Shown: positions 1 through 64,000 of the stretch, in pieces | How the letters are laid out: every line of letters starts with the position of its first letter | How positions within the stretch are numbered: position 1 is the first letter of the stretch | Origin: Chitinophaga pendula | Lineage (GTDB): Bacteria > Bacteroidota > Bacteroidia > Chitinophagales > Chitinophagaceae | Length of the DNA: 64,000 bases | Reading direction: 5' to 3' | Assembly: GCF_020386615.1 (NCBI RefSeq) | Contig: NZ_CP077769.1 | Span: 6,125,501-6,189,500 of the forward strand | Translations under genes and position numbers: made by a program | Notes under the pieces: generated by a model | Told to the model about the DNA's origin: nothing | Seen by the model: only the letters and a program-made list of their open reading frames with translations | Databases searched by the model: none

Positions 1-1
1 A

Positions 2-481
2 CCTGCCTGCCACCAATGCCCCGTAACCTCCCGCTGCGAAGCACTCAAACAACAAACCATCTCCAACCTCCCCGTCAAATCAAAAAAACTCGTCATCAAA
101 CATCGATACTTCCACCAGATCGTCGTACGCCATAAAGACCACGTATACCTCCACAAACGCACCGCCAGCGATATCTGGCAAAACCTGCACGAATTCTTCC
201 TGATCGAAACACCCGAACCTGCAGACCTCTCCCAACTGCTGCAAACCGAGGCTTTCCAGACACACCTGGGCAACACCTCCCACCAGATCGTGAAAGTATC
301 CCGTAGCTTCAAACAGCAACTGACCCACCAAACCATCCACAGCCAGTTCATCGAGATCAATACCTCCCGCAAGCCATCCTTGCCGGACCTATTCCCGGTA
401 CACCACAGCGAGCTGGACAAATATGCCTTCCCTAAAACCATCACCGACTTCCTGACCGATAACAGCCTCCGCCTCCTCTGA
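2..481 (+). CDS. mutY: A/G-specific adenine DNA glycosylase MutY, C-terminal part
   Basis: This is the 3' end of a gene that starts before the window. MutY removes adenine mispaired with 8-oxoguanine in base-excision repair. The readable part opens with C-x2-C-x5-C (PACHQCPVTSRC), the last three cysteines of the [4Fe-4S] loop of the MutY/Nth family. It continues into a NUDIX-like C-terminal domain (about residues 30-155 of the fragment) that in MutY recognises 8-oxoG. The reading frame is open from base 2 to the TGA at 479-481. The following genes are ssb, gldE and gldD, an order common in Bacteroidota, which supports the call. The catalytic Glu/Asp lie upstream of the window and cannot be checked. 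Confidence 0.9.
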   Translation, partial: PACHQCPVTSRCEALKQQTISNLPVKSKKLVIKHRYFHQIVVRHKDHVYLHKRTASDIWQNLHEFFLIETPEPADLSQLLQTEAFQTHLGNTSHQIVKVSRSFKQQLTHQTIHSQFIEINTSRKPSLPDLFPVHHSELDKYAFPKTITDFLTDNSLRLL

Positions 482-680
482 TACACTCATCTCACTTATC
501 GTATAGTATTCTACGTAGGCCATGGCCCGAATCTTGCAGTACCTGTACAAAACTTATCGTTAAAGCCCTACAGGCAAAGAAATTTTTCCATAACGATTGG
601 AAAAAACATTAACTTTAAGTAGGTTGTTTTCTATTATATAAGAAGAACATTTTATCAATAGGTTAAAAAAACCTGCAACT

Positions 681-1136
681 ATGAGAGGTGTCAATAAAGT
701 AATCCTGATTGGTAATTTAGGCAGAGATCCTGACGTACAGTTCCTAGAAGGTAATATTGCAGTTGCCAAATTCTCACTGGCTACAACAGAAACATTTAAA
801 GACAGAGCCGGCAAGCTCATATCACAAACAGAATGGCATACAGTAGTCCTCTGGCGCGGACTGGCAGAACTCGCCCAAAAATACCTGCACAAAGGAAGCC
901 TCGTGTATATCGAAGGACGACTGCGCACCCGTAGTTGGGAAGACAAAGAAGGCAATAAGAAATTCGCCACAGAAGTAGTGGGCGATAACCTTGTTATGTT
1001 GGATAAACGTATGGACCTGAACCATTCGGATCATCCCATCTCCCATAGCAGCACAGGCACAACCCCTGGCGAAAGTTATCCAAATATGGATATCCCTCCA
1101 TCCATGAGCGAACCCGCTGACGATCTGCCGTTTTAA
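681..1136 (+). CDS. ssb: Single-stranded DNA-binding protein
   Basis: The 151-residue protein is a typical SSB that coats single-stranded DNA during replication, repair and recombination. Residues 1-110 form the OB fold, beginning with MRGVNKVILIGNLGRDP and including the conserved EWH strand and the VYIEGRLRTRSW segment. A flexible Gly/Ser/Pro linker follows, and the protein ends in the acidic tip DDLPF that binds partner proteins. The ATG at 681 is fixed by the conserved N terminus. A near-consensus promoter element (TAACTTTA, 610-617) lies upstream. The gene sits between mutY and gldE, the usual Bacteroidota neighbourhood. Confidence 0.95.
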   Translation: MRGVNKVILIGNLGRDPDVQFLEGNIAVAKFSLATTETFKDRAGKLISQTEWHTVVLWRGLAELAQKYLHKGSLVYIEGRLRTRSWEDKEGNKKFATEVVGDNLVMLDKRMDLNHSDHPISHSSTGTTPGESYPNMDIPPSMSEPADDLPF

Positions 1137-1198
1137 ACCATTATTCATAAAAATTATAAGTTAATTCCCTACCGGTCATCCCGTAATGGGACATTACT

Positions 1199-1206
1199 TA
1201 TATTTG
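1199..1206 (+). promoter_or_regulatory. Promoter -7 element for gldE
   Basis: The octamer TATATTTG fits the Bacteroidota -7 consensus TAnnTTTG exactly. No clear -33 TTTG is seen at the usual distance, so the call rests on the -7 element and its place between ssb and gldE. Transcription would begin near 1212 and leave a leader of about 70 nt. Confidence 0.5.
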
Positions 1207-1280
1207 CATAAGGGGAAGCGATTCAAGGTGATATATAACATGAATTACTTTCCCTTATTTTTAGATTTATTACACCAAAG

Positions 1281-2642
1281 TTGAATATTTTGGATATCCA
1301 TTCGGCAAGCATTATATCCGGAAAGCCATTCTTCCTCCAAGCTGCTGCACCAATTGCCACACCTAACGTGGTGGTGTACCTGCTGGTGATATTTATCATT
1401 CTGCTGCTGGCATTCATTGTCTCCGGCGCAGAAGTGGCTTTCTTCTCTCTCAACTACAAAGACCTAAACGTTCTCAAGACACGGCAGAACACCAGCGGCA
1501 GGCTCATTACCAAAATGCTGGAAAAACCACGCTCCCTGCTGGCCTCCCTGCAGATAGCCGGCCTGCTCCTCAGCATCGCATTCATCATGGTTACCAATTA
1601 CCTGATCAACCAGATGGAAGCCCTGCAGACATTCCCGGTCGTTTCCTTTGTAGTCAGACTGGCCATTATCAGCCTGGTCCTCCTTTTCTTCGGACAAGTG
1701 CTCCCCAGAGTATGGGCCGCACAAAATAATATCCGGTTCGCTACCTACTTCGCCTGGTTCGTCAGCGTTATCTACGCCACCCTCGAACCCGTAAGCGACT
1801 TTTTCGTTGGTCTCAGCACCAGCATAGAAGCCCGCTTCTTTAATCGCAGCGCCGGACAGGTCAACTACCAGGAAATAGACGATGCCATCGAAATGAGCGT
1901 CGACCCCACCGCATCCCAGGAAGAAAAAAATATCCTGAAAGGCATCCTCAAATTCGGCAACATCACCGTAAAACAGATCATGAGGACCCGCCTCGACGTT
2001 TCCGGTGTCGAATACGATAGCTCCTTCGATAAAGTCATCACCCAGGTAGCAGACCTCCACTACTCCAGGTTACCCGTATTCAAAGGTAATCTCGACAATA
2101 TCGTCGGCGTCGTACACACCAAAGACCTGCTCCCTCATATTGATAAAGGCGCCGCCTTCGACTGGCACCAGGTAATGAGACAGCCCTTCTTTGTTCATGG
2201 ACACAAACTCATAGAAGATCTCCTCACCGAATTCCAAACCCGACGCATGCACTTTGCCGTCGTAGTAGACGAATTTGGCGGTACCTCCGGCATCGTTACC
2301 CTGGAAGATATCATGGAAGAAGTGATCGGAGATATCAAAGACGAATTTGACGAAGAAGAATTCAACTACAGCAAAGTAGATAATAATACCTATGTATTCG
2401 AAGGCAAAACCATGCTGAACGACGTGTGCCGTATCATGGACATCCCTCAGGATACCTTCGAACATGTAAAAGGTGAAAGCGATTCTATCGGTGGCCTCAT
2501 ACTCGAACTCGCCGGAAAATTCCCGGAAGAAAACAGCGTTATCAGCTATGCCAATTATGACTTCACCGTGCTGGAAGTAAGTAAAATGCGTATACAGAAA
2601 GTACAGGTCAATGTCAACTACGATCTGGGAGAAACCGACTGA
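1281..2642 (+). CDS. gldE: Gliding motility-associated protein GldE (CNNM/CorC-type membrane protein)
   Basis: The 453-residue protein belongs to the CNNM/CorC (HlyC) family. Residues about 30-200 hold the DUF21 membrane domain with several hydrophobic helices and the motif VSGAEVAFFSL. A pair of CBS domains follows (about 215-345, with MRTRLDVSGVEYD and VVVDEFGGTSGIVTLEDIMEEVIGDI), and then a C-terminal CorC/HlyC domain (about 365-445). Its position directly before gldD is the hallmark of GldE, which in gliding Bacteroidota acts with GldD in the gliding/type 9 secretion apparatus. The start is uncertain: this frame has no ATG near the N terminus, only TTG at 1281 and TTG at 1290. A 14-codon ATG frame (1240-1284) overlaps the first TTG. 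Confidence 0.88.
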   Translation: MNILDIHSASIISGKPFFLQAAAPIATPNVVVYLLVIFIILLLAFIVSGAEVAFFSLNYKDLNVLKTRQNTSGRLITKMLEKPRSLLASLQIAGLLLSIAFIMVTNYLINQMEALQTFPVVSFVVRLAIISLVLLFFGQVLPRVWAAQNNIRFATYFAWFVSVIYATLEPVSDFFVGLSTSIEARFFNRSAGQVNYQEIDDAIEMSVDPTASQEEKNILKGILKFGNITVKQIMRTRLDVSGVEYDSSFDKVITQVADLHYSRLPVFKGNLDNIVGVVHTKDLLPHIDKGAAFDWHQVMRQPFFVHGHKLIEDLLTEFQTRRMHFAVVVDEFGGTSGIVTLEDIMEEVIGDIKDEFDEEEFNYSKVDNNTYVFEGKTMLNDVCRIMDIPQDTFEHVKGESDSIGGLILELAGKFPEENSVISYANYDFTVLEVSKMRIQKVQVNVNYDLGETD

Positions 2643-2669
2643 TAATCACACAAAGCAACAATACCTGTA

Positions 2670-3281
2670 ATGTTAAACATCAATGCCGGACAAAGGAAAA
2701 AACGACTATACCTGCTGATATTCACATTACTCCTTTGCGCATGCGATAATACTTATACCCCCAAACCCAGAGGGTACTTCAACATCCAGTTTCCCGAAAG
2801 GAAATACCAGGTATTTGATATGCCGGGCTATCCATATACATTCGAATATCCTGCCTACGCACGCGTCGTACAGGATACCCTCTTCTTCAGCGACAAACCC
2901 GAAAACCCTTACTGGATCAATATCGAATTCCCTACCCTCCATGGCAAAATATACCTGAGCTACAAACAGATCGGGTTCAATAACAACACCTTACCCAAAC
3001 TGGTAAATGATGCCTTCAAGATGACCTATAAACACACCTATAAGGCCGAATCTATTGAAGAGAAAGAAATCAGCACACCCAATCATGTAAAAGGCTTGTT
3101 CTACGAGGTAGGAGGCAACGCCGCTTCCGCCAAACAGTTTTTCGCCACCGACTCCACCCAGCACTTCCTCCGTGGCGCCCTCTATTTTGACGCCGCTCCC
3201 AACGCCGACTCCCTCGCTCCTGTCCACAAATTCCTGGAAGAAGATATGTGGAGACTGGTAGAATCCCTCAAGTGGAAATAA
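2670..3281 (+). CDS. gldD: Gliding motility lipoprotein GldD
   Basis: The 203-residue protein has a lipoprotein signal peptide: basic N terminus (GQRKKR), hydrophobic core and lipobox LCAC with Cys25 as the expected lipidated residue. The mature part starts with YTPKPRGYFNIQFPERKY, typical of the GldD family. GldD is needed for gliding and, through the type 9 secretion machinery, for secretion in Flavobacterium. The gene follows gldE by 27 bases and is probably cotranscribed with it. The C-terminal half matches the family in length and has no visible enzymatic motif. Confidence 0.9.
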   Translation: MLNINAGQRKKRLYLLIFTLLLCACDNTYTPKPRGYFNIQFPERKYQVFDMPGYPYTFEYPAYARVVQDTLFFSDKPENPYWINIEFPTLHGKIYLSYKQIGFNNNTLPKLVNDAFKMTYKHTYKAESIEEKEISTPNHVKGLFYEVGGNAASAKQFFATDSTQHFLRGALYFDAAPNADSLAPVHKFLEEDMWRLVESLKWK

Positions 3282-3321
3282 TCCCCGCACAACACCCTCC
3301 CGCACTATTCACCATTTATAC

Positions 3322-3329
3322 TAACTTTG
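3322..3329 (+). promoter_or_regulatory. Promoter -7 element for the DUF3109 gene
   Basis: TAACTTTG matches TAnnTTTG and recurs before many genes in this window. Transcription would begin near 3335. This argues against using the in-frame TTG at 3327, which lies inside the promoter, and favours the ATG at 3372. Confidence 0.55.
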
Positions 3330-3371
3330 CAGTGCTGCTCAACCGATACAGAGCAACATATATTCGCTATT

Positions 3372-3950
3372 ATGATCATAATCGACGACAAATACATTAG
3401 TGACGAAGTAGTAGAGGAGCAATTTGTCTGTAACCTGGGCGCCTGCAAAGGTGCCTGCTGTGTAGCGGGAGACTGTGGTGCCCCGCTGGACAAAACAGAG
3501 GTCAAAACCCTCAAAAAAATATACCCGGCCATCAAATCATACCTCCGCCCCGAAGGAATCGCCGAAATAGAACACACCGGCACCAACACCATCGACGACG
3601 AATACGGCTACGTAACTCCCATTGTCAATAAAGGTATCTGTGCCTATGCAGCCATCGATGATCACGGTATCGTAGGCTGCGCCATAGAAAAAGCATATAA
3701 CGATGGCGTAGTCAACTTCAAAAAGCCTATCTCCTGCCATCTATATCCCATCCGTATCAAGAAATACGAAACATTTGAAGCCGTCAACTACGACCGCTGG
3801 GACGTTTGCAAACCGGCGTGCAAAAACGGACGTCAGCTCAAAGTACCCGTTTATCGTTTCTTACGGGAAGCCCTTATCCGCAAATATGGAGAAGAGTTTT
3901 ACCAGGTCCTCGACAAAATAGCCAGGAAATATAATACCAACCCCAAGTAG
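3372..3950 (+). CDS. DUF3109 family protein with cysteine cluster
   Basis: The protein (about 192 residues from the ATG at 3372) matches the DUF3109 family of Bacteroidota. It carries an N-terminal cysteine group (CNLGACKGACCVAGDC), then CAYA, VGCAIEKA, ISCHLYPIR and CKPAC. The spacing resembles the YkgJ-type Fe-S/Zn cluster proteins, so metal binding is likely, but no reaction is established. The frame extends upstream to a TTG at 3327, but that codon overlaps the promoter and the conserved N terminus begins with MIIIDDKYISDEVV, so 3372 is preferred. Confidence 0.85.
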   Translation: MIIIDDKYISDEVVEEQFVCNLGACKGACCVAGDCGAPLDKTEVKTLKKIYPAIKSYLRPEGIAEIEHTGTNTIDDEYGYVTPIVNKGICAYAAIDDHGIVGCAIEKAYNDGVVNFKKPISCHLYPIRIKKYETFEAVNYDRWDVCKPACKNGRQLKVPVYRFLREALIRKYGEEFYQVLDKIARKYNTNPK

Positions 3951-4146
3951 CCACTACATAGCTATTCGTAAACTTCCCTATCTTTATGCCATCTATGTAT
4001 TTGTAGGTGACCGAGTTAACTATTTATTGGTTTATTTTTTGATGAATAATACCCGACCGGCCCCGGCAACACATACAAAAGGCTCAGGTATTGCTGCTGG
4101 CCCATCAGCCAGAGCGGAATTTTGGAAAACTGGAACTTAGAAAGCT

Positions 4147-5523
4147 ATGCATCAAACCGCATCTTCCTTCCTGGAAAAAAGTGAGCAAAAAGCGGCTGAC
4201 CTTAATCACCGCAAGACCATCAACTATAATATAGGAAAATATAACGCCGCGGTAAAAAACGGCAAAACCCAATTCACCGAACTACCAACGGCGCGCGAAA
4301 GAGCCAAAAATATTAAATGGCGCGCCCTCGAACACCTGGATAAACACCTCGAAGATTTCGAGATGCATTTTACCCAAAGAGGCGGTAAAGTCATCTGGGC
4401 AGAAAATGCCGACCAGGTATTGGAAGAAATTCTAGCCATCTGCCACGCCAAACAGTGCAAAAGCATTGTCAAAAGCAAATCAATGGCCACCGAAGAAGTA
4501 CATCTCAATGCCTTCCTCGAAAAACATGGAATCGAATGTGTCGAAACGGATCTCGGTGAATATATCCAACAACTAGATGGAGAACCTCCCTATCACATCG
4601 TCACACCTGCCATGCACAAAAGCAAGGAAGACGTCGCACGCCTGTTCACCGAAAAATTAGGGACCGAACCTGGCCTCACACCCGAACAGCTCACACTGGT
4701 AGCCAGAGAGAAACTAAGAGAAAAATACGTACAGGCAGATATCGGCATCACCGGTGCCAACTTTATATTGGCAGATATCGGCGCCGTCGCCGTCAGCGAA
4801 AATGAAGGCAATGCCCGCCTGAGCACAGCATTTCCAAAGACCCACATTGTGCTGGTTGGTATCGAGAAAATGCTGCCTTCTGTCAACGACCTGGCCCTCT
4901 TCTGGCCCTTGTTGGCTACCTATGGTACCGGCCAGCAGGTCACCGTTTATAACTCCATCTTCAGCGGTCCCCGTCAGGAAGGAGAAGTAGATGGCCCGGA
5001 AGAAATGTATGTCATCCTCATGGATAACGGCCGCACAAATATCCTCGCAGATATAGAAGCGAGAGAAAGCCTCTACTGTATCCGCTGCGGATCCTGCCTC
5101 AACGCCTGCCCCGTATACAAAAATATCGGAGGTCATACCTACGACACCACTTATAGTGGCCCTATCGGCTCCATTATCACACCACACCTCAGAGGAATGG
5201 AATCATACATGCACCTGAGCTATGCCTCCTCCCTATGTGGTAACTGTACCGAAGTCTGCCCCGTTAGGATCAATTTGCATGAACTGCTGTTACACAACCG
5301 GCATAAAGCAGTAGAAGAGAATTATACCTCCGGCAGCGAGAAAATGGCCTGGTTTGGCTGGAAACAAGCCTCCCTCAGCCGTAGGATGATGAACCTCGCC
5401 AGCGGCAAAATGAAAAACTTCTTCATGAAAAAATTCTTCACCAAAAGCTGGGGAGACGATCGGGAACTACCCATATTCGCTCCCAAATCGTTCAATCAGC
5501 TTTGGAAGGAACGTAAAGGATAA
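4147..5523 (+). CDS. lutB: LutB-like iron-sulfur protein (lactate utilisation)
   Basis: The 458-residue protein belongs to the LutB/YkgF family, the iron-sulfur subunit of the LutABC-type L-lactate oxidation complex. Residues about 50-290 form the LUD domain (KSIVKSKSMATEEVHLN, GITGANFILADIGAVAVSENEGN). The C-terminal part has a ferredoxin-like cluster motif CIRCGSCLNACPVY near residue 310 and a second motif CGNCTEVCPV near 361, the usual two [4Fe-4S] sites. The usual partners LutA and LutC are not beside it here, so lactate as substrate is inferred from family membership. A strong terminator follows directly. Confidence 0.85.
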   Translation: MHQTASSFLEKSEQKAADLNHRKTINYNIGKYNAAVKNGKTQFTELPTARERAKNIKWRALEHLDKHLEDFEMHFTQRGGKVIWAENADQVLEEILAICHAKQCKSIVKSKSMATEEVHLNAFLEKHGIECVETDLGEYIQQLDGEPPYHIVTPAMHKSKEDVARLFTEKLGTEPGLTPEQLTLVAREKLREKYVQADIGITGANFILADIGAVAVSENEGNARLSTAFPKTHIVLVGIEKMLPSVNDLALFWPLLATYGTGQQVTVYNSIFSGPRQEGEVDGPEEMYVILMDNGRTNILADIEARESLYCIRCGSCLNACPVYKNIGGHTYDTTYSGPIGSIITPHLRGMESYMHLSYASSLCGNCTEVCPVRINLHELLLHNRHKAVEENYTSGSEKMAWFGWKQASLSRRMMNLASGKMKNFFMKKFFTKSWGDDRELPIFAPKSFNQLWKERKG

Positions 5524-5542
5524 TGATCATTTATATCATTCA

Positions 5543-5584
5543 TAACAAGAGGGGCTGCCAGTATACTGGCAGCCCCTCTTGTTA
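5543..5584 (+). terminator. Perfect-palindrome terminator after lutB
   Basis: A 42-base perfect palindrome with arms TAACAAGAGGGGCTGCCAG and their exact complement around a TATA centre. It sits 20 bases after the lutB stop. The GC-rich inner stem ending in CTCTTGTTATATTAT suits rho-independent termination on the plus strand. Being perfectly symmetric, it could work in both directions. Confidence 0.8.
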
Positions 5585-5731
5585 TATTATGCTGGCATTG
5601 TCGTACGCCCGTTCATCCATCCGCATGATAACCTTTATCCTAATTAAGCCCTTACTGCATCCACATTTTCGTAATTTCAGGCAGTGAATGACCAACCGTA
5701 TTGGTTGGAGGCAACCTAAATCTTGTTTTCT

Positions 5732-5935
5732 ATGACGCTGATTGCAATTCTCTTACCTTGGTTATCCTTTCTACTACGTGGTAGAATACTCCGCGGCATA
5801 CTATGCCTGATTCTTCAGATCACCTTGATCGGTTGGCTACCTGCTGCCATCTGGGCGGTAGTTTCACTGAATGAGTCCCGGGCAGATCGCCGCAACCGCA
5901 GATTGATCAGGGCAATGGAACGTAGTGGCCGCTGA
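5732..5935 (+). CDS. Small Pmp3/YqaE-family membrane protein
   Basis: The 67-residue protein has two hydrophobic segments: MTLIAILLPWLSFLL and GILCLILQITLIGWLPAAIWAVV. The GWLPAAIWAVV segment is the classic signature of the Pmp3/YqaE (UPF0057) family. A basic, Arg-rich tail follows. Such proteins are small inner-membrane proteins linked to membrane potential and stress, without a known reaction. The ATG at 5732 is preferred to a TTG three codons upstream. The gene faces an SGNH hydrolase on the other strand, with 11 bases between the two stops. Confidence 0.8.
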   Translation: MTLIAILLPWLSFLLRGRILRGILCLILQITLIGWLPAAIWAVVSLNESRADRRNRRLIRAMERSGR

Positions 5936-5946
5936 TCTCCCCAGGC

Positions 5947-6615
5947 TCACTTGTATATCTTACGCTTCCTGAGTGATTTAAACACAGATTCTATCAGTAT
6001 CAGATGCCCCTTGCCATTTAAATGTATACCATCGCCACAATCATACTCCGGTAATATCTTTCCATCCTTAGCGGCAAGTCCTGTCCAGAAATCAATGTAG
6101 TATTTAGGATAATCTCTGCGTATTGAATCCGGCAGGGACACCAGTTCCATTCTTTTCTCCTTCGTCAGTTTGGTACGTGGCTGAGGAGTCGCCACAAAAC
6201 AAATAACATGATGCTCTTGGGCTATCTTATTGATCTGCCGCAGATTCTCCAGGTATTCGGCCGGCGAATACCCTTTGGCGAGATCATTGGTCGGCATATT
6301 GATAATGATCATGTCCGCACCTAAGGAAAGCGCCTTAGTAATATTACGCGCCGTATCCGGTGTCAACCGCCCCTCAGGAGCAACAAAATCCGACGCCATG
6401 ATCTGATAACTCGTATATCCTCCTTTCGCCAGATTAACAACAGTAGCCTGGTACTTGGCGTCTACGCTTTCGGTAAACATATGCACCCAGGTACTATCTT
6501 CCGATTTAGGCCCGGTTCCTTCAGCCGTAGAAGATCCTAATATAACAACTCTCTTTTGCGCGGATAGCGTGTGGACAGCCATACTACACAGCAATATGAA
6601 CAGGGCTTTTTTCAT
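5947..6615 (-). CDS. Secreted SGNH/GDSL-type hydrolase
   Basis: The 222-residue protein has a signal peptide (MKKALFILLCSMAVHTLSAQ). The four blocks of an SGNH hydrolase are visible: block I VVILGSSTAEG with the nucleophile Ser (Ser29, GSS instead of GDS), block II around AKGGYTS, block III NMPTND, and block V CGDGIHLNGKGH with the catalytic Asp and His. Members cleave ester bonds such as acetyl groups on glycans or lipids; the substrate cannot be told from sequence. It lies just downstream of the anti-sigma gene on the same strand with a 26-base gap, so cotranscription is possible. Confidence 0.85.
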   Translation of the reverse strand: MKKALFILLCSMAVHTLSAQKRVVILGSSTAEGTGPKSEDSTWVHMFTESVDAKYQATVVNLAKGGYTSYQIMASDFVAPEGRLTPDTARNITKALSLGADMIIINMPTNDLAKGYSPAEYLENLRQINKIAQEHHVICFVATPQPRTKLTKEKRMELVSLPDSIRRDYPKYYIDFWTGLAAKDGKILPEYDCGDGIHLNGKGHLILIESVFKSLRKRKIYK

Positions 6616-6641
6616 AACAATTACAATATATTAGTGAATGA

Positions 6642-8057
6642 TCAGTGGCGTTTGAATCTTACCATCACCTTGACCCGAGTGGCTTTTTTATCGGAAGCGG
6701 GTAACCAATCTGGGCCTTCTTTTATTACGCGGATAGCCTCGTCTTCAAAAGCCTTCCCCGCACTCCTGTATATGTTGAAATCTGATAATTCCCCCGAAGG
6801 CTGCACTATAAAGGAAACACCTACTTTCACCGGCTGTTTGCGATCGGTTTCTGTCGGCGGGAAATGCGTATGCTCACTCAGATATTGCCGGAAAGCTTTA
6901 AAACCCATTTCGGGACGAGGACTACCATATGTAGTTTGATCTTCGTCCTCTTTGTCTTTAGTCCGGCCCATACCAGTCACGACTACTTCTTGTAATGCCT
7001 CATTTGTCGGCTTCATGGCAATGCTGATATCATTTTCATCAGCACCTATGACTCTTTTCTCCTCATTAAACCCTATATAGTTAAATCTAAGGGACACATC
7101 ACTTTTTTGCTTATCCACCGGTAAGGAAAAACGTCCTTCAGTATCCGTCACAGTACCGTTTCGCCCCTTTACAGTAGCCACCGTTACACCGGTCAAAGGC
7201 TCACGACTATCTTTATCCACCACTACTCCACGCAACACCCGCTCATTAGCGATTACCGGTACACCCGCCACCTTGCCACTGAGCTTATTACTTATAACAT
7301 TGTCCCCCGTTAAATCAGAAGGCTGAACCCTCGTCACCGCTGCTGACACGCTTCTACTTTCCGCCATGGATTTATAACCAATTACTTCTACCCCCTTTAT
7401 CGCATTCATGCCAGCCATCGCAGCCACAGTGTCGTTATGATCAGTACTCACCTTACTCATATCCATAGTAGCTGCCTCTGCCGGAACCGGCGCCGCATAG
7501 GCCATCTGTTGCCGCTGGGCAAGTACCGGAGGATGCCGCTGTTTAGGCGTCGCAGGACGTTTCACCTCGTCCTTCGCCAACAGATCCTTCTTGGGTGTCG
7601 CTGCAGCCAGCGCCGCCGATGGTGCTGCTTCCTTTAAAGGCGCACTGTCGCTTAATGCGGTACTATTCACTACCGTATCCACTTGGGGCAAAGTCTTCAT
7701 CGCAATACCCGGCGTACGGGACTCCGGCTGCCGGAATAGCCACAAAGTACTGATACCCATTAATACCAATATCGCAGCCGCAGCCGCCCACCGGTAATAC
7801 AACGCCCTCACCTTCCCTTTCTCCTGCCGCACAGGCTGCTGCACCCGTTGCATCAAACGGCCCTCCAGCTCAGATAGAGCTGCCCGCTGATCAGGAACAT
7901 GCGCTGCATAACCCTCCAGCGCCTCCGCCAGGAAAGGATCATCCAATGCCTGCTTCTCCAGTTGATGCATAGCCTTATCATCCAACTCCCCTGCCAGGTA
8001 TTGCCGTATCAGCTCTTCACTGACCACATTGCCTATATGTGAACGTTTTTCAGACAT
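6642..8057 (-). CDS. Mosaic anti-sigma-type membrane protein with carboxypeptidase-regulatory-like and TonB C-terminal domains
   Basis: The 471-residue protein is translationally coupled (8-base overlap) to the ECF sigma factor gene before it, the usual place of an anti-sigma factor. Residues 10-75 resemble the cytoplasmic N-terminal part of Bacteroidota anti-sigma proteins (SEELIRQYLAGELDD) but lack zinc-binding cysteines. One membrane helix spans about 88-108. The periplasmic part has a Pro/Ala-rich linker, a stretch resembling a SusC plug region (NVISNKLSGKVAGVPV, about 250-270), a carboxypeptidase-regulatory-like beta domain (VLRGVVVDKDSREPLTGVTV, about 280-355) ending in LQEVVVTG, and a TonB C-terminal-like domain (about 395-471). 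Binding of the sigma factor and sensing of outer-membrane signals are inferred. Confidence 0.75.
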   Translation of the reverse strand: MSEKRSHIGNVVSEELIRQYLAGELDDKAMHQLEKQALDDPFLAEALEGYAAHVPDQRAALSELEGRLMQRVQQPVRQEKGKVRALYYRWAAAAAILVLMGISTLWLFRQPESRTPGIAMKTLPQVDTVVNSTALSDSAPLKEAAPSAALAAATPKKDLLAKDEVKRPATPKQRHPPVLAQRQQMAYAAPVPAEAATMDMSKVSTDHNDTVAAMAGMNAIKGVEVIGYKSMAESRSVSAAVTRVQPSDLTGDNVISNKLSGKVAGVPVIANERVLRGVVVDKDSREPLTGVTVATVKGRNGTVTDTEGRFSLPVDKQKSDVSLRFNYIGFNEEKRVIGADENDISIAMKPTNEALQEVVVTGMGRTKDKEDEDQTTYGSPRPEMGFKAFRQYLSEHTHFPPTETDRKQPVKVGVSFIVQPSGELSDFNIYRSAGKAFEDEAIRVIKEGPDWLPASDKKATRVKVMVRFKRH

Positions 8058-8628
8058 GTTGACGGTCCATACAGATTTTTAAATTACGCTTTCCATTCTG
8101 TATATAACTCTTCACTTTTGTCATCTCGTATCCCGTAATAGCAGCCACTTCCCGGTAACTCTTCTCCTGCAGATAAAAGAGATCTACACTCTGCTTCTGC
8201 TCTGCCGGTAAAGTATCCATACACTTCTCCATCACCTGCAACCGCTGCTCCAGGTTTAATCCGTTGTCATGATGTAATATTTCCTCGCTTTCCATAATCG
8301 GCCGCTCATCCATCGACACCACGCGGCCCTCTCGCCCCTTCATCGCCCTTAACTTCATCAGGCAATGATTCCGCGACAACACATGCAGCCAGCTCTTAAA
8401 GTTCTGTATCTCATGCTGTTGCACCTTTACTATCAGCTCCTCAAATATCTGCATCACCGCATCCTTACTCGCCTCCGCATCAAAATATTTCAGACACACC
8501 CCATATACCAGGTTCATATACCGCTGGTAAAGGGCTGCCAGATAATCCAGCTGTCCGGTAGCTTTATACTCCCGGATCAACGCTGCATCATCCGCATCCT
8601 GCATCATATTTTGCTGTATAAAAGACAT
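8050..8628 (-). CDS. ECF-type RNA polymerase sigma factor
   Basis: From the ATG at 8628 the protein is 192 residues; an upstream in-frame ATG at 8688 would add 20. Region 2 is visible (YQRYMNLVYGVCLKYF to NFKSWLHVLSRNHCLMKLR), as is region 4 (LPAEQKQSVDLFYLQEKSYREVAAITGYEMTKVKSYIQNGKRNL) with its helix-turn-helix. The coding end overlaps the start of the downstream anti-sigma gene by 8 bases, so the two are coupled. The likely targets are envelope genes, but none can be named from this window. Confidence 0.85.
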   Translation of the reverse strand: MSFIQQNMMQDADDAALIREYKATGQLDYLAALYQRYMNLVYGVCLKYFDAEASKDAVMQIFEELIVKVQQHEIQNFKSWLHVLSRNHCLMKLRAMKGREGRVVSMDERPIMESEEILHHDNGLNLEQRLQVMEKCMDTLPAEQKQSVDLFYLQEKSYREVAAITGYEMTKVKSYIQNGKRNLKICMDRQHV

Positions 8629-8800
8629 CTTCTCCTTGGTGTGGGCAAAAGCAGTGCCGTTATCATTATCCGGCTGCTGATGGAACAATATACTATTAAA
8701 TTTTCCGCAATCTATAACAAATTATAATGCCGATCTATATCCCTTATAACAACGAATTCCACCTGACTATAGCACAATGATAAGTGCCAGCAAGACCATA

Positions 8801-8828
8801 AAAAAGGGCTGTTTTATAAAAACAGCCC
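8801..8828 (-). terminator. Terminator of purH
   Basis: The inverted repeat GGGCTGTTTT / AAAACAGCCC (8806-8828) is followed on the minus strand by a run of six T residues. It lies 26 bases past the purH stop, as expected for a rho-independent terminator. Confidence 0.8.
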
Positions 8829-8853
8829 CTCTTCTCAATATGTTTATATCTGC

Positions 8854-10368
8854 TTAGTGACGGAAATGACGCATACCGGTCATGACCATTACCATATTAT
8901 GCTCCTTACAGTAACTAATGGAATCATTATCCCTTACAGAACCTCCGGGTTGGATCACCGCAGAGATACCAGCTTCATCAGCGATTCTTACACAGTCATC
9001 AAATGGGAAGAAAGCATCAGATGCCATCACCGCTCCCTTCAGATCAAAATTAAACTGTTTCGCCTTCTCGATCGCATGTCGTAAAGCATCGATCCGGGAC
9101 GTCTGCCCGCAACCTTTACCTACCAACTGCCGGTCTTTTACAAGTGCAATAGCATTAGATTTAAGATGCTTGCATACCAGGTTGGCAAATTCCAGGTCCG
9201 CTTTTTCCGCCTCACTCGCACTGCGGGCCCCGGCTTCTGTCCAATCTTTATAATTGTCATTATCACCATCCTGTACCAGCACGCCATTCAATACGTTTTT
9301 GAACTGCTGGGCGGGCTGCACGGCTTTACGCTGTTGCAACAGGATACGGTTCTTTTTACCTTTCAATATGGTCAATGCCTCTTCATCAAATCCAGGTGCG
9401 ATCAGTATCTCAAAAAATATCTCACTGATAGAAGCCGCAGTTTCCTTATCTACTTGTGCATTACATACCAGTACGCCACCAAACGCACTCTCCTTATCTC
9501 CTGCTAATGCCTCTTCCCATGCAACCTTCAGCGTACCGCGACTGGCAATACCACATACGTTGGTGTGCTTGATCACAGCAAAAGTGGTCTCTTTAAACTC
9601 TGCGATCAGCTGGCACGCAGCATCCACATCTACCAGGTTGTTATAGGAAAGTTCCTTCCCATGCAACTGCTCAAATATCTCAGAAAGATCTCCGTAGAAT
9701 ACACCGCGTTGATGAGGATTCTCTCCATAACGCATCACCTGGCCCTGTGGCTTGGATACCTGGAAATTAGCACTACCGCCATCACGCAGGAACCACTGGG
9801 CAATCGCCACATCGTAGTGCGCACATACCTCAAATGCCTTCGCTGCAAAAGCACGACGTTCCTCCAGGGTAGTCGCCCCATTATTGCTGATCAGCACCTG
9901 CTCCAGATCAGCATACTGATCTTTTGAAGCCACAATCACCACATCTTTATGATTCTTACCAGCAGCACGTATCAGCGATACACCGCCGATGTCGATTTTC
10001 TCAATGATAGCTTGCTCTTCGGAAGTCGTCTTTACCGTCTCTTCAAAAGGATAAAGGTCTACGATCACCAGGTCGATTTCCGGTATCTCATACTGCTGAA
10101 GCTGATCCAGGTCCTGGCCCTGCTCCCGGCGGGCCAAAATACCACCAAACACCTTCGGGTGTAAGGTCTTTACCCTTCCTCCCAGTATGGAAGGATAAGC
10201 CGTCAGATCTTCTACCGCTACGCATTTAACCCCTTGTTCTTCTATGAATTTTTGAGTCCCACCGGTAGAATAGATCGTCACACCTTGTTCACCCAATTTT
10301 TTTACAATGGCCTCCAGGTTGTCTTTATAGAAAACGGAGATCAATGCTGATTTAATTTGCTTCTGCAT
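8854..10368 (-). CDS. purH: Bifunctional AICAR formyltransferase / IMP cyclohydrolase
   Basis: The 504-residue enzyme catalyses the last two steps of purine synthesis, from AICAR to IMP. Residues 1-190 form the MGS-like IMP cyclohydrolase domain (YSTGGTQKFIEEQGV, RVKTLHPKVFGGILAR). The rest is the AICAR transformylase domain with RYGENPHQ, the catalytic Lys-His pair in VIKHTNVCGIA, and DAFFPFDD near the C terminus. The length is slightly below the 529 of E. coli, which is usual. The gene starts 12 bases after the comEC stop, and a promoter element lies within the comEC 3' end, so it can be transcribed alone or with comEC. Confidence 0.96.
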   Translation of the reverse strand: MQKQIKSALISVFYKDNLEAIVKKLGEQGVTIYSTGGTQKFIEEQGVKCVAVEDLTAYPSILGGRVKTLHPKVFGGILARREQGQDLDQLQQYEIPEIDLVIVDLYPFEETVKTTSEEQAIIEKIDIGGVSLIRAAGKNHKDVVIVASKDQYADLEQVLISNNGATTLEERRAFAAKAFEVCAHYDVAIAQWFLRDGGSANFQVSKPQGQVMRYGENPHQRGVFYGDLSEIFEQLHGKELSYNNLVDVDAACQLIAEFKETTFAVIKHTNVCGIASRGTLKVAWEEALAGDKESAFGGVLVCNAQVDKETAASISEIFFEILIAPGFDEEALTILKGKKNRILLQQRKAVQPAQQFKNVLNGVLVQDGDNDNYKDWTEAGARSASEAEKADLEFANLVCKHLKSNAIALVKDRQLVGKGCGQTSRIDALRHAIEKAKQFNFDLKGAVMASDAFFPFDDCVRIADEAGISAVIQPGGSVRDNDSISYCKEHNMVMVMTGMRHFRH

Positions 10369-10380
10369 GAATGGAAAACA

Positions 10381-12465
10381 TTAGAAATTTATGACAAAGG
10401 CTCCCTGATCCGGAACCGAAAAGCAGCGCAAAGTTAGCGCGTAACAATCACTTTTCCATTGTTCGATTTTCCAGGAGGAATTAGAAGCATCAAAAATGAC
10501 CGTCTTAAAAGCATAAAACTCCGACAACTCCTTGATAGACACCTTCGGATTATGTGAAAGTAAAACATAATCCGTTTGTAACTTTCTCAGAATCCGTGCC
10601 TTAGGAAGCACAGTATCCACGATGATCATCCGCTTCCCGCCAAAACTGATTGCCTTTCCCATATGCCCGCTCCAGCGCTGCCCTCCTACTAATACCGGCA
10701 AATGCCAATATACCCGCGTCGGTATAATATAACGCTCCGCCAACGCAGCCTGTCGCACCAAGGAAGTATCCCCCGCATACCACACCTCACGCCCTTTTAT
10801 AAGATCTATCGCACTATGCCCCGGAATATTATACACCACAATCCGCCTCGTCCCCCGATCAGCCCACTCACTATACCATCCCATCACTATCCATAACAGC
10901 AATATCCCTGGCGATAATAATCCTCCCCTCCTCCATTGCAATAACCACCAGGCCGTCAGGCTGCAAATGATCAAATACAGACATACCAGCGCATACCACG
11001 GAAAGTGAATATGATCGGTCACAGACCAGGGCAAACGATCCAGCTGAAAAATGATATCATTTAATAATGACAACAACCATCGGATACCATGCCCAACTAT
11101 CTGTGCTGCCGCCGGCCAACCGGACAAACATAATAACACCACCTCCCCGTAAAGTACCAACGTCGACAAGGGTACCGCCACCAGGTTGGCCGGCAAAAAT
11201 AAATGAGGCAACTGGTGAAAGTAATATAAGCATACCGGCAAGGTAAACACCTGCGCCGCGAACGTCAGCGCCGTAGCATCCCACAACTTGTCCAGCCACC
11301 AGTTAGGACATCGCAATAGGCCGTATATCGGCCTGTACAACAGCAAAATGCTGAGCACCGCGAGATAGGATAACTGAAAACCGGCGTCCGCCAGTAAATA
11401 CGGATCATAACACAACAACAGGAATGCAGAGGCTGCCAGCATATTCGCCATATTCCCCTCCCTTTTCATCAGGAAAGTGCCTATCGTCACAAAGGAAAAC
11501 ATCACCGCTGCCCTCAATACTGATGCTGCCGCTCCCGTTAATAAGGCAAATCCCCAAAGCAATACTAGCACAACAACACTCTTGCATATTCCCGCGCCCC
11601 GATGGGATGGCCACCAACGCATCAACCACAGCAAAGCACCATATAATAACGCCAGGTGCATACCGGAAATGGCAATGATATGCATGATGCCGGTATGCGA
11701 ATATGCCTTTACCAGGTCCGTATTAAGGTCCTCCCGGTAGCCTATCAGCAACGCCTCCGCCACCCCCGATACCGCGCCCGCTCCGACATACCGGCGCAAT
11801 ACCGATATACAATAAGACCGGCCTCTTATCAGTAGATCCATATACCAGCCGCCGGACCTTCCCGCTATTACGCACCAGTCTCCACCTCGGAGATAGGCCT
11901 GGTATAATATACCCTTACGGGCACAATAAGCGGCATAGTCAAAACCTCCGGGATGTCCACTACCCCTCAGCGCCCGCACACGATTAACCAATAACAACCG
12001 ATCTCCATATCCTAGCCGCCCCGAACTGCTGTCCTTCGCCAGGTACAAAAGCAACTTACCCCTCGCTGGCTGCCAGACATGCCCCCTAACAATCCCCATC
12101 ACTTCAGCTGTTACTTTATAAGTTCGTGCCCGCCCCACCGGCACATCAGACAAACAAACAGCTAACCGGCAACTATCAGACAATAGCTGCCCAAAGTAAC
12201 CTGGCGCCCTACGGGCATCTGCATTGTACATCAATAATCCTCCCATGCCAAATATCAACATCCATATACCAGGCATACGCCCACCTTCCGACACAAACCG
12301 CCGCCACATCGATCTTCCACCTACCCAACACAGATACACCAACCCTGACGCCAATAACAATACCCAATGCCATACAGACAGCATTAAATACTGCGCACAT
12401 AAAATACCTCCGGTAAATACAGGTAATAACTTGAGAAATGGGGCCTTCTTCCAGATAGGGGTCAC
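10381..12465 (-). CDS. comEC: ComEC/Rec2-family DNA-uptake membrane protein
   Basis: The 694-residue polytopic membrane protein has the order DUF4131 N-terminal region (about 20-190), Competence domain (about 210-490; ISGMHLALLYGALLWL is the signature) and a soluble C-terminal part after about residue 530. ComEC forms the inner-membrane channel for DNA in natural transformation. The C-terminal part is where other ComEC proteins carry a metallo-beta-lactamase fold. Here the zinc motif HxHxDH is absent, and the region reads like a shortened, degenerate version (YVLLSHNPKVSIKEL). The start is GTG at 12465, preceded by AGGA about 7 bases upstream. Confidence 0.85.
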   Translation of the reverse strand: MTPIWKKAPFLKLLPVFTGGILCAQYLMLSVWHWVLLLASGLVYLCWVGGRSMWRRFVSEGGRMPGIWMLIFGMGGLLMYNADARRAPGYFGQLLSDSCRLAVCLSDVPVGRARTYKVTAEVMGIVRGHVWQPARGKLLLYLAKDSSSGRLGYGDRLLLVNRVRALRGSGHPGGFDYAAYCARKGILYQAYLRGGDWCVIAGRSGGWYMDLLIRGRSYCISVLRRYVGAGAVSGVAEALLIGYREDLNTDLVKAYSHTGIMHIIAISGMHLALLYGALLWLMRWWPSHRGAGICKSVVVLVLLWGFALLTGAAASVLRAAVMFSFVTIGTFLMKREGNMANMLAASAFLLLCYDPYLLADAGFQLSYLAVLSILLLYRPIYGLLRCPNWWLDKLWDATALTFAAQVFTLPVCLYYFHQLPHLFLPANLVAVPLSTLVLYGEVVLLCLSGWPAAAQIVGHGIRWLLSLLNDIIFQLDRLPWSVTDHIHFPWYALVCLYLIICSLTAWWLLQWRRGGLLSPGILLLWIVMGWYSEWADRGTRRIVVYNIPGHSAIDLIKGREVWYAGDTSLVRQAALAERYIIPTRVYWHLPVLVGGQRWSGHMGKAISFGGKRMIIVDTVLPKARILRKLQTDYVLLSHNPKVSIKELSEFYAFKTVIFDASNSSWKIEQWKSDCYALTLRCFSVPDQGAFVINF
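10429..10436 (-). promoter_or_regulatory. Internal promoter -7 element for purH inside comEC
   Basis: On the minus strand the sequence reads TAACTTTG, a perfect TAnnTTTG. It sits within the last codons of comEC and about 60 bases before the purH start. The same octamer precedes carB and other housekeeping genes here, so separate expression of purH is likely. Confidence 0.5.
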
Positions 12466-12940
12466 ACGACAATCCTTTAATGATTAAAGATATTCGTTAT
12501 CAATAGAAAAACAGTTTATAAAATGTTAATCCGCCCAAATCAGATCACCGGAAAGCCCCTCCGTAAAACATGCAAAATCCATCCGAAGGTAAGTGCAGGT
12601 TTTATACATAGAAAAACGAAATAATCATTATGTATTGATTATCAATAATTATAAAAGTTTGTTTTTCTCTATCTGTTATTGATTAGTTAACAATCTTTTT
12701 AATACATCTGATTATTTGTAAACTGCATTACCGGTCACGCTATTTAGGTCATTTAATTGAATGAATAGTCGTGTCTTTAATGGTTATTTTGAGGGAAAAA
12801 AAAGAGCCTGATCTTTATCAGGCTCTAAGTTTTTAAAATGTCGGTTTATAACCTATGCTTCATTTATAAGCGGTAACTCAAATACCGCTTTTCGTTTTTA
12901 TATTACCCAATCATTTTATCACCAATCACCCATCCCCACT
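12466..12940. other. Intergenic region without a convincing gene
   Basis: This 475-base stretch is AT-rich, especially 12620-12780. It contains the comEC upstream region and an orphan bidirectional terminator (12803-12826). A 33-codon basic frame (12523-12624, plus strand) exists, but nothing supports its translation. A small RNA ending at the terminator is possible. Confidence 0.5.
12803..12835. terminator. Orphan bidirectional terminator
   Basis: AGAGCCTGAT and its exact complement ATCAGGCTCT enclose a CTTT loop. A run of A residues precedes it and T residues follow, so it can stop transcription in both directions. No annotated gene ends here: comEC runs away on the minus strand and the protease pseudogene starts downstream on the plus strand. 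Confidence 0.7.
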
Positions 12941-14574
12941 ATGCGAAAGAATCCCCTTGGTATAATGGGTTGTGCGTTAGTGTTATCCCTCTCAACTGCT
13001 ACACAACAGGAAAGCTTATTAATACGAAGCCCATCTGTCAGCAACAAACACATCTCCTTTACATATGCCGGCGACATATGGGTAGCCGATCGGGACGGGC
13101 AACATCTCCATCGCATCACCGTCAATCCGGATAGCGAAACAGAACCCATGCTCTCGCCCGATGGCAAATGGATCGCTTTATATAGACATTAGCACAAAGA
13201 AAGTAACTGCAGTAGATAAGGACCTCTATGAAACCCTTGATCCCCTTTTTTCAGCTGCCTGGGGTCAGGATGGCAAAACGCTCTTATATGCTACAAACAC
13301 AAAGTATGGTATTATCAACAGCAGTAATAAAGCCCAGGTAGGCGATGGCGCACTGAATACTGCGGAGATCCGGCTACTGGTAGATCCTGTCTCCGAATGG
13401 AAACAAATGTACAATGAACGCTGGCGCCAGCAGCGGGACTATTTTTATGTGGCTAATATGCATGGTGCCGGTTGGAAAGCACTCCAGAAAAAATATGAGG
13501 TGTTTTTACCTTTCGTCGGCCACCGCGATGACCTCAATTATCTCTTTCACGAAATAATGAGTGAGCTTGTCATCCGGCCACAACTATGTCGGGCAGGGCG
13601 ATGTGCCCGCAGCGGCCAATGTAAATACAGGCATGCTCGGAGTAAACTATGCCGTGGAAAATGGACATTACCGCTTTAAAAAGATCTATTCAACTCCTGT
13701 CTTGGATGCAAATACGCCCTCACCACTGGTACAACCAGGAATACAGATACCTGAAGGCTACTACCTGCTGGCAGTAAATGGTACCCCCTTAAATGAACAC
13801 ATTAACCTGTATAGCCTGTTCCAAAATACCGCCGGCAAACAAGGATATTAGTCAATAACAAACCATACATCCATACCGCCAGGGAATATACTGTTATCCC
13901 CGTCGCCAATGAGGCCAACCTCAGACTAATGGATTGGGTGGAAAGCAACCGCCTCTAAGTAGACCGGCTCAGCAAAGGTAAACTGGCATACATCTATCTG
14001 ACTGACACAGGCGATGAAGGATATAACTTTTTCAATCGCTATTAGTTCGCACAACTGGATAGAAAAGGGGGCGTGATCGACGAACGGTTCAATGGCGGCG
14101 GCTCCGCAGCCGATTATATCATCAATATGCTGGATCGCAAATTGCTTAACTACTGGGGCACCCGCGATGGAAGAACAACCACTACCCCTGATAATGCGAT
14201 CTTCAGCCCCAAAATACTGATCACCAACTCTTACGCAGGCTCAGGGGGGCGACCTCCTCCCTTACATGTTCCGGGAAAGTCAGTTAGGTGCCATCATAGG
14301 TACCACCATGGGTATACTGGTTGAAATCTATAACTATCCCCCGCTGATAGATGGCAGTACCCTCACCGTTCCTCGCATTGCTCTCTATACCCGGGATGGA
14401 CGGTAGGCCATCGAAAATGAGGGCGTAAAAGCAGACATTGAAGTAGAAATGCCCACTAAAGAAGTAATTGCCGGGCATGATCCTCAACGGGAAAAAGCGA
14501 TTGAACTTCCACTCCCCCAGCTGGACAACAAACAGGCAACACCTGTTCCTGTTCCTCCGGTAAGGGCTAAATGA
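12941..14574 (+). pseudogene. Decayed tricorn-like S41 family peptidase
   Basis: The remains of a secreted tricorn-type protease can be read across several frames. They comprise an N-terminal beta-propeller repeat (SFTYAGDIWVADRDG, LSPDGKW), a central segment (WGQDGKTLLYATNT), a C1-like part (RDYFYVANMHGAGWKALQ), a PDZ-like part (PEGYYLLAVNGTPL), and the S41 catalytic region (IDERFNGGGSAADYI, NSYAGSGG then DLLPYMFR). Lesions include an internal deletion or frameshift near 13185, a frameshift near 13570, stops at 13848, 13956, 14043 and 14404, and a frameshift near 14245. The remnant covers about 540 codons, against roughly 1,050-1,100 in intact homologues, so about half is lost. A signal-peptide-like start is retained. 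Confidence 0.88.
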
Positions 14575-14591
14575 AAATGGCTATAAGCAAA

Positions 14592-14620
14592 AACGGTTGC
14601 CTTGTAACAAGGCAACCGTT
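14592..14620. terminator. Terminator between the protease pseudogene and carB
   Basis: AACGGTTGCCTTG and its perfect complement CAAGGCAACCGTT surround a TAA loop. The hairpin lies between converging genes, 17 bases after the pseudogene end and 23 bases after the carB stop. It has A residues on the left, giving a T-run for the minus strand. Confidence 0.75.
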
Positions 14621-14643
14621 GCTATAATAAAATAGTCATGAAC

Positions 14644-17460
14644 TTATTTACTCAGGTACATGCTCTTCTCCTTATACAAAGTGCGGAAATAAGGATCACG
14701 CAGGTCTTTGATAAAGCGGATAGCCTCCCCGGTAGATTTCATCTCAGGGCCTAATTCCTTGTTCACACCTGGGAACTTATTGAAGGAGAACACAGGCTCC
14801 TTGATCGCAAAACCTTCCAGACGTTTCTCTATCGTAAAATCAGTCAGTTTCTTCTCTCCCAGCATTACCTTGGTCGCAATGTTCAGGTAAGGTACCTGGT
14901 ATGCTTTGGCAATGAATGGCGTAGTACGGGAAGCACGTGGGTTTGCTTCGATCACATATACCTGCCCGTTTTTGATGGCGAACTGGATGTTGATCAAACC
15001 ACGGATATTCAACGCACGCGCAATCTTCTCAGAGTAGTATTCCATTGTAGTCACCTCCATCGGAGAAAGGTTGAACGCAGGCAGTACAGCATTACTGTCT
15101 CCACTGTGAATACCAGCAGGTTCAATATGCTCCATACAACCCATTACATGGAAATTCTCACCGTCAAAGATAGCATCGATCTCCGCCTCTTGACATCTGT
15201 CAAGGAAGTGGTCGATCAGGATCTTATTACCTGGTAGGTGCTTCAGCAAGCTCAGTACAGATTGCTCCAGCTCCTCCTCGTTGATCACGATACGCATACG
15301 CTGACCACCCAGTACATAAGAAGGACGTACCAACACCGGATAACCTACCTCTTTAGCAACCTCGATCGCCTCATCAGTATTGTAGGCAGTACCATAGTTA
15401 GGATAAGGAATACCCAGTTCTTTCAGCATATCAGAGAAACGACCACGGTCCTCAGCGATATCCATATTGTCAAAGGAAGTACCGATGATACGGACACCTT
15501 TCTCTTCCAGTTTCTTCGCCAGCTTCAGCGCCGTCTGGCCACCCAGTTGCACAATTACACCTTCCGGTTTCTCCAGCTCAATGATCTCCCACAGGTTCTC
15601 CCAGAACACCGGCTCGAAGTACAGCTTGCTCGCCATATCGAAATCGGTAGATACCGTCTCAGGATTACAGTTCACCATGATCGCATCATAACCACATTCC
15701 TGGATAGCCAGCAACCCGTGCGTACAACAGTAGTCAAATTCAATACCCTGACCGATACGGTTAGGTCCGGAACCTAATACGATGATCTTTTTCTTCTCAG
15801 AAGGGATGCTCTCGTTCTGCGTATCAAAAGTAGAGTAGAAATAAGGCGTCTTGGCTTCAAACTCAGCACTGCAGGTATCTACCATCTTATAAGTACGGAC
15901 AATACCCAGCTGCTTACGTTTTTCATATACCTCCTCTTCCTCACAGTTACCCAACAAGTGAGCCAGCTGTTTGTCAGAGAAGCCCATCTTCTTCGCGTCC
16001 TGCAACATACCGGCCGTAATGGAATTCAGGTCCTCTTCCGCCAGTTGTTTTTCCATCGTCACGATGTCGTTGATCTGGTGCAGAAACCAACGATCTATAT
16101 AAGTATGCTGGTGTATGCTCTTTACAGACATACCTTCCATCAATGCATCTTTAATACGGAAGATACGATCCCAGGTAGGCGTCTTCAGGCGCTCCAGCAA
16201 TTGCTCGCTCTTCATCAGCGACTTACCATAATATCCCAGACCGATTGCATCGTTCTCCAGGCTCTGACATGCTTTCTGCAACGCTTCAGGGAAAGTACGG
16301 CCGATCGCCATTACCTCACCCACTGATTTCATCTGCAGACCCAATGTCTGATCCGCTCCTTTGAACTTGTCAAAGTTCCAACGGGGCATCTTTACAATCA
16401 CATAATCGAGCGCAGGCTCGAAAAACGCTGAAGTGGTTTTGGTGATCTGGTTCTCCAGCTCATCCAGCGTATAACCGATCGCCAGCTTCGCTGCGATCTT
16501 TGCAATCGGATAACCAGTCGCTTTAGATGCCAGTGCAGAAGAACGGCTTACCCTCGGGTTGATCTCTATCGCGATCAACTGTTCCGTCGCAGGGTCCAGC
16601 GCAAACTGCACGTTACAACCACCAGCAAAGTTACCGAGGTCGCGCATCATCATCATGGCCTTGTTACGCATGTCCTGGAATGCAGTGTCGCTCAGTGTCA
16701 TAGCAGGCGCTACCGTAATAGAATCCCCGGTATGTACCCCCATAGGATCCAGGTTCTCTACCGTACATATGATCACCACATTGTCATTCTTGTCACGCAG
16801 CAACTCCAGCTCGTACTCCTTCCAGCCCAGTACCGCCTTTTCAACCAGTACCTCGTGTATCGGAGACGCTTTCAGACCGCGATCCAACGCTTCGTCCAGA
16901 TCATCCTTGCTGTGTACAAAACCACCACCGGTACCTCCCAGCGTAAATGAAGGCCGTATTACCAACGGAAATCCAATCTCCTGAGCAAACTCCTTACCCT
17001 CCAGGAACGAGTTAGCCGTCCGCGCAGGTGCTACCGGTATACCCAATTGGATCATCCACTGACGGAACTGCTCCCTGTCTTCAGCTTTGTCGATCGCCTT
17101 AATGTCCACCCCGATCAGGCGCACATTAAATTTCTCCCAGATACCCAGCTCGTCTACCTCCTTACAAAGGTTCAGCGCCGTTTGTCCTCCCATGGTAGGC
17201 AGTACCGCATCTATCTCGTTTTCCTCGAGAATCTGCTCTATACTTTCTACCGTCAATGGTAGCAGGTACACCCTATCAGCCATCATAGGGTCGGTCATAA
17301 TGGTAGCGGGGTTGGAATTAATCAAAATCACTTTTATCCCCTCCTCACGCAACGAACGTGCTGCCTGTGAGCCGGAATAGTCAAATTCGCAAGCCTGACC
17401 AATAATAATAGGACCAGAACCAATAATGAGAACAGATTTGATAGATGAGTCTTTTGGCAT
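14644..17460 (-). CDS. carB: Carbamoyl-phosphate synthase large subunit, short form
   Basis: The 938-residue enzyme makes carbamoyl phosphate from bicarbonate, ATP and ammonia supplied by CarA, for pyrimidine and arginine synthesis. Both ATP-grasp halves are present: the first has VLIIGSGPIIIGQACEFDYSG and FTLGGTGGGFV, the second KIIVLGSGPNRIGQGIEFDYCC and YVLGGQRMRIV. The protein stops at about the point where E. coli CarB (1,073 residues) begins its C-terminal MGS-like allosteric domain, so UMP/ornithine regulation through that domain is missing. carA is not in the window. Confidence 0.95.
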   Translation of the reverse strand: MPKDSSIKSVLIIGSGPIIIGQACEFDYSGSQAARSLREEGIKVILINSNPATIMTDPMMADRVYLLPLTVESIEQILEENEIDAVLPTMGGQTALNLCKEVDELGIWEKFNVRLIGVDIKAIDKAEDREQFRQWMIQLGIPVAPARTANSFLEGKEFAQEIGFPLVIRPSFTLGGTGGGFVHSKDDLDEALDRGLKASPIHEVLVEKAVLGWKEYELELLRDKNDNVVIICTVENLDPMGVHTGDSITVAPAMTLSDTAFQDMRNKAMMMMRDLGNFAGGCNVQFALDPATEQLIAIEINPRVSRSSALASKATGYPIAKIAAKLAIGYTLDELENQITKTTSAFFEPALDYVIVKMPRWNFDKFKGADQTLGLQMKSVGEVMAIGRTFPEALQKACQSLENDAIGLGYYGKSLMKSEQLLERLKTPTWDRIFRIKDALMEGMSVKSIHQHTYIDRWFLHQINDIVTMEKQLAEEDLNSITAGMLQDAKKMGFSDKQLAHLLGNCEEEEVYEKRKQLGIVRTYKMVDTCSAEFEAKTPYFYSTFDTQNESIPSEKKKIIVLGSGPNRIGQGIEFDYCCTHGLLAIQECGYDAIMVNCNPETVSTDFDMASKLYFEPVFWENLWEIIELEKPEGVIVQLGGQTALKLAKKLEEKGVRIIGTSFDNMDIAEDRGRFSDMLKELGIPYPNYGTAYNTDEAIEVAKEVGYPVLVRPSYVLGGQRMRIVINEEELEQSVLSLLKHLPGNKILIDHFLDRCQEAEIDAIFDGENFHVMGCMEHIEPAGIHSGDSNAVLPAFNLSPMEVTTMEYYSEKIARALNIRGLINIQFAIKNGQVYVIEANPRASRTTPFIAKAYQVPYLNIATKVMLGEKKLTDFTIEKRLEGFAIKEPVFSFNKFPGVNKELGPEMKSTGEAIRFIKDLRDPYFRTLYKEKSMYLSK

Positions 17461-17528
17461 TTGTGTAATCTATTGAAAATGAAAAACCAAATTGATCTTC
17501 ATGCCAGCGATGGACAAAAAAAATCGTG

Positions 17529-17536
17529 CAAAGTTA
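17529..17536 (-). promoter_or_regulatory. Promoter -7 element for carB
   Basis: The minus-strand octamer TAACTTTG is a perfect TAnnTTTG match and lies about 70 bases before the carB ATG. It is identical to the elements before recR, kbl and the nucleotidase gene. Confidence 0.55.
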
Positions 17537-17599
17537 CGGGTTTCAAAAACTTTTGCGACATTATTTTTTGAAATAAACCGCATTTTCCCCTCCCGGTCT

Positions 17600-18000
17600 T
17601 CTGCCCATTTCCGGTAAAGCCGCATTTACATAGGCTTTAAAAAAACCATATAAGCTTTTATTGCTATCCAAAAAACACGTATTAATACGCTTTCTTATCT
17701 ACATACATCCCATTAATTTTACCATAACGATCTTTCGATACATTAAGTTGTCAAGTGCGTGTTTAATACAGACTTATAGCATGGCTTAGTCCCTTATACC
17801 CGAATCGATATTGTTAAATATACTGGCTTAGCATTTACCACATTCTCTCAGATACAAAATCATCCTCTTGACGGTAGTAATCGCATACATGCCCTGCCAC
17901 TAAAGGTTAAGATATATTTCAATGATTGCCGATCGTTTATAATTGTCGTCGGCATAATAGCCCCAAAAGGGCCGCCCTTTACTGGTCGGCCCCTTTTTAT
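17600..18000. other. Gene-free stretch, possible small-RNA locus
   Basis: No coding frame of note is seen on either strand. The stretch ends in a plus-strand terminator (17969-17998) that no annotated gene explains, so it may encode an untranslated RNA. The other half of this 885-base intergenic region holds an 88-bp tandem repeat. Confidence 0.35.
17969..17998 (+). terminator. Orphan plus-strand terminator
   Basis: GGGCCG and CGGCCC pair around CCCTTTACTGGT, followed by CCTTTTTATTT. This is a good rho-independent terminator for the plus strand. The nearest genes on both sides are on the minus strand, so its transcript is unknown. Confidence 0.6.
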
Positions 18001-18021
18001 TTATATCCAATATAACTTGCA

Positions 18022-18239
18022 TCCACCTCTCCCGTAGCTCTCCTATAACATACCTATACCCAGGCCCTATCAAACCACTATTCCAGAATCCCTATTTCCT
18101 TAATTCAGGTCCACCTCTCCCGTAGCTCTCCTATAACATACCTATACCCAGGCCCTATCAAACCACTATTCCGGAATCCCTATTTCCTTAATTCAGGTCC
18201 ACCTCTCCCGTAGCTCTCCTATAACATACCTATACCCAG
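18022..18239. repeat. 88-bp tandem repeat, about 2.5 copies
   Basis: Copies start at 18022, 18110 and 18198, with an exact period of 88 bases; the third copy breaks off after 42 bases. The two full copies differ at one base (CCAGAATCC versus CCGGAATCC). Each unit begins TCCACCTCTCCCGTAG and contains CCTATAACATACCTATA. A diverged relative of the first 37 bases, with 30 identical positions, is at 60487, so this is a dispersed element family. No coding potential is evident. Confidence 0.9.
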
Positions 18240-18245
18240 TGTATA

Positions 18246-18274
18246 ATAAAAAAGGCCAGCCACAAAGGCCGGCC
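18246..18274 (-). terminator. Terminator of the MFS transporter gene
   Basis: On the minus strand GGCCGGCC and GGCTGGCC pair (with one G-U) around TTTGT, followed by a run of T residues. It lies about 70 bases after the transporter stop. Confidence 0.65.
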
Positions 18275-18345
18275 CGTCATATAATTCCACGTTTAGTCTC
18301 TCCCCCGCTACACATATAAGCGGAGGATCGCTTTTTAAAGAGTTA

Positions 18346-19497
18346 TCATTCCACCCTGGAGCCCATAATGGCGATACACATCCCCATCACAGCTATAATG
18401 GAAAAAGATACCATCAGGTTGGTAGCCTCCGACACAAAACCTATCAGCGGCGGCCCCATTAAGAAACCCAGGTAACCAATAGTAGATACCGTTGCCAACG
18501 CCATACCCGGGGAAAGCTTTTTGGACTTCCCGGCCCCACTGTATACCAGCGGTACTACCGCAGATACCCCCGCACCCACTAACAGAAATCCAAATATGGC
18601 ACTATAGAAATAAGGAAAACATACCGCGATCAACAAGCCACCAGCAGTGAAAGCCCCACTGAACTGCAACATCCTCCGGCGTCCCAGTTTAGTGGTCAGA
18701 AAATCTGCAATAAACCGGAAACCAGCCATCGTACTCATAAAGGCCGCATATCCCACACCCGACATACCATCCGGTACCATTACTACCTTCTTGAAATAAA
18801 CACCACTCCAGTCAAACATAGCCCCCTCACAGATCATCGAACAAAAAGCAATGATCCCTAATATCATCAACAGACCATCCGGACGGGCAAACATCGCCTT
18901 CCGCTCCTGCGGCGCCGAATCATGTGCCACCACATGCCGTATACTACTAACTACTATAATCCACGCAATCGCCGTGATCAACAGAAAATGCTGGTAAGGT
19001 GCCACCCTCCCCGCTCCCATCGCAGCACCTATGGCCGCCCCGGTAAATCCGGCCAGACTCCACAAACCGTGAAAGGATGCCATTATAGATCGGTTATACA
19101 TCTTCTCCACCGCTACCGCCTGCGTATTAACGGATATGTTCGCCAAACTACCCACAAACCCAAAGGTCAGCAGACAGCCAAACAACTGCCAGGAAGCCTG
19201 CACCAACCCCAATGTCGGCAACAAAGCCGCGTATAGTAAGGCCGTCACCATCAACACCTGCCGGCTCCCAAATCGGCTTACCAACCATCCCGCTACCGGC
19301 ATCGATATCAACGAACCTATCGGCAACGCCAACAATATCCCTCCCAGTCCTCCATCAGACAAATGCAGGGATTGCTGTATCGCAGGTATACGCGAAGCCC
19401 AGCTCGAAAAGCAAAGCCCCGTCAAAAAGAAGAGGGCACTCACCGCTATACGCGCCGCCCGTTTAGACGAATTGTCCAATGTCAACTCCTGGATCAT
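18346..19497 (-). CDS. Major facilitator superfamily transporter
   Basis: The 383-residue protein has about twelve hydrophobic segments and MFS signatures, including GSLISMPVAGWLVSRFGSRQV between helices 2 and 3. The N-terminal sequence FSSWASRIPAIQQSLHLSDGGLG resembles the YbjJ/fucose-permease-like branch. The substrate is not determined. It is 32 bases downstream of a DeoR-family regulator on the same strand, so the two form an operon. The divergent nucleotidase gene hints at sugar or nucleoside traffic, which is inference only. Confidence 0.85.
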   Translation of the reverse strand: MIQELTLDNSSKRAARIAVSALFFLTGLCFSSWASRIPAIQQSLHLSDGGLGGILLALPIGSLISMPVAGWLVSRFGSRQVLMVTALLYAALLPTLGLVQASWQLFGCLLTFGFVGSLANISVNTQAVAVEKMYNRSIMASFHGLWSLAGFTGAAIGAAMGAGRVAPYQHFLLITAIAWIIVVSSIRHVVAHDSAPQERKAMFARPDGLLMILGIIAFCSMICEGAMFDWSGVYFKKVVMVPDGMSGVGYAAFMSTMAGFRFIADFLTTKLGRRRMLQFSGAFTAGGLLIAVCFPYFYSAIFGFLLVGAGVSAVVPLVYSGAGKSKKLSPGMALATVSTIGYLGFLMGPPLIGFVSEATNLMVSFSIIAVMGMCIAIMGSRVE

Positions 19498-19529
19498 TTA
19501 TATTGTACTGTTAATTAACGCTTGATACA

Positions 19530-20276
19530 TCATATCACCTTGATGCCCATATTGATGTAAGGCTGTAATATCGCTTCCTGTGGCCTATCTGTAATAATAG
19601 TATCCAATGCCGTAATATCACACACCCGGTACGGCTCCGCAGTACCTACCTTATCCGTCGTAGACAAAGCAATCACCCGGTTGGCCGCCTGCACCATCGT
19701 CGACTTCACCTCCGCCTCCTCCATATCAGGCCCCGTCACCCCTACCTCCGTATGCAAACTGCAGATCCCCAGAAAACAAATATCCGCCCGCACTTTCTGC
19801 AACATCCGGATGGAATCCATACCCGCCGTCACCTGCGAATTCTTAAATATGCGCCCTCCCGTCAATATCACCTCCGTACTCGGATGATCGATCAGCTGCA
19901 TCGCAATAGGCACATTGTTAGTCACCACCGTCAGCTTCAAATGCGGCGGAAACAACTTGACCAATGTATAGGTCGATGTCCCCCCGTCCAATATGATCGT
20001 CTGCCCATCATGCAAAAAAGACAAGGCCTTCGCAGCAATCGTCTTTTTATCATCTTCATGTAATTGTATACGCTCCTTAAAAGAAAACGGGTTAGGAGAA
20101 TGTGGGATCGCCCCTCCCCTCACCTTTATTAACAGCCCATTCTGCGCCAGCACATCCAGATCCCTCCGGACCGTATCCTCCGATACCTGTAAAGCATCGC
20201 TCAATTCCGCATGCAACACCTTCTGGTCCTCTTTCAACTTCCGCAAAATGTAATCCAGCCGTTCTTCTTTCAGCAT
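19530..20276 (-). CDS. DeoR/GlpR-family transcriptional regulator
   Basis: The 248-residue protein has an N-terminal DeoR helix-turn-helix (residues 6-57, with VLHAELSDALQVSEDTVRRDLDVLAQNGLLIKVRGGAI). A DeoR C-terminal sensor domain follows (about 75-235), with TIILDGGTSTYTLVKL and a CFLGICSLHTEVGVT segment. Family members are usually repressors released by phosphorylated sugars. It lies upstream of the MFS gene and is divergent from the nucleotidase gene. The 95 bases between them carry several related inverted motifs. Confidence 0.9.
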   Translation of the reverse strand: MLKEERLDYILRKLKEDQKVLHAELSDALQVSEDTVRRDLDVLAQNGLLIKVRGGAIPHSPNPFSFKERIQLHEDDKKTIAAKALSFLHDGQTIILDGGTSTYTLVKLFPPHLKLTVVTNNVPIAMQLIDHPSTEVILTGGRIFKNSQVTAGMDSIRMLQKVRADICFLGICSLHTEVGVTGPDMEEAEVKSTMVQAANRVIALSTTDKVGTAEPYRVCDITALDTIITDRPQEAILQPYINMGIKVI

Positions 20277-20280
20277 AATC

Positions 20281-20373
20281 TTGCAATTTTATGCGAAGTT
20301 ATGAAATATTTTGCAACATAAACGCAGGTAAACATAAATAAAAAGCATAACTTTGCAATAAATCGCAAAATAT
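20281..20373. promoter_or_regulatory. Operator-like cluster and promoter between deoR and the nucleotidase gene
   Basis: Two interlocked inverted repeats are visible: TGCGAAGTTATG (20292-20303) with CATAACTTTGCA (20346-20357), 11 of 12 positions; and ATATTTTGCAA (20306-20316) with TCGCAAAATAT (20363-20373), 10 of 11. All share a TTGC(A/G)AA-like core. A TAACTTTG -7 element (20348-20355, plus strand) overlaps the second arm. Binding there would block both divergent promoters. The DeoR protein is the obvious candidate ligand, by inference. Confidence 0.55.
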
Positions 20374-20932
20374 GGCAAGAATTGTTATAGACATGGATGG
20401 AGTGATGGCTGATACAACCCAACAATATATAGATTGGTATGCTGCCAGATACGGCGTAACAGTAGAACGTAACTCCCTGAACGGCAAACCCGAAACAACC
20501 GGTTTCCCCCAGGAAGGTATCGTACCCGGCTTTTTACACACGCCCGGCTTCTTCAGAACATCCCCCATAATGGCAGATAGTCAGGAGGTAATCCGGGAAC
20601 TGGTTAAAAAATATGAGGTATTTATCGTTTCCGCCGCTACAGAATTCCCGAAATCACTGGAAGAAAAATTAGCCTGGCTCAATGAACACTTCCCGTTCAT
20701 CAGCTGGCATAACATCGTATTCTGTGGATCCAAGACCATCGTGCAGGCAGACTACATGATAGACGATCACATTAAGAACCTCAGCGCCTTCAATGGCGAA
20801 GCCCTCATGTTCACTGCCCCTCACAACATATACGTGGAAGGATACAAACGTATCAACTCCTGGCGGGAAGCAGGCGACCTGCTGCTGAACAACACCCCTG
20901 CTATACATACGCTCGAACCCTCCGCTGCCTGA
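20372..20932 (+). CDS. 5'(3')-deoxyribonucleotidase (NT5C family)
   Basis: The 186-residue HAD-superfamily phosphatase removes phosphate from deoxyribonucleotides. Motif I is IDMDGVMADT (both Asp present). A VSAA(T) motif II-like Ser/Thr follows in FIVSAATEFPKS, then the conserved Lys region, and motif IV appears as DYMIDDHIKNL. The length and the order DGVMAD to DDHIKN fit the NT5C family found in many Bacteroidota. The ATG at 20372 lies only 16 bases after a TAACTTTG promoter element, giving a very short leader. Confidence 0.88.
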   Translation: MARIVIDMDGVMADTTQQYIDWYAARYGVTVERNSLNGKPETTGFPQEGIVPGFLHTPGFFRTSPIMADSQEVIRELVKKYEVFIVSAATEFPKSLEEKLAWLNEHFPFISWHNIVFCGSKTIVQADYMIDDHIKNLSAFNGEALMFTAPHNIYVEGYKRINSWREAGDLLLNNTPAIHTLEPSAA

Positions 20933-21085
20933 TAGCATCCGGATAACAAACAATAACTGGTGACCGCGGATGACACCAACCCTCTTCCGGGCTTGTTTCG
21001 CACGGCCGTTGCGAAACAAACCGCCTATCACCCCCTCATCTCCATCCGCCACTCACTACCCAGTAAAATGGACGACCTTGATCGT

Positions 21086-21607
21086 CTACCAATTGATTCC
21101 CAACTGCTGAATACCAGCCCGGTTGTTAATACTGTTGTAAGGATAATACGCCATATCCGTTACCAATCCCTCCCGTACGGGCAACAACCACATCCGCAAT
21201 TGCTTCTCCTCATACATCTCACTGCTCAATATCGGCTGATACACCTGCCGGGACCATAACAACGGCGGCGATATCACACCTCGCTCATCCACATAATGTT
21301 TCAACCACTCTCCCCGGTGCCCCCTCACTTCCCGCTCCAATCGCGCATAAATAGCACAACTCAGATTACTCACAAACGCGTCCCGCCACAAAGGCAACGG
21401 CATCTCCACCCGCTGGACTAACAACTCCAATACACCCGGCGTAATATCATACGCCCCCACCTTGATCTGACGACTCCGGATCGCACGGTTCAATTCCTTC
21501 GCAATAATGCTGACATAACGCTTATGCGTCAACAAATGTGGCGCACCCGCCAATTCCAGACGCAAATAGCCAGTATCCGTACCAATGAATGGATCTCGCT
21601 TTCTCAT
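21086..21607 (-). CDS. Degenerate RAYT-like (Y1 transposase-derived) protein
   Basis: From the ATG at 21607 the protein is 173 residues; an upstream ATG at 21652 adds 15. The C-terminal stretch LPVREGLVTDMAYYPYNSI matches the conserved 'NPV..GLV..P.DY.YSS' ending of REP-associated tyrosine transposases. The preceding part (about residues 20-70) has the length and pattern of the Y1 fold. However, the strand that should carry the His-x-His metal site reads VGAYDITPGVLELLVQ and has no histidines, so it should not cut DNA. It may be a domesticated or decaying transposase. No matching REP hairpins were recognised nearby. Confidence 0.5.
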   Translation of the reverse strand: MRKRDPFIGTDTGYLRLELAGAPHLLTHKRYVSIIAKELNRAIRSRQIKVGAYDITPGVLELLVQRVEMPLPLWRDAFVSNLSCAIYARLEREVRGHRGEWLKHYVDERGVISPPLLWSRQVYQPILSSEMYEEKQLRMWLLPVREGLVTDMAYYPYNSINNRAGIQQLGINW

Positions 21608-21652
21608 ACTTTTTATTTTTTGATGGTTAATTATATACTTGGGGTTACTCAT

Positions 21653-22174
21653 CTGCTATCGATTTTTAAAAAAGTGATTATCCTGTTAACAGACTTTAAT
21701 TGTTTTGGGGACATTTATCACAAGCTGATATCATTCCTTTTAGCAAATTAACTTATCATCATTCACGTGGTCAAATGCCAATGAGGTATGCTCAGGTGAT
21801 GGAGCAAATATAAAAGGATTAATGACACAAAACAAAAACTTATAAGATATATAATTGCTGAATATCAATATGATAATAGGGTTATCATACTTATAATGGT
21901 GGTAATGATTAACAAGCAGTAACACTATCTTTCGTGAATGATCCAGGCAGTAAGTAAGGGAAATGATTAGGTATTAACAACAAAACAAACACAGTAAAAA
22001 AACAATAGATCAGTAGAAAAGAGAAGATGAAAAACAGAGAAGAAAAATGATACGGTTTATTTCAATTTGCAACAAAGGGAACTGTGATTAGCGGTGGTGG
22101 GGGCGCCCTCGATCTTACTAGGTAGGAAATAAAAAAAATGCGGATGGTAGGAGAAGTTAACAGTTGGATAGCTT
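21653..22174. other. AT-rich intergenic stretch
   Basis: No convincing gene is seen. The region is visibly AT-rich compared with the flanking housekeeping genes and holds only short, unsupported frames. It separates the RAYT-like gene from a small orphan gene and belongs to the accessory patch at about 21-23.7 kb. Confidence 0.5.
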
Positions 22175-22468
22175 TTACCGAGGCTTACGATATTTGCTAC
22201 AATACTCCCACATCGTCTCATACACCTCATCAAATACGGCAATGATCTTTTCCCGCTCCGCATTACTCAGCGCAGGCACTAACTTACCCTTGCCCGATGT
22301 CGTCCGGTCTATCGCCTTCATCTTCCGGTAAAATGTAGGAATACTCCACGAACATTCCTCACATACCCGGTCCCTGAACTCTATCGGACAATTGAACAAC
22401 TGGTTGTGCAGATCATGCAGCATGTTTACAAACGGTAAGTTTGGGGGAAGCTTTCTCTTCATAGACAT
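22175..22468 (-). CDS. Small protein of unknown function (97 aa)
   Basis: I do not recognise this family. The 97-residue product is basic and predicted to be mostly helical, with CEECSWSIPTFYRKMKAIDR suggesting a helix-turn-helix-like segment (about residues 35-55) and a second helical part (SNAEREKIIAVFDEVYETMWEYC). It has no signal peptide or membrane segment. A TACATTTG element (22539-22546, minus strand), fitting TAnnTTTG, lies about 70 bases upstream and supports expression. It may be a DNA-binding accessory protein. Confidence 0.5.
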   Translation of the reverse strand: MSMKRKLPPNLPFVNMLHDLHNQLFNCPIEFRDRVCEECSWSIPTFYRKMKAIDRTTSGKGKLVPALSNAEREKIIAVFDEVYETMWEYCSKYRKPR

Positions 22469-22883
22469 TTGCTTTTTAGTCGTTGATTTATTTGTCGGCG
22501 TTAATTATTGATATCCTTATTTTCATTCAGAATGTAAGCAAATGTATTTATAATAAATCGAGTATGCTAATTTTTGTTTACCATTATCAACATATATAAA
22601 CAGCCTGTATCCCGGTCAGGACAAGGGATTTCATTACATACTAATGAAACGTCCACTTTTTTTATCATTTTTTTTGTTGATAGTGTCTCAACGACACCTT
22701 ATTTAGACATTCCCCATGCTATAACCCCGCAGTTGCAAATATACTTCAGCCACATACAGGCAAAGATTTCAGCCCTACAGACAAATGATTTTTTTTTGTT
22801 CAATTTGAGTTGAAAAATTCATTAAATGATAAACAAATTATTATATTGTATAAATAGCGCGGATATAAATAAAACAAATTATA
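22469..22883. other. AT-rich intergenic stretch between divergent genes
   Basis: This 415-base region separates the 97-aa gene (minus) from the double-HTH regulator (plus). It contains a TACATTTG promoter element for the minus gene at 22539-22546. A 79-codon plus-strand frame (22574-22813) has composition unlike a real protein and is not called. Confidence 0.5.
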
Positions 22884-23498
22884 ATGCAGGCTAGGTTTAT
22901 ACATATGGGGCAGCGACTAAAACTGATCCTGAAACAAAAAAAGATCAAAATTGTGGAGTTTGCAGCAATGGCAGGCTTCACCAACCAAATAGCTCACTAT
23001 CACCTCCGTAAAAGTGATATGAAAAGAAGTACCCTGGAAAAGTTCTGTAACCTCATCGGCATCACCACCGACGAATTCTTCGACTGGAAAGGAGTAGCAG
23101 CAGGCCGCACCGACAACAATAATAATATCCATCACGGACAACGACTGCAAGAACTCATCTCCGAAAGAGGCCTCAACAAAACACGACTCGCCCGGCGCCT
23201 CGGCATGAGCAGACGCACCATGTACAACCTCTTCGACAAAGAAATCTTCTCACCAGAAGAACTCGAACGAGCCGTCCGATCACTCGAAACAAGCGTCACC
23301 GCATTCCTCCGACCAGGTACAGCCGAAGAATCCCGACAAGCAGAAAGTGACGAAATGATGGCCATGAGAGAAAAATATTATAAACTGCTCGAAGAACACA
23401 ACCAACTACTCAAAAACCATAGCGCACTAAAAGAAACACTCGAACAAGTAAAAAAAGATATAGTACAACTCCGGAAACAAATACGCACCAAAAAATAA
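22884..23498 (+). CDS. Transcriptional regulator with two HTH domains and a coiled coil
   Basis: The 204-residue protein appears to have two XRE-like helix-turn-helix domains. The first is at about 8-65 (GQRLKLILKQKKIKIVEFAAMAGFTNQIAHYHLRK). The second is at about 85-140 (GQRLQELISERGLNKTRLARRLGMSRRTMYNLFD). A C-terminal coiled coil follows at about 155-200, rich in Leu/Glu/Lys heptads. The repeated GQRL..L start suggests internal duplication. An alternative start is the ATG at 22905. It lies in an AT-rich accessory patch and has no obvious target operon. Confidence 0.75.
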   Translation: MQARFIHMGQRLKLILKQKKIKIVEFAAMAGFTNQIAHYHLRKSDMKRSTLEKFCNLIGITTDEFFDWKGVAAGRTDNNNNIHHGQRLQELISERGLNKTRLARRLGMSRRTMYNLFDKEIFSPEELERAVRSLETSVTAFLRPGTAEESRQAESDEMMAMREKYYKLLEEHNQLLKNHSALKETLEQVKKDIVQLRKQIRTKK

Positions 23499-23698
23499 TC
23501 CCAACAAAGAACAAACCCCTATAATATCAAACCCGCAGACCATCTCAAATAATAGCTAACCCCGGTTCACACAACTCATACATAACAAAAGAACCCCACA
23601 GCTGTTGATCGCTGCACACCAGCTTGTAGACCCATGATCCCATCATTAAATGGTATCCACCCCTCCTATTTTTCTTCGCTAACTAAATTTTTCTTTTT

Positions 23699-23718
23699 AA
23701 AACTAAATAATTAGTTTT
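23699..23718. promoter_or_regulatory. Inverted repeat before the TPR gene
   Basis: AAAACTAA and TTAGTTTT form a perfect inverted repeat around ATAA. A further AACTAAAT half-site lies about 21 bases upstream, one pattern of helical-turn-spaced sites. It is 17 bases before the TPR gene start and could be an operator. It lacks the GC content of a terminator. Confidence 0.35.
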
Positions 23719-23734
23719 ACTGAAATCTTTTGCC

Positions 23735-24871
23735 ATGCACCTGATTCGCCTGATCCTGCTAGCCATACTCCCAGCCACCACCATCGCTCAACAAACACCT
23801 TCGTTCAGCAAAGCCATCGTCGTCGACTATCTCCAACAACAACAATACGACGAAGCTATCCTATATATTAATAACACCACCACCACAAAAGATCCCACCA
23901 CACTCTCCCTGCTTGGATATACCTACAACCTCTCCGGCAAGCCCGACCAAGCCGCAGCCGCCTATAACCAATGGCTGCAGATTGATAGTAGCGCCATACT
24001 ACCGCACCTGCAACTCGCTACTATATATATACAACAGGATAAACCCGCTCTGGCCATCCCACATTATCGTCAACTCATCTCCCTCCAACCCGATAAAGCC
24101 ATCCACTACCGGCAACTCGCATTTGCATACAGCAATACCCGCCAGCACGATACTGCATTTGTATACCTGAGCAAAGCCTATACGCTCAACCCTTCAGACC
24201 CCAAAGTAGTATCCCGCTTAGGAGAAGAATGGGTAGAACGCAAACAATACACCACCGCAGATAGCATACTCCTGCCCTATCTCAGTAAAGACTCCATGAA
24301 CGCATTTGTCCTTATACCCGCCATACGATCCGCCTACTTTCAGAAACATTACCTAAGAACCATCCAGCTGGGCCAACGGCTGATGGAACAGAACCTCACC
24401 GCTCCTTCCGCCATGATGTATGTCGCTGCCGCCTGTTTCAACAGCGCGCGGTTTGATGAATGCATCCGTGTCAATGAGTATATGACAAGCCGGCAAGCAG
24501 CCCTCGAAGGCATCATCTACTACGCCGCACTGGCACATAACAGGTTAAAAAATTATGACCAAAGCAACCAGCTGCTCCTCCTCTGTATCAATATGGCCAA
24601 ATCAAAAAGCCTCGAGGAATATTACGCAGCCATGGCCGGCAACTACGAATTGTTAAAACAATACAAACAGGCAGCCGCCAATTACGACACGTCCTTCTTC
24701 CTGTCTCACGAGCCCTTGCGCCAATATAGCCTCGGCCGCATGTACGAGTCCCGCCTGCAGAATAAAACAATAGCAAACAAATACTATAAAAAATACCTGC
24801 GGCTGGCAAAACCCAAAGACGAAGAAGAACAGGCTATATACAAATATGTGCAGGCCGTAGCCGGGCAATAG
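23735..24871 (+). CDS. Secreted tetratricopeptide-repeat protein
   Basis: The 378-residue protein has a signal peptide (MHLIRLILLAILPATTIAQ). About eight TPR-like helical pairs follow, for example YDEAILYINN, PDQAAAAYNQWLQIDSS and PALAIPHYRQLISLQPDKAIHYRQLAFAYS. TPR arrays mediate protein-protein contacts. No catalytic domain is visible. It is monocistronic, with acs 120 bases downstream on the same strand. Confidence 0.75.
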   Translation: MHLIRLILLAILPATTIAQQTPSFSKAIVVDYLQQQQYDEAILYINNTTTTKDPTTLSLLGYTYNLSGKPDQAAAAYNQWLQIDSSAILPHLQLATIYIQQDKPALAIPHYRQLISLQPDKAIHYRQLAFAYSNTRQHDTAFVYLSKAYTLNPSDPKVVSRLGEEWVERKQYTTADSILLPYLSKDSMNAFVLIPAIRSAYFQKHYLRTIQLGQRLMEQNLTAPSAMMYVAAACFNSARFDECIRVNEYMTSRQAALEGIIYYAALAHNRLKNYDQSNQLLLLCINMAKSKSLEEYYAAMAGNYELLKQYKQAAANYDTSFFLSHEPLRQYSLGRMYESRLQNKTIANKYYKKYLRLAKPKDEEEQAIYKYVQAVAGQ

Positions 24872-24994
24872 TACTTTCATCCCGCTCAACCGTCATACTG
24901 CTCACCTGTTCAACCGGAGTACTATTATTCCTCATTTATCTTTATTAAATTTAGTGCCCGTTATGAACAGTTAACAATACAAAAAGTAGCAGCT

Positions 24995-26908
24995 ATGGCT
25001 TACCCGTATCAGATCAACAACTTAGATGAGTATAAACAGGCGTATCAACAGAGCGTAATGGACCCGCAGGGCTTCTGGGCCAACGTGGCAGACCACTTCT
25101 ATTGGCGACGCAAGTGGGACAACGTCCTGGACTGGAATTTTAAAGACCCGGATGTCAAATGGTTCACCGGTGCCAAACTCAATATCACCGAAAACTGCCT
25201 CGACAGGCACCTCGGTACACTGGGTAACAAACCGGCCATCATCTGGGAACCCAACGATCCGGAAGAACGGCACCGCGTTATTACTTATCGGGACCTGTAT
25301 AATAAGGTATGCCAGTTTGCTAACGCACTGAAAAATAACGGGGTAAAAAAAGGAGACCGCATCTGCATCTACATGGGCATGATCCCCGAACTGGCCATCG
25401 CCGTACTGGCATGTGCACGTATCGGCGCCATCCACTCCGTAGTATTCGGCGGCTTTAGCGCCCAGTCCATCGCCGACCGTATCAACGACGCACAATGTAG
25501 CCTCGTGATCACCTGCGATGGCGCCTACCGCGGTGCAAAAGACATCCCCCTCAAGGCAGTCATCGACGACGCACTCATGGCCTGCCCTTCCGTTAAAAAA
25601 GTGATCGTCTGCACCCGCACCCGCACCCCTGTTAGCATGCTCAAAGGCCGCGACTCCTGGTGGGAAGACGAGATCAAACAAATAGAAACACAAGGCAACC
25701 CGCCCTGCCCAGCCGAAGAAATGGACGCAGAAGACATGCTCTTCATCCTTTACACCTCCGGCTCCACCGGTAAACCCAAAGGCGTAGTACACACCTGCGC
25801 CGGTTACATGGTATATGCCAATTACACATTCGTTAATACCTTCCAATACCAACCGGGAGAAGTATACTTCTGTACAGCAGACGTAGGCTGGATCACCGGT
25901 CATAGCTACATTGTATACGGCCCGCTCAGCGCAGGCGCCACCACTCTCATGTTCGAAGGTGTCCCCACCTGGCCCGATGCCGGACGACTCTGGGAAATCG
26001 TAGACAAGTTCCGCGTGAACATCCTCTACACAGCCCCCACCGCCATCAGAAGCCTCATGAGCTTCGGCCTCGGCCCCGTAAATCATAAAGACCTCAGCTC
26101 CCTCAGAAGACTGGGTAGCGTAGGCGAACCAATTAATGAAGAAGCCTGGCACTGGTTTAAAGATAATATCGGTAAAGGCAGATGCCCCATCGCAGACACC
26201 TGGTGGCAAACAGAAACCGGTGGCATCATGATCACACCCATCGCAGGAGTGACACCCGAAAAACCGGGCTATGCCACCCTCCCCCTACCCGGTATACAAC
26301 CCGTACTCGTCGACGAAAATGGGAAAGAACTGGAAGGCAATGGCGTCAGCGGTAACCTCTGTATCAAATTCCCATGGCCCGGTATCATCCGTACTACCTA
26401 TGGCGATCATGAACGCTGCCGGAAAACATACTTCTCCACCTACGAAAATCTCTACTTCACCGGAGATGGCTGTCTCCGCGATGAAGATGGCTACTACCGC
26501 ATCACCGGCCGTGTCGACGATGTACTCAATGTAAGCGGCCACCGCATAGGTACCGCCGAAGTGGAAAATGCCATCAACATGCACGCCGGCGTAGTAGAAA
26601 GCGCCGTAGTAGGCTATCCGCACGACATCAAAGGCCAAGGTATCTACGCCTACGTCATCAACGACCGCCTCTCCGGCGATCCCGAACTTACCAAAAGGGA
26701 TATCGCGCAAACCGTGGCTCGCATCATCGGCCCCATTGCCAAACCCGATAAGATACAGTTCGTTAGCGGCCTGCCCAAAACACGCAGCGGCAAGATCATG
26801 CGGCGCATCCTCCGCAAGATCGCAGAAGGAGATACCGAAAACCTCGGCGACACCTCCACACTGCTGGACCCTGCTGTCGTAGAAGAAATAAAACGCGGCA
26901 AACTCTAA
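24995..26908 (+). CDS. acs: Acetyl-CoA synthetase (acetate-CoA ligase)
   Basis: The 637-residue enzyme activates acetate to acetyl-CoA through acetyl-AMP. An N-terminal ACAS_N region is followed by the AMP-binding core with YTSGSTGKPKGVVHT (P-loop-like A3 motif, near residue 255). It then has DTWWQTETGG, YFTGDGCLRDEDGYYRITGRVDD, and the C-terminal SGLPKTRSGKIMRR, whose Lys is the acetylation-controlled catalytic residue. The Trp in the DTWWQTETG segment fits a small acyl pocket, so acetate is the likely substrate. Length is normal for the family (about 650). Confidence 0.95.
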   Translation: MAYPYQINNLDEYKQAYQQSVMDPQGFWANVADHFYWRRKWDNVLDWNFKDPDVKWFTGAKLNITENCLDRHLGTLGNKPAIIWEPNDPEERHRVITYRDLYNKVCQFANALKNNGVKKGDRICIYMGMIPELAIAVLACARIGAIHSVVFGGFSAQSIADRINDAQCSLVITCDGAYRGAKDIPLKAVIDDALMACPSVKKVIVCTRTRTPVSMLKGRDSWWEDEIKQIETQGNPPCPAEEMDAEDMLFILYTSGSTGKPKGVVHTCAGYMVYANYTFVNTFQYQPGEVYFCTADVGWITGHSYIVYGPLSAGATTLMFEGVPTWPDAGRLWEIVDKFRVNILYTAPTAIRSLMSFGLGPVNHKDLSSLRRLGSVGEPINEEAWHWFKDNIGKGRCPIADTWWQTETGGIMITPIAGVTPEKPGYATLPLPGIQPVLVDENGKELEGNGVSGNLCIKFPWPGIIRTTYGDHERCRKTYFSTYENLYFTGDGCLRDEDGYYRITGRVDDVLNVSGHRIGTAEVENAINMHAGVVESAVVGYPHDIKGQGIYAYVINDRLSGDPELTKRDIAQTVARIIGPIAKPDKIQFVSGLPKTRSGKIMRRILRKIAEGDTENLGDTSTLLDPAVVEEIKRGKL

Positions 26909-26936
26909 TACAGACTCATCAACCAATAGCTATACC

Positions 26937-27003
26937 GTCCGCAGGAAAGTACAGGGCCCGCCTTACAATGCGCTCCCTGTACAATGCCTGCGGACTTTTT
27001 TTT
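26937..27003 (+). terminator. Two-tier hairpin terminator after acs
   Basis: An outer stem GTCCGCAGG/CCTGCGGAC encloses an inner stem GTACAGGG/CCCTGTAC, followed by eight T residues. It begins 28 bases after the acs stop. Confidence 0.85.
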
Positions 27004-27035
27004 ACATTGCAGCTTCACTAGCTTACCATTGATGC

Positions 27036-28100
27036 ATGAGATCCGGACTGGTCAGAATATTCCTCCGCAGTTGGTTACCAGCCTTCCTGCTCACGTGGCT
27101 CCTGATAGGACTCTTTGCCACCGCTCTCTTCGTATATACCTACTATGCCGACCTATCTTACAAACACCTCACCGCCAATACCCTGCTCCGCCTCCTCGGC
27201 TGGCAGATGACCGAATACCTCCTGCGCAGCACACATATGCCCGCCTTCATCGCCGCAGCAGCCCTGGGATATTATCTGGGCAAATACTGGTACAAACTAC
27301 CCCTTAAATTATTCCGCACCTCCCTATTCATACCCGCAGTACTAAGCTTTGCTATGCTAATGCTGAACGCCCGCGTACAACCTTTCGTAAGCCTCCGGAG
27401 CAAAACTCTGCTATACAATATCATCGTAAAAAGCCCAGACAAACCTCTGCCCGAAGTAGCTCCCTCCCTTTTTGACAGCTACTCCCGATTCAGCAGCACC
27501 AGCCGGCTGATAGAACAAACAGACTCCCTCACAACCCAGATCAACACAGACCGGCAGCAACTGATCTCCTATCTGCATGATAACAGCACCCCCTCCCAAC
27601 TCAGGGCCAATTATTACATCTATAAAGTCCCCGAAACAGGTATCTCCTGGCACGACGTCTATACCACCAAAGGAGAAGGTACTCCCATCTTACCTTCCGG
27701 TGAAGAAACGGGACCCACCATACTCTCTATGGTCCGGCAGATCAAAGACACACAATTTTTACTCGACCAGCATACGCACGAACTGTGGCAACGGCATCTC
27801 CTGCCCCTGTTCCTGCTGCTGTGGCATGCCATCGGTTTTCTGATCGGCGCCATCAACTACAGGCTTAGCCCGCTACTAATGTTTCCCATGTTGTTATTAT
27901 TATATGGAGCAGTGGAGTGGTTAACGCATTTTCTGGCAATAGACGGACAGGATAATATCGTGGACCGGTTCCTGCCTCTCGGCCTGCTGGCTCTGGCAGC
28001 AACCATATTATATTGCGTCGCACCGGGTATATTGGCCACTGGCAAAAAAGATCGGCGACTGCCAATGGTCATGTTTGGAAAAAGAAGAACTGGAAAGTAA
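27036..28100 (+). CDS. Polytopic membrane protein of unknown function
   Basis: I do not recognise the family with confidence. The 354-residue protein has hydrophobic segments at about 12-35, 70-85, 93-110, 253-272, 278-298 and 310-330, with a hydrophilic region (about 110-250) between the two clusters. This layout, with a shared N-terminal and C-terminal three-helix bundle around a soluble domain, recalls the LptF/LptG permeases, and NARVQPF after helix 3 is reminiscent. The similarity is too weak to name it. The ATG at 27036 follows the acs terminator closely. Confidence 0.65.
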   Translation: MRSGLVRIFLRSWLPAFLLTWLLIGLFATALFVYTYYADLSYKHLTANTLLRLLGWQMTEYLLRSTHMPAFIAAAALGYYLGKYWYKLPLKLFRTSLFIPAVLSFAMLMLNARVQPFVSLRSKTLLYNIIVKSPDKPLPEVAPSLFDSYSRFSSTSRLIEQTDSLTTQINTDRQQLISYLHDNSTPSQLRANYYIYKVPETGISWHDVYTTKGEGTPILPSGEETGPTILSMVRQIKDTQFLLDQHTHELWQRHLLPLFLLLWHAIGFLIGAINYRLSPLLMFPMLLLLYGAVEWLTHFLAIDGQDNIVDRFLPLGLLALAATILYCVAPGILATGKKDRRLPMVMFGKRRTGK

Positions 28101-28107
28101 TGATATA

Positions 28108-28142
28108 AAAAAAGCGCGCCCTACCCGAGCAGAGCGCACCTT
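28108..28142 (-). terminator. Probable terminator of the duplicated-domain lipoprotein gene
   Basis: On the minus strand GTGCGC and GCGCGC can pair (one G-U) around CTCTGCTCGGGTAGG-type loop bases, followed by seven T residues. It lies just after the lipoprotein stop and the converging membrane-protein gene. Confidence 0.45.
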
Positions 28143-28173
28143 CCACAAGACCCAATCTCGCCTATATATTGGA

Positions 28174-29019
28174 TCATGGCGCATTATGGCCAATATTGCC
28201 TTGCGCCACTACTTGACTACCGGAGGAGATACTTTCCCCAACAACAGTAACGTAACCGTTATATTCCGACAGGTCTTTATATTGTATCACAGATTGATCA
28301 TCCTTCTGTGTAATGTTTTGCTGTAACGACTGACGGAAAGCATCAAAACTACCTAATGTGATCGCTACTACCGGCGCCTCAGCAGGAGTACCATCCAGGA
28401 TACGGGTGGTATAAGTGTACTGTGGCATAGTTCGCGTCAAAGTAACAGTACAAAGCGTATGACCATTTTTCCGCTCAGCGATAGTAAAGGTACCTTTACT
28501 GCCTGCAGCCGAAACGCTGTCCAATGAATAATTACGCACATTACCGGTCAATTCGTTCCCACCTACATCAGCCCCCGATACAACAGTGCTGTCGACCGTC
28601 TCTTCCCTGATCAGCAAATGTCCGTTATAGTTCACCAGCTCCGTATAAGAAGTCAGGATCCCATTATTCAGCTGCTTGACTAAAGTATCCAGTTTACCGG
28701 TATTACCCGGGATAGCACCCAGCGTCAAGGTCAACGGCCCACCAGTGATACTGGCATCCTCATAAATTCCAGCTATATACCTTTTCTGCGGATCAGTACC
28801 CTGCAACGTGATGGCCACCCGCACACCACCCCTATCACGGCTTACGGTCAACTTACCGCTTACAGTACCTTCTCCTTTCTTCTCCAGGATATATTCTTCT
28901 TCCGGAGGCTGCCCTCCTTCTGCTTTTTCTTTTACACAAGCCGTCAGTAATAACAAATGGATAATAGCGAAAGAGACAGCACTATACATTGCTTTTCGGG
29001 AGCGTTGGTTCCAGTTCAT
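28174..29019 (-). CDS. Lipoprotein with two internal repeats, unknown function
   Basis: From the ATG at 29019 the protein is about 281 residues; an upstream ATG at 29070 would add 17 and spoil the signal peptide. The signal ends in LLLLTAC, a lipobox. The mature part holds two related segments of about 100 residues, each with a central 'YT....L..YNG' pattern: LTSYTELVNYNGHLLIREE and IQYKDLSEYNGYVTVVGES. The first follows a beta-rich part with GTVSGKLTV. Function is not known. It is divergent from no close gene and lies 74 bases past a converging membrane-protein gene. Confidence 0.65.
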   Translation of the reverse strand: MNWNQRSRKAMYSAVSFAIIHLLLLTACVKEKAEGGQPPEEEYILEKKGEGTVSGKLTVSRDRGGVRVAITLQGTDPQKRYIAGIYEDASITGGPLTLTLGAIPGNTGKLDTLVKQLNNGILTSYTELVNYNGHLLIREETVDSTVVSGADVGGNELTGNVRNYSLDSVSAAGSKGTFTIAERKNGHTLCTVTLTRTMPQYTYTTRILDGTPAEAPVVAITLGSFDAFRQSLQQNITQKDDQSVIQYKDLSEYNGYVTVVGESISSGSQVVAQGNIGHNAP

Positions 29020-29093
29020 AGGGTCCGTTTTTCTCAGATATGGATTTCGTTTCGTCTCTTGAGACCACAAAAATATTACCAGAAATGCCAGTA

Positions 29094-29660
29094 TCAGGGT
29101 CTGATCACGACAGGAGTTCCCACTTTTATTAATTCATACAACTCATTCACATCGCTATTTTTCATACTTACACACCCCAATGTCCAGTTGATCCTTCCTT
29201 CCACATAGTTGTCACGGATACCGGAATTATATTCCACGCCATGAATACCGATCCCGCCACCAATATCAGCAGCCGAAGAGATCTTCCCTTGCGACTGCCG
29301 TTGATGAAACTTATCCCAGGAAGACTCATTAGGATAATCCAGCAGCATGAACCGGCTCCACCGGTTGTCAAATCGTTTGCTAAGTATATGAAACGTGCCC
29401 TCCGGCGTACGACGGTCTCCTTCAAAAAATTTGTCCGACTGATCCTTATTGCCGAACACTACCTTATAGATCTTACGTAGCGTAACATCCTCATATAGAT
29501 ACAACCGGTAATCACTCTTGTCTACCAGAAGAAATATCTTCTCTGGATCAATGGAGCCAGGAGTAAGCCTTACGGTATATAAATAACTATCATTATTAAA
29601 GCTGGTCGTAAAAATAAATACTAGTAATAACAGGCTGAGGAGCCGGTAGTTAGGACGCAT
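29094..29660 (-). CDS. L,D-transpeptidase (YkuD domain)
   Basis: The 188-residue protein has an N-terminal signal/anchor (LLSLLLLVFIFTTSF) and a YkuD catalytic domain (about 42-188). The motif His-x-Gly followed by the Cys box is seen as GIGIHGVEYN and WTLGCVSMKNSDVNELY; the usual ending GC[IV]RM reads GCVSM. Such enzymes make 3-3 cross-links in peptidoglycan or attach proteins to it. The other YkuD segments are present (FEGDRRTPEGTFHI). It lies 74 bases before the lipoprotein gene on the same strand. Confidence 0.88.
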   Translation of the reverse strand: MRPNYRLLSLLLLVFIFTTSFNNDSYLYTVRLTPGSIDPEKIFLLVDKSDYRLYLYEDVTLRKIYKVVFGNKDQSDKFFEGDRRTPEGTFHILSKRFDNRWSRFMLLDYPNESSWDKFHQRQSQGKISSAADIGGGIGIHGVEYNSGIRDNYVEGRINWTLGCVSMKNSDVNELYELIKVGTPVVIRP

Positions 29661-29724
29661 TTTTCACAGGAGTTTAGATAAAATAAACACAAGGTCCACT
29701 TCTTTAATGTGGTCTTTTGCCGCG

Positions 29725-29732
29725 CAAAAATA
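29725..29732 (-). promoter_or_regulatory. Promoter -7 element for the L,D-transpeptidase gene
   Basis: The minus-strand octamer TATTTTTG fits TAnnTTTG and is 64 bases upstream of the ATG. Confidence 0.45.
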
Positions 29733-29816
29733 CATACATCTTGAACAAAAATATCTGCTCCGATATGGTTGTTGGAATAACGTAAACCAGTATATGTTTA
29801 TTGCCTATGATGCAAA

Positions 29817-29861
29817 AAGGAGAAAAGGAGCTGGTTTTGAATACCTTGCTCCTTTTCTCCT
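29817..29861 (-). terminator. Terminator of the M16 peptidase gene
   Basis: AGGAGAAAAGGAGC pairs perfectly with GCTCCTTTTCTCCT across a 16-base loop. On the minus strand T residues follow the stem. It lies 19 bases after the peptidase stop. Confidence 0.75.
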
Positions 29862-29880
29862 TGATATACTGCGATAAAAA

Positions 29881-32823
29881 TTAGTACCCGAATATTTCTT
29901 CTAGCGATAATTTCTTCACATCTCCATACTTCTTCAGATCATCTTCACTGATCTTTTTCTCGGAAGCCAATATGGTATAGGTATATGGCTTATGCGACAA
30001 ATAAGTGTCATGGAATTTTTTCACATCGCTGAAATTCAGCTTGTTGATCTGATCGTACACCTGCTTACGGTTATCATTTTTCAATCCTAATTTTTCAGAT
30101 GCCAGGTAATTGAAAATAATACCGTCTTGTGTAATACGCTGGGTCTCAATATCCTGACGGATGCTCTCCTTGGCAGTTTGCAGTACCTTCTCTGAATTAG
30201 GTAACTCATTCAGCAACTCGTTCATACCAACGATGGCTTCATTCATCTTATCAGCCTGGCTACCCACATAAGCCGTGATGAAATAACGATCTTCTTTCTT
30301 GGTAGGAGGAGCATAGAACGCATATGTTGAGTACGCTAATGCTTTAGATTCACGGATAGTCTGGAATACAATAGATCCCATACCACCACCATAGTATGCA
30401 TTAAACAGGTTGATAAGCGCAGTGTGATCCGGATTGTATTGATCCGTATTACGCAGCCACGCTACCTCTGCCTGTACCATATCATAGTCTGCAAACAATA
30501 CCTGGTTTTTGCTTTGGTCTACCTGCGTAAATTTTTCTGCAGCAGGAGTTGCCTTAAAGGCCGCAGGCAGCTGGTGCACCTTCTTCAGCGCAGCAGTAGC
30601 AGCAGACAAAGATTGAGGACCATAATAAATAACCCGGTGATTGTAAGAAGGCAGCTCGTGTAAAATGTTCACTAGCTCAGCAGAAGTAAGTGCATTCACT
30701 TCATCTTTTGTCAACTGGAAGTTGAACGGATTTTTACTACCATAAGTAGCATACTGACGCAAGCCGTTCATGATAGCACCTTTGTTTAGTTTACTATCTG
30801 TACGTGTCTTTAGCAAACGTCCTTTAAGTGCAGTCAACGCCGCTTCATCAGGTTTACAGTTTTTCAGCAGATGTTCAAACAACGCCACTGCTTTGTCAAA
30901 ATTCTCCTGCAATCCTGATATAGCGATAGAAGTAAACTCTGATCCGGAAGAAATAACAAAGCTGCAGGCAATGTTGTAGAACTCCTTACTGATCTGCTCC
31001 GCTGTATACTTGTCAGTACCCAGGAACTGTAAGTAACTACCTGCCAGCGGAAGCTTTTTGTTATTCCAGCTACCCATGTCAAAGCGATAATACAAACGGA
31101 ACAAACTGTTGTCCTTGTTCTGCACGTATAATACCTCCGCAGGACCAATTTTGCTCTTCTGCATATCCTTATTGTAGTCTAACCACTGTGGTTTTACCGG
31201 CGTGGCAGGCATTGCAGCAATAGTTTGAAGATAAGGAGATTTCGCATCTCTGTTCACCGCTACCGGCGTGATAGCAGGCTTCTCTACTTTTTGTATGTTC
31301 TTGTCCTCTCCCTTACGTTTGTAGAGTAAGGCGTAGTTGTTGGTAAAGTACTCGTTGGCAAAAGCTACAATATCCTGTTTGGTGATCTTGGCCATCTCAT
31401 CAGAAAACGCTACGTCAGACAGCCAGTTTTCGCCCCTGTCCTTAATGAAAGCATCCATGATAGAGCTGGCACGATTGCCGTTATTATCAAGACCTTGTAA
31501 TTCAGCCAGTTTGTTATTATTAACAATAGCCTTCACCAGCGTCTCATCAAAATCGCCTTTTTTCAGGATTTCCAGTTGTCCGAGCAACAGGTCTTTAACC
31601 TCTTCCAAAGTCTGACCTTGTTTGGCCTTACCCGTCAGTGAAACGACACCGTAGTCTTTCCAGTTCAACGTGCTTACACCTGCACCCAACACTTTCTGCT
31701 GTTTATTCAGGTTAAGGTCCATCAGACCAGCCTTACCATTGGACAATATCTTAGCCACCACAGTCTCCAGTAAAAGTGACTTAACATCTTTAGCCCCGGG
31801 CACCCGGAAAGCAATGTTAACACTCTCCGCATCAGGTCCATACACCTCTTTAACTATAGGCGCTGCGATAGGTGCTTCTTTCGGCCCATGATACTCATCC
31901 AGCTGCTTCGTCTGCATGTAAGCAAACTGCTCATCCACCTTTTTGATCACATAATCCGGATCAAAATCACCCGCCATTACCAACGCCATATTATTAGGTA
32001 CATAATAGGTATTGTAGAAATTACGGATAGCTTTCAGAGAAGGGTTTTTCAGATGCTCTACCGTACCGATAGTAGACTGTTGTCCATAGTTGTGTGTAGG
32101 GAACAAAGTCGCCAACATCGTCTCGTACATCTTACGCGCATCGTTGTCCAGCCCCCTGTTCTTTTCCTCATATACCGCCTCCAGCTCCGTGTGGAACAAG
32201 CGGAATATTGGCAGACGGAAGCGCTCAGACTGTACGGTCAGGTATTTGTCAACCGCATTCGAAGGAATATCTTCTTCATACACCGTCTCCTCCACCCAGG
32301 TATGCGCATTAGTACCCTGCGCACCCATCGCCGACATCATACCGTCATATTCATTGGCAATAGCATATTTGGCAGCAATACCAGATACGCTGTCTATCTG
32401 ATGATATATCTGCTTACGCGCAGCCGCATCGGTTGTCTTGTTATAGGTATCGTACAAGGCTTCTACCTGGTCCAGGTATCCCTTTTCCTTTGCCCAGTCC
32501 AGGGTGCCGAATTTGTCCGTACCCTTAAACAGCAGATGCTCCAGATAGTGCGCCAGCCCAGTATGATCAGAAGGATCATTATTACTACCTGCACGCACAC
32601 CTATTAATGTCTGAATACGGGGCTCTTTCTTGTTTACACTCAGTATCACGGTCAACCCGTTTTTGAGTGTATAAAATCGCGCCTGCATCGGGTCATTGGT
32701 GACATATTTATACTTATACCCTCCGGAACTGCCCTCCTTCCATTCATACTTGCCTTGGGCATCTACAGTATGCACCAATACTGTACCTGCTAACAGGAAC
32801 AGTAAAATCGCCTTCTTAAACAT
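29881..32823 (-). CDS. M16 family zinc metallopeptidase (insulinase-like)
   Basis: From the ATG at 32823 the protein is 980 residues with a signal peptide (MFKKAILLFLLAGTVLVHTVDAQ); an ATG at 32871 would add 16 residues before it. The N-terminal M16 domain has the inverted zinc motif HxxEH in GLAHYLEHLLFKG, and the third ligand region ELEAVYEEKNRGLDND. A second, non-catalytic M16 half occupies the C-terminal 500 residues (SKALAYSTYAFYAPP). This two-half layout on one chain is that of the pitrilysin/insulinase type. It is exported, so it likely degrades peptides in the periplasm. It has its own terminator. Confidence 0.88.
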   Translation of the reverse strand: MFKKAILLFLLAGTVLVHTVDAQGKYEWKEGSSGGYKYKYVTNDPMQARFYTLKNGLTVILSVNKKEPRIQTLIGVRAGSNNDPSDHTGLAHYLEHLLFKGTDKFGTLDWAKEKGYLDQVEALYDTYNKTTDAAARKQIYHQIDSVSGIAAKYAIANEYDGMMSAMGAQGTNAHTWVEETVYEEDIPSNAVDKYLTVQSERFRLPIFRLFHTELEAVYEEKNRGLDNDARKMYETMLATLFPTHNYGQQSTIGTVEHLKNPSLKAIRNFYNTYYVPNNMALVMAGDFDPDYVIKKVDEQFAYMQTKQLDEYHGPKEAPIAAPIVKEVYGPDAESVNIAFRVPGAKDVKSLLLETVVAKILSNGKAGLMDLNLNKQQKVLGAGVSTLNWKDYGVVSLTGKAKQGQTLEEVKDLLLGQLEILKKGDFDETLVKAIVNNNKLAELQGLDNNGNRASSIMDAFIKDRGENWLSDVAFSDEMAKITKQDIVAFANEYFTNNYALLYKRKGEDKNIQKVEKPAITPVAVNRDAKSPYLQTIAAMPATPVKPQWLDYNKDMQKSKIGPAEVLYVQNKDNSLFRLYYRFDMGSWNNKKLPLAGSYLQFLGTDKYTAEQISKEFYNIACSFVISSGSEFTSIAISGLQENFDKAVALFEHLLKNCKPDEAALTALKGRLLKTRTDSKLNKGAIMNGLRQYATYGSKNPFNFQLTKDEVNALTSAELVNILHELPSYNHRVIYYGPQSLSAATAALKKVHQLPAAFKATPAAEKFTQVDQSKNQVLFADYDMVQAEVAWLRNTDQYNPDHTALINLFNAYYGGGMGSIVFQTIRESKALAYSTYAFYAPPTKKEDRYFITAYVGSQADKMNEAIVGMNELLNELPNSEKVLQTAKESIRQDIETQRITQDGIIFNYLASEKLGLKNDNRKQVYDQINKLNFSDVKKFHDTYLSHKPYTYTILASEKKISEDDLKKYGDVKKLSLEEIFGY

Positions 32824-33211
32824 ACTTTTAGATTGGTTTTTGTATTTAGTAAACAATAGTTTCGAATTCATTAACGAGTATTAATTACCCGAATGCCAGT
32901 TTTACCTAATAGTCACTTGGGGAAGATTTATATACCGGTATCGCAGGTATTTGTTGTCTCATAGGCAACCGGATAATTCCCGACAGTCAATATTTGCTCA
33001 GGTCAAAAGCTTCGCGGATAAAGCCATTCAACTTATCCAGCCGAATGAGACCATAACCAAATATAAGGGACAGGGGTAAAAATTAACTAAAAAATGTGGA
33101 AAAAAGGCAGATTTAGCCTTTAAATGGCAGCAGTTTTACCATCAGGGCAAATGGGAATCCATCGCTCCTGTTAACCGATATATAGGTGACTCAGTAAAAA
33201 ATAAGAAAATG
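32824..33211. other. Intergenic stretch upstream of the M16 peptidase
   Basis: No gene is called here. A minus-strand TATATTTG element (33058-33065) fits the Bacteroidota promoter and could drive the peptidase with a leader of about 225 bases. The minus strand around 32987-33082 also reads in frame as a short peptide containing GYGLIRLDKLNGF, which may be chance or a gene remnant. Confidence 0.4.
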
Positions 33212-33535
33212 TTAATAGCTAAAAAGCCCGTTGGAATTAATGTTGACAGGCAAAATAATAGCAGTCCTACTGGAATAATGCATCTCTGTCATTGACAATT
33301 TATGGTTTTTCAGATGCTTTAAAGGCAACGCTTTAATAAAAGATGCCGGATGGATATGGCCATAAAAGTCTGGTTTGACCGCTCGCTGTACATGCTCAGG
33401 AACTCGATCCCGGCTCATACCCGATAATTCCTGCTGCTGTTGCTGCTGTGCTCTCACACCTACGATATGTTGATCGCTGGAATGCGCCCAGACAATAAAA
33501 GCCGTACAAGCCAGAAAGGCGAACAATGATCTCAT
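33212..33535 (-). CDS. Small secreted protein of unknown function
   Basis: The 107-residue frame starts with a plausible signal peptide (MRSLFAFLACTAFIVWA) followed by a Gln-rich stretch (six consecutive Gln). It has no recognised domain. It lies 31 bases downstream of the outer-membrane protein gene on the same strand, so it can be the last gene of the sigma/anti-sigma operon. Coding is supported only by the signal-like start and this position. Confidence 0.4.
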   Translation of the reverse strand: MRSLFAFLACTAFIVWAHSSDQHIVGVRAQQQQQQELSGMSRDRVPEHVQRAVKPDFYGHIHPASFIKALPLKHLKNHKLSMTEMHYSSRTAIILPVNINSNGLFSY

Positions 33536-33566
33536 AAGGATAATTAATTGTGATTTACAGGGTAAA

Positions 33567-34493
33567 TCAGAAGCTATTAAGTCTCAACCCCACTGAAAAT
33601 GGATACTGTTCCAAACCATAATCATGTAGAGGCGTAAGCCCAAAGTTTCCGTATAGTTTCACCGGTCCATACCCGACCTCGCCGGTAAGGGCCAGCCGCC
33701 ATTTGTTCAGGTTAAAATCATCAACCTTACGCACCTTCCCGCGCTCCTCACTGATCTGTTTAGTCCGCGCTTTTACCAGATAACCGCCCATCACACCAAA
33801 ACTCATCTTGAAAGCACGATTCGGTCTAGCTGGATTAGAAGTATAATTCAACATCACCGGAACAGATAGGTACTCAGCAAACAATTTATTCTTGGAAAAG
33901 TTCACTGAATCCCGAATGATTTTTGCCGTATAACCCGGCACATAAGTAATATTCCTAGTATAACGGTAATTGTTCATCTCCAAACCAATGGCATATACAA
34001 GGTTCAGCTTATGCTTATAGATATTCAACCGCTGCATCAGCAACCATATATTGAAGTTGATCGACTTGCCCGTGATCAGTTTAAATTCAGAAGGCGTCAG
34101 CGGCTCACTAGCCGGACGGGGAGCTAACGTATTCAATCCCGCCGCAGAATAATCATACCGCTTCATCCAAGCATCCCCCTGAAAAGCTCCCGAAGGAGCG
34201 ACATAGTAATTTAAATAACTGGCCCCTCCATAATCACTCCGGTCCATAAAATTATTAAATCCAAGGTCAAATACCAGCCAGCGCGTATGCAGGTTCTTCT
34301 TCAACTTAGCACGTTGATAAGCAGTATCCTGGTATATTTTATAACTAGACTTACCCTTGATGTCCTTATGCTTTACAATCACCAGCCCCTTGATCCAGGT
34401 CGTATCAGAAACCGCCTGTCCGGCAGCCTCATACCCTACCCCCATCGTCAATAACATGATCAGCACACTCAGGTGTAAAATTTTATGCTTCAT
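33567..34493 (-). CDS. Secreted outer-membrane beta-barrel-like protein
   Basis: The 308-residue protein has a signal peptide (ILHLSVLIMLLTMGVGYEAAGQA). Alternating aromatic/polar segments follow, typical of PorT/OMP_b-brl-like barrels (for example NINWLLMQRLNIYKHKLNLVYAIGLEMNNYRYT and ALTGEVGYGPVKLYGNFGLTPL). It ends in FSVGLRLNSF, a plausible C-terminal barrel strand ending in Phe. Being the third gene after a sigma factor and an anti-sigma protein, it may be the surface component of that regulatory unit. Confidence 0.65.
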   Translation of the reverse strand: MKHKILHLSVLIMLLTMGVGYEAAGQAVSDTTWIKGLVIVKHKDIKGKSSYKIYQDTAYQRAKLKKNLHTRWLVFDLGFNNFMDRSDYGGASYLNYYVAPSGAFQGDAWMKRYDYSAAGLNTLAPRPASEPLTPSEFKLITGKSINFNIWLLMQRLNIYKHKLNLVYAIGLEMNNYRYTRNITYVPGYTAKIIRDSVNFSKNKLFAEYLSVPVMLNYTSNPARPNRAFKMSFGVMGGYLVKARTKQISEERGKVRKVDDFNLNKWRLALTGEVGYGPVKLYGNFGLTPLHDYGLEQYPFSVGLRLNSF

Positions 34494-34537
34494 ATAATTA
34501 CTTCACATTTTTGCAGGGTTTCATGGATGCTTATTAC

Positions 34538-35623
34538 TTACTTATTGCGCTTCCTACCGAAAAACCGGGCTACATTAGTTACTTTGTCCATCAATTTACT
34601 CTCTCCACTGCTACTTACAGACATGATCAGCTCACCAGGTGGAGGAGGTGGTGGTGGCGTAGCTATTGCCTTTTCGGCGGCAAGCGGCGCACTATTAGCC
34701 AGCAATGCCCCTTTCTGATCAGCTGACGCTTGTACCGCTATCCCGCTTACACTGCCCACATTGACACTTTTGTCAATATGCGCCTGTACCACTTCTTCAG
34801 TAGTATTGCGGGGCTGCGGGAGTTTTAACGCAGCCACAGCCTCTGCCGGAGCCTCCTGCGACTCAGGTACGGATGCTGATGCAGCTAGAGCCGTATTTTC
34901 CTTTGCCGTCGCAGCATTGCGTTTCGCTGCCGACATCTGCCGGGTACCGGTGGCCGCTATCGCCGGCTCCGCAGTATTAGTGGACTCTATTGCGGTATTA
35001 TCAGAAATTGCCGGTGGCGTAGCAGGTGCAGTAGATGTCCCGGAAGATACCCCTTTCGAAGAAGCCGGCCCCATAGGCTGGACCTTCGCAATAGGCCCAT
35101 CAGCTACAGGCACAATATCCTGCTTTACGGGCATCCATAAGAGCCATCCAGCTACCAACGCGGCCGCCGCAGCCGCCCACCAGGCAGGATGGATCCGCCG
35201 GCTACGGCTGGTATGACGGTATAACAGTTGTTTATCCTTGAAAAGGATCGAAGTATCAGGTTGTAATTTGGTCACCTGGAGTATTTCCAGTTCACGTGCG
35301 ATATGTGCATGCGTACGTACCAATCCCTCCAGTTTCTCCCGCTCAGTGGCAGACAACTCCCCATCTATATAGCTAAGTAAGTAACTTTCATATTGTTGCG
35401 CATTCAACGCATCCCCCCCCCGGTACAGGGATGCCTTATTCTCAAACCCAACAGCAGGATCTGCAGGCAACTTAGTTCCCTCCAATAAGGAAAGCTCCTG
35501 CCGCACCTGTGGATGTTGCTCCATAAAGCACTCAAACGCAACCTTTTCTGTAGCGTTAAGCTCACCGTCTACATAACTGTAGAGGTACTCTTCATAGTTT
35601 GATATGTTAATATCTATCGCCAA
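34538..35623 (-). CDS. Membrane anti-sigma-type protein with duplicated N-terminal domain
   Basis: The 361-residue protein follows an ECF sigma gene by 26 bases. It carries two tandem copies of the short anti-sigma N-terminal module: YEEYLYSYVDGELNATEKVAFE (about 9-60) and YESYLLSYIDGELSATEREKLE (about 77-135). Neither copy has zinc-binding Cys. One membrane helix lies at about 148-165 (WWAAAAAALVAGWLLWM). The remainder is a low-complexity periplasmic tail rich in Ala/Pro/Thr, with a run of seven Pro and a basic end. Sigma-factor binding is inferred from position and the module. Confidence 0.7.
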   Translation of the reverse strand: MAIDINISNYEEYLYSYVDGELNATEKVAFECFMEQHPQVRQELSLLEGTKLPADPAVGFENKASLYRGGDALNAQQYESYLLSYIDGELSATEREKLEGLVRTHAHIARELEILQVTKLQPDTSILFKDKQLLYRHTSRSRRIHPAWWAAAAAALVAGWLLWMPVKQDIVPVADGPIAKVQPMGPASSKGVSSGTSTAPATPPAISDNTAIESTNTAEPAIAATGTRQMSAAKRNAATAKENTALAASASVPESQEAPAEAVAALKLPQPRNTTEEVVQAHIDKSVNVGSVSGIAVQASADQKGALLANSAPLAAEKAIATPPPPPPPGELIMSVSSSGESKLMDKVTNVARFFGRKRNK

Positions 35624-35649
35624 TGCTCAATAATAAAATTGAATGACCA

Positions 35650-36135
35650 TCAAATAACATTTTCCATTTTTACCAGGTAATTCCGTAGGTGCTGCCTAGC
35701 CCGATGCAGGTATACTTTCACCTGTGAAGGGTTTAACTCCATGATCGCACCTATCTCTTCATAACTATACCCTTCGTAGTCCTTTAAAATAACCAAAGAA
35801 CGCTGCACTTCCGTCAATTTACTTAACGCCTTCTCTATCACCTCTTTAGCATTATTTACCCGTTGTTCCGATATCTTGGCCTCTTCTTTAAACTGCTCTA
35901 CCAGCGTTACCCGCTTTACTTTACGGACATGGTCTATCATATTGTGGTAGGCTACTGTAAACAGATATGACTTGCCTTTCTCAAAAGGCACATCTGCACA
36001 GTGCTTCCACAATATTTCAAACGCATTCTGTACTACGTCTCTCGCATCTTCTGTATGCTCCAGGTTTTTTACTATGAACCGGAAGAGATTATCGGCGTAC
36101 AGATCCACGCATTTGTTAAACTCCTTTTCCGTCAT
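35650..36135 (-). CDS. ECF-type RNA polymerase sigma factor
   Basis: The 161-residue protein is a typical ECF sigma factor. Region 2 (about 8-75) includes LYADNLFRFIVKNLEHTEDARDVVQNAFEILW. Region 4 (about 105-155) has LTEVQRSLVILKDYEGYSYEEIGAIMELNPSQVKVYLHRARQHLRNYL. It is the first gene of a four-gene minus-strand operon that continues with a putative anti-sigma protein, a barrel-like outer-membrane protein and a small secreted protein. No autoregulatory promoter consensus is recognised upstream. Confidence 0.9.
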   Translation of the reverse strand: MTEKEFNKCVDLYADNLFRFIVKNLEHTEDARDVVQNAFEILWKHCADVPFEKGKSYLFTVAYHNMIDHVRKVKRVTLVEQFKEEAKISEQRVNNAKEVIEKALSKLTEVQRSLVILKDYEGYSYEEIGAIMELNPSQVKVYLHRARQHLRNYLVKMENVI

Positions 36136-36503
36136 CCGGTGCCGCGGGATTTTAGTGCTAAGTTCCGATAAATACTTTTAAATCATGCCTTCCCGCTACC
36201 GAAAATGGCCGCCTCAAACTTTACAGCCCAATGTAACAGTTGGTTCGTTGAGAGACCCTTTATCCCTTCCCACCCCCTAGTGCCTGACTATCAATATGCT
36301 ACATATCCTATACGTTTGCAGGCCCATTCCGATGGCAAGCCAGGCCCCATTATGATAGTACTATGACGCAAACCAGCTGTTAAATGTTACATGCCGGTCA
36401 AACTTTTTACCTCCTTCACACTCCTCCTTCCCCATATATGCGATTCGTAATACATTTATTCCCATAACTTTGTTGCTCTCGATTTTACTAAATCTGCTTT
36501 CTT
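36136..36503. other. Divergent intergenic region between the sigma operon and kbl
   Basis: The 368-base region has no coding frame of note. It carries two plus-strand TAnnTTTG octamers, TACGTTTG at 36311-36318 and TAACTTTG at 36465-36472; the second is well placed for kbl. Confidence 0.5.
36465..36472 (+). promoter_or_regulatory. Promoter -7 element for kbl
   Basis: TAACTTTG matches TAnnTTTG and ends 31 bases before the kbl ATG. Confidence 0.55.
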
Positions 36504-37691
36504 ATGAATGAGAAATTTATTGCCCGTCTGCGGCAGGAGCTGGACGAGATCCAAACCGCCGGCCTTTACAAAAACGAAAGGATCATCACCTCCGAACAAG
36601 GAGCGGAAATACAAGTGGGCGGAAAAACAGTGATTAACTTCTGCGCCAACAACTACCTCGGCTTATCTTCTCACCCCGATGTAATAGCCGCTGCTAAAAA
36701 AGCAATAGATACCCATGGCTATGGTATGAGCAGCGTTCGCTTTATCTGCGGTACCCAGGATATTCACCGCGAGCTGGAAGAAAAACTGGCCAGCTTCCTG
36801 GGAACAGAAGACACCATCCTCTATGTAGCAGCATTCGATGCTAATGGTGGCGTGTTCGAACCCCTTTTTAGCGAACAGGATGCCATCATCTCTGATGCCC
36901 TCAACCATGCCTCTATCATCGATGGCGTTCGCCTTTGTAAAGCGCAGCGCTATCGCTATGAGCATAATAATATGGATGACCTGGAAGTTAAACTGAAAGA
37001 ATCCCAGGGCGCCCGCAGCCGCATCATCGTTACCGACGGTTCCTTCAGCATGGACGGCACCATCGCCCAGCTGGATAAGATCTGCGACCTGGCCGACAAA
37101 TATGACGCGATTGTTATGATCGACGAAAGCCACTCCTCCGGATTCCTAGGCAAAACAGGACGTGGTACTCACGAATACCGCAATGTCATGGGACGCGTAG
37201 ATATCATCACCGGCACACTGGGTAAAGCACTGGGTGGCGCATCCGGCGGCTTCACCAGTGGACGTAAAGAGATCATCGATATGCTCCGCCAGCGCAGCCG
37301 CCCCTACCTGTTCTCCAACTCCGTAGCCCCCAGCATAGTCGGCGCCTCGATCGCCGTACTCGACATGCTCAGCCAAACGACCACCCTCCGCGACAAACTG
37401 GAATACAACACAAAATACTTCCGTTCCAAAATGACTGAAGCAGGCTTCGACATCAAACCTGGCGATCATCCCATCGTACCGGTAATGCTCTATGACGCCG
37501 TACTCAGTCAGCAGTTTGCCGACAAACTCCTCCAGGAGGGCATCTACGTGATCGGCTTCTTCTTCCCGGTTGTACCAAAAGGACAAGCCCGTATCCGCGT
37601 ACAGCTCAGCGCAGCTCACGAACAGGAACACCTGGATAAAGCCATAGCAGCTTTCACCAAAGTAGGCAAAGAGCTAGGCGTTATTAAGTAA
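36504..37691 (+). CDS. kbl: Glycine C-acetyltransferase (2-amino-3-ketobutyrate CoA ligase)
   Basis: The 395-residue PLP enzyme converts 2-amino-3-ketobutyrate and CoA to glycine and acetyl-CoA, the second step of threonine breakdown. It is a class II alpha-oxoamine synthase. The PLP lysine is Lys241 in [14 protein letters not shown], the [10 protein letters not shown] segment holds the conserved Asp and His, and [12 protein letters not shown] lies near the N terminus. Similarity to Kbl (rather than KAS or BioF) is clear from the N-terminal sequence and length. The threonine dehydrogenase partner is not in the window. Confidence 0.93.
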
Positions 37692-37722
37692 ATAGTGCCC
37701 ATAACACCCGTTTTATAACCAG

Positions 37723-37762
37723 GCGGACATCTCCCTTACCGGCAGATGTCCGCTTGCATTTT
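37723..37762 (+). terminator. Terminator of kbl
   Basis: GCGGACATCT and AGATGTCCGC pair around an 11-base loop, followed by TTGCATTTTT. It lies about 30 bases after the kbl stop. Confidence 0.75.
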
Positions 37763-37782
37763 TATACAAGGCCGGTCTTCCG

Positions 37783-37790
37783 TACTTTTG
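37783..37790 (+). promoter_or_regulatory. Promoter -7 element for the class D beta-lactamase gene
   Basis: TACTTTTG fits TAnnTTTG. It ends 31 bases before the ATG at 37822. Confidence 0.5.
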
Positions 37791-37821
37791 CAGCATTCTT
37801 TAAAAAATCTTCTAGGATAAG

Positions 37822-38628
37822 ATGAAACAATTTGGCTGGATATTATTGACAATCACCCTCTTCGCGGTCGCCTGCGCCCCTAATAACGTAAAAGAGGGGA
37901 AAGAATGGGAAAAACACTTTACCAAATATAAGGTAGAAGGTACCTTCATGCTCTACAACAACAGCCAGGGCACGTTCAAAGTATATAATATCGACCGCGC
38001 CAAAGAAAGATTCCTACCGGCCTCCACCTTCAAGATCTTCAACTCCCTCGTTGGCATTGAAACCGGCGTCATCAAAGATACCAGCATGGTCATCAAATGG
38101 GATGGCATCAAACGCTGGAATGAAGACTGGAACCATGATCTCAGTATGAAACAGGCATTCCAGCTCTCCTCTTTCACCTATTTCCAGGAAGTAGCCCGGC
38201 GCATTGGAAAACCAACCATGCAACAATGGCTGGACTCCGTAAAATATGGCAACAGAAAAATATCCAAAATAGATACCTTCTGGGTGGATAATACCCTCCA
38301 GATATCTCCCGATGAAGAACTCGGCCTAGTCAAACAGCTCTATTTCGATAAACTACCCTTCCATAAAACTACCATGAAAATGGTCCGGGATGTCATGCTT
38401 ATGGAAAAAACACCCAAATATGAGCTTCATTATAAAACAGGATGGGGCTTTATCGGCGAGAAAAAAATGATCGGATGGATTGTAGGCTGGATAGAAGAAA
38501 ATGGACATCCGTCGTTCTTCGTACTCAATCTCGAATCAGATAATATGAAGTTTGATATGAAAGCAGCCCGTAGGGACATCCTCTACAGCATCCTTAAAGA
38601 GGAAGGATATCTGGAAGGCAACATGTAA
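37822..38628 (+). CDS. Class D (OXA-type) beta-lactamase, lipoprotein
   Basis: The 268-residue protein carries the class D landmarks: STFK with nucleophile Ser68 and Lys71, YGN at 142-144, KTG at 205-207, and the FWV segment corresponding to the Trp near the active site. The second motif, usually S-x-V, reads SSF (116-118). The N terminus is a lipoprotein signal with lipobox FAVAC, so it is probably anchored in a membrane rather than free. Penicillin hydrolysis is the family's activity, but the substrate range is not predictable. It has its own promoter and is chromosomal, with no mobile element nearby. Confidence 0.88.
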   Translation: MKQFGWILLTITLFAVACAPNNVKEGKEWEKHFTKYKVEGTFMLYNNSQGTFKVYNIDRAKERFLPASTFKIFNSLVGIETGVIKDTSMVIKWDGIKRWNEDWNHDLSMKQAFQLSSFTYFQEVARRIGKPTMQQWLDSVKYGNRKISKIDTFWVDNTLQISPDEELGLVKQLYFDKLPFHKTTMKMVRDVMLMEKTPKYELHYKTGWGFIGEKKMIGWIVGWIEENGHPSFFVLNLESDNMKFDMKAARRDILYSILKEEGYLEGNM

Positions 38629-38649
38629 TCCCTACAGCTAAAATTTTTC

Positions 38650-38676
38650 CGGAGAGTCGCGTATAGCGGCTCTCCG
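38650..38676. terminator. Hairpin after the beta-lactamase gene
   Basis: CGGAGAG and CTCTCCG can pair around TCGCGTATAGCGG. There is no good T-run on the plus strand, so its role as a terminator is weak. Confidence 0.35.
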
Positions 38677-38829
38677 CGTTAACAGCCCAGTATCAACCCG
38701 TTCCCCGCAACAGCCTCATCATACTATCCTTATAAGTTAAGCCCGCTTATATTTCGGCTTCTCACCATCAACAAACAGTACCTACACAACAACTTACCGT
38801 TAAAAAACTCCTAAAAGAGTGCACCGCCA

Positions 38830-38861
38830 TTGGGTAAAGCGTACCAAAAAAATTATATTTG
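38830..38861 (+). promoter_or_regulatory. Promoter of the batB-batC pair
   Basis: A TTG (38830-38832) is followed after 21 bases by TATATTTG (38854-38861). This matches the Bacteroidota -33/-7 arrangement. The batB ATG lies 46 bases downstream. Confidence 0.6.
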
Positions 38862-38906
38862 AAGCTGCCCGGCGAATCGCCAGGCATAAGTACTTGAAAA
38901 GAAAAT

Positions 38907-39932
38907 ATGTTACGTTTTCAGCATAGTGAATATTTATGGGTACTCACCCTCCTCCTGGTCCTGCAAGGGGCCTTTCTTGCCGTCAGCTGGTGGAAACGCC
39001 GGTCCGTACGCAAACTGGGCGATCCTTCCCTCGTTGAACAGCTCTTTATGGGCTACTCCCGTAAGCTTTTCACGCTGAAGTTTCTCCTCCTGTTTGTGGC
39101 CTTCTTTTTCGGAGTGATCGGCCTGGCTAATCTGCAGAAAGGAAGCCGCATGGAAAAGATTACTCGCAAAGGTGTCGATGTCATTATCGCCCTCGACGTA
39201 AGTAAAAGCATGCTGGCAAACGACATCAAACCCGACAGACTAACCCGGTCCAAACAGTTCATCAGCAAACTCCTCGACAAACTCGACAATGATCGGGTAG
39301 GCATCGTGGTATTCGCCGGGAATGCTTACCTTCAGATGCCACTCACGGTAGATTACTCCGCCGCGCGCATGTACCTCAATACTGTTACACCCGATATGAT
39401 CCCCACACAGGGCACCGCTATCGGTGAAGCCATACAAGTAAGCGACGAAGCCTTCAATAAAAAAGAGCGTAAACACAAATCTCTCATCATCATCTCCGAT
39501 GGAGAAGATCATGACGAACATGCCATACAACGTGCCAAAGCAGCCTTTGAAAATGGAGTGGTTATCAATACGATCGGAATAGGCGCCCCTACCGGTTCCC
39601 CCATTCCGGATGCAGAAACCGGAGAATATAAAAAAGACCGCGACGGCAACGTCGTAATTACTAAGCTCAACGAAGAAGCCCTCAAATCAATCGCTTCTGC
39701 CGGCAAAGGCATCTACGAACACCTCGACAATACCGAAGAAGCAGTTACCACCATCGTCAACAAAATAGATGGCATGGAACAAAAAGAATTCGGTGAAAAC
39801 GTATTCACAGACTACAATAGTTATTTTCAATATTTCCTGGGTATCAGCCTCCTGCTCGTCATCCTGGAGTTCTTCCTTCCCGAAGTACGCCGCCGCAGAA
39901 ACACAGATACTATCACCGCTATAGAGAAGTAA
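38907..39932 (+). CDS. batB: VWA-domain aerotolerance protein, BatB-like
   Basis: The 341-residue protein has two N-terminal membrane segments (about 10-25 and 55-75), a von Willebrand A domain (about 88-280), and a C-terminal membrane helix (about 307-325). The MIDAS motif is seen as DVSKSM with TDG/SDGEDHD and a conserved Thr in PTQGTAIGEA. The membrane-VWA-membrane order fits BatA/BatB of the Bacteroides aerotolerance operon. batC follows with a 1-base overlap (TAATG), so the two are coupled. The other members (MoxR, batA, batD, batE) are not adjacent. Confidence 0.8.
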   Translation: MLRFQHSEYLWVLTLLLVLQGAFLAVSWWKRRSVRKLGDPSLVEQLFMGYSRKLFTLKFLLLFVAFFFGVIGLANLQKGSRMEKITRKGVDVIIALDVSKSMLANDIKPDRLTRSKQFISKLLDKLDNDRVGIVVFAGNAYLQMPLTVDYSAARMYLNTVTPDMIPTQGTAIGEAIQVSDEAFNKKERKHKSLIIISDGEDHDEHAIQRAKAAFENGVVINTIGIGAPTGSPIPDAETGEYKKDRDGNVVITKLNEEALKSIASAGKGIYEHLDNTEEAVTTIVNKIDGMEQKEFGENVFTDYNSYFQYFLGISLLLVILEFFLPEVRRRRNTDTITAIEK

Positions 39933-40705
39933 TGAATAGAAGGAAATTCACATATCGCATCATTATCACAAGCTGTCTGTTCCTGGCATATATCATGACC
40001 ACCAACGCACAGACCGCAGGTAATAAATATATCCGCAAAGGCAACGAATTGTACAAAAAACAACAATACACCGATGCAGAAGCCAACTATAAAAAAGCAC
40101 TGGAAAAAAACCGGCAATCCGTAACGGGACATTATAACCTGGGCAACTCACTCTATGAACAAAAGCGTTTCGACGATGCGCGCACCCAATATGCCAACTC
40201 CGTTAAGCTGGCAAGTAAAAACGATGTAAAAGGCGACGCCAATTATAACATCGGCAATACCTACATGGAAGCCAAAAACTGGGAAGAAAGTATCAAATCC
40301 TACAAAAAGGCCCTCAAAATCGATCCTAAAGACGAAGAGGCCCGCTATAACCTCGCTTATGCACAGGCCATGCTGAAAAAACAACAGCAAGGCGGCGGAG
40401 GCGATGATAAAAAAGATAAGAAAGACAATAAGGACAAAGACAAGAATAAAGACAAAAAAGATCAGAATAAGGATAAAGATCAGCAGGATAAAGACAAAAA
40501 AGACCAGGATAAAAAAGACCAGAACCAACAGGATAAAAAAGACGGCGACGACAAAGAGAATGAAAAACCACAGCCACAACCTAGCAAACTAAATAAACAG
40601 GAGGCAGAAAGATTACTGCAGGCACTTTCTCAGGAAGAGAAGAAACTGCAGGATAAGCTGAAAAAAGCAAAAGCCCAGCCAGTACAGGTAGAAAAGGACT
40701 GGTAA
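39932..40705 (+). CDS. batC: TPR protein, BatC-like, with a Lys/Asp-rich low-complexity tail
   Basis: The 257-residue protein has an N-terminal hydrophobic signal (IIITSCLFLAYIMTTNAQ), then TPR units (about 30-150: GNELYKKQQYTDAEANYKKALEKNRQ, GHYNLGNSLYEQKRFDDARTQY, ANYNIGNTYMEAKNWEESIKSYKKALKIDPKD). A run of about 60 residues made almost only of Asp, Lys, Gln and Asn (about 155-215) follows, and then a coiled-coil end. In BatC, TPRs are thought to hold the Bat complex together. It stops 7 bases before the convergent AraC gene. Confidence 0.8.
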   Translation: MNRRKFTYRIIITSCLFLAYIMTTNAQTAGNKYIRKGNELYKKQQYTDAEANYKKALEKNRQSVTGHYNLGNSLYEQKRFDDARTQYANSVKLASKNDVKGDANYNIGNTYMEAKNWEESIKSYKKALKIDPKDEEARYNLAYAQAMLKKQQQGGGGDDKKDKKDNKDKDKNKDKKDQNKDKDQQDKDKKDQDKKDQNQQDKKDGDDKENEKPQPQPSKLNKQEAERLLQALSQEEKKLQDKLKKAKAQPVQVEKDW

Positions 40706-40712
40706 TGCTTTT

Positions 40713-41537
40713 TCATGCAAGGGATAACAACCTGGAAGGAGCATATCCCGTATGCTGCCGGCATACTTTTACAAAATGATGATGATCGTAATAACCACTC
40801 TCATAAGCTATTTGTACCAGATCATCTCCCCCCTCCTGTATTTTCAGGTAAGCATGCAAAAAGCGGATCGTATCAATGTACCTCTTCGGTGTAGTACCCA
40901 GATGGCGCCGAAAATTGCGCTCCAGCCATTTATAATTTAATCTCAGCTCACTACAAAGGTGTTGTACCGACAACAGCCCACGTTTTGATCGGATACGCGA
41001 TACCACCAGGTGCAGCATATGATTATCGACAGCGGGTAAAGAAAGCTGTTCCACCAGGAACTGATCCAATAGCGCTCTCTGCGACATCACGGTACTACTT
41101 TCTCTTAAAGCTACTGTCAGTGCCCGTCCCGCCGTTCCCCACAGATCATATATAGGGGCCAATGGTGATAAACCTCCCATATTATTGCCTCCCGGCATGA
41201 GCATGGACAATCCCGTACAACTGAACTTTACAGCCAATATCCGCATACCCGGACTCAAACCGGTAATATAAGTCTGACGTAATCCCTGACTACAACAAAA
41301 TGCATCGTGCATACATACCTGGTACTTGCCGGTAAATTGTATTTGATAAGGAGCGTCTAATAAAAACAGCAACACCGGCTGTCCGTCCAGGGTAGCCCAC
41401 ACCGTTCCCTCCTGCTGATGTTCGTACCAATAATAACGCTCTACAATACCACATAAAGCTGTCGCAGGAACGGCCTCTTTGGCACACCCGCCTGATGTGT
41501 TACCACAAAGTATATGTACAAGCATATCTACCGGCAT
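40713..41537 (-). CDS. AraC-family transcriptional regulator
   Basis: The 274-residue protein has a C-terminal AraC DNA-binding domain (about 165-270) with two helix-turn-helix segments: SVQHLCSELRLNYKWLERNFRRHLGTTPKRYI and LVQIAYESGYYDHHHFVKVCRQHTGYAPS. The N-terminal part resembles the sensor domain of the DUF6597-type subgroup common in Bacteroidota. The target is unknown. It is divergent from the peptide deformylase gene, with about 115 bases between the two starts. Confidence 0.85.
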   Translation of the reverse strand: MPVDMLVHILCGNTSGGCAKEAVPATALCGIVERYYWYEHQQEGTVWATLDGQPVLLFLLDAPYQIQFTGKYQVCMHDAFCCSQGLRQTYITGLSPGMRILAVKFSCTGLSMLMPGGNNMGGLSPLAPIYDLWGTAGRALTVALRESSTVMSQRALLDQFLVEQLSLPAVDNHMLHLVVSRIRSKRGLLSVQHLCSELRLNYKWLERNFRRHLGTTPKRYIDTIRFLHAYLKIQEGGDDLVQIAYESGYYDHHHFVKVCRQHTGYAPSRLLSLA

Positions 41538-41652
41538 ATCACAAAATTACAATAGCAGAATGGTTTAGGGCTGATGATTGAAACGGATGTCCAAAACTTA
41601 CCAGCCCATTGTGCCTGCCCCCCTTTCCTTTGTGACAAGAAATAACAATAAC

Positions 41653-42192
41653 ATGATCCTTCCTATCATAGCATATGGAGCTCCCATACTGCGCACTCAT
41701 TGTGAGGCGATATCTCCCGGCCATCCCGGCCTCGAACAGTTGTTAGTCAATATGTGGCATACGCTTGATAACGCTGGTGGTGCTGGTCTCGCAGCCCCTC
41801 AGGTCAATGTGCCATGGCAGCTTTTTATCGTCGACAGCTCGCAGCAGCAAAACGGACTTACCATCCGGCAGGCATTCCTGAACGCAGTTATCACACAATA
41901 TGGAGTAGAAGAGAACTGGGAAGACGAAGGCTGCCTCAGTATACCGGGCATCTGGGAAAAAGTACCGCGGTCAGCGAGGATCACGATTCGGTACCAGGAC
42001 ACCAGCTTCAACTGGCAGGAAGATATATTTACAGGACATACCGCCCGGATCATCCAGCATGAGTATGACCATATTAATGGCCGGCTTTACCTGGACTTGT
42101 TGCCATCATTACGACGCAACCTGCTATCAGGCAAATTACGCAACATCACCCGCGGACGCTTTAAACAACATTATCCAATGCGATTACAATAG
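41653..42192 (+). CDS. def: Peptide deformylase
   Basis: From the ATG at 41653 the protein is 179 residues, MILPIIAYGAPILR being the usual N terminus; an in-frame ATG at 41578 would add 25 unconserved residues. All three catalytic motifs are intact: GAGLAAPQV (motif 1), DEGCLSIPG (motif 2, metal-binding Cys) and QHEYDHINGRLY (motif 3, two His and the Glu). The enzyme removes the formyl group from nascent proteins. Only one deformylase is seen in the window. Confidence 0.93.
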   Translation: MILPIIAYGAPILRTHCEAISPGHPGLEQLLVNMWHTLDNAGGAGLAAPQVNVPWQLFIVDSSQQQNGLTIRQAFLNAVITQYGVEENWEDEGCLSIPGIWEKVPRSARITIRYQDTSFNWQEDIFTGHTARIIQHEYDHINGRLYLDLLPSLRRNLLSGKLRNITRGRFKQHYPMRLQ

Positions 42193-42718
42193 TTACTTGC
42201 ACAAAAAAGCCGGCTAAAAAACCGGCTCGTGTTTGAGTCTTTAACCATTCTATCGTTCTAAAGTTAAGACCGGAATATCTGCTTGCTAGGGGCATTTGAC
42301 ATCACTCTATTACCTTTTTATCGTGGTTTTGTTCCTAAAAAACGAATAAATCCTTGCAGTATCCCGGTCAAATATGTTTGATGGATGAAACCTTTTTATG
42401 ATAATACCGGCGGCAGCGGCTTTGGCGCAAAATATCGGTAAATGCCTGGCGTTGTACCCCAATCCCCTCTTGCTGAAAACATTATGCAGATTACACCGCG
42501 GCCGTTCGCCAGTACCTCATAAGCATGGTTGTTCCTTAAAATTCTATTATCATTCTATTACCTTCAGCTGGCAGCACGCTATCGATTTATAGGTAGCCCG
42601 GCAGTGTCTATTCATCAATTAGTACAATCAGCCAGTTAAATAACTTGTGGGTGAAGAACGATGCAAAATTAGTTGCTAAACCGGTTTAGGTGTAGGACAA
42701 ACTGGCGACAATCTTGGA
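42193..42718. other. Intergenic region with a possible decayed gene end
   Basis: No intact gene is seen. A weak hairpin (AGCCGG/CCGGCT, 42208-42227) could end the deformylase transcript. Around 42398-42592 the plus strand shows a short frame with LALYPNP, and a shifted frame continues LAENIMQI, which recalls the start of a type 9 secretion C-terminal sorting domain. Frames break after that, so at most a remnant remains. Confidence 0.35.
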
Positions 42719-43585
42719 CTATTTTAACATCCGGTCCCGAAAATCCTGGGGAGAGTTACCGGCATGGTGCTTGAAAAAACGACTGAAGTATGCTGGGTCC
42801 TCAAACCCAAGTTCATAACTGATTTCTTTAATACTCTTATGGCTGAATGCCAGGTTACGTTTCGCCTCCAGTACCAACCGGGTATGTACCAGCTCCGTGA
42901 CCGTACGCCCGGTACGCTCCCGGGTAATCTCATTTAATCGTTTGGGAGTTAATGCAAAAGCATCTGCATAAAACGCCGCCTGGTGCTCCGTACGGAAGTG
43001 CTGGTCTACCAATCGTCGCAACTGCCATACCCGCTCGTCGCCGGTACCAGGCTCAATATTACCCACCGCCTGCTTTTTCTCCCGCTCCGCCAGCAAAAGA
43101 AAGGCATTCAGGTAATGTTTGATGATCCCCCGGTTGCAATAACGGTTGTTTCGCTCCAGGTACATCAACTCCGCTAGCTTCTCTAAAGCAGCTACCGCAT
43201 CCTTCCCTAAAGGGATCGGCATATAGCCATTACTACTATCAAATAAATGGGAAAAATCAAAAAGTGTCTCCCGCTCCTGCTTATTGGAAAAATAGAACTT
43301 CTCGGAAAATACAATACTATGCCCTTCCCTCGTACTATCCAGCAACTGATGTACCTGACCCGGCTCCAGTAAGAATAACAGGTTGTCTTTCAACTCATAA
43401 GAAACGAAATCCACTACATGTTGCCCCGAAGCCTGTGTAAACCATATCAGTTGATAATGATGATGACGGTGCGGCAACCGCGCCAGATCGCTTATAAAAC
43501 TGCTGAGCGGAAAAATATGGAATTGCCCGGTGCTACTAAAAGGCAACTGCTGGTATGGAATATCAATGCCTTTATCTAGGGACAT
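42719..43585 (-). CDS. AraC-family transcriptional regulator with cupin-like sensor
   Basis: The 288-residue protein has an N-terminal AraC-binding/cupin-like part (about 20-110, with RLPHRHHHYQLIWFTQASGQHVVDF) and a C-terminal AraC domain (about 195-288). The latter includes LTPKRLNEITRERTGRTVTELVHTRLVLEAKRNLAFSHKSIKEISYELGFEDPAYFSRFFKHHAGNSP-type segments. It is divergent from ispG, with a short intergenic region, but regulation of ispG cannot be inferred. The target is unknown. Confidence 0.85.
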   Translation of the reverse strand: MSLDKGIDIPYQQLPFSSTGQFHIFPLSSFISDLARLPHRHHHYQLIWFTQASGQHVVDFVSYELKDNLLFLLEPGQVHQLLDSTREGHSIVFSEKFYFSNKQERETLFDFSHLFDSSNGYMPIPLGKDAVAALEKLAELMYLERNNRYCNRGIIKHYLNAFLLLAEREKKQAVGNIEPGTGDERVWQLRRLVDQHFRTEHQAAFYADAFALTPKRLNEITRERTGRTVTELVHTRLVLEAKRNLAFSHKSIKEISYELGFEDPAYFSRFFKHHAGNSPQDFRDRMLK

Positions 43586-43670
43586 AACCCTGTAAAATTA
43601 ATCCAATACATCCCAATACCCTATCCGCTTATGTAAATTTAATCCCCTTTTAAGCGAATAGGCTTTTCCA

Positions 43671-43678
43671 TACCTTTG
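43671..43678 (+). promoter_or_regulatory. Promoter -7 element for ispG
   Basis: TACCTTTG fits TAnnTTTG. Transcription would begin around 43684, so the in-frame ATG at 43687 would be leaderless; the ATG at 43729 is the better start. Confidence 0.5.
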
Positions 43679-43728
43679 CTATATTCATGGCCTTCCCACC
43701 AAGGGAATACCGGACCGGAAAAGAAAGA

Positions 43729-45705
43729 ATGATTATGCAGCTATATTGTAATGCACTGACCGCCTATAAAAGATTGGAAACATTGGAAGTCAAAGTGGGA
43801 GACCTGCTCATTGGCAGCAAACACCCCATCCGCATTCAAACCATGACCACTACAGATACCATGGATACCGCCGGGACCGTCGCTCAGGCCATCCGTTGTA
43901 TCGAAGCCGGCGCTGAACTCGTCAGGATCACCGCCCCCAGCAAAAAAGAAGCGGAAAACCTGCTACATATCCGCAACGAACTACACAAAAGAGGATACAC
44001 AACCCCTCTCGTAGCAGATATCCACTTTACGCCTAATGCAGCTGAAATAGCTGCCCGCATCGTTGAGAAAGTAAGGATCAACCCGGGCAATTACGTCGAC
44101 AAAAAGAAATTTGAAACCCTCGAATATACCGACGCCGAATACCAGGAAGAAATAGACCGCATTCGCGAAAAATTCTCCCCCCTGGTAGATATCTGCAAGG
44201 AATATGGCACCGCCATGCGTATCGGTACTAACCACGGCTCCCTGAGCGATCGCATCATGAGCCGCTATGGCGATACCCCCATGGGCATGGTCGAAAGTGC
44301 CATGGAATTCCTCCGGATCGCTGAAAGTTTCAACTACCGCAATATTGTACTGAGCATGAAAGCCAGCAATCCCCAGGTAATGGTGCAAGCCTATCGCCTG
44401 CTTGTGCATACCATGCAGGAAGAACTGGGACATTGCTACCCCCTGCACCTCGGGGTAACAGAAGCCGGCGATGGAGAAGATGGCCGCATCAAATCTGCTA
44501 TCGGTATAGGCACCCTCCTCGAAGATGGCATTGGGGATACCATCCGTGTATCCCTCACCGAAGATCCGGAATTCGAATTGCCGGTCTGTAAGGACATCGT
44601 CAAACGCTATGCTAATGGACGCGATCACGCCCCCATCACGCTGGTAGAACACATACCTTACTCTCCGTTCAACTATACCCGCCGGGAATCCTTCGCCGTA
44701 GATAACATCGGCCACAAACAGGTCCCCGTCGTACTGGCAGACTACGGAAAGATAAAAGATATACAACCCGCCCACCTGGAAGGTATCGGATATCACTACG
44801 ATGCAGATACTGATAAATGGAACATCGGCGATCAGGCAGCGGACTACATCTTCACAGAAGAAATATTACCATTCGCGCTGCCAGGCACACTCAAAGTGAT
44901 CACCTGGTACCAGCAATGGCTACAGGCGGCCGACAAAGAGAAATATTTCCCCTTCCTTTCCGTCGAAGAGTATATGCAAGAGGGACAGCGATCCACTATG
45001 CTCAATATGGTGAGCATAATGGCAGGCACCCCGCTGCCGGATGGGTTCCTTCAAAAGGTTAAAAAAGACCACACCGTGGTGCTCTGTGCCTGCACAGAAA
45101 ATGCACATGCAATGGCGGCTATCCGTCGTTTCTTTATCACCCTGGTAGACGAAAAGGTGGAAAATCCTTGTATCATCCTCTGCGATGCCCGCCTGCCCGT
45201 CGCCGATGAGCGACTCATACAATATGCTACGGAAGCCGGCGCACTTCTGCTGGATGGTTTCGGCGACGGCATCTGCCTCGCCATCAACTACGACCTGGAA
45301 CGCACCGTCAACGATATTGCCAGCCTTAACCAAGTTGCATTCGGCATCCTGCAAGCCACCCGTACCCGTATCTCCAAAACGGAATACATCTCCTGCCCCT
45401 CCTGCGGCCGTACCCTTTTCGACCTCCAGGAGACGACCGCCCGTATCAGGGCCGTCACGCATCACCTGAAAGGAGTGAAGATCGCTATCATGGGCTGTAT
45501 CGTAAATGGTCCCGGAGAAATGGCAGACGCGGATTTCGGTTATGTAGGCAGTGGCGTAGGGAAAATCACCCTCTACAAAGGAAAAGAAGTCGTAAAAAGA
45601 GGCCTCAACAGCGATGTAGCCGTACAGGAACTTATCAATCTGATCAAAGAGAATGGTATGTGGGTCGACAAAGAACCTGTGGCGCTAAAGGCACAAACCG
45701 TATAA
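43729..45705 (+). CDS. ispG: 4-Hydroxy-3-methylbut-2-enyl-diphosphate synthase (long form)
   Basis: From the ATG at 43729 the protein has about 658 residues. It converts MEcPP to HMBPP, the penultimate step of the MEP isoprenoid pathway. The N-terminal TIM barrel starts with MIMQLYCNALTAYKR and has VADIHFTPNAAEIAA and RIGTNHGSLSDRI. The C-terminal Fe-S part has CPSCGRTLFDLQ and GCIVNGPGEMADADFGYVG, supplying the three cysteines of the [4Fe-4S] cluster. A middle insert of about 250 residues makes this the long, plant/Bacteroidota-type enzyme, against about 370 residues in E. coli. Alternative starts are 43687 and 43735. Confidence 0.93.
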   Translation: MIMQLYCNALTAYKRLETLEVKVGDLLIGSKHPIRIQTMTTTDTMDTAGTVAQAIRCIEAGAELVRITAPSKKEAENLLHIRNELHKRGYTTPLVADIHFTPNAAEIAARIVEKVRINPGNYVDKKKFETLEYTDAEYQEEIDRIREKFSPLVDICKEYGTAMRIGTNHGSLSDRIMSRYGDTPMGMVESAMEFLRIAESFNYRNIVLSMKASNPQVMVQAYRLLVHTMQEELGHCYPLHLGVTEAGDGEDGRIKSAIGIGTLLEDGIGDTIRVSLTEDPEFELPVCKDIVKRYANGRDHAPITLVEHIPYSPFNYTRRESFAVDNIGHKQVPVVLADYGKIKDIQPAHLEGIGYHYDADTDKWNIGDQAADYIFTEEILPFALPGTLKVITWYQQWLQAADKEKYFPFLSVEEYMQEGQRSTMLNMVSIMAGTPLPDGFLQKVKKDHTVVLCACTENAHAMAAIRRFFITLVDEKVENPCIILCDARLPVADERLIQYATEAGALLLDGFGDGICLAINYDLERTVNDIASLNQVAFGILQATRTRISKTEYISCPSCGRTLFDLQETTARIRAVTHHLKGVKIAIMGCIVNGPGEMADADFGYVGSGVGKITLYKGKEVVKRGLNSDVAVQELINLIKENGMWVDKEPVALKAQTV

Positions 45706-45729
45706 CCAACGGTAATATCCATAAGAAAG

Positions 45730-45773
45730 AACGGTTAAGTTACACCAGGATAGTGATAACTTAACCGTTTTTG
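45730..45773 (+). terminator. Terminator of ispG
   Basis: AACGGTTAAGTTA and TAACTTAACCGTT form a perfect 13-bp stem over a 14-base loop, followed by TTTTGC. It lies 24 bases after the ispG stop. Confidence 0.8.
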
Positions 45774-45836
45774 CATTATCGATCACAGTAATGTTTTTCT
45801 GTACAACAAGGACGCTTTGGGGGGTGGGGTTCGGGG

Positions 45837-46172
45837 CTACATTTTGCACTCTTCCATGGTACACAGATAGTTGAGTTGGGGCATCTCGCTATCCATGTAA
45901 GCATAAACACAACCGCCGTGTTCGAGTAGGTCTGTTAACTCCACCATCTCGTCGATAGGCAGAAAGACCACTCCCAGCCGCTCCCTTTGCAGGTAAGCAG
46001 CCGACGGCTTCTGAACACCTGAAGGCAGGAAATAGGCTATAAAACGGTAACCTGCCTCTCCGTAACAAACAATAGATCCTTTGATGGTCACTGGGGCTCC
46101 ATCCCAAATAATAACCTCTTTGTAAGAGAGGGATGACCGGTAATCTTTGATCTCAAAAACTTTAATTGCCAT
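45837..46172 (-). CDS. Small protein of unknown function (111 aa)
   Basis: I do not recognise the family. The 111-residue product is acidic to neutral, begins MAIKVFEIKDYRSSLSYKEV, and is soluble without a signal peptide or membrane segment. It is beta-rich in pattern (KEVIIWDGAPVTIKGSIVCYGEAGYRFIAYFLPSG). Composition and length support a real protein. It is divergent from the LysR gene with a 289-base gap that carries a 9-bp inverted repeat. Confidence 0.55.
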   Translation of the reverse strand: MAIKVFEIKDYRSSLSYKEVIIWDGAPVTIKGSIVCYGEAGYRFIAYFLPSGVQKPSAAYLQRERLGVVFLPIDEMVELTDLLEHGGCVYAYMDSEMPQLNYLCTMEECKM

Positions 46173-46280
46173 AGTACACTTTTTAATCGTTACGGTCGCT
46201 AATGGGCATTAACGGTTTTAATGATGAAAGGCCGGCAAGGTCCGCCGTCCCTGCTTGCTTGGGAACGGCTCACCTGCGCT

Positions 46281-46312
46281 AAATATGGTATAGATTGGGG
46301 TTAACCATATTT
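46281..46312. promoter_or_regulatory. Inverted repeat in the divergent region before the LysR gene
   Basis: AAATATGGT (46281-46289) and ACCATATTT (46304-46312) are perfect 9-base inverted arms separated by 14 bases. Size and position fit a regulator binding site, possibly for the LysR protein encoded 150 bases downstream. It could also be chance in an AT-rich region. Confidence 0.4.
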
Positions 46313-46461
46313 ATTGGACGACACAAAGGTACTCCCAATAGGACCTTTAGTACAAGCGTATATCTACGGTTTCACTATGAGAATTGTACTGAAATTCCTT
46401 CCCTCCTGCCTCCCCTCATTCCTACTCACCTGCGCTTCACTAATTTTTTTACATTTACAAC

Positions 46462-47358
46462 ATGTTTGATTTCAGGTTAAAAGTGTTTTATACAGTGGCC
46501 AGGCGCCTCAGCTTCACCAAAGCAGCAGAAGAGCTATTCATCTCCCAACCAGCCGTTACCAAACATATACACGAGCTGGAACAACAACTGGGAATGGCAC
46601 TGTTTGAAAGGATCGGCAACAAGATTAAGATCACACAAGCCGGACAAGTGCTGATGCACCATGCCGGACAGATCTTTACCAGCTACCGTAATCTGGAATA
46701 TGATATCAATCAATTAAAAAATGCACAGGGAGGCCATTTACCCATAGGCGCCAGTAGTACAATCGCCCAATATTTCATACCGTCCCTTCTCGCCAGGTTC
46801 AACCAGCGATATCCCGAGATCCGGACCTCCCTCATCAGTGGCAACACCGAACAAGTAGAACAAGCGCTGGTAGAAAAAACCATTCAGCTGGGTATTATTG
46901 AAGGCAGGTCTAAAAATCCGGTCATCAAATACGTGGAGTTTGCCAAAGATGAAATAGCACTGATAGGAAATGTGAAGTATAAATACGACTATGAAGAAGC
47001 ATTAAGCCCGGCAGATCTGAAAAATATCCCTTTGCTTATGCGCGAACAAGGCTCCGGTACTTTGGAAGTGATTATAGATGAACTGAAAAGACTCAAACTT
47101 AAGTTGACCGATCTGAATATCGCTATGTACATGGGCAACACTGAAAGTATCAAATCCTACCTCCGGCACGCCCCCTGTGCCGCATTCCTTTCTTTGCATG
47201 CCGTCCAGCGGGAATTGGACAGCGGCGAGTTTATGATATTGCCGGTCAGAAACTTCCGGTTGGTAAGAAAATATCATTTTATCTATCTACAGGGACAACA
47301 AGACAAACTGGCCCAGCTCTTCATGCGATTCGCCCGCCAGCACGCGGCAGAACAATAA
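46462..47358 (+). CDS. LysR-family transcriptional regulator
   Basis: The 298-residue protein has an N-terminal LysR helix-turn-helix (FRLKVFYTVARRLSFTKAAEELFISQPAVTKHIHELEQQLG, residues 3-43) and a LysR substrate-binding domain (about 88-295). The target and ligand are unknown. It ends 2 bases from the end of the converging GNAT gene. The CysB/CbbR-like pattern GASSTIAQYFIPSLLARF is present in the sensor domain. Confidence 0.92.
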   Translation: MFDFRLKVFYTVARRLSFTKAAEELFISQPAVTKHIHELEQQLGMALFERIGNKIKITQAGQVLMHHAGQIFTSYRNLEYDINQLKNAQGGHLPIGASSTIAQYFIPSLLARFNQRYPEIRTSLISGNTEQVEQALVEKTIQLGIIEGRSKNPVIKYVEFAKDEIALIGNVKYKYDYEEALSPADLKNIPLLMREQGSGTLEVIIDELKRLKLKLTDLNIAMYMGNTESIKSYLRHAPCAAFLSLHAVQRELDSGEFMILPVRNFRLVRKYHFIYLQGQQDKLAQLFMRFARQHAAEQ

Positions 47359-47360
47359 TG

Positions 47361-47867
47361 TTATTTCATTTTCTGCCAGTAAAGCATCTCCCCATTATTA
47401 GCGATTAAATGCATACCTGCCTTCTGTAATACATTTACAGAGGCTATATTCGTTACATCACACTCCGCCAGCACCCGGCGTACTGATTGATGCATAAAAG
47501 CCCAGGACAACATACCTTCCACCGCCTCTGTCGCATATCCTTTATTACGATAAGCAGGCAGTATGCTATATCCGATCTCCACCGCTCCCGCCTTGTTAGG
47601 CACTCCCTTAAATCCAATATCCCCGGCTATCGTACGAATATCTTTGTCTACGATCACCCAGCAGAACCAGGGATAGGCGTCCGGCTGCTGCTGCAGCTGT
47701 GAAATAAAATAAGGTAATGCTTCCACCAGATCCTCCCGGGGCCAATCCTCAGGAGCATGTACGTCAAGCATACGAAAGGCAGCCTCGTTCTGCTGCAGGA
47801 ACATTACCAGCAAAGGCAGATTACAGGGATACACCATCAACCGAGATGTTTCAACAGGAAGGATCAA
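47361..47867 (-). CDS. GNAT-family N-acetyltransferase
   Basis: The 168-residue protein has the GNAT acetyl-CoA-binding region with GYSILPAYRNKGYATEAVEGMLSWAF (motif A with R-N-K-G-Y-A) and NIASVNVLQKAGM (motif B). This is the RimJ/RimL-like branch. The substrate is unknown. It is downstream of the metallo-hydrolase gene on the same strand, with 34 bases between them, so the two may be cotranscribed. Confidence 0.88.
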   Translation of the reverse strand: MILPVETSRLMVYPCNLPLLVMFLQQNEAAFRMLDVHAPEDWPREDLVEALPYFISQLQQQPDAYPWFCWVIVDKDIRTIAGDIGFKGVPNKAGAVEIGYSILPAYRNKGYATEAVEGMLSWAFMHQSVRRVLAECDVTNIASVNVLQKAGMHLIANNGEMLYWQKMK

Positions 47868-47901
47868 ACATTTAACAATTAAGTCCTAAAGCGTCTATAT
47901 C

Positions 47902-48660
47902 TTAATGGGAAGCACCTACCAGCCTCTTCGCCGGTGTCCAGCTCTCCCCCGCTTCCAGCACATGCAGCTGCACATCCGGCATGTCTGCGATCAACGCCTG
48001 CAAAGCAGCCGGCGTCCCTGTCAGACCGCCAAAATTACCATAATGACAAGGTATCACATGTTTCACCTGCAACAAACGGATAGCATGAGATGCCTCCAGC
48101 GGCCCCATTGTGAACCGGTCCCCGATCGGCAACACCGCCAGATCCGGTCGGTAGATCTCCCCTATCAACCGCATGTCACCAAACACCGAAGTGTCTGCCG
48201 CAAAATAGATCGTATATCCGTCACTGAGCCGGAGTATAAATCCCACCGTCGCATGCGTATACCCAACCTTACCATCCGGCTGGTTCACGTGAGATACGTG
48301 AAATGCATTCGTCATCGTTACGGCCACCTCTTCCAATGGGAAAATAGTACCTCCCACGTTCATACCCTCCAGTATACTGTCAGGCAAACCCTGCTCCCGT
48401 AAGTACCAACGTACTAAAGGATTAGCCACCACCTTGATGGATTTTTCCTGTACTACCTCTACCAGCCGGGTATCCAGGTGATCACCATGACCATGCGTGA
48501 TCAGTATGAGATCTACCTGTTCAGGCCAACTCAGCCCTTCAGGTAATAATTTGTTGCCGGTAATCCAGGGGTCTACTAATATTACCCGGCCTTCAGGAGT
48601 AGTTACTTTAAAACTGGCGAAGGCCAGCAACTGTACTGTAGTAGTTGGCGTGTTTTCCAT
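47902..48660 (-). CDS. Metal-dependent hydrolase, UlaG/YtkL-like metallo-beta-lactamase fold
   Basis: From the ATG at 48660 the protein is 252 residues; an in-frame ATG at 48705 adds 15. The metallo-beta-lactamase motif appears as LILITHGHGDHLDT, with other ligand positions FHVSHVN (about 110), FAADTSVFGDM (about 155) and HVIPCHYGNFGG (about 212). The pattern is that of the UPF0173 family of metal-dependent hydrolases (YtkL type). The substrate is not known. It precedes the GNAT gene in what looks like a two-gene operon. Confidence 0.87.
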   Translation of the reverse strand: MENTPTTTVQLLAFASFKVTTPEGRVILVDPWITGNKLLPEGLSWPEQVDLILITHGHGDHLDTRLVEVVQEKSIKVVANPLVRWYLREQGLPDSILEGMNVGGTIFPLEEVAVTMTNAFHVSHVNQPDGKVGYTHATVGFILRLSDGYTIYFAADTSVFGDMRLIGEIYRPDLAVLPIGDRFTMGPLEASHAIRLLQVKHVIPCHYGNFGGLTGTPAALQALIADMPDVQLHVLEAGESWTPAKRLVGASH

Positions 48661-48880
48661 GGTATGTTTTGTTCCGGTCCCTACAGCCGGTATAAAGCTC
48701 CGCAATTTATTTGCAGTACTAATATAGGTATTTTGAATGGGACCATATAAGGCGTAATTATGCTTTATCAGCTATTCCCGGACAGGATGGCCCCTGTGCC
48801 ATAATATGTGCACAGGCCATCGATATCTATCTGATACCCAGCCTCCTTTAACGTGATCAGCCACACGCAACAATATAAAA

Positions 48881-48907
48881 GGGCCGCTCCTCTGTAAGAA
48901 ACGGCCC
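48881..48907 (-). terminator. Terminator of the lipocalin-like gene
   Basis: On the minus strand GGGCCG and CGGCCC pair around 15 bases and are followed by TTTTATA. It lies 31 bases after the gene's stop. Confidence 0.65.
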
Positions 48908-48937
48908 CGTATATACGTAGTTATATCTTCGACTGTA

Positions 48938-49423
48938 TTATCTGCGCTGTAACGTGTAAATAATGTAAGCGTTTTTATCCTCGAAATTTACGGTCGCACG
49001 CCAGCTCATTGTATTACCGTTGTTATTTACCGATACACGATACCCTTCGGCTACGTTCTTAGGTTTAACGCCATCATACAGTTTTTTGAACTGGAACTGG
49101 TCCGTGCCTCCCGCTTTGTACAGCGACCACATGATCTGCTGCGAAGCTGGCGAACATCCTTCTGCGGTAGAAGATAAAGTATAAGACCCTTTACCATTAG
49201 ATGGCAATACCCATTGGCTCCCTTTAAAGCACTCATAAGAAGCCTGATCAAACACAGTTACTTTTGCCCTCTCCGGGATGCCCTCAAAAGAGATATCGGT
49301 CATAATCCAGCTACCGATCACAGATTTTTTTGAGGTAGTCTGGCCTGTAGCTCCTGAAGGACTGGAACAGGAAATTGCAAATAAAGAAGCAGCCAGCAGT
49401 AATACGGTGAATAGTTTTTTCAT
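48938..49423 (-). CDS. Lipocalin-like lipoprotein
   Basis: From the ATG at 49423 the protein is 161 residues. Its signal peptide ends in FAISC, a lipobox. The mature part begins with KKSVIGSWIMTDI, like the 'G.W' start of lipocalin-type folds common in Bacteroidota small lipoproteins, and the fold is beta-rich. An ATG at 49468 in the same frame would place 15 extra residues before the signal and is less likely. The ligand is unknown. Confidence 0.7.
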   Translation of the reverse strand: MKKLFTVLLLAASLFAISCSSPSGATGQTTSKKSVIGSWIMTDISFEGIPERAKVTVFDQASYECFKGSQWVLPSNGKGSYTLSSTAEGCSPASQQIMWSLYKAGGTDQFQFKKLYDGVKPKNVAEGYRVSVNNNGNTMSWRATVNFEDKNAYIIYTLQRR

Positions 49424-49546
49424 TTCGAAGGTGATTTTATTGCTAATTTCAGCAAAAGCAAGAAACATACCAAAAGCATTCAGTTATAAGGCAGGGTAGA
49501 CAAAAAACAGACCCATAGCGGGTTATAGCAATAATAAAATAGCCAG

Positions 49547-50017
49547 CTACGGCTGAGCAGATGCCTTCACAGCAGGTAGAGAAAGTTGCAGGACCTTCTC
49601 CTCCAACTGATGATATTTAGTATAAAAATAATAGGTAGTCGCTAATAAGGCCATCACCAGCATACACAACCCTACAAAAGCACAACGCCACCAGATACTG
49701 ATAGTCATTACCCTTGGCATCACGTTGATTGTATAGGCACGGTCATCTACAGGTCGCTGGGGAGGCTCCTCCTCCGCAGGAGGAGGTGGCATATGCCAAT
49801 GCACACGCCTGGCAATCCTTGTCCACACATGCACAGGCGGCGGTACCATCTCGTCAACAGCCACTCGTTCCAATCTCTGCTCTACCGCTTCTGCCTCCTC
49901 ATCCACCTCAGGATAAAGTATACGCATCCGTGCCAGCATATCCCGCTCTTCCGGGCTCGCCAGACCTAATACGCAGCTTTCTATAATGCCACTTTCTATA
50001 TATTGAGTGAGGTCCAA
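49547..50017 (-). CDS. RskA-like anti-sigma factor, copy 2
   Basis: The best start is TTG at 50017, giving 156 residues beginning LDLTQYIESGIIESCVLGLASPEE. This aligns with the neighbouring 155-residue protein that starts MELKQYIESGIIEFYALGLASEEE. The long upstream extension in the same frame is AT-rich and unlike either protein. The N-terminal half (to about 60) is the cytoplasmic module typical of the RskA family, and one membrane helix (about 107-128) is followed by a short coil (YFYTKYHQLEEKVLQL). It shares a TPxxP-rich linker region with copy 1 in shape rather than sequence. Confidence 0.65.
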   Translation of the reverse strand: MDLTQYIESGIIESCVLGLASPEERDMLARMRILYPEVDEEAEAVEQRLERVAVDEMVPPPVHVWTRIARRVHWHMPPPPAEEEPPQRPVDDRAYTINVMPRVMTISIWWRCAFVGLCMLVMALLATTYYFYTKYHQLEEKVLQLSLPAVKASAQP

Positions 50018-50332
50018 ATTATCAATGTTATTTATTACATGTACACTTGCAGACAGGATTACAAATATAATAAATTCGTTTTTAAAATAATATATGGATA
50101 CTGAGCTTCTGAATGAGTAAGTAATTTCACTCAGCGACAATGATAAAAGGCTGATCAGTGTTATCAACCCTTCATAAATGGTTCCGAAGGCATAAAGACC
50201 GGAATACTAGATGGCGCAGGTCAACCAATGGCTCTTCAATAATAGGTGTATTGGCTACTATCTGTCTCAATAATACTGTAACAGGCAAGATAATCAGCCT
50301 TATAAAACCTTCTTTCGATCTTAATAACAATC

Positions 50333-50800
50333 TTATGGATGCGCCTGAACAGCCTCCGTTCTTACCGGTTGTGCTGCATCCCGCTCTTCCTCTAGCTGCT
50401 TATACTTCAGGTAAAAGTATATCGCTGCTACTAAAAATACTTTCGATAAAACAAATACTATAATGAACAGGTATTTCCACCACTTGTGAACTGATATATA
50501 ATCCCCCTTCTTAGGTTGGATATTAATAAAGGTATAATTGGATCGCGCATTACCGCGTTTGCCCGTTTTCGCATCCTGCCAGTTGGCTCCTGCTAAAGCT
50601 CGTTCCCGCAATCGCTCAGGCGGAGGCACTGCCTCGTCAAAAGCCATCTGTTGCAAACGGGCTTCTACAGCCGCTATCTCCGTACCCAGTTCCGGGTACA
50701 ATTGCCGCATACGCATTAACTCCGCTTGCTCCTCCTCAGAGGCCAGCCCTAACGCATAAAACTCGATAATGCCGCTCTCTATGTATTGTTTTAGCTCCAA
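50333..50800 (-). CDS. RskA-like anti-sigma factor, copy 1
   Basis: The 155-residue protein has the same design as the next gene on the strand: N-terminal module (YIESGIIEFYALGLASEEEQAELMRMRQLYPEL), a linker with EAVPPPERLRERAL, a membrane helix (about 104-127) and a short C-terminal coil (YLKYKQLEEERD). Its ATG overlaps the end of the ECF sigma gene by 10 bases, so it is coupled to it and is the first-choice anti-sigma factor. The second copy lies 315 bases further on. Confidence 0.75.
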   Translation of the reverse strand: MELKQYIESGIIEFYALGLASEEEQAELMRMRQLYPELGTEIAAVEARLQQMAFDEAVPPPERLRERALAGANWQDAKTGKRGNARSNYTFINIQPKKGDYISVHKWWKYLFIIVFVLSKVFLVAAIYFYLKYKQLEEERDAAQPVRTEAVQAHP

Positions 50801-51300
50801 TTATCTTTCAGGAATTTTCTAAATGCAACCATGGATTGTTTTAAAGCAAAACTAACCTCCTCCGGTGTACTCCCCAACATACGTGCCACAGCTTCCGGCT
50901 GCAAGCCTTTATAATAACAAAGACGAAACGCCTGGTACATTTCCTCCGGCAAAGAAACCGCGAAACGCTGCATTAAACTGTTATCCCGCAAAGCAATCTC
51001 ATTACCAACGGCAGCCATCGGTGGCGCCTCTTCCACTGCTATCTTCCGGGTAATCCGCATCATCCACGCAAAAAGCGTATAGTGACCGGATGCCCTGAAG
51101 GCAGTAATATGCAGGAAGATATAATTGAATACTTTCACAAGTACATCATCTGCCTTATCTCTCGAGGGAACGATCTGCAGCACAATTCCGTATAGCGCTG
51201 CAGCATATTTGTCATACAGGGTTTCTCTGGCTGAGGGGTCTCCCGCAATAAGCTGGTCTATCAGAACCTGCTCACTGATATGTACGGTAGCGTGCTGCAA
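50791..51300 (-). CDS. ECF-type RNA polymerase sigma factor
   Basis: The 169-residue protein resembles ECF sigma factors. Region 2 is seen as YDKYAAALYGIVLQIVPSRDKADDVLVKVFNYIF, with FAWMMRITRKIAVEE. Region 4 is LPEEMYQAFRLCYYKGLQPEAVARMLGSTPEEVSFALKQSMVAFRKFL. It is the first gene of a minus-strand operon with two RskA-like proteins. Region 4 is somewhat diverged, so DNA recognition may be atypical. Confidence 0.85.
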   Translation of the reverse strand: MQHATVHISEQVLIDQLIAGDPSARETLYDKYAAALYGIVLQIVPSRDKADDVLVKVFNYIFLHITAFRASGHYTLFAWMMRITRKIAVEEAPPMAAVGNEIALRDNSLMQRFAVSLPEEMYQAFRLCYYKGLQPEAVARMLGSTPEEVSFALKQSMVAFRKFLKDNWS

Positions 51301-51614
51301 TAATTTAGGGGTGTTAGTTTATAAGCTAAAGTAATTAATTAATTCAAACAATCATATGAACCCCGGCAACTTTTTTTACCCCAACAGGCAGGATTCTCCC
51401 TTGCTATCCGCATTTCCCCCCTTACCTTTGTACCCTGCCGGTAGCACCACGGAATGGATCATAGATCCTCCCACTCCGATACTACTGTCTGTTATCGCAC
51501 TTAAACCACAACTTATCACTCACCTTCAACTGCTATTGCTGTAGTCACCTTTCCGTGCCGGTAAGCGCTATTCCGCCTATCCGCAGCCCGGAATGAATAT
51601 AATGTGCACTTTTT
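51301..51614. other. Divergent intergenic region with a promoter for the LpxR-like gene
   Basis: A TTG at 51401-51403, a 19-base spacer and TACCTTTG (51423-51430, plus strand) form a well-matched Bacteroidota promoter. Transcription from there leaves a leader of about 180 bases before the LpxR-like ATG at 51615. A 62-codon frame (51356-51544) overlaps this promoter and is not thought to be a gene. Confidence 0.5.
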
Positions 51615-52607
51615 ATGAAGAAGGTTCTATTATGGTTGGGCATCGTCCTGGCCACCACAGGAGTGAAAGCACAAATAATGCTACCCGAACAGCAACGGAT
51701 GCTGAGGATATATGAAGATAATGACCTGTTCAACATCAGCGGTCAGGGCACGGATGAAGCATATACCAATGGCACTCGTATCGACTATTTCTACTTCCGG
51801 AAAAAACCAGCCCGGTCGTTTGACAAATGGGTACTCCCACAAACCGGCCGTAACAGCATTAACCGATACTACTGGAGCGTCATGCAGATCATGATCACCC
51901 CCACCGATCTCGCCACCACACAATATCAGCCCAACGATTATTCCTACGCCGGCGCATTATACGGCGCCCATGGCCTTCTTTCCTATAATCCGGACAAAAA
52001 ATACAACCTCCATAGCGAATGGCTGTTGGGGGTAATGGGCCCCTGGGCCTTTGCCAAAGAAGCGCAAACATTAATGCATCGTGTAATTGATGCCCAGCGG
52101 CCGATGGGATGGGGCAACCAGTTACCCAACGACCTGCTGATCAACTACAGCCTACGCGCAGAAAAAATGTTATGGCAGCCCGCCTCCTGGATAGATATCC
52201 TCGGAGGTGCCGCCGTCTATACAGGTACAATGATCAATAGCGCTACCATCAACGCCACCATCCGGGCTGGCTATTTCAGACCCTACTTCGGACAACCAAC
52301 CGGCACTACCCCCGAAAAAAGAGCCTGGCCGGAAATATATGCATACATCCGTCCCTCCGCAGAAGGCGTATTTCATAACGCTCTGCTGGAAGGCAGCATC
52401 TTCAGTCACCATTATAATAAAATGTTGATGGAAAGCGAGTATAATACCACCCGCCAGCGCCGCTGGTCCACCACCCTCGAATTCGGTACCGCCGTCTCCT
52501 TCCGGGGCGTCGCCGTCACCTATACCCAACGCAGCAACAGCGCCGAATTAAAAGGGGCTCCCCGGCACGAAGTAGGAAATATTTCCTTGTACGTAGCCTT
52601 GCCCTAG
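51615..52607 (+). CDS. Lipid A deacylase LpxR-family outer-membrane protein
   Basis: The 330-residue protein has a signal peptide (MKKVLLWLGIVLATTGVKAQ) and the LpxR/DUF2219 pattern. The mature part starts RIYEDNDLFNISGQGTDEAYTNGTRIDYFY, with the conserved Asn36-Asp37 and Thr51. It continues with DYSYAGALYGAHG, then GPWAFAKEAQTLMHRV with His155, and GWGNQLPNDLLINY. These correspond to catalytic residues Asn, Asp, Thr and His of Salmonella LpxR, a calcium-dependent enzyme that removes the 3'-acyloxyacyl group from lipid A. The barrel ends in a typical C-terminal strand. Confidence 0.82.
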   Translation: MKKVLLWLGIVLATTGVKAQIMLPEQQRMLRIYEDNDLFNISGQGTDEAYTNGTRIDYFYFRKKPARSFDKWVLPQTGRNSINRYYWSVMQIMITPTDLATTQYQPNDYSYAGALYGAHGLLSYNPDKKYNLHSEWLLGVMGPWAFAKEAQTLMHRVIDAQRPMGWGNQLPNDLLINYSLRAEKMLWQPASWIDILGGAAVYTGTMINSATINATIRAGYFRPYFGQPTGTTPEKRAWPEIYAYIRPSAEGVFHNALLEGSIFSHHYNKMLMESEYNTTRQRRWSTTLEFGTAVSFRGVAVTYTQRSNSAELKGAPRHEVGNISLYVALP

Positions 52608-52630
52608 AACATTGTAACAGTAACAGCTGT

Positions 52631-52638
52631 TATATTTG
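52631..52638 (+). promoter_or_regulatory. Promoter -7 element for the small lipoprotein gene
   Basis: TATATTTG fits TAnnTTTG, with a TTG (52612-52614) 16 bases upstream. It ends 20 bases before the ATG at 52659. Confidence 0.5.
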
Positions 52639-52658
52639 CGCTAAACCTAAACACTTTC

Positions 52659-53189
52659 ATGAAACGCCTCCTCCCCTTCCTCGCCACCGCAATACTGGCA
52701 ACAGCCTGCGGACAACAGCCAACTACCTCCTCAGATAAAAAGCCGGATACAGATACCCCCTCCGCGGCCCAACCACCGATTATCACCCAGCTGGCCGTAA
52801 AACCGGTAGATGGCTACTTCGTTAAAAACAATATCAAAGTCGCGGATAGCCTTACCTTCTGGATAATCGATAATCAGAAATCTTTCGATAGCCTATTTGC
52901 AACCGCCAAAACACTTAGCACTCCCATCACCACCCCTGATTTTGGTACGGAACTGGTCATCGCTGTTAGCATGCCCGTTACCAGCTACAGTACAACCATT
53001 CAATTGCAAAAAGCGGAGATCAACGACCAGAATAACACGGCGGACCTACACTTCACTGCAACCGCAGGTGCAAAAAACACCTATACCATCACCCCCCTCT
53101 GGATAGGCAGCGTAGCCAAAAGCGGACTAAAGACCCTCCACTTCTTCAATGGAGATCACTTGTCCAGAAGCAGTGATATCACACAATAA
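52659..53189 (+). CDS. Lipoprotein of unknown function (possible PrcB-like C-terminal domain)
   Basis: The 176-residue protein has a lipoprotein signal (LLPFLATAILATAC). It then has a Thr/Pro/Asp-rich spacer, and a beta-rich domain (about 65-170) with VKNNIKVADSLTFWIIDNQKSFDSLF and FGTELVIAVSMPVTSY. The pattern recalls the protease-complex PrcB C-terminal domain, but the match is a guess from shape. Function is unknown. It ends 4 bases before the convergent SRPBCC gene. Confidence 0.6.
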   Translation: MKRLLPFLATAILATACGQQPTTSSDKKPDTDTPSAAQPPIITQLAVKPVDGYFVKNNIKVADSLTFWIIDNQKSFDSLFATAKTLSTPITTPDFGTELVIAVSMPVTSYSTTIQLQKAEINDQNNTADLHFTATAGAKNTYTITPLWIGSVAKSGLKTLHFFNGDHLSRSSDITQ

Positions 53190-53193
53190 GCTC

Positions 53194-53652
53194 TCAGAGT
53201 AAAACAGCTGTCTGTTGTCGCCGGAATGTAAACAGCGACTCCAGCTGCCGTTGTACAAACACATAGTTGGCAAACCGGCCTAAAGGCCCGAAAGGTATCT
53301 GGTAGTGTACGATATCTTTCATCAGCACCCCCGATTCCACTTCCTGGAAATGATGCTGATGATGCCACATACGGTAAGGGCCATCCCGCTGCTCATCTAC
53401 AAAGTATTCCATGTCACGTACATGCGTGATCTCCGTTACCCAACGCATAGGAATACCCAACACCGGCTGTAAGGTATACGTGATGATCTGTCCGGGATAA
53501 ATGGATCGCCCCTGTGCAGGAGAGGTTACCGTAAATCGCATATACGGTGGTGTAATATGTGGCAGATTCTCCGGCCGGGAAAAGAAATCCCAGGCACGCC
53601 CCAGGCTTACCGGTAATACCTGTGTGTATTCTAATCTGTATGTCTTACTCAT
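53194..53652 (-). CDS. SRPBCC-family protein
   Basis: From the ATG at 53652 the protein is 152 residues. It has the START/SRPBCC hydrophobic-ligand fold: LEYTQVLPVSLGRAWDFFSRPENLPHITPPYMRF at the N terminus, then MRWVTEITHV and VLMKDIVHYQIPFGPLGRFANY. The last segment is typical of the CoxG/ligand-binding cyclase-like branch. An in-frame ATG six codons earlier (53670) is possible. Ligand and reaction are unknown. Confidence 0.8.
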   Translation of the reverse strand: MSKTYRLEYTQVLPVSLGRAWDFFSRPENLPHITPPYMRFTVTSPAQGRSIYPGQIITYTLQPVLGIPMRWVTEITHVRDMEYFVDEQRDGPYRMWHHQHHFQEVESGVLMKDIVHYQIPFGPLGRFANYVFVQRQLESLFTFRRQQTAVLL

Positions 53653-53760
53653 AAAATAAATGGCTTTCACAGCCTTATTAAAGATAACATGAACTAAAGG
53701 ATTATCCGTACTTTCGCGGCAAAACCCTTACTGTATCAACAAAAACACCTGTTTGCACCA

Positions 53761-54174
53761 ATGAGGCTACTTTTTGCAATCACCTGCCTGCTACCGCTTG
53801 TCATCAGTGGATGTGGCAATGCAGGCGACCACACCGGCACAATCGCTCAACAGGGCACCAAAGACAAACACCCGTCAATCCCTGTCGATTCTGCCAAAGC
53901 AGCAGCAGCCACCGCCGTACTACATGTAAAACTGATCGCCAGAGGAGAAGATCGCAGGTATATCTGGGATACCGTTCAGATCAACCAGGTGATACAAAAT
54001 AAAACAGGCGTCTCCTTCGGCAAAACCCTCGCAGTAGCACACTATGCCTGGAAAAAAGGTATCCCTTCCTCCCCTTGCCTGATATACATCGTGCCGATGA
54101 CTACCGCTGATAATACCGCTCCCGGGTGGATGCTGCTCAACGGACATGGCAAAGCCGCCGTCACCAGACCCTAA
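53761..54174 (+). CDS. Small lipoprotein of unknown function
   Basis: The 137-residue protein has a lipoprotein signal (LLFAITCLLPLVISGC). The mature part (VLHVKLIARGEDRRYIWDTVQINQVIQNKT) has an OB- or beta-like pattern, with no recognised motif. A weak promoter element (TACTTTCG) lies about 50 bases upstream. It is followed after 150 bases by the helicase gene. Confidence 0.6.
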   Translation: MRLLFAITCLLPLVISGCGNAGDHTGTIAQQGTKDKHPSIPVDSAKAAAATAVLHVKLIARGEDRRYIWDTVQINQVIQNKTGVSFGKTLAVAHYAWKKGIPSSPCLIYIVPMTTADNTAPGWMLLNGHGKAAVTRP

Positions 54175-54249
54175 TTGTTTTCGCCCGACCACATCGCTGC
54201 TGCAATAAAGCTGCCGGATCACCCACAAGTTTAGCGCCGATTTTTAGCG

Positions 54250-54257
54250 TATTTTTG
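54250..54257 (+). promoter_or_regulatory. Promoter -7 element for the helicase gene
   Basis: TATTTTTG matches TAnnTTTG and ends 65 bases before the helicase ATG at 54323. Confidence 0.5.
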
Positions 54258-54322
54258 TATGTTCTGCTATCCCTCCACCTCCCAGGTAAAGGGATACCGG
54301 ATGTAAATCGTAAATATTCAGA

Positions 54323-57300
54323 ATGTCGCGTGAATCACAACAATATCAGAGCCGTTTCAAAGATGTGTATGAAAAGCTGAATGCACAACAGCGGGAAGCA
54401 GTAGATAATACGGAAGGCCCGATCATGGTGATCGCTGGTCCCGGTACTGGTAAAACACAGATACTGGCATCACGCATCGGTAAGATCCTTCAGGACTCCG
54501 ATTTCATGCCCCAGAACATATTGTGCCTCACCTACACCGATGCAGGCACCGTAGCCATGCGTAAACGGCTTACTGACTTCATAGGCCCCGATGCCTATCG
54601 GGTCAATATCCACACGTTCCACTCCTTCTGCAATGAGGTCATCCAGGATAATCTCGGTCTTTTTGAAAAGACATCCCTCGACCCCATATCAGAACTGGAA
54701 AAGATCCAATTATTAAAGAAACTGATCGATGGCTTCGGAAAAGACAACCCACTCAAAAGATACCGGGGTGACGTCTATTTCGATATGAAAAACCTGACCT
54801 CCCTCTTTTCCGCTATGAAACGGGAAGGCTGGACCGTCGCATACATAAAGGATTGTATCCGGGCTTATCTCGATAGCCTCCCCACCAGGGAAGAATATAT
54901 CTGTAAACGGGCCACTAAAAATTTTAAGAAAGGAGATATCCGCACAGATAAAATTGAGATCGAACAGGAAAAAATGGCACGCCTGCAGGCCGCTGTAGAG
55001 CAGTTTGATGTATTCCAGTCACTGATGCACGCGGCCAATCGATACGACTTCGATGATATGATCAACTGGGTGATCAGGGCCTTTCAACAGCACCCTAACC
55101 TCCTGGCCGATTACAAAGAACGCTTTCAATACATCCTGGTAGATGAATACCAGGATACCAGCGGTACACAAAACCAGCTGATCCGCCTGCTGATAGATGG
55201 AGAAGAACTGCCCAATGTATTCGTAGTAGGAGACGACGATCAATCTATCTACCGTTTCCAGGGCGCCAACGTGGAAAACATGGAACAGTTCGCCAGTAGC
55301 TTCGTAGATACGCTCCGCACCATCGTACTCACACAGAACTACCGCTCGGTGCAGAATATCCTTGATATCTCCATGGCTCTCATCGACAATAATGGCAACT
55401 CCCGTCTGGTCAACCAGCTACCTGGCCTCAGCAAACAACTCAAAGCCAGCAATAGCCACCTGGTTCCTCTCGACATACCTCCGGCCATACATCGTTACGA
55501 TACTCCCCGGGACGAAATGGCAGGCATTACACTCACTGTCGCCAAACTACTGGAACAAGGCGTGCCAGCCGGCAAGGTCGCTGTTATCTATCGCGAAAAC
55601 CGGTATGGAGAAGAGCTGGCCCAATACTTCCGCCTGAAAGGATTGCCCTTTTATTCCAAACGGAATATCAACCTCTTCGAAGTCCCTTTCGCTCGTAAAG
55701 TACTCACCCTGATGCGATATGTCGCCTGCGAACTGGATACTCCCTACAGCGGCGATGACCTCCTGTTCAGCATCATGCACTACGACTTCTATAACATCCC
55801 TGGTATAGAAGCCGCTCGTATCAGCATCAAAGTAGCGGAAAAAGGTTACCAGGAAAAGACCTCCATCCGCCAATACCTGCAGGAATGGCAAACCACCCGC
55901 AACCTGTCATTATTTACCTCCGCTCCCGATGAAGCTCTCATCGCCCTCAGTAAAATGCTGGAAACCTGGATACGGGAAGCGCATAACCTCACCCTGCAAC
56001 AGCTATTCGCCAGCATGATACAGGAAGGAGGTATTATGGCCCATATCATGGAGTCTCCAGAGAAAATATGGCTCATGAAAGTATTGCAGGCACTATTCGA
56101 CTTCATCAAAGAAGAAACCCGCCGCAATCCTGATCTCAATATAACGGCCTTTATGGAAATGGTCGACCTGATGGAAAACAATAAAATTCCTATCCCCCTG
56201 GTACAGGTCTCCGGCAACGAAAAAGGCGTCAATCTCATCACCGCACATGGCTCCAAAGGACTGGAGTTTGAATATGTGTTCATGGCAGGTACCAACTCCC
56301 ACGTGTGGGAGAAAAAACGGAAGAACAACAGCGGCTTTGTATTCCCGGATACCGTATTCTCCACACAGGCCACCTCTACGGACGAGCAGGAATTACGCCG
56401 CCTATTTTACGTAGCCATCACCCGGGCAGAAAAATACTTGTATATCAGCTACCCGGAACACAAACAGGATGGCAAACAGCTGGAACCAAGCATGTTCCTT
56501 ACCGAAATAAGCGAACAGCATATACTGCCCAATGAAAAGATCACCCATTCGGAGGAGACCATGTTCGACTTCGAACTACTCAATTACTCGAAAAACCAGG
56601 CGCCCGAGATTGCCCGTATTGACCAGCTCTTCGTAGAAGCCATGCTGGGCAACTTCGTGATGAACGTGACCGCACTTAATAACTACCTCGACTGCCCCCT
56701 GGGCTTCTTCTATAAAAACCTGGTCCGCGTCCCTACCGGCCGTTCAGAGAACACAGAGTTCGGCTCTGCAGTACACTTCGCAGTAGAGAAACTGTTCCAG
56801 AAAATGCAGGAAGACCCCGCCAACGCCTTCCCTTCCAAAGAAGCATTCATCCGCGACTTTACCTGGAGCATGCTACGCAATCGCGAATGTTTTACCCGGG
56901 AATCCTTTGAACGTAGGATGGAATACGGAAAGGATATCCTCAATAGCTACTACGATACCTATATCCACAGCTGGAATAAGATCGTCAGCGTAGAAAGGAA
57001 CATCCGTAATGTGATCATCAAAGGAGTACCGATCAAAGGCAAGGTGGATAAACTGGAATTTGAAGGTAGCCAGGTCAACGTAGTAGATTATAAGACGGGC
57101 GACTACGAAAAGGCAATCAAAGACTACCGCAAATTCGACCGCCCAAATGAACGCCACCCCCATGGAGGCGACTATTGGCGGCAAGCCGTGTTCTATAAAA
57201 TATTGCTGGACAATTACAAACAACGGAACTGGCAGGTCGTAAGTACAGAATTCGACTTTATAGAACCCAATAAACAAAAGCTATATCACAAAGAGAAAGT

Positions 57301-57490
57301 AGTTATCACCCCGGAAGACATGACCACCGTTACGGAACAGATCGTAGATACCTGGGAACGCATCCAGCGATATGATTTCTATACCGGCTGCGGCAAAGAA
57401 GACTGCCCCTGGTGTAACTTCGTGAAGGATAATAAGCTGCATATCGCCCTGCACGACCTCGAAGACGAAGAACCGGAAGCCCGGTTTTGA
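54323..57490 (+). CDS. UvrD-family helicase fused to a PD-(D/E)XK nuclease with a predicted Fe-S site
   Basis: The 1,055-residue protein starts with a superfamily 1A helicase (about 15-690). Walker A is GPGTGKTQ (Gly39-Gln46), motif II LVDEYQDT (Asp274, Glu275), then QSIYRFQGANV, and motifs V/VI appear as TAHGSKGLEFEYVF and LFYVAITRAEKYL. The C-terminal part (about 780-1050) is a PD-(D/E)XK nuclease: FGSAVHFAVEKLF, GKVDKLE and VVDYKTGDY. Cys791 (LDCPLGFFY) and the C-x4-C-x2-C at 1023/1028/1031 form the four cysteines that bind an iron-sulfur cluster in AddB-type nucleases. It probably processes DNA ends for repair. Confidence 0.88.
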   Translation: MSRESQQYQSRFKDVYEKLNAQQREAVDNTEGPIMVIAGPGTGKTQILASRIGKILQDSDFMPQNILCLTYTDAGTVAMRKRLTDFIGPDAYRVNIHTFHSFCNEVIQDNLGLFEKTSLDPISELEKIQLLKKLIDGFGKDNPLKRYRGDVYFDMKNLTSLFSAMKREGWTVAYIKDCIRAYLDSLPTREEYICKRATKNFKKGDIRTDKIEIEQEKMARLQAAVEQFDVFQSLMHAANRYDFDDMINWVIRAFQQHPNLLADYKERFQYILVDEYQDTSGTQNQLIRLLIDGEELPNVFVVGDDDQSIYRFQGANVENMEQFASSFVDTLRTIVLTQNYRSVQNILDISMALIDNNGNSRLVNQLPGLSKQLKASNSHLVPLDIPPAIHRYDTPRDEMAGITLTVAKLLEQGVPAGKVAVIYRENRYGEELAQYFRLKGLPFYSKRNINLFEVPFARKVLTLMRYVACELDTPYSGDDLLFSIMHYDFYNIPGIEAARISIKVAEKGYQEKTSIRQYLQEWQTTRNLSLFTSAPDEALIALSKMLETWIREAHNLTLQQLFASMIQEGGIMAHIMESPEKIWLMKVLQALFDFIKEETRRNPDLNITAFMEMVDLMENNKIPIPLVQVSGNEKGVNLITAHGSKGLEFEYVFMAGTNSHVWEKKRKNNSGFVFPDTVFSTQATSTDEQELRRLFYVAITRAEKYLYISYPEHKQDGKQLEPSMFLTEISEQHILPNEKITHSEETMFDFELLNYSKNQAPEIARIDQLFVEAMLGNFVMNVTALNNYLDCPLGFFYKNLVRVPTGRSENTEFGSAVHFAVEKLFQKMQEDPANAFPSKEAFIRDFTWSMLRNRECFTRESFERRMEYGKDILNSYYDTYIHSWNKIVSVERNIRNVIIKGVPIKGKVDKLEFEGSQVNVVDYKTGDYEKAIKDYRKFDRPNERHPHGGDYWRQAVFYKILLDNYKQRNWQVVSTEFDFIEPNKQKLYHKEKVVITPEDMTTVTEQIVDTWERIQRYDFYTGCGKEDCPWCNFVKDNKLHIALHDLEDEEPEARF

Positions 57491-57586
57491 TCTTTCCAAA
57501 AGAATTGATGGCTGCCATGCAGGGAATAGATAATTTTGAGCGCCATTTTCCATTTTTTTCTGGAAATTGGCTTTTAATAACATCAC

Positions 57587-59035
57587 ATGACACAACTTTT
57601 CCGGTATTGGGCCTGCGGACTAATATTTATAGCGTCCTGTTTTTTCTCTAACTGTGCCAATATAGTACCTCCGGGCGGTGGGCCCAGGGATACCATCCCA
57701 CCTGTACTGGTGGATGTCTATCCCCTCGATTCATCCCTGCACTTCAAAAGCAAAAAAGTAACCTTCCACTTCAATGAATACGTGGAACTAGACAATATCA
57801 TCGATAAAATGATCGTATCCCCTACCCTCAAACGGACACCCAACGTGGTTGCCAAACTGAGGACCATCACCATGGAAATAAAGGATACCCTCGAAGCCAA
57901 TACCACCTACACCTTCCACTTTGCCGATGCCGTAAAGGATGTTAACGAACGTAACCCGATCGAAGACTTTCAATACGTAGTATCAACAGGCGATTACCTC
58001 GACTCCTTGAATATCAGTGGTAAACTCGTCGTGGCAGAAACCGGCAAAGTAGATAGCAACGTAGCCGTAATGCTCTATCGCCACACCATGGACTCCGTAG
58101 TATCCAAGGAAAAACCCGTCTACTATGCCAAGTCCAAAGGAGATGGCAGCTACCGATTCAAAAATCTGGCCCCCGGTACCTATAAACTATTCGCATTGAA
58201 AGAAGAAGACCGGGACCTCCAATACACACAACCCACCGAATTGATCGGTTTCGCAGACAGCCTTATCCATCTGAGTACACAAAATCTCAAAGACGTAGAC
58301 CTGCTGCTGTTTGCCGAAGCAGATACCACCCTAATCAAAAAACCAGACGAAAACGCAGCTGAAGCAGAGCCGGAAAAAAAAGATAAAGACAAAAAGAAAC
58401 CCAGGCTATACGTTTCCGCCGCACTCGAAGGAGGACAACAGGAACTGACAGGCCCCCTGTTAATGACATTCACCATCCCGATAAAATCCCTCGACAGTAC
58501 CCAAATGGAACTGACAGAGGATACCTTGTTTACTCCCGTCCCTTTCACCCACTCCTTCGACTCTACCCGCACCAAACTCTCCATCTTCTATAAATGGAAA
58601 GAAGGTACACCCTACCGGCTCATTACCGCGAAAACAGCACCTACCGATACACTTGATCAGCAACTGACGAAAGCAGATACGACCGCATTTATCTCCAAAA
58701 AGAGGAATGACTATGGTAAGATCCAGATCTCCCTTACCATCAGCGATAGTACCAAAAATGCAAACCACTCCGATAGCTTGAAATACATCGTTCAGCTGGT
58801 AAAGGATAAAGAGATCAAATATACCGGCGATGTCAGTAAAGGAATCTGGAAACAGGAATTGCTCCAACCGGGAGAATATGAAATACGCCTCCTGATTGAT
58901 GAGAACGGCAATGGTAAATGGGACCGGGGCGTATACTACGGCTCGCCTAAAAAACAACCCGAACGGGTAGTCAGTTACCCTAATAAGATAAATCTGAAAG
59001 CCAACTGGGGCGTCAACGAAAAAATCGCCATATAG
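57587..59035 (+). CDS. Ig-like domain lipoprotein (SbsA/Big_5-type)
   Basis: The 482-residue protein has a signal ending near FFSNC, a weak lipobox, then GGGPRDTIPPVLVDVYPLDSS. This is the typical start of Bacteroidota Ig-like (Big_5) proteins. An Ig-like domain (about 38-135) with VTFHFNEYVELDNI is followed by a carboxypeptidase-regulatory-like segment (about 145-225) and a charged low-complexity stretch (PEKKDKDKKKPRLYV). The C-terminal part is beta-rich and ends WDRGVYYGSPKKQPERV. It is probably an outer-membrane or surface lipoprotein of unknown role. Confidence 0.8.
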   Translation: MTQLFRYWACGLIFIASCFFSNCANIVPPGGGPRDTIPPVLVDVYPLDSSLHFKSKKVTFHFNEYVELDNIIDKMIVSPTLKRTPNVVAKLRTITMEIKDTLEANTTYTFHFADAVKDVNERNPIEDFQYVVSTGDYLDSLNISGKLVVAETGKVDSNVAVMLYRHTMDSVVSKEKPVYYAKSKGDGSYRFKNLAPGTYKLFALKEEDRDLQYTQPTELIGFADSLIHLSTQNLKDVDLLLFAEADTTLIKKPDENAAEAEPEKKDKDKKKPRLYVSAALEGGQQELTGPLLMTFTIPIKSLDSTQMELTEDTLFTPVPFTHSFDSTRTKLSIFYKWKEGTPYRLITAKTAPTDTLDQQLTKADTTAFISKKRNDYGKIQISLTISDSTKNANHSDSLKYIVQLVKDKEIKYTGDVSKGIWKQELLQPGEYEIRLLIDENGNGKWDRGVYYGSPKKQPERVVSYPNKINLKANWGVNEKIAI

Positions 59036-59075
59036 TGATCCCAGGGCAAAATGCGGGCTTTTTCCGCTGTATGAC

Positions 59076-59083
59076 TAACTTTG
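59076..59083 (+). promoter_or_regulatory. Promoter -7 element for recR
   Basis: TAACTTTG matches TAnnTTTG exactly. Its last base is only 4 bases before the recR ATG at 59088, so the transcript would be leaderless or nearly so. Confidence 0.5.
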
Positions 59084-59087
59084 TATC

Positions 59088-59705
59088 ATGATCTTTTCTT
59101 CTGCACTGATCGAAAATGCGGTTAATGAATTTTCCAGGTTACCAGGGATCGGTAAAAAAACGGCCCTGCGCCTTGTTTTGCACCTGCTAAAGCAAGACCC
59201 GGGACAAGTACAGCAATTCAGTGACGCCATCTCCCGCATGCGGCAACAGATCAAGTTCTGCCGCCAATGTCATAATGTAGCCGACGAAGAGATATGTACC
59301 ATCTGCGCCAGCCATACCCGTAATAAATCTGTGGTATGTGTAGTCGAAAGCATCCGGGATGTAATGGCCATCGAAAATACCCAGCAGTATAACGGCCTTT
59401 ACCATATTCTCGGAGGGATCATCTCCCCTATCGATGGCATCGGCCCGGATCAACTTAATATTCATAGCTTGGTAGAACGGGTCGCCCAGCAGGGAATAGA
59501 AGAGATTATCATGGCTGTCAGTCCCACCATCGAAGGAGATACCACCATATATTACCTGTCCAAAAAGTTAAAAGAATACCCGGTGAAGATCACCACGATC
59601 GCCCGTGGCATCGCCTTCGGAGGAGAACTGGAATATGCAGACGAAATGACCCTCGCCCGTTCCATTTCTAATAGATTACCATTAGAAAGTTACGTGCAGA
59701 AGTAA
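59088..59705 (+). CDS. recR: Recombination mediator protein RecR
   Basis: The 205-residue protein acts with RecF and RecO to load RecA at gaps. The N-terminal helix-hairpin-helix part is [19 protein letters not shown], followed by a C4 zinc finger (Cys58, Cys61, Cys70, Cys73) and a TOPRIM domain (about 80-170) with [14 protein letters not shown]. The ATG at 59088 matches the family's usual N terminus ([15 protein letters not shown]). The promoter element ends 4 bases before it. Confidence 0.95.
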
Positions 59706-59720
59706 TATATTTATAGGCAC

Positions 59721-59757
59721 AAAAAAATACGGGTGCTCAAAAGCACCCGTGTGTGTT
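59721..59757. terminator. Shared terminator of recR and the convergent small-gene operon
   Basis: ACGGGTGCT and AGCACCCGT (59729-59750) pair around CAAA. On the minus strand the stem is followed by TATTTTTTTG, a strong T-run; on the plus strand only GTGTGTTT follows. It therefore works best for the minus-strand operon of the 74-aa gene and the cysteine-rich peptide. Confidence 0.75.
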
Positions 59758-59787
59758 TAACCTGTAATTCCACGTTATGAAAAAAGA

Positions 59788-60012
59788 TTACTTCGAATCT
59801 CTTGAATTATATCTGTCCCTGCCTTCCGTTTGACTTCCGGCAGCTTTATTAACTGATTGTTCCTCACGCAGCCTTTGCCATTGCTGCATCTCATACTTGT
59901 TCAAAAAGCAAACTTTAAATACCTCGGACTCAGCTCCCTCCACAGGTACCTGGTATAAACCCAGCTGCGCCAAGTGCCGCTGTAAGCTATTGATATGCTC
60001 AGAAATCGTCAT
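59788..60012 (-). CDS. Small protein of unknown function (74 aa), partner of the Cys-rich peptide gene
   Basis: I do not recognise this family. The 74-residue product is soluble and has no signal or membrane segment. It begins MTISEHINSLQRHLAQLGLY, has a middle FKVCFLNKYEMQQWQRLREEQ likely to be helical, and ends in a polar Arg/Asp-rich tail. It lies 55 bases downstream of the 31-codon cysteine-rich gene on the same strand and upstream of a terminator, so the two probably share a transcript. Its role, for example as an immunity, leader-binding or binding partner, is not known. Confidence 0.5.
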   Translation of the reverse strand: MTISEHINSLQRHLAQLGLYQVPVEGAESEVFKVCFLNKYEMQQWQRLREEQSVNKAAGSQTEGRDRYNSRDSK

Positions 60013-60067
60013 AAAAGATTGGTTTGAATACTACACGTAAATAAGCAGGAGAATTGGTGGAAGCTCA

Positions 60068-60163
60068 TTAACAACAGTACGTACAACACGACTCACAGCA
60101 GGTGGAGGCTGCGTGCAACGCGCGTGGCGTTTTAGAGGGCTTTATGAAAGACTGTTTTTGCAT
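60068..60163 (-). CDS. Cysteine-rich 31-residue peptide with three Cys-Cys pairs
   Basis: This gene is too short for ordinary gene finding. The ATG at 60161-60163 opens a 31-codon frame ending in TAA at 60068-60070. The first 19 residues (MQKQSFIKPSKTPRALHAA) are basic and free of Cys. The last part is STCCESCCTYCC, with Cys-Cys pairs at 22-23, 26-27 and 30-31, a regular CCxx repeat. A good promoter lies about 55 bases upstream, a second small gene 55 bases downstream, and a strong minus-strand terminator after it. Plausible roles are a ribosomally made, modified peptide precursor (Ser/Thr and Cys are close together), a metal-binding peptide, or a toxin. No modification genes are in the window. 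Confidence 0.5.
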   Translation of the reverse strand: MQKQSFIKPSKTPRALHAASTCCESCCTYCC

Positions 60164-60216
60164 ATCATGTAGTATAATGGGTGGCTACCGTAGCGCCTTA
60201 CCGCCTTATTACCCTA

Positions 60217-60246
60217 CAAATATAGTAGGAAATATAGACTAACAAA
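60217..60246 (-). promoter_or_regulatory. Promoter of the cysteine-rich peptide operon
   Basis: On the minus strand a TTTG (60246-60243), an 18-base spacer and TATATTTG (60224-60217) match the Bacteroidota -33/-7 pattern closely. Transcription would begin near 60210, giving a leader of about 47 bases before the peptide ATG at 60163. Confidence 0.65.
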
Positions 60247-60486
60247 AAATATTTTTCTCCCTTACTGCTGAAATCTTGCAAAAACACCGTTCAAATGCAG
60301 GCTACTATTGAATTTAAAAAAATTATTATTAAATCAATTCTCCCCTACCTTAGCCTCTCTCCTCTAATACAAGCACAGCCCCCCGGGCCTCTTCGTCAGT
60401 GGAATAACTCTTCGATCCGGCATACTTTTCGTGGCCTCACAATTGATTAATAATTAATGGATTAGTAGCCTCCTGTATAATTCACG

Positions 60487-60541
60487 TCCACCTTTCCTGT
60501 ATCATTCCTATAGTATACCTATAATTAACCTGGCCTTATCA
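60487..60541. repeat. Diverged single copy of the 88-bp repeat family
   Basis: The first 37 bases (TCCACCTTTCCTGTAT onwards) match 30 of 37 positions of the tandem repeat at 18022. Weaker similarity continues into CTGGCCTTATC. The core CCTATAGTATACCTATA corresponds to CCTATAACATACCTATA. Confidence 0.65.
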
Positions 60542-60620
60542 CCTGATCCGGCCCTCTCACGGTACTCCATCAGCCCTCCTCCCCGGTACCAATAAATGCT
60601 TAATTGATTTGGACTTTAGT

Positions 60621-60628
60621 TATCTTTG
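60621..60628 (+). promoter_or_regulatory. Promoter -7 element for metH
   Basis: TATCTTTG fits TAnnTTTG. Transcription would begin near 60634, giving a leader of about 70 bases that contains the pseudoknot-like element. Confidence 0.5.
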
Positions 60629-60640
60629 CAGGGTTCCCGC

Positions 60641-60696
60641 GGGTGGATTTGTTTATTGTTCGACCCAAAGGCTTTTTAAACCGTAACTAATAAACA
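60641..60696 (+). promoter_or_regulatory. Candidate H-type pseudoknot in the metH leader
   Basis: GGGT (60641-60644) can pair with ACCC (60663-60666). The loop between them contains TGTTTATTG (60650-60658), which pairs with TAATAAACA (60688-60696) downstream, with one G-U. The order stem 1 / stem 2 / stem 1 / stem 2 is that of an H-type pseudoknot, the layout of SAM-II-class riboswitches. The second stem ends 7 bases before the metH ATG. GGTGGATTTG resembles the SAM-II GGTGATTTG block. The rest does not fit well, so this is a candidate only. Confidence 0.3.
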
Positions 60697-60703
60697 TCAC
60701 AAG

Positions 60704-61720
60704 ATGAAAACATTAGCCCAATGCGCTACTGAGCGCATTTTGATCATTGACGGTGCCATGGGCACCATGATACAACGTTACAAACTGGAAGAAGAAGATT
60801 ACCGTGGCGATCGCTTCAAAGATCACCACAGTGATGTAAAAGGTAACAATGACCTCCTTTGCCTTACACAGCCGCAGATCGTAGAAGCCATACATCGTGA
60901 ATACCTGGAAGCTGGGGCGGATATTATCGAAACCAATACTTTCAGCAGCACATCTATCGCCCAGGCAGATTATGACATGCAACACCTGGCCTATGAGCTC
61001 AACGTCGCTGCCGCGCAGATCGCCAAAAAAGCGACTACAGATTATACCAGCCGCAACCCGGACAAACCCCGTTTTGTAGCAGGCGCTATCGGCCCACTCA
61101 ATAAAACCCTGTCACTTTCTCCTGATGTAAATAACCCCGGCTTCAGGTCCGTTACCTTCGACGAAGTGGTAGAAGCCTATTATGAACAGATCAAAGGGCT
61201 ATATGACGGCGGTGCTGATATCCTGCTGATTGAGACTATTTTCGATACCCTCAACTGTAAGGCAGCTATTTATGCCATCAAGAAATTCTTCAGTGATACC
61301 CATACCCCTCAGCTCCCGATCATGATCTCCGGTACTATTACCGATGCTTCAGGCCGGACCCTCAGTGGCCAGACACTGGAAGCCTTCTATATATCCGTCA
61401 TGCATGCCAAACCCTTCTCCATAGGTCTTAACTGTGCCCTTGGTGGAGAACAGATGCGTCCGCACGTGGAAGAGCTCTCCCGCATCGCAAGCTGCTATGT
61501 AAGCTGCTATCCGAACGCCGGCTTACCGAATGCCTTCGGGGAATATGACGAAGAACCGGAAGACACCGCCCATATCATCGAAGACTTCGCCAAAGAAGGA
61601 TTTGTTAATATTGTGGGCGGATGCTGCGGAACCACCCCTGATCACATCAGGCATATCGCACAACATGTTAGTTCACTGTCACCTCGCCCACTGCCTATCT
61701 TAGCTGAGGCCGTGGTGTAA
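60704..61720 (+). CDS. metH: Methionine synthase, homocysteine-binding subunit (split MetH N-terminal part)
   Basis: The 338-residue protein corresponds to the first module of cobalamin-dependent MetH, a homocysteine-binding TIM barrel that activates homocysteine by zinc. It starts [33 protein letters not shown]. The zinc cysteines are seen in [11 protein letters not shown] and [11 protein letters not shown]. In most bacteria this module is fused to the pterin and cobalamin modules in one chain of about 1,230 residues; here the frame ends at 61720 and a separate gene with the remaining modules starts 50 bases later. The two proteins must cooperate. Confidence 0.92.
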
Positions 61721-61770
61721 TAACCGTCACATATTTTCCTGATCTCTTTCAAAGTAAGCCAAGTTACAAC

Positions 61771-64000
61771 ATGGATTATACTATCACTTCCGACCATACG
61801 ACAGAAGATATCTCCCCATTGTCCCCCGATACTACCTCTGCCACCCCACTGGTCATTCGCCCCTTCCTGCGCCTCAGCGGCCTGGAGCCACTGGTCGTAA
61901 GACCCGAAACCAACTTTATCAACGTCGGCGAACGTACCAACGTTACCGGCTCTAAAAAATTCGCCCGGCTCATCCGGGAAGGACAATACGAAGAAGCACT
62001 CTCCGTAGCCCGCCAACAGGTGGAAAACGGCGCCCAGGTACTCGATGTGAACATGGACGACGCCCTCCTCGATGGCGAAAAAGCCATGAACACCTTCCTC
62101 AACCTGCTGGCATCCGAACCCGATATATCCCGGATCCCCGTCATGATCGACTCCAGTAAGTTCAGCATCATCGAAGCAGGGCTGAAATGTATCCAGGGTA
62201 AATGTATCGTCAACTCCATCAGCTTAAAAGAAGGAGAAGCCAAGTTCATCGAGCAGGCAGAGATATGCCAGCGCTATGGCGCCGCCGTGGTGATCATGGC
62301 ATTCGATGAATATGGCCAGGCAGACACCCTGGAAAAAAAGGTCAACTTCAGCCACCGCGCTTATAAAATACTCACAGAACAAGTCGGATATGACCCCCAG
62401 GATATCATATTCGACCCCAACATATTCGCGATCGCCACCGGTATCGAAGAGCATAATAACTATGCCGTTGAATTCATCGAAGCGACCCGCCAGATCAAAC
62501 AACTCATGCCCCTTACCAAAGTAAGTGGCGGGGTAAGTAACATATCCTTCTCTTTCCGTGGAAACGACACCGTGAGAGACGCCATGCACTCCGTATTCCT
62601 TTACCATGCCATCAAAGCCGGCATGGATATGGGTATCGTAAATGCCGGTATGATCCAGATCTACGACGAGATCGAACCACAGCTGAGAGAACTCTGTGAA
62701 GATGCTATCCTCAACCGACGGGAAGACGCCACCGAACGACTTATCGCCTTTGCCGAAACCGTAAAGGCCAAAGGCAAAGTGATAGAAAAAGACGAGACCT
62801 GGCGGCAAGGTACCATCGAAGAACGCCTTAGTCACGCCCTAGTCAACGGGATCACCGAATATATAGAAGCAGATACAGAAGAAGCCCGTCTCAAATACAA
62901 TAAACCGCTGGAAGTGATCGAAGGCCCCCTGATGGAGGGAATGAACATCGTCGGAGACCTCTTCGGCAGCGGTAAAATGTTCCTCCCCCAGGTAGTAAAA
63001 AGCGCCCGCGTAATGAAAAAATCGGTGGCGGTGCTCACTCCCTTTATAGAAGAGGAGAAAAAACGCATGGTAGAGGAGAACGGCGGAGAAATCAAATCCG
63101 CTGGTAAAATACTACTTGCCACCGTAAAAGGCGACGTACACGACATCGGTAAGAACATCGTAGGCGTAGTACTCGGCTGTAATGGCTACGACATCATCGA
63201 TATGGGCGTAATGGTACCTGCCGAAAAGATACTGCAGACCGCCAAAGCAGAAAATGTTGATATCATCGGACTAAGTGGCCTGATCACCCCTAGCCTCGAT
63301 GAAATGGTGCATATCGCCCGCGAACTCAAACGTCAGCAGTTTGATATACCCCTCCTGATCGGCGGCGCTACTACCTCTAGGACACACACCGCAGTAAAGA
63401 TCGCACCTGAATACGGCCATGGCGTAGTACACGTACTCGACGCCTCTCGTAGCGTAACCGTTACTGGCAGTCTGCTCAATAAAGCCCTGAAAAAGAACTT
63501 CCTCACCGAAGTACAGGAAGAATACCAACGGCTCAATGAAGCATTCCGCAACAAAAAACCAACCAAACAATACCTCACCTACGAACAGTCCACCAAACTA
63601 AAGGCCAATATCGACTGGAACAAATTCCAGCCGGTAACGCCCCGCAACATAGGTGTACAGACCTTCTCTTCCTACGATCTGGGAGAGATCGCCGAATATA
63701 TCGACTGGCAACCCTTCTTCATCGCCTGGGAACTGCACGGTAAATTCCCGCAGATCCTCTCTGACGAAGTAGTAGGTAAAGAGGCCACCAAACTATATGA
63801 AGATGCCTGCATAATGCTACGGCAGCTCATAGATGGCAAATGGCTCACCGCCAATGCCGTGATCGGAATATTCCCCGCCAACACAACCGGACCCGATACC
63901 GTACAGGTAACGCCAGCCCATCCGGAAATAGCGGCACAGACATTGGAATTCCTGCGCCAACAGGTTAAAAAAGCGCCGGGACAACCCAACTTCAGCCTTG
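61771..64000 (+). CDS. metH: Methionine synthase, pterin-, cobalamin- and AdoMet-binding part (continues past window)
   Basis: The frame begins with ATG at 61771 and is still open at the end of the window, covering at least 743 residues. After a short leader, the methyltetrahydrofolate-binding domain starts with [16 protein letters not shown]. The cobalamin cap and binding domains follow, with [12 protein letters not shown] giving the DxHxxG motif that supplies the axial histidine of B12 and [11 protein letters not shown] nearby. The reactivation domain begins around residue 640. The missing homocysteine module is encoded just upstream, so MetH is split in two here. Confidence 0.93.

Follow-up and report, generated by a model that had tools for sequence, protein, structure and literature searches.

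A frame of only 31 codons, ending in a run of cysteine codons and followed by a gene for a 74-residue protein, raises the question whether so small a frame is a gene at all and, if it is, whether it serves through its peptide or through its translation. The frame is located in Chitinophaga pendula, in the stretch of 64,000 nucleotides that was analysed here (the window). The first-pass annotation of this DNA had described an unannotated 31-codon gene with three Cys-Cys pairs, composed of a Cys-free front part and a Cys-rich end and followed by a 74-residue gene, and all of these features are present. In the translation, the six cysteines making up the three pairs lie within the final 10 residues, and 55 nt separate the stop codon from the start of the 74-residue frame. 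The locus is organized as follows:

60163-60068, minus strand: Cys-codon leader ORF of 31 codons, MQKQSFIKPSKTPRALHAASTCCESCCTYCC* (translation of the frame)
60071..60100, minus strand: cluster of Cys codons, 6 of the last 10 codons, the proposed sensor of charged tRNA-Cys
59788..60012, minus strand: gene for the 74-residue protein, restricted to the genus (frame and conservation)
59750-59729, minus strand: hairpin with a T-run resembling an intrinsic terminator, between the 74-residue gene and the convergent recR frame
60704..61720, plus strand: divergent frame for the N-terminal module of, presumably, metH (methionine synthase)

Our results indicate that the 31-codon frame is very probably a real gene and that it represents a kind of short gene kept across the soil-bacterium genus Chitinophaga. 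We propose, with a probability of about 0.6, that it is a cis-acting leader, whose cysteine codons sense charged tRNA-Cys and which gates the 74-residue gene under sulfur control.

The gene behind the leader and its neighbours

Similarity searches with the leader itself returned little. A protein search with the 31-mer among 59 relatives gave nothing below an E-value of 0.01 except the leader itself (the next best match had 0.0177), Pfam contained no match, and no NCBIfam model was found at E<=10. NCBIfam was also searched with four related leaders: three matched nothing and the fourth matched an unrelated kinase model at E 0.09, and no curated leader-peptide model of this collection was matched by the window leader or by any of these four. 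Taken alone, the protein search with the 31-mer would suggest no conservation; the counterparts described below came to light by their position.

The 74-residue protein marks this position. It was found in 28 of the 59 relatives, all of them Chitinophaga, and a 19-row profile recovered it from 78 of 79 Chitinophaga genomes. Eleven of 394 genomes of the family contain a match: ten of them are Chitinophaga, and the other match has E 0.0097. A database search returned 113 proteins, with Chitinophaga as every organism named among the listed matches, and a contig scan added 37 loci (labelled Chitinophaga in 36 cases and, in a single metagenome bin, Flavihumibacter), which are not part of the leader counts. 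In the closest relative of the window locus, the 74-residue protein (P0073) shows 81% identity. Neither Pfam nor NCBIfam gave a match above cut-off, PDB gave none, no PHROG was found at E<=0.1 for the protein of the window, and one scan of viral contigs detected no relative. PG_binding_1 is matched weakly by 4 of 19 family members (best E 0.006), and the AlphaFold model (pLDDT 74, pTM 0.29) is too weak for a fold search. It is not among the known cysteine genes. A few source records of the family carry cell-wall names.

What we take to be metH, recognized by the motif DGAMGTM, is a conserved neighbour, divergent in all 59 loci whose flank extends over 600 nt or more, and a motif of the presumed recR is convergent in 37 of 45 loci; both gene names were assigned from the sequences. 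A T-run terminator had been reported past the 74-residue gene, and it corresponds to the hairpin listed above, the region over which all four sub-threshold Rfam matches fall.

Cysteine codons and coding constraint across Chitinophaga

Counterparts were sought as ATG frames, 10 codons or longer, in the 220 nt that precede the 74-residue gene at 78 Chitinophaga loci, one per genome (one of the 79 genomes has no match to the 74-residue protein). Duplicate genomes (L068, L074, L078, L084, L087, L091, L094), repeat genomes (L121, L123, L124, L126, L128, L129) and a weak match outside the genus (L131) were left out of the counts. At least two cysteines within the last 15 codons are present at 69 of the 78 loci, the window locus included, compared to a fraction of 0.087 of the shuffled sequences. 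At least three were found at 63 loci, compared to 1.2% of 7,800 dinucleotide shuffles, at least four at 47 (0.1% of shuffles) and at least five at 23 (0.000 of shuffles); the window leader has six. The distance from leader stop to gene start has a median of 56 nt and a range of 43-104 nt (69 loci). The arrangement is that of a polycysteine leader, a short ORF upstream of a gene with Cys codons clustered near its stop.

In 64 distinct leaders, cysteine makes up 33.1% of the last 12 residues, a 28-fold enrichment, compared to 0.6% elsewhere in the leaders and a background of 1.2% in large ORFs of the window. The leaders are 11-37 residues long, with N-termini unlike between clades, and they end in such tails as ACCPSGRCCC, CYNQHCCC, CTPCSCRCCN, HHRAAAGCCYMCR and CQCCYN. 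Altogether 43 different Cys patterns occur among the 64 distinct leaders, so that conservation extends to the clustering ahead of the stop but not to the spacing, as is expected if the codons matter rather than a folded peptide. Among 69 leaders, CC is present in 57, CXXC in 26 and CCxxCC in two. The CCxx regularity, to which the first reading of the locus had drawn attention, does exist in the window leader, but it is not general: the triple CCxxCCxxCC is unique to this one of the 69 leaders.

A Cys-rich ATG frame is absent from eight of the 78 loci (L015, L017, L028, L095, L096, L114, L197, L198), and the frame of L195 contains a single cysteine. All eight loci still keep both the promoter palindrome described below and the 74-residue gene, and seven of them (L015, L017, L095, L096, L197, L114 and L028) present natural experiments on the role of the leader. 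The Cys-rich end of L198, whose genome is 65% complete, lies in a different reading frame from the start. In L189 and L190, the stop codon directly follows GCCYM, ahead of the last Cys codon of their relatives.

Constraint on the frame was evaluated in 53 of 70 loci with a candidate frame, falling into three clades of 29, 12 and 12 leaders; the window leader has no close relative among the loci compared and belongs to none of them, so the constraint is known from relatives only. Pooled pN/pS values in the true frame are 0.43, 0.52 and 0.40, compared to 0.68/0.88, 1.03/0.86 and 1.16/1.41 in the two shifted frames (same clade order), and, as the pools contain non-independent pairs, these values serve as an indicator rather than a test. 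A preliminary calculation on a smaller set of loci, made without the shifted-frame control, had yielded 0.45, 0.51 and 0.32. By this comparison of true and shifted frames, the leaders of the 53 relatives are conserved as coding frames, and in the DNA alignment of clade B, gaps within the coding part occur in threes. The first-pass annotation had named lack of conservation and of codon bias as the outcome speaking against the gene; what was found is Cys clustering kept at the same position and coding constraint in three clades.

Clade C leaders (L186-L188, L191, L130, L194) share a strongly conserved core around HHRAAAGCCYMC at their end. This core is more conserved than the other leaders and may have an added role as a nascent peptide. 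A search for the core motif in 394 family genomes gave six matches, one of which lies elsewhere in a Chitinophaga genome, and none of the six represents a short leader that precedes a sulfur gene.

Promoter palindrome, sulfur genes and RNA structure

The control elements in front of the leader, and a regulator located elsewhere in the genome, are the following:

60246-60243 (TTTG) and 60224-60217 (-7 box TATATTTG), minus strand: presumed promoter of the Bacteroidota type
60214..60228, minus strand: palindrome CTACTATATTTGTAG, which surrounds the -7 box and is the proposed binding site of an Rrf2 repressor responsive to sulfur
L202 939-1358, plus strand, and L183 740-1423, plus strand: CymR-like Rrf2 regulator directly upstream of a cysH-cysD-cysN-like operon

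A promoter had been placed about 55 bases upstream of the frame, and the -7-type box was indeed found 53 nt before the leader ATG. We take it, together with TTTG, to be a promoter on the strength of the Bacteroidota consensus; a scan for promoters of the sigma-70 type, which does not cover the Bacteroidota type, listed none at the leader. Judged from the -7 box, the 5' UTR would comprise about 47 nt.

The palindrome may connect this promoter with sulfur metabolism. Exactly two copies of CTACTATATTTGTAG are present in the 7.66-Mb genome, one at the window locus and the other 143 nt before a frame that, by its sequence, we take to be metY (O-acetylhomoserine sulfhydrylase). With up to two mismatches it was found at all 78 loci (53 of them exact), compared to 0.09% of 2,340 shuffles. 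In 70 genomes of the genus, 67 exact matches occur in 54 genomes, compared to three for the reversed pattern; by inspection, 48 of the 67 are at the leader locus (35 inspected by sequence, 13 placed by coordinates beside a match to the 74-residue protein), 16 precede metY, mostly as AGTCTAC-N7-GTAGACT, and three are elsewhere. Palindrome and -7 consensus overlap, so some of the match reflects an ordinary promoter; the CTAC/GTAG arms lie outside the similarity to the -7 box.

A cysH-cysD-cysN-like operon in the same genome (cysD identified by search, cysH and cysN recognized from sequence) is preceded by a gene for a 139-residue Rrf2 regulator (PF02082, E 6.8e-37), for which CymR is the best equivalog model with 79.8 bits, against a cut-off of 195. 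This CymR-like protein may thus regulate sulfur assimilation. A less strict version of the palindrome, AGTCTATCTTTTTTATAGAGT, picked by eye, precedes the operon as well, and we infer that the regulator encoded beside cysH may bind the palindrome at the leader promoter.

Outside the genus, such an operator is only suggested, since few sulfur genes lie behind palindromes found family-wide. An extended palindrome with at most one mismatch gave 14 matches in 12 of 244 family genomes, compared to four for reversed controls; of the 14, one lies before a cysH-cysD-like pair (L178) and one before the metY of the genus (L172), and the remaining matches have no recognisable sulfur gene behind them. In L177, L180 and L181, from other genera, GTCTAC-N7-GTAGAC, exact or with one mismatch, precedes frames with no recognised sulfur tie. 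The regions upstream of metH at 24 loci of other genera (L230 with only 67 nt; L236-L238 not included) contain no palindrome, the best having four mismatches, and Cys-rich ATG frames occur, without system, in four of the 24.

Folding of the leader RNA is supported best in clade B and not at the window locus, where the leader folds no better than its shuffles (z +0.67). In the 12 sequences of clade B, a three-hairpin structure, drawn from the same related sequences on which it was scored, has 95.5% of its cells paired, compared to 25-57% in slid versions. Changes on both sides affect four pairs and 13 cells (2 and 0 of 500 shuffles as high); one of the five measures, the number of further pair types, shows no excess over its control (14 compared to 13.7, with 319 of 500 shuffles as high). 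The two-sided changes are located in the 5' UTR hairpin and in the hairpin whose 3' arm consists of the Cys codons. The hairpin directly past the leader stop is invariant and thus gives no evidence either way. The U-run that follows it is short and interrupted, so termination is not assured in this clade, and no clear terminator was found between leader and 74-residue gene. Consensus folds of the full UTR gave z -4.3 for clade B (11 loci) and z -3.1 for clade C (5 loci); the consensus fold of clade A is very weak (-3.35 kcal/mol with 26 loci, column-shuffled mean -0.06), and the 3' part of clade C reaches only -2.25 kcal/mol with 12 loci. These mixed folds, together with none at the window locus, imply that the coupling structure is either clade-specific or not captured.

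A possible gauge of cysteine

In the mechanism that we propose, the leader would be translated from the same transcript that carries the 74-residue gene. Under a shortage of charged tRNA-Cys, the ribosome would slow on the Cys codons just ahead of the stop and, by covering or rearranging the spacer of about 55 nt (through fold, reinitiation or termination), would allow the 74-residue gene to be expressed. When cysteine is plentiful, the ribosome would finish and depart, and expression would remain low. A CymR-like Rrf2 repressor bound at the palindrome overlapping the promoter may add sulfur control; the unit would then share with metY, and perhaps with cysH-cysD-cysN, a regulon for sulfur starvation. 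In a bolder and distinctly tentative version, repressor and leader would together form a two-level cysteine gauge new to Bacteroidota, jointly controlling the 74-residue protein as a sulfur-starvation effector whose target may be MetH or sulfur flux; each clade would have rebuilt the coupling RNA on its own.

By analogy, the closest known system appears to be the polycysteine leaders of mycobacteria. Cys-rich leaders are described there upstream of cysA2, nirA and Rv0485 (PMC4633059), and the title of Canestrari 2020, as cited in PMC13236596 and PMC9094748, presents polycysteine leaders as leaderless, cysteine-responsive attenuators. Both systems share a short ORF with a terminal cluster of Cys codons, its position upstream of another gene and conservation within a genus, and the cysteine sensing through ribosome progress proposed for the mycobacterial leaders is the same as we propose for Chitinophaga. 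The Chitinophaga leader differs in belonging to another phylum and in a putative Rrf2 operator that overlaps its promoter. Its mRNA probably has a 5' UTR, while that of mycobacteria is leaderless according to the title. Furthermore, the Chitinophaga leader precedes a genus-specific orphan, whose possible tie to sulfur consists of the palindrome shared with metY and the divergent metH. Within Bacteroidota, the portion of PMC9723704 that was examined reports clues to leader-peptide attenuation upstream of amino-acid operons of Flavobacterium psychrophilum, a member of the same phylum, and mentions no cysteine leader. Titles and abstract openings of the open-licence papers searched revealed none in Bacteroidota either, and neither "cysteine" nor "Bacteroid" occurs in a uORF review (PMC11550727).

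The nascent peptide itself could be the sensor, with its Cys-rich tail binding a metal or reacting with a thiol or redox signal and thereby altering stalling. The precedent is CruR (DUF2946) of Bordetella, a copper-responsive upstream ORF with functional cysteines that controls the gene behind it; according to PMC9426467, it is a predicted exported protein of 145 residues with conserved CXXC and RAPP at fixed spacing. The Chitinophaga leader resembles CruR as a Cys-bearing upstream ORF before another gene, and the tail with at least two cysteines at 69 of 78 loci would suit such a sensor. However, CruR keeps both motifs and their spacing, whereas CXXC is present in only 26 of the 69 leaders and RAPP, RAGP or RGPP, the arrest motif, in none, and the link to sulfur makes cysteine a likelier signal than a metal. 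We consider sensing by the peptide improbable. A stand-alone small Cys-rich protein, metal-binding or redox-active and working with the 74-residue protein, appears equally improbable. In three clades the frame appears to be under purifying selection, which, like the well-kept clade C core, would agree with it, but the N-termini differ between clades, the length ranges over 11-37 residues, the Cys patterns show none of the invariant spacing of a metal-binding Cys peptide (43 patterns in 64 distinct leaders), and the frame is missing at eight of 78 loci without loss of its supposed partner gene.

A precursor of a modified peptide (RiPP) or a toxin, suggested by six cysteines among Ser/Thr and a basic front half, is very unlikely: the varied Cys patterns and N-termini contain no conserved core or leader motif across species, the immediate neighbours are metH, the 74-residue gene and recR, and the frame occurs at 69 of 78 loci of the genus behind a palindrome common to metY. 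Modified peptide, metal-binding peptide and toxin were the readings offered by the first-pass annotation, and they are not supported; a regulatory leader, absent from that list, explains the unkept Cys spacing, the eight frame-less loci that retain palindrome and gene, and the neighbours metH and recR better than they do. Least probable of all is an open frame that arose by chance within a structured 5' UTR whose RNA rather than peptide is conserved, as the clade B hairpins with two-sided changes that include Cys codons might suggest, against which stand pN/pS of 0.40-0.52 in the true frame compared to 0.68-1.41 in shifted frames, 33% cysteine in the leader tails and clade B coding gaps in threes.

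If the regulatory leader is the right reading, cysteine-codon leaders occur outside mycobacteria, in a phylum whose amino-acid leaders are little studied, and here they would guard an orphan gene instead of a biosynthetic operon. A 31-codon frame missed by protein search is still recognisable through its position and codon composition. The leader would further provide a handle on the function of a nearly universal Chitinophaga protein, and would define a testable sulfur regulon composed of the palindrome, the Rrf2 regulator, metY and cysH.
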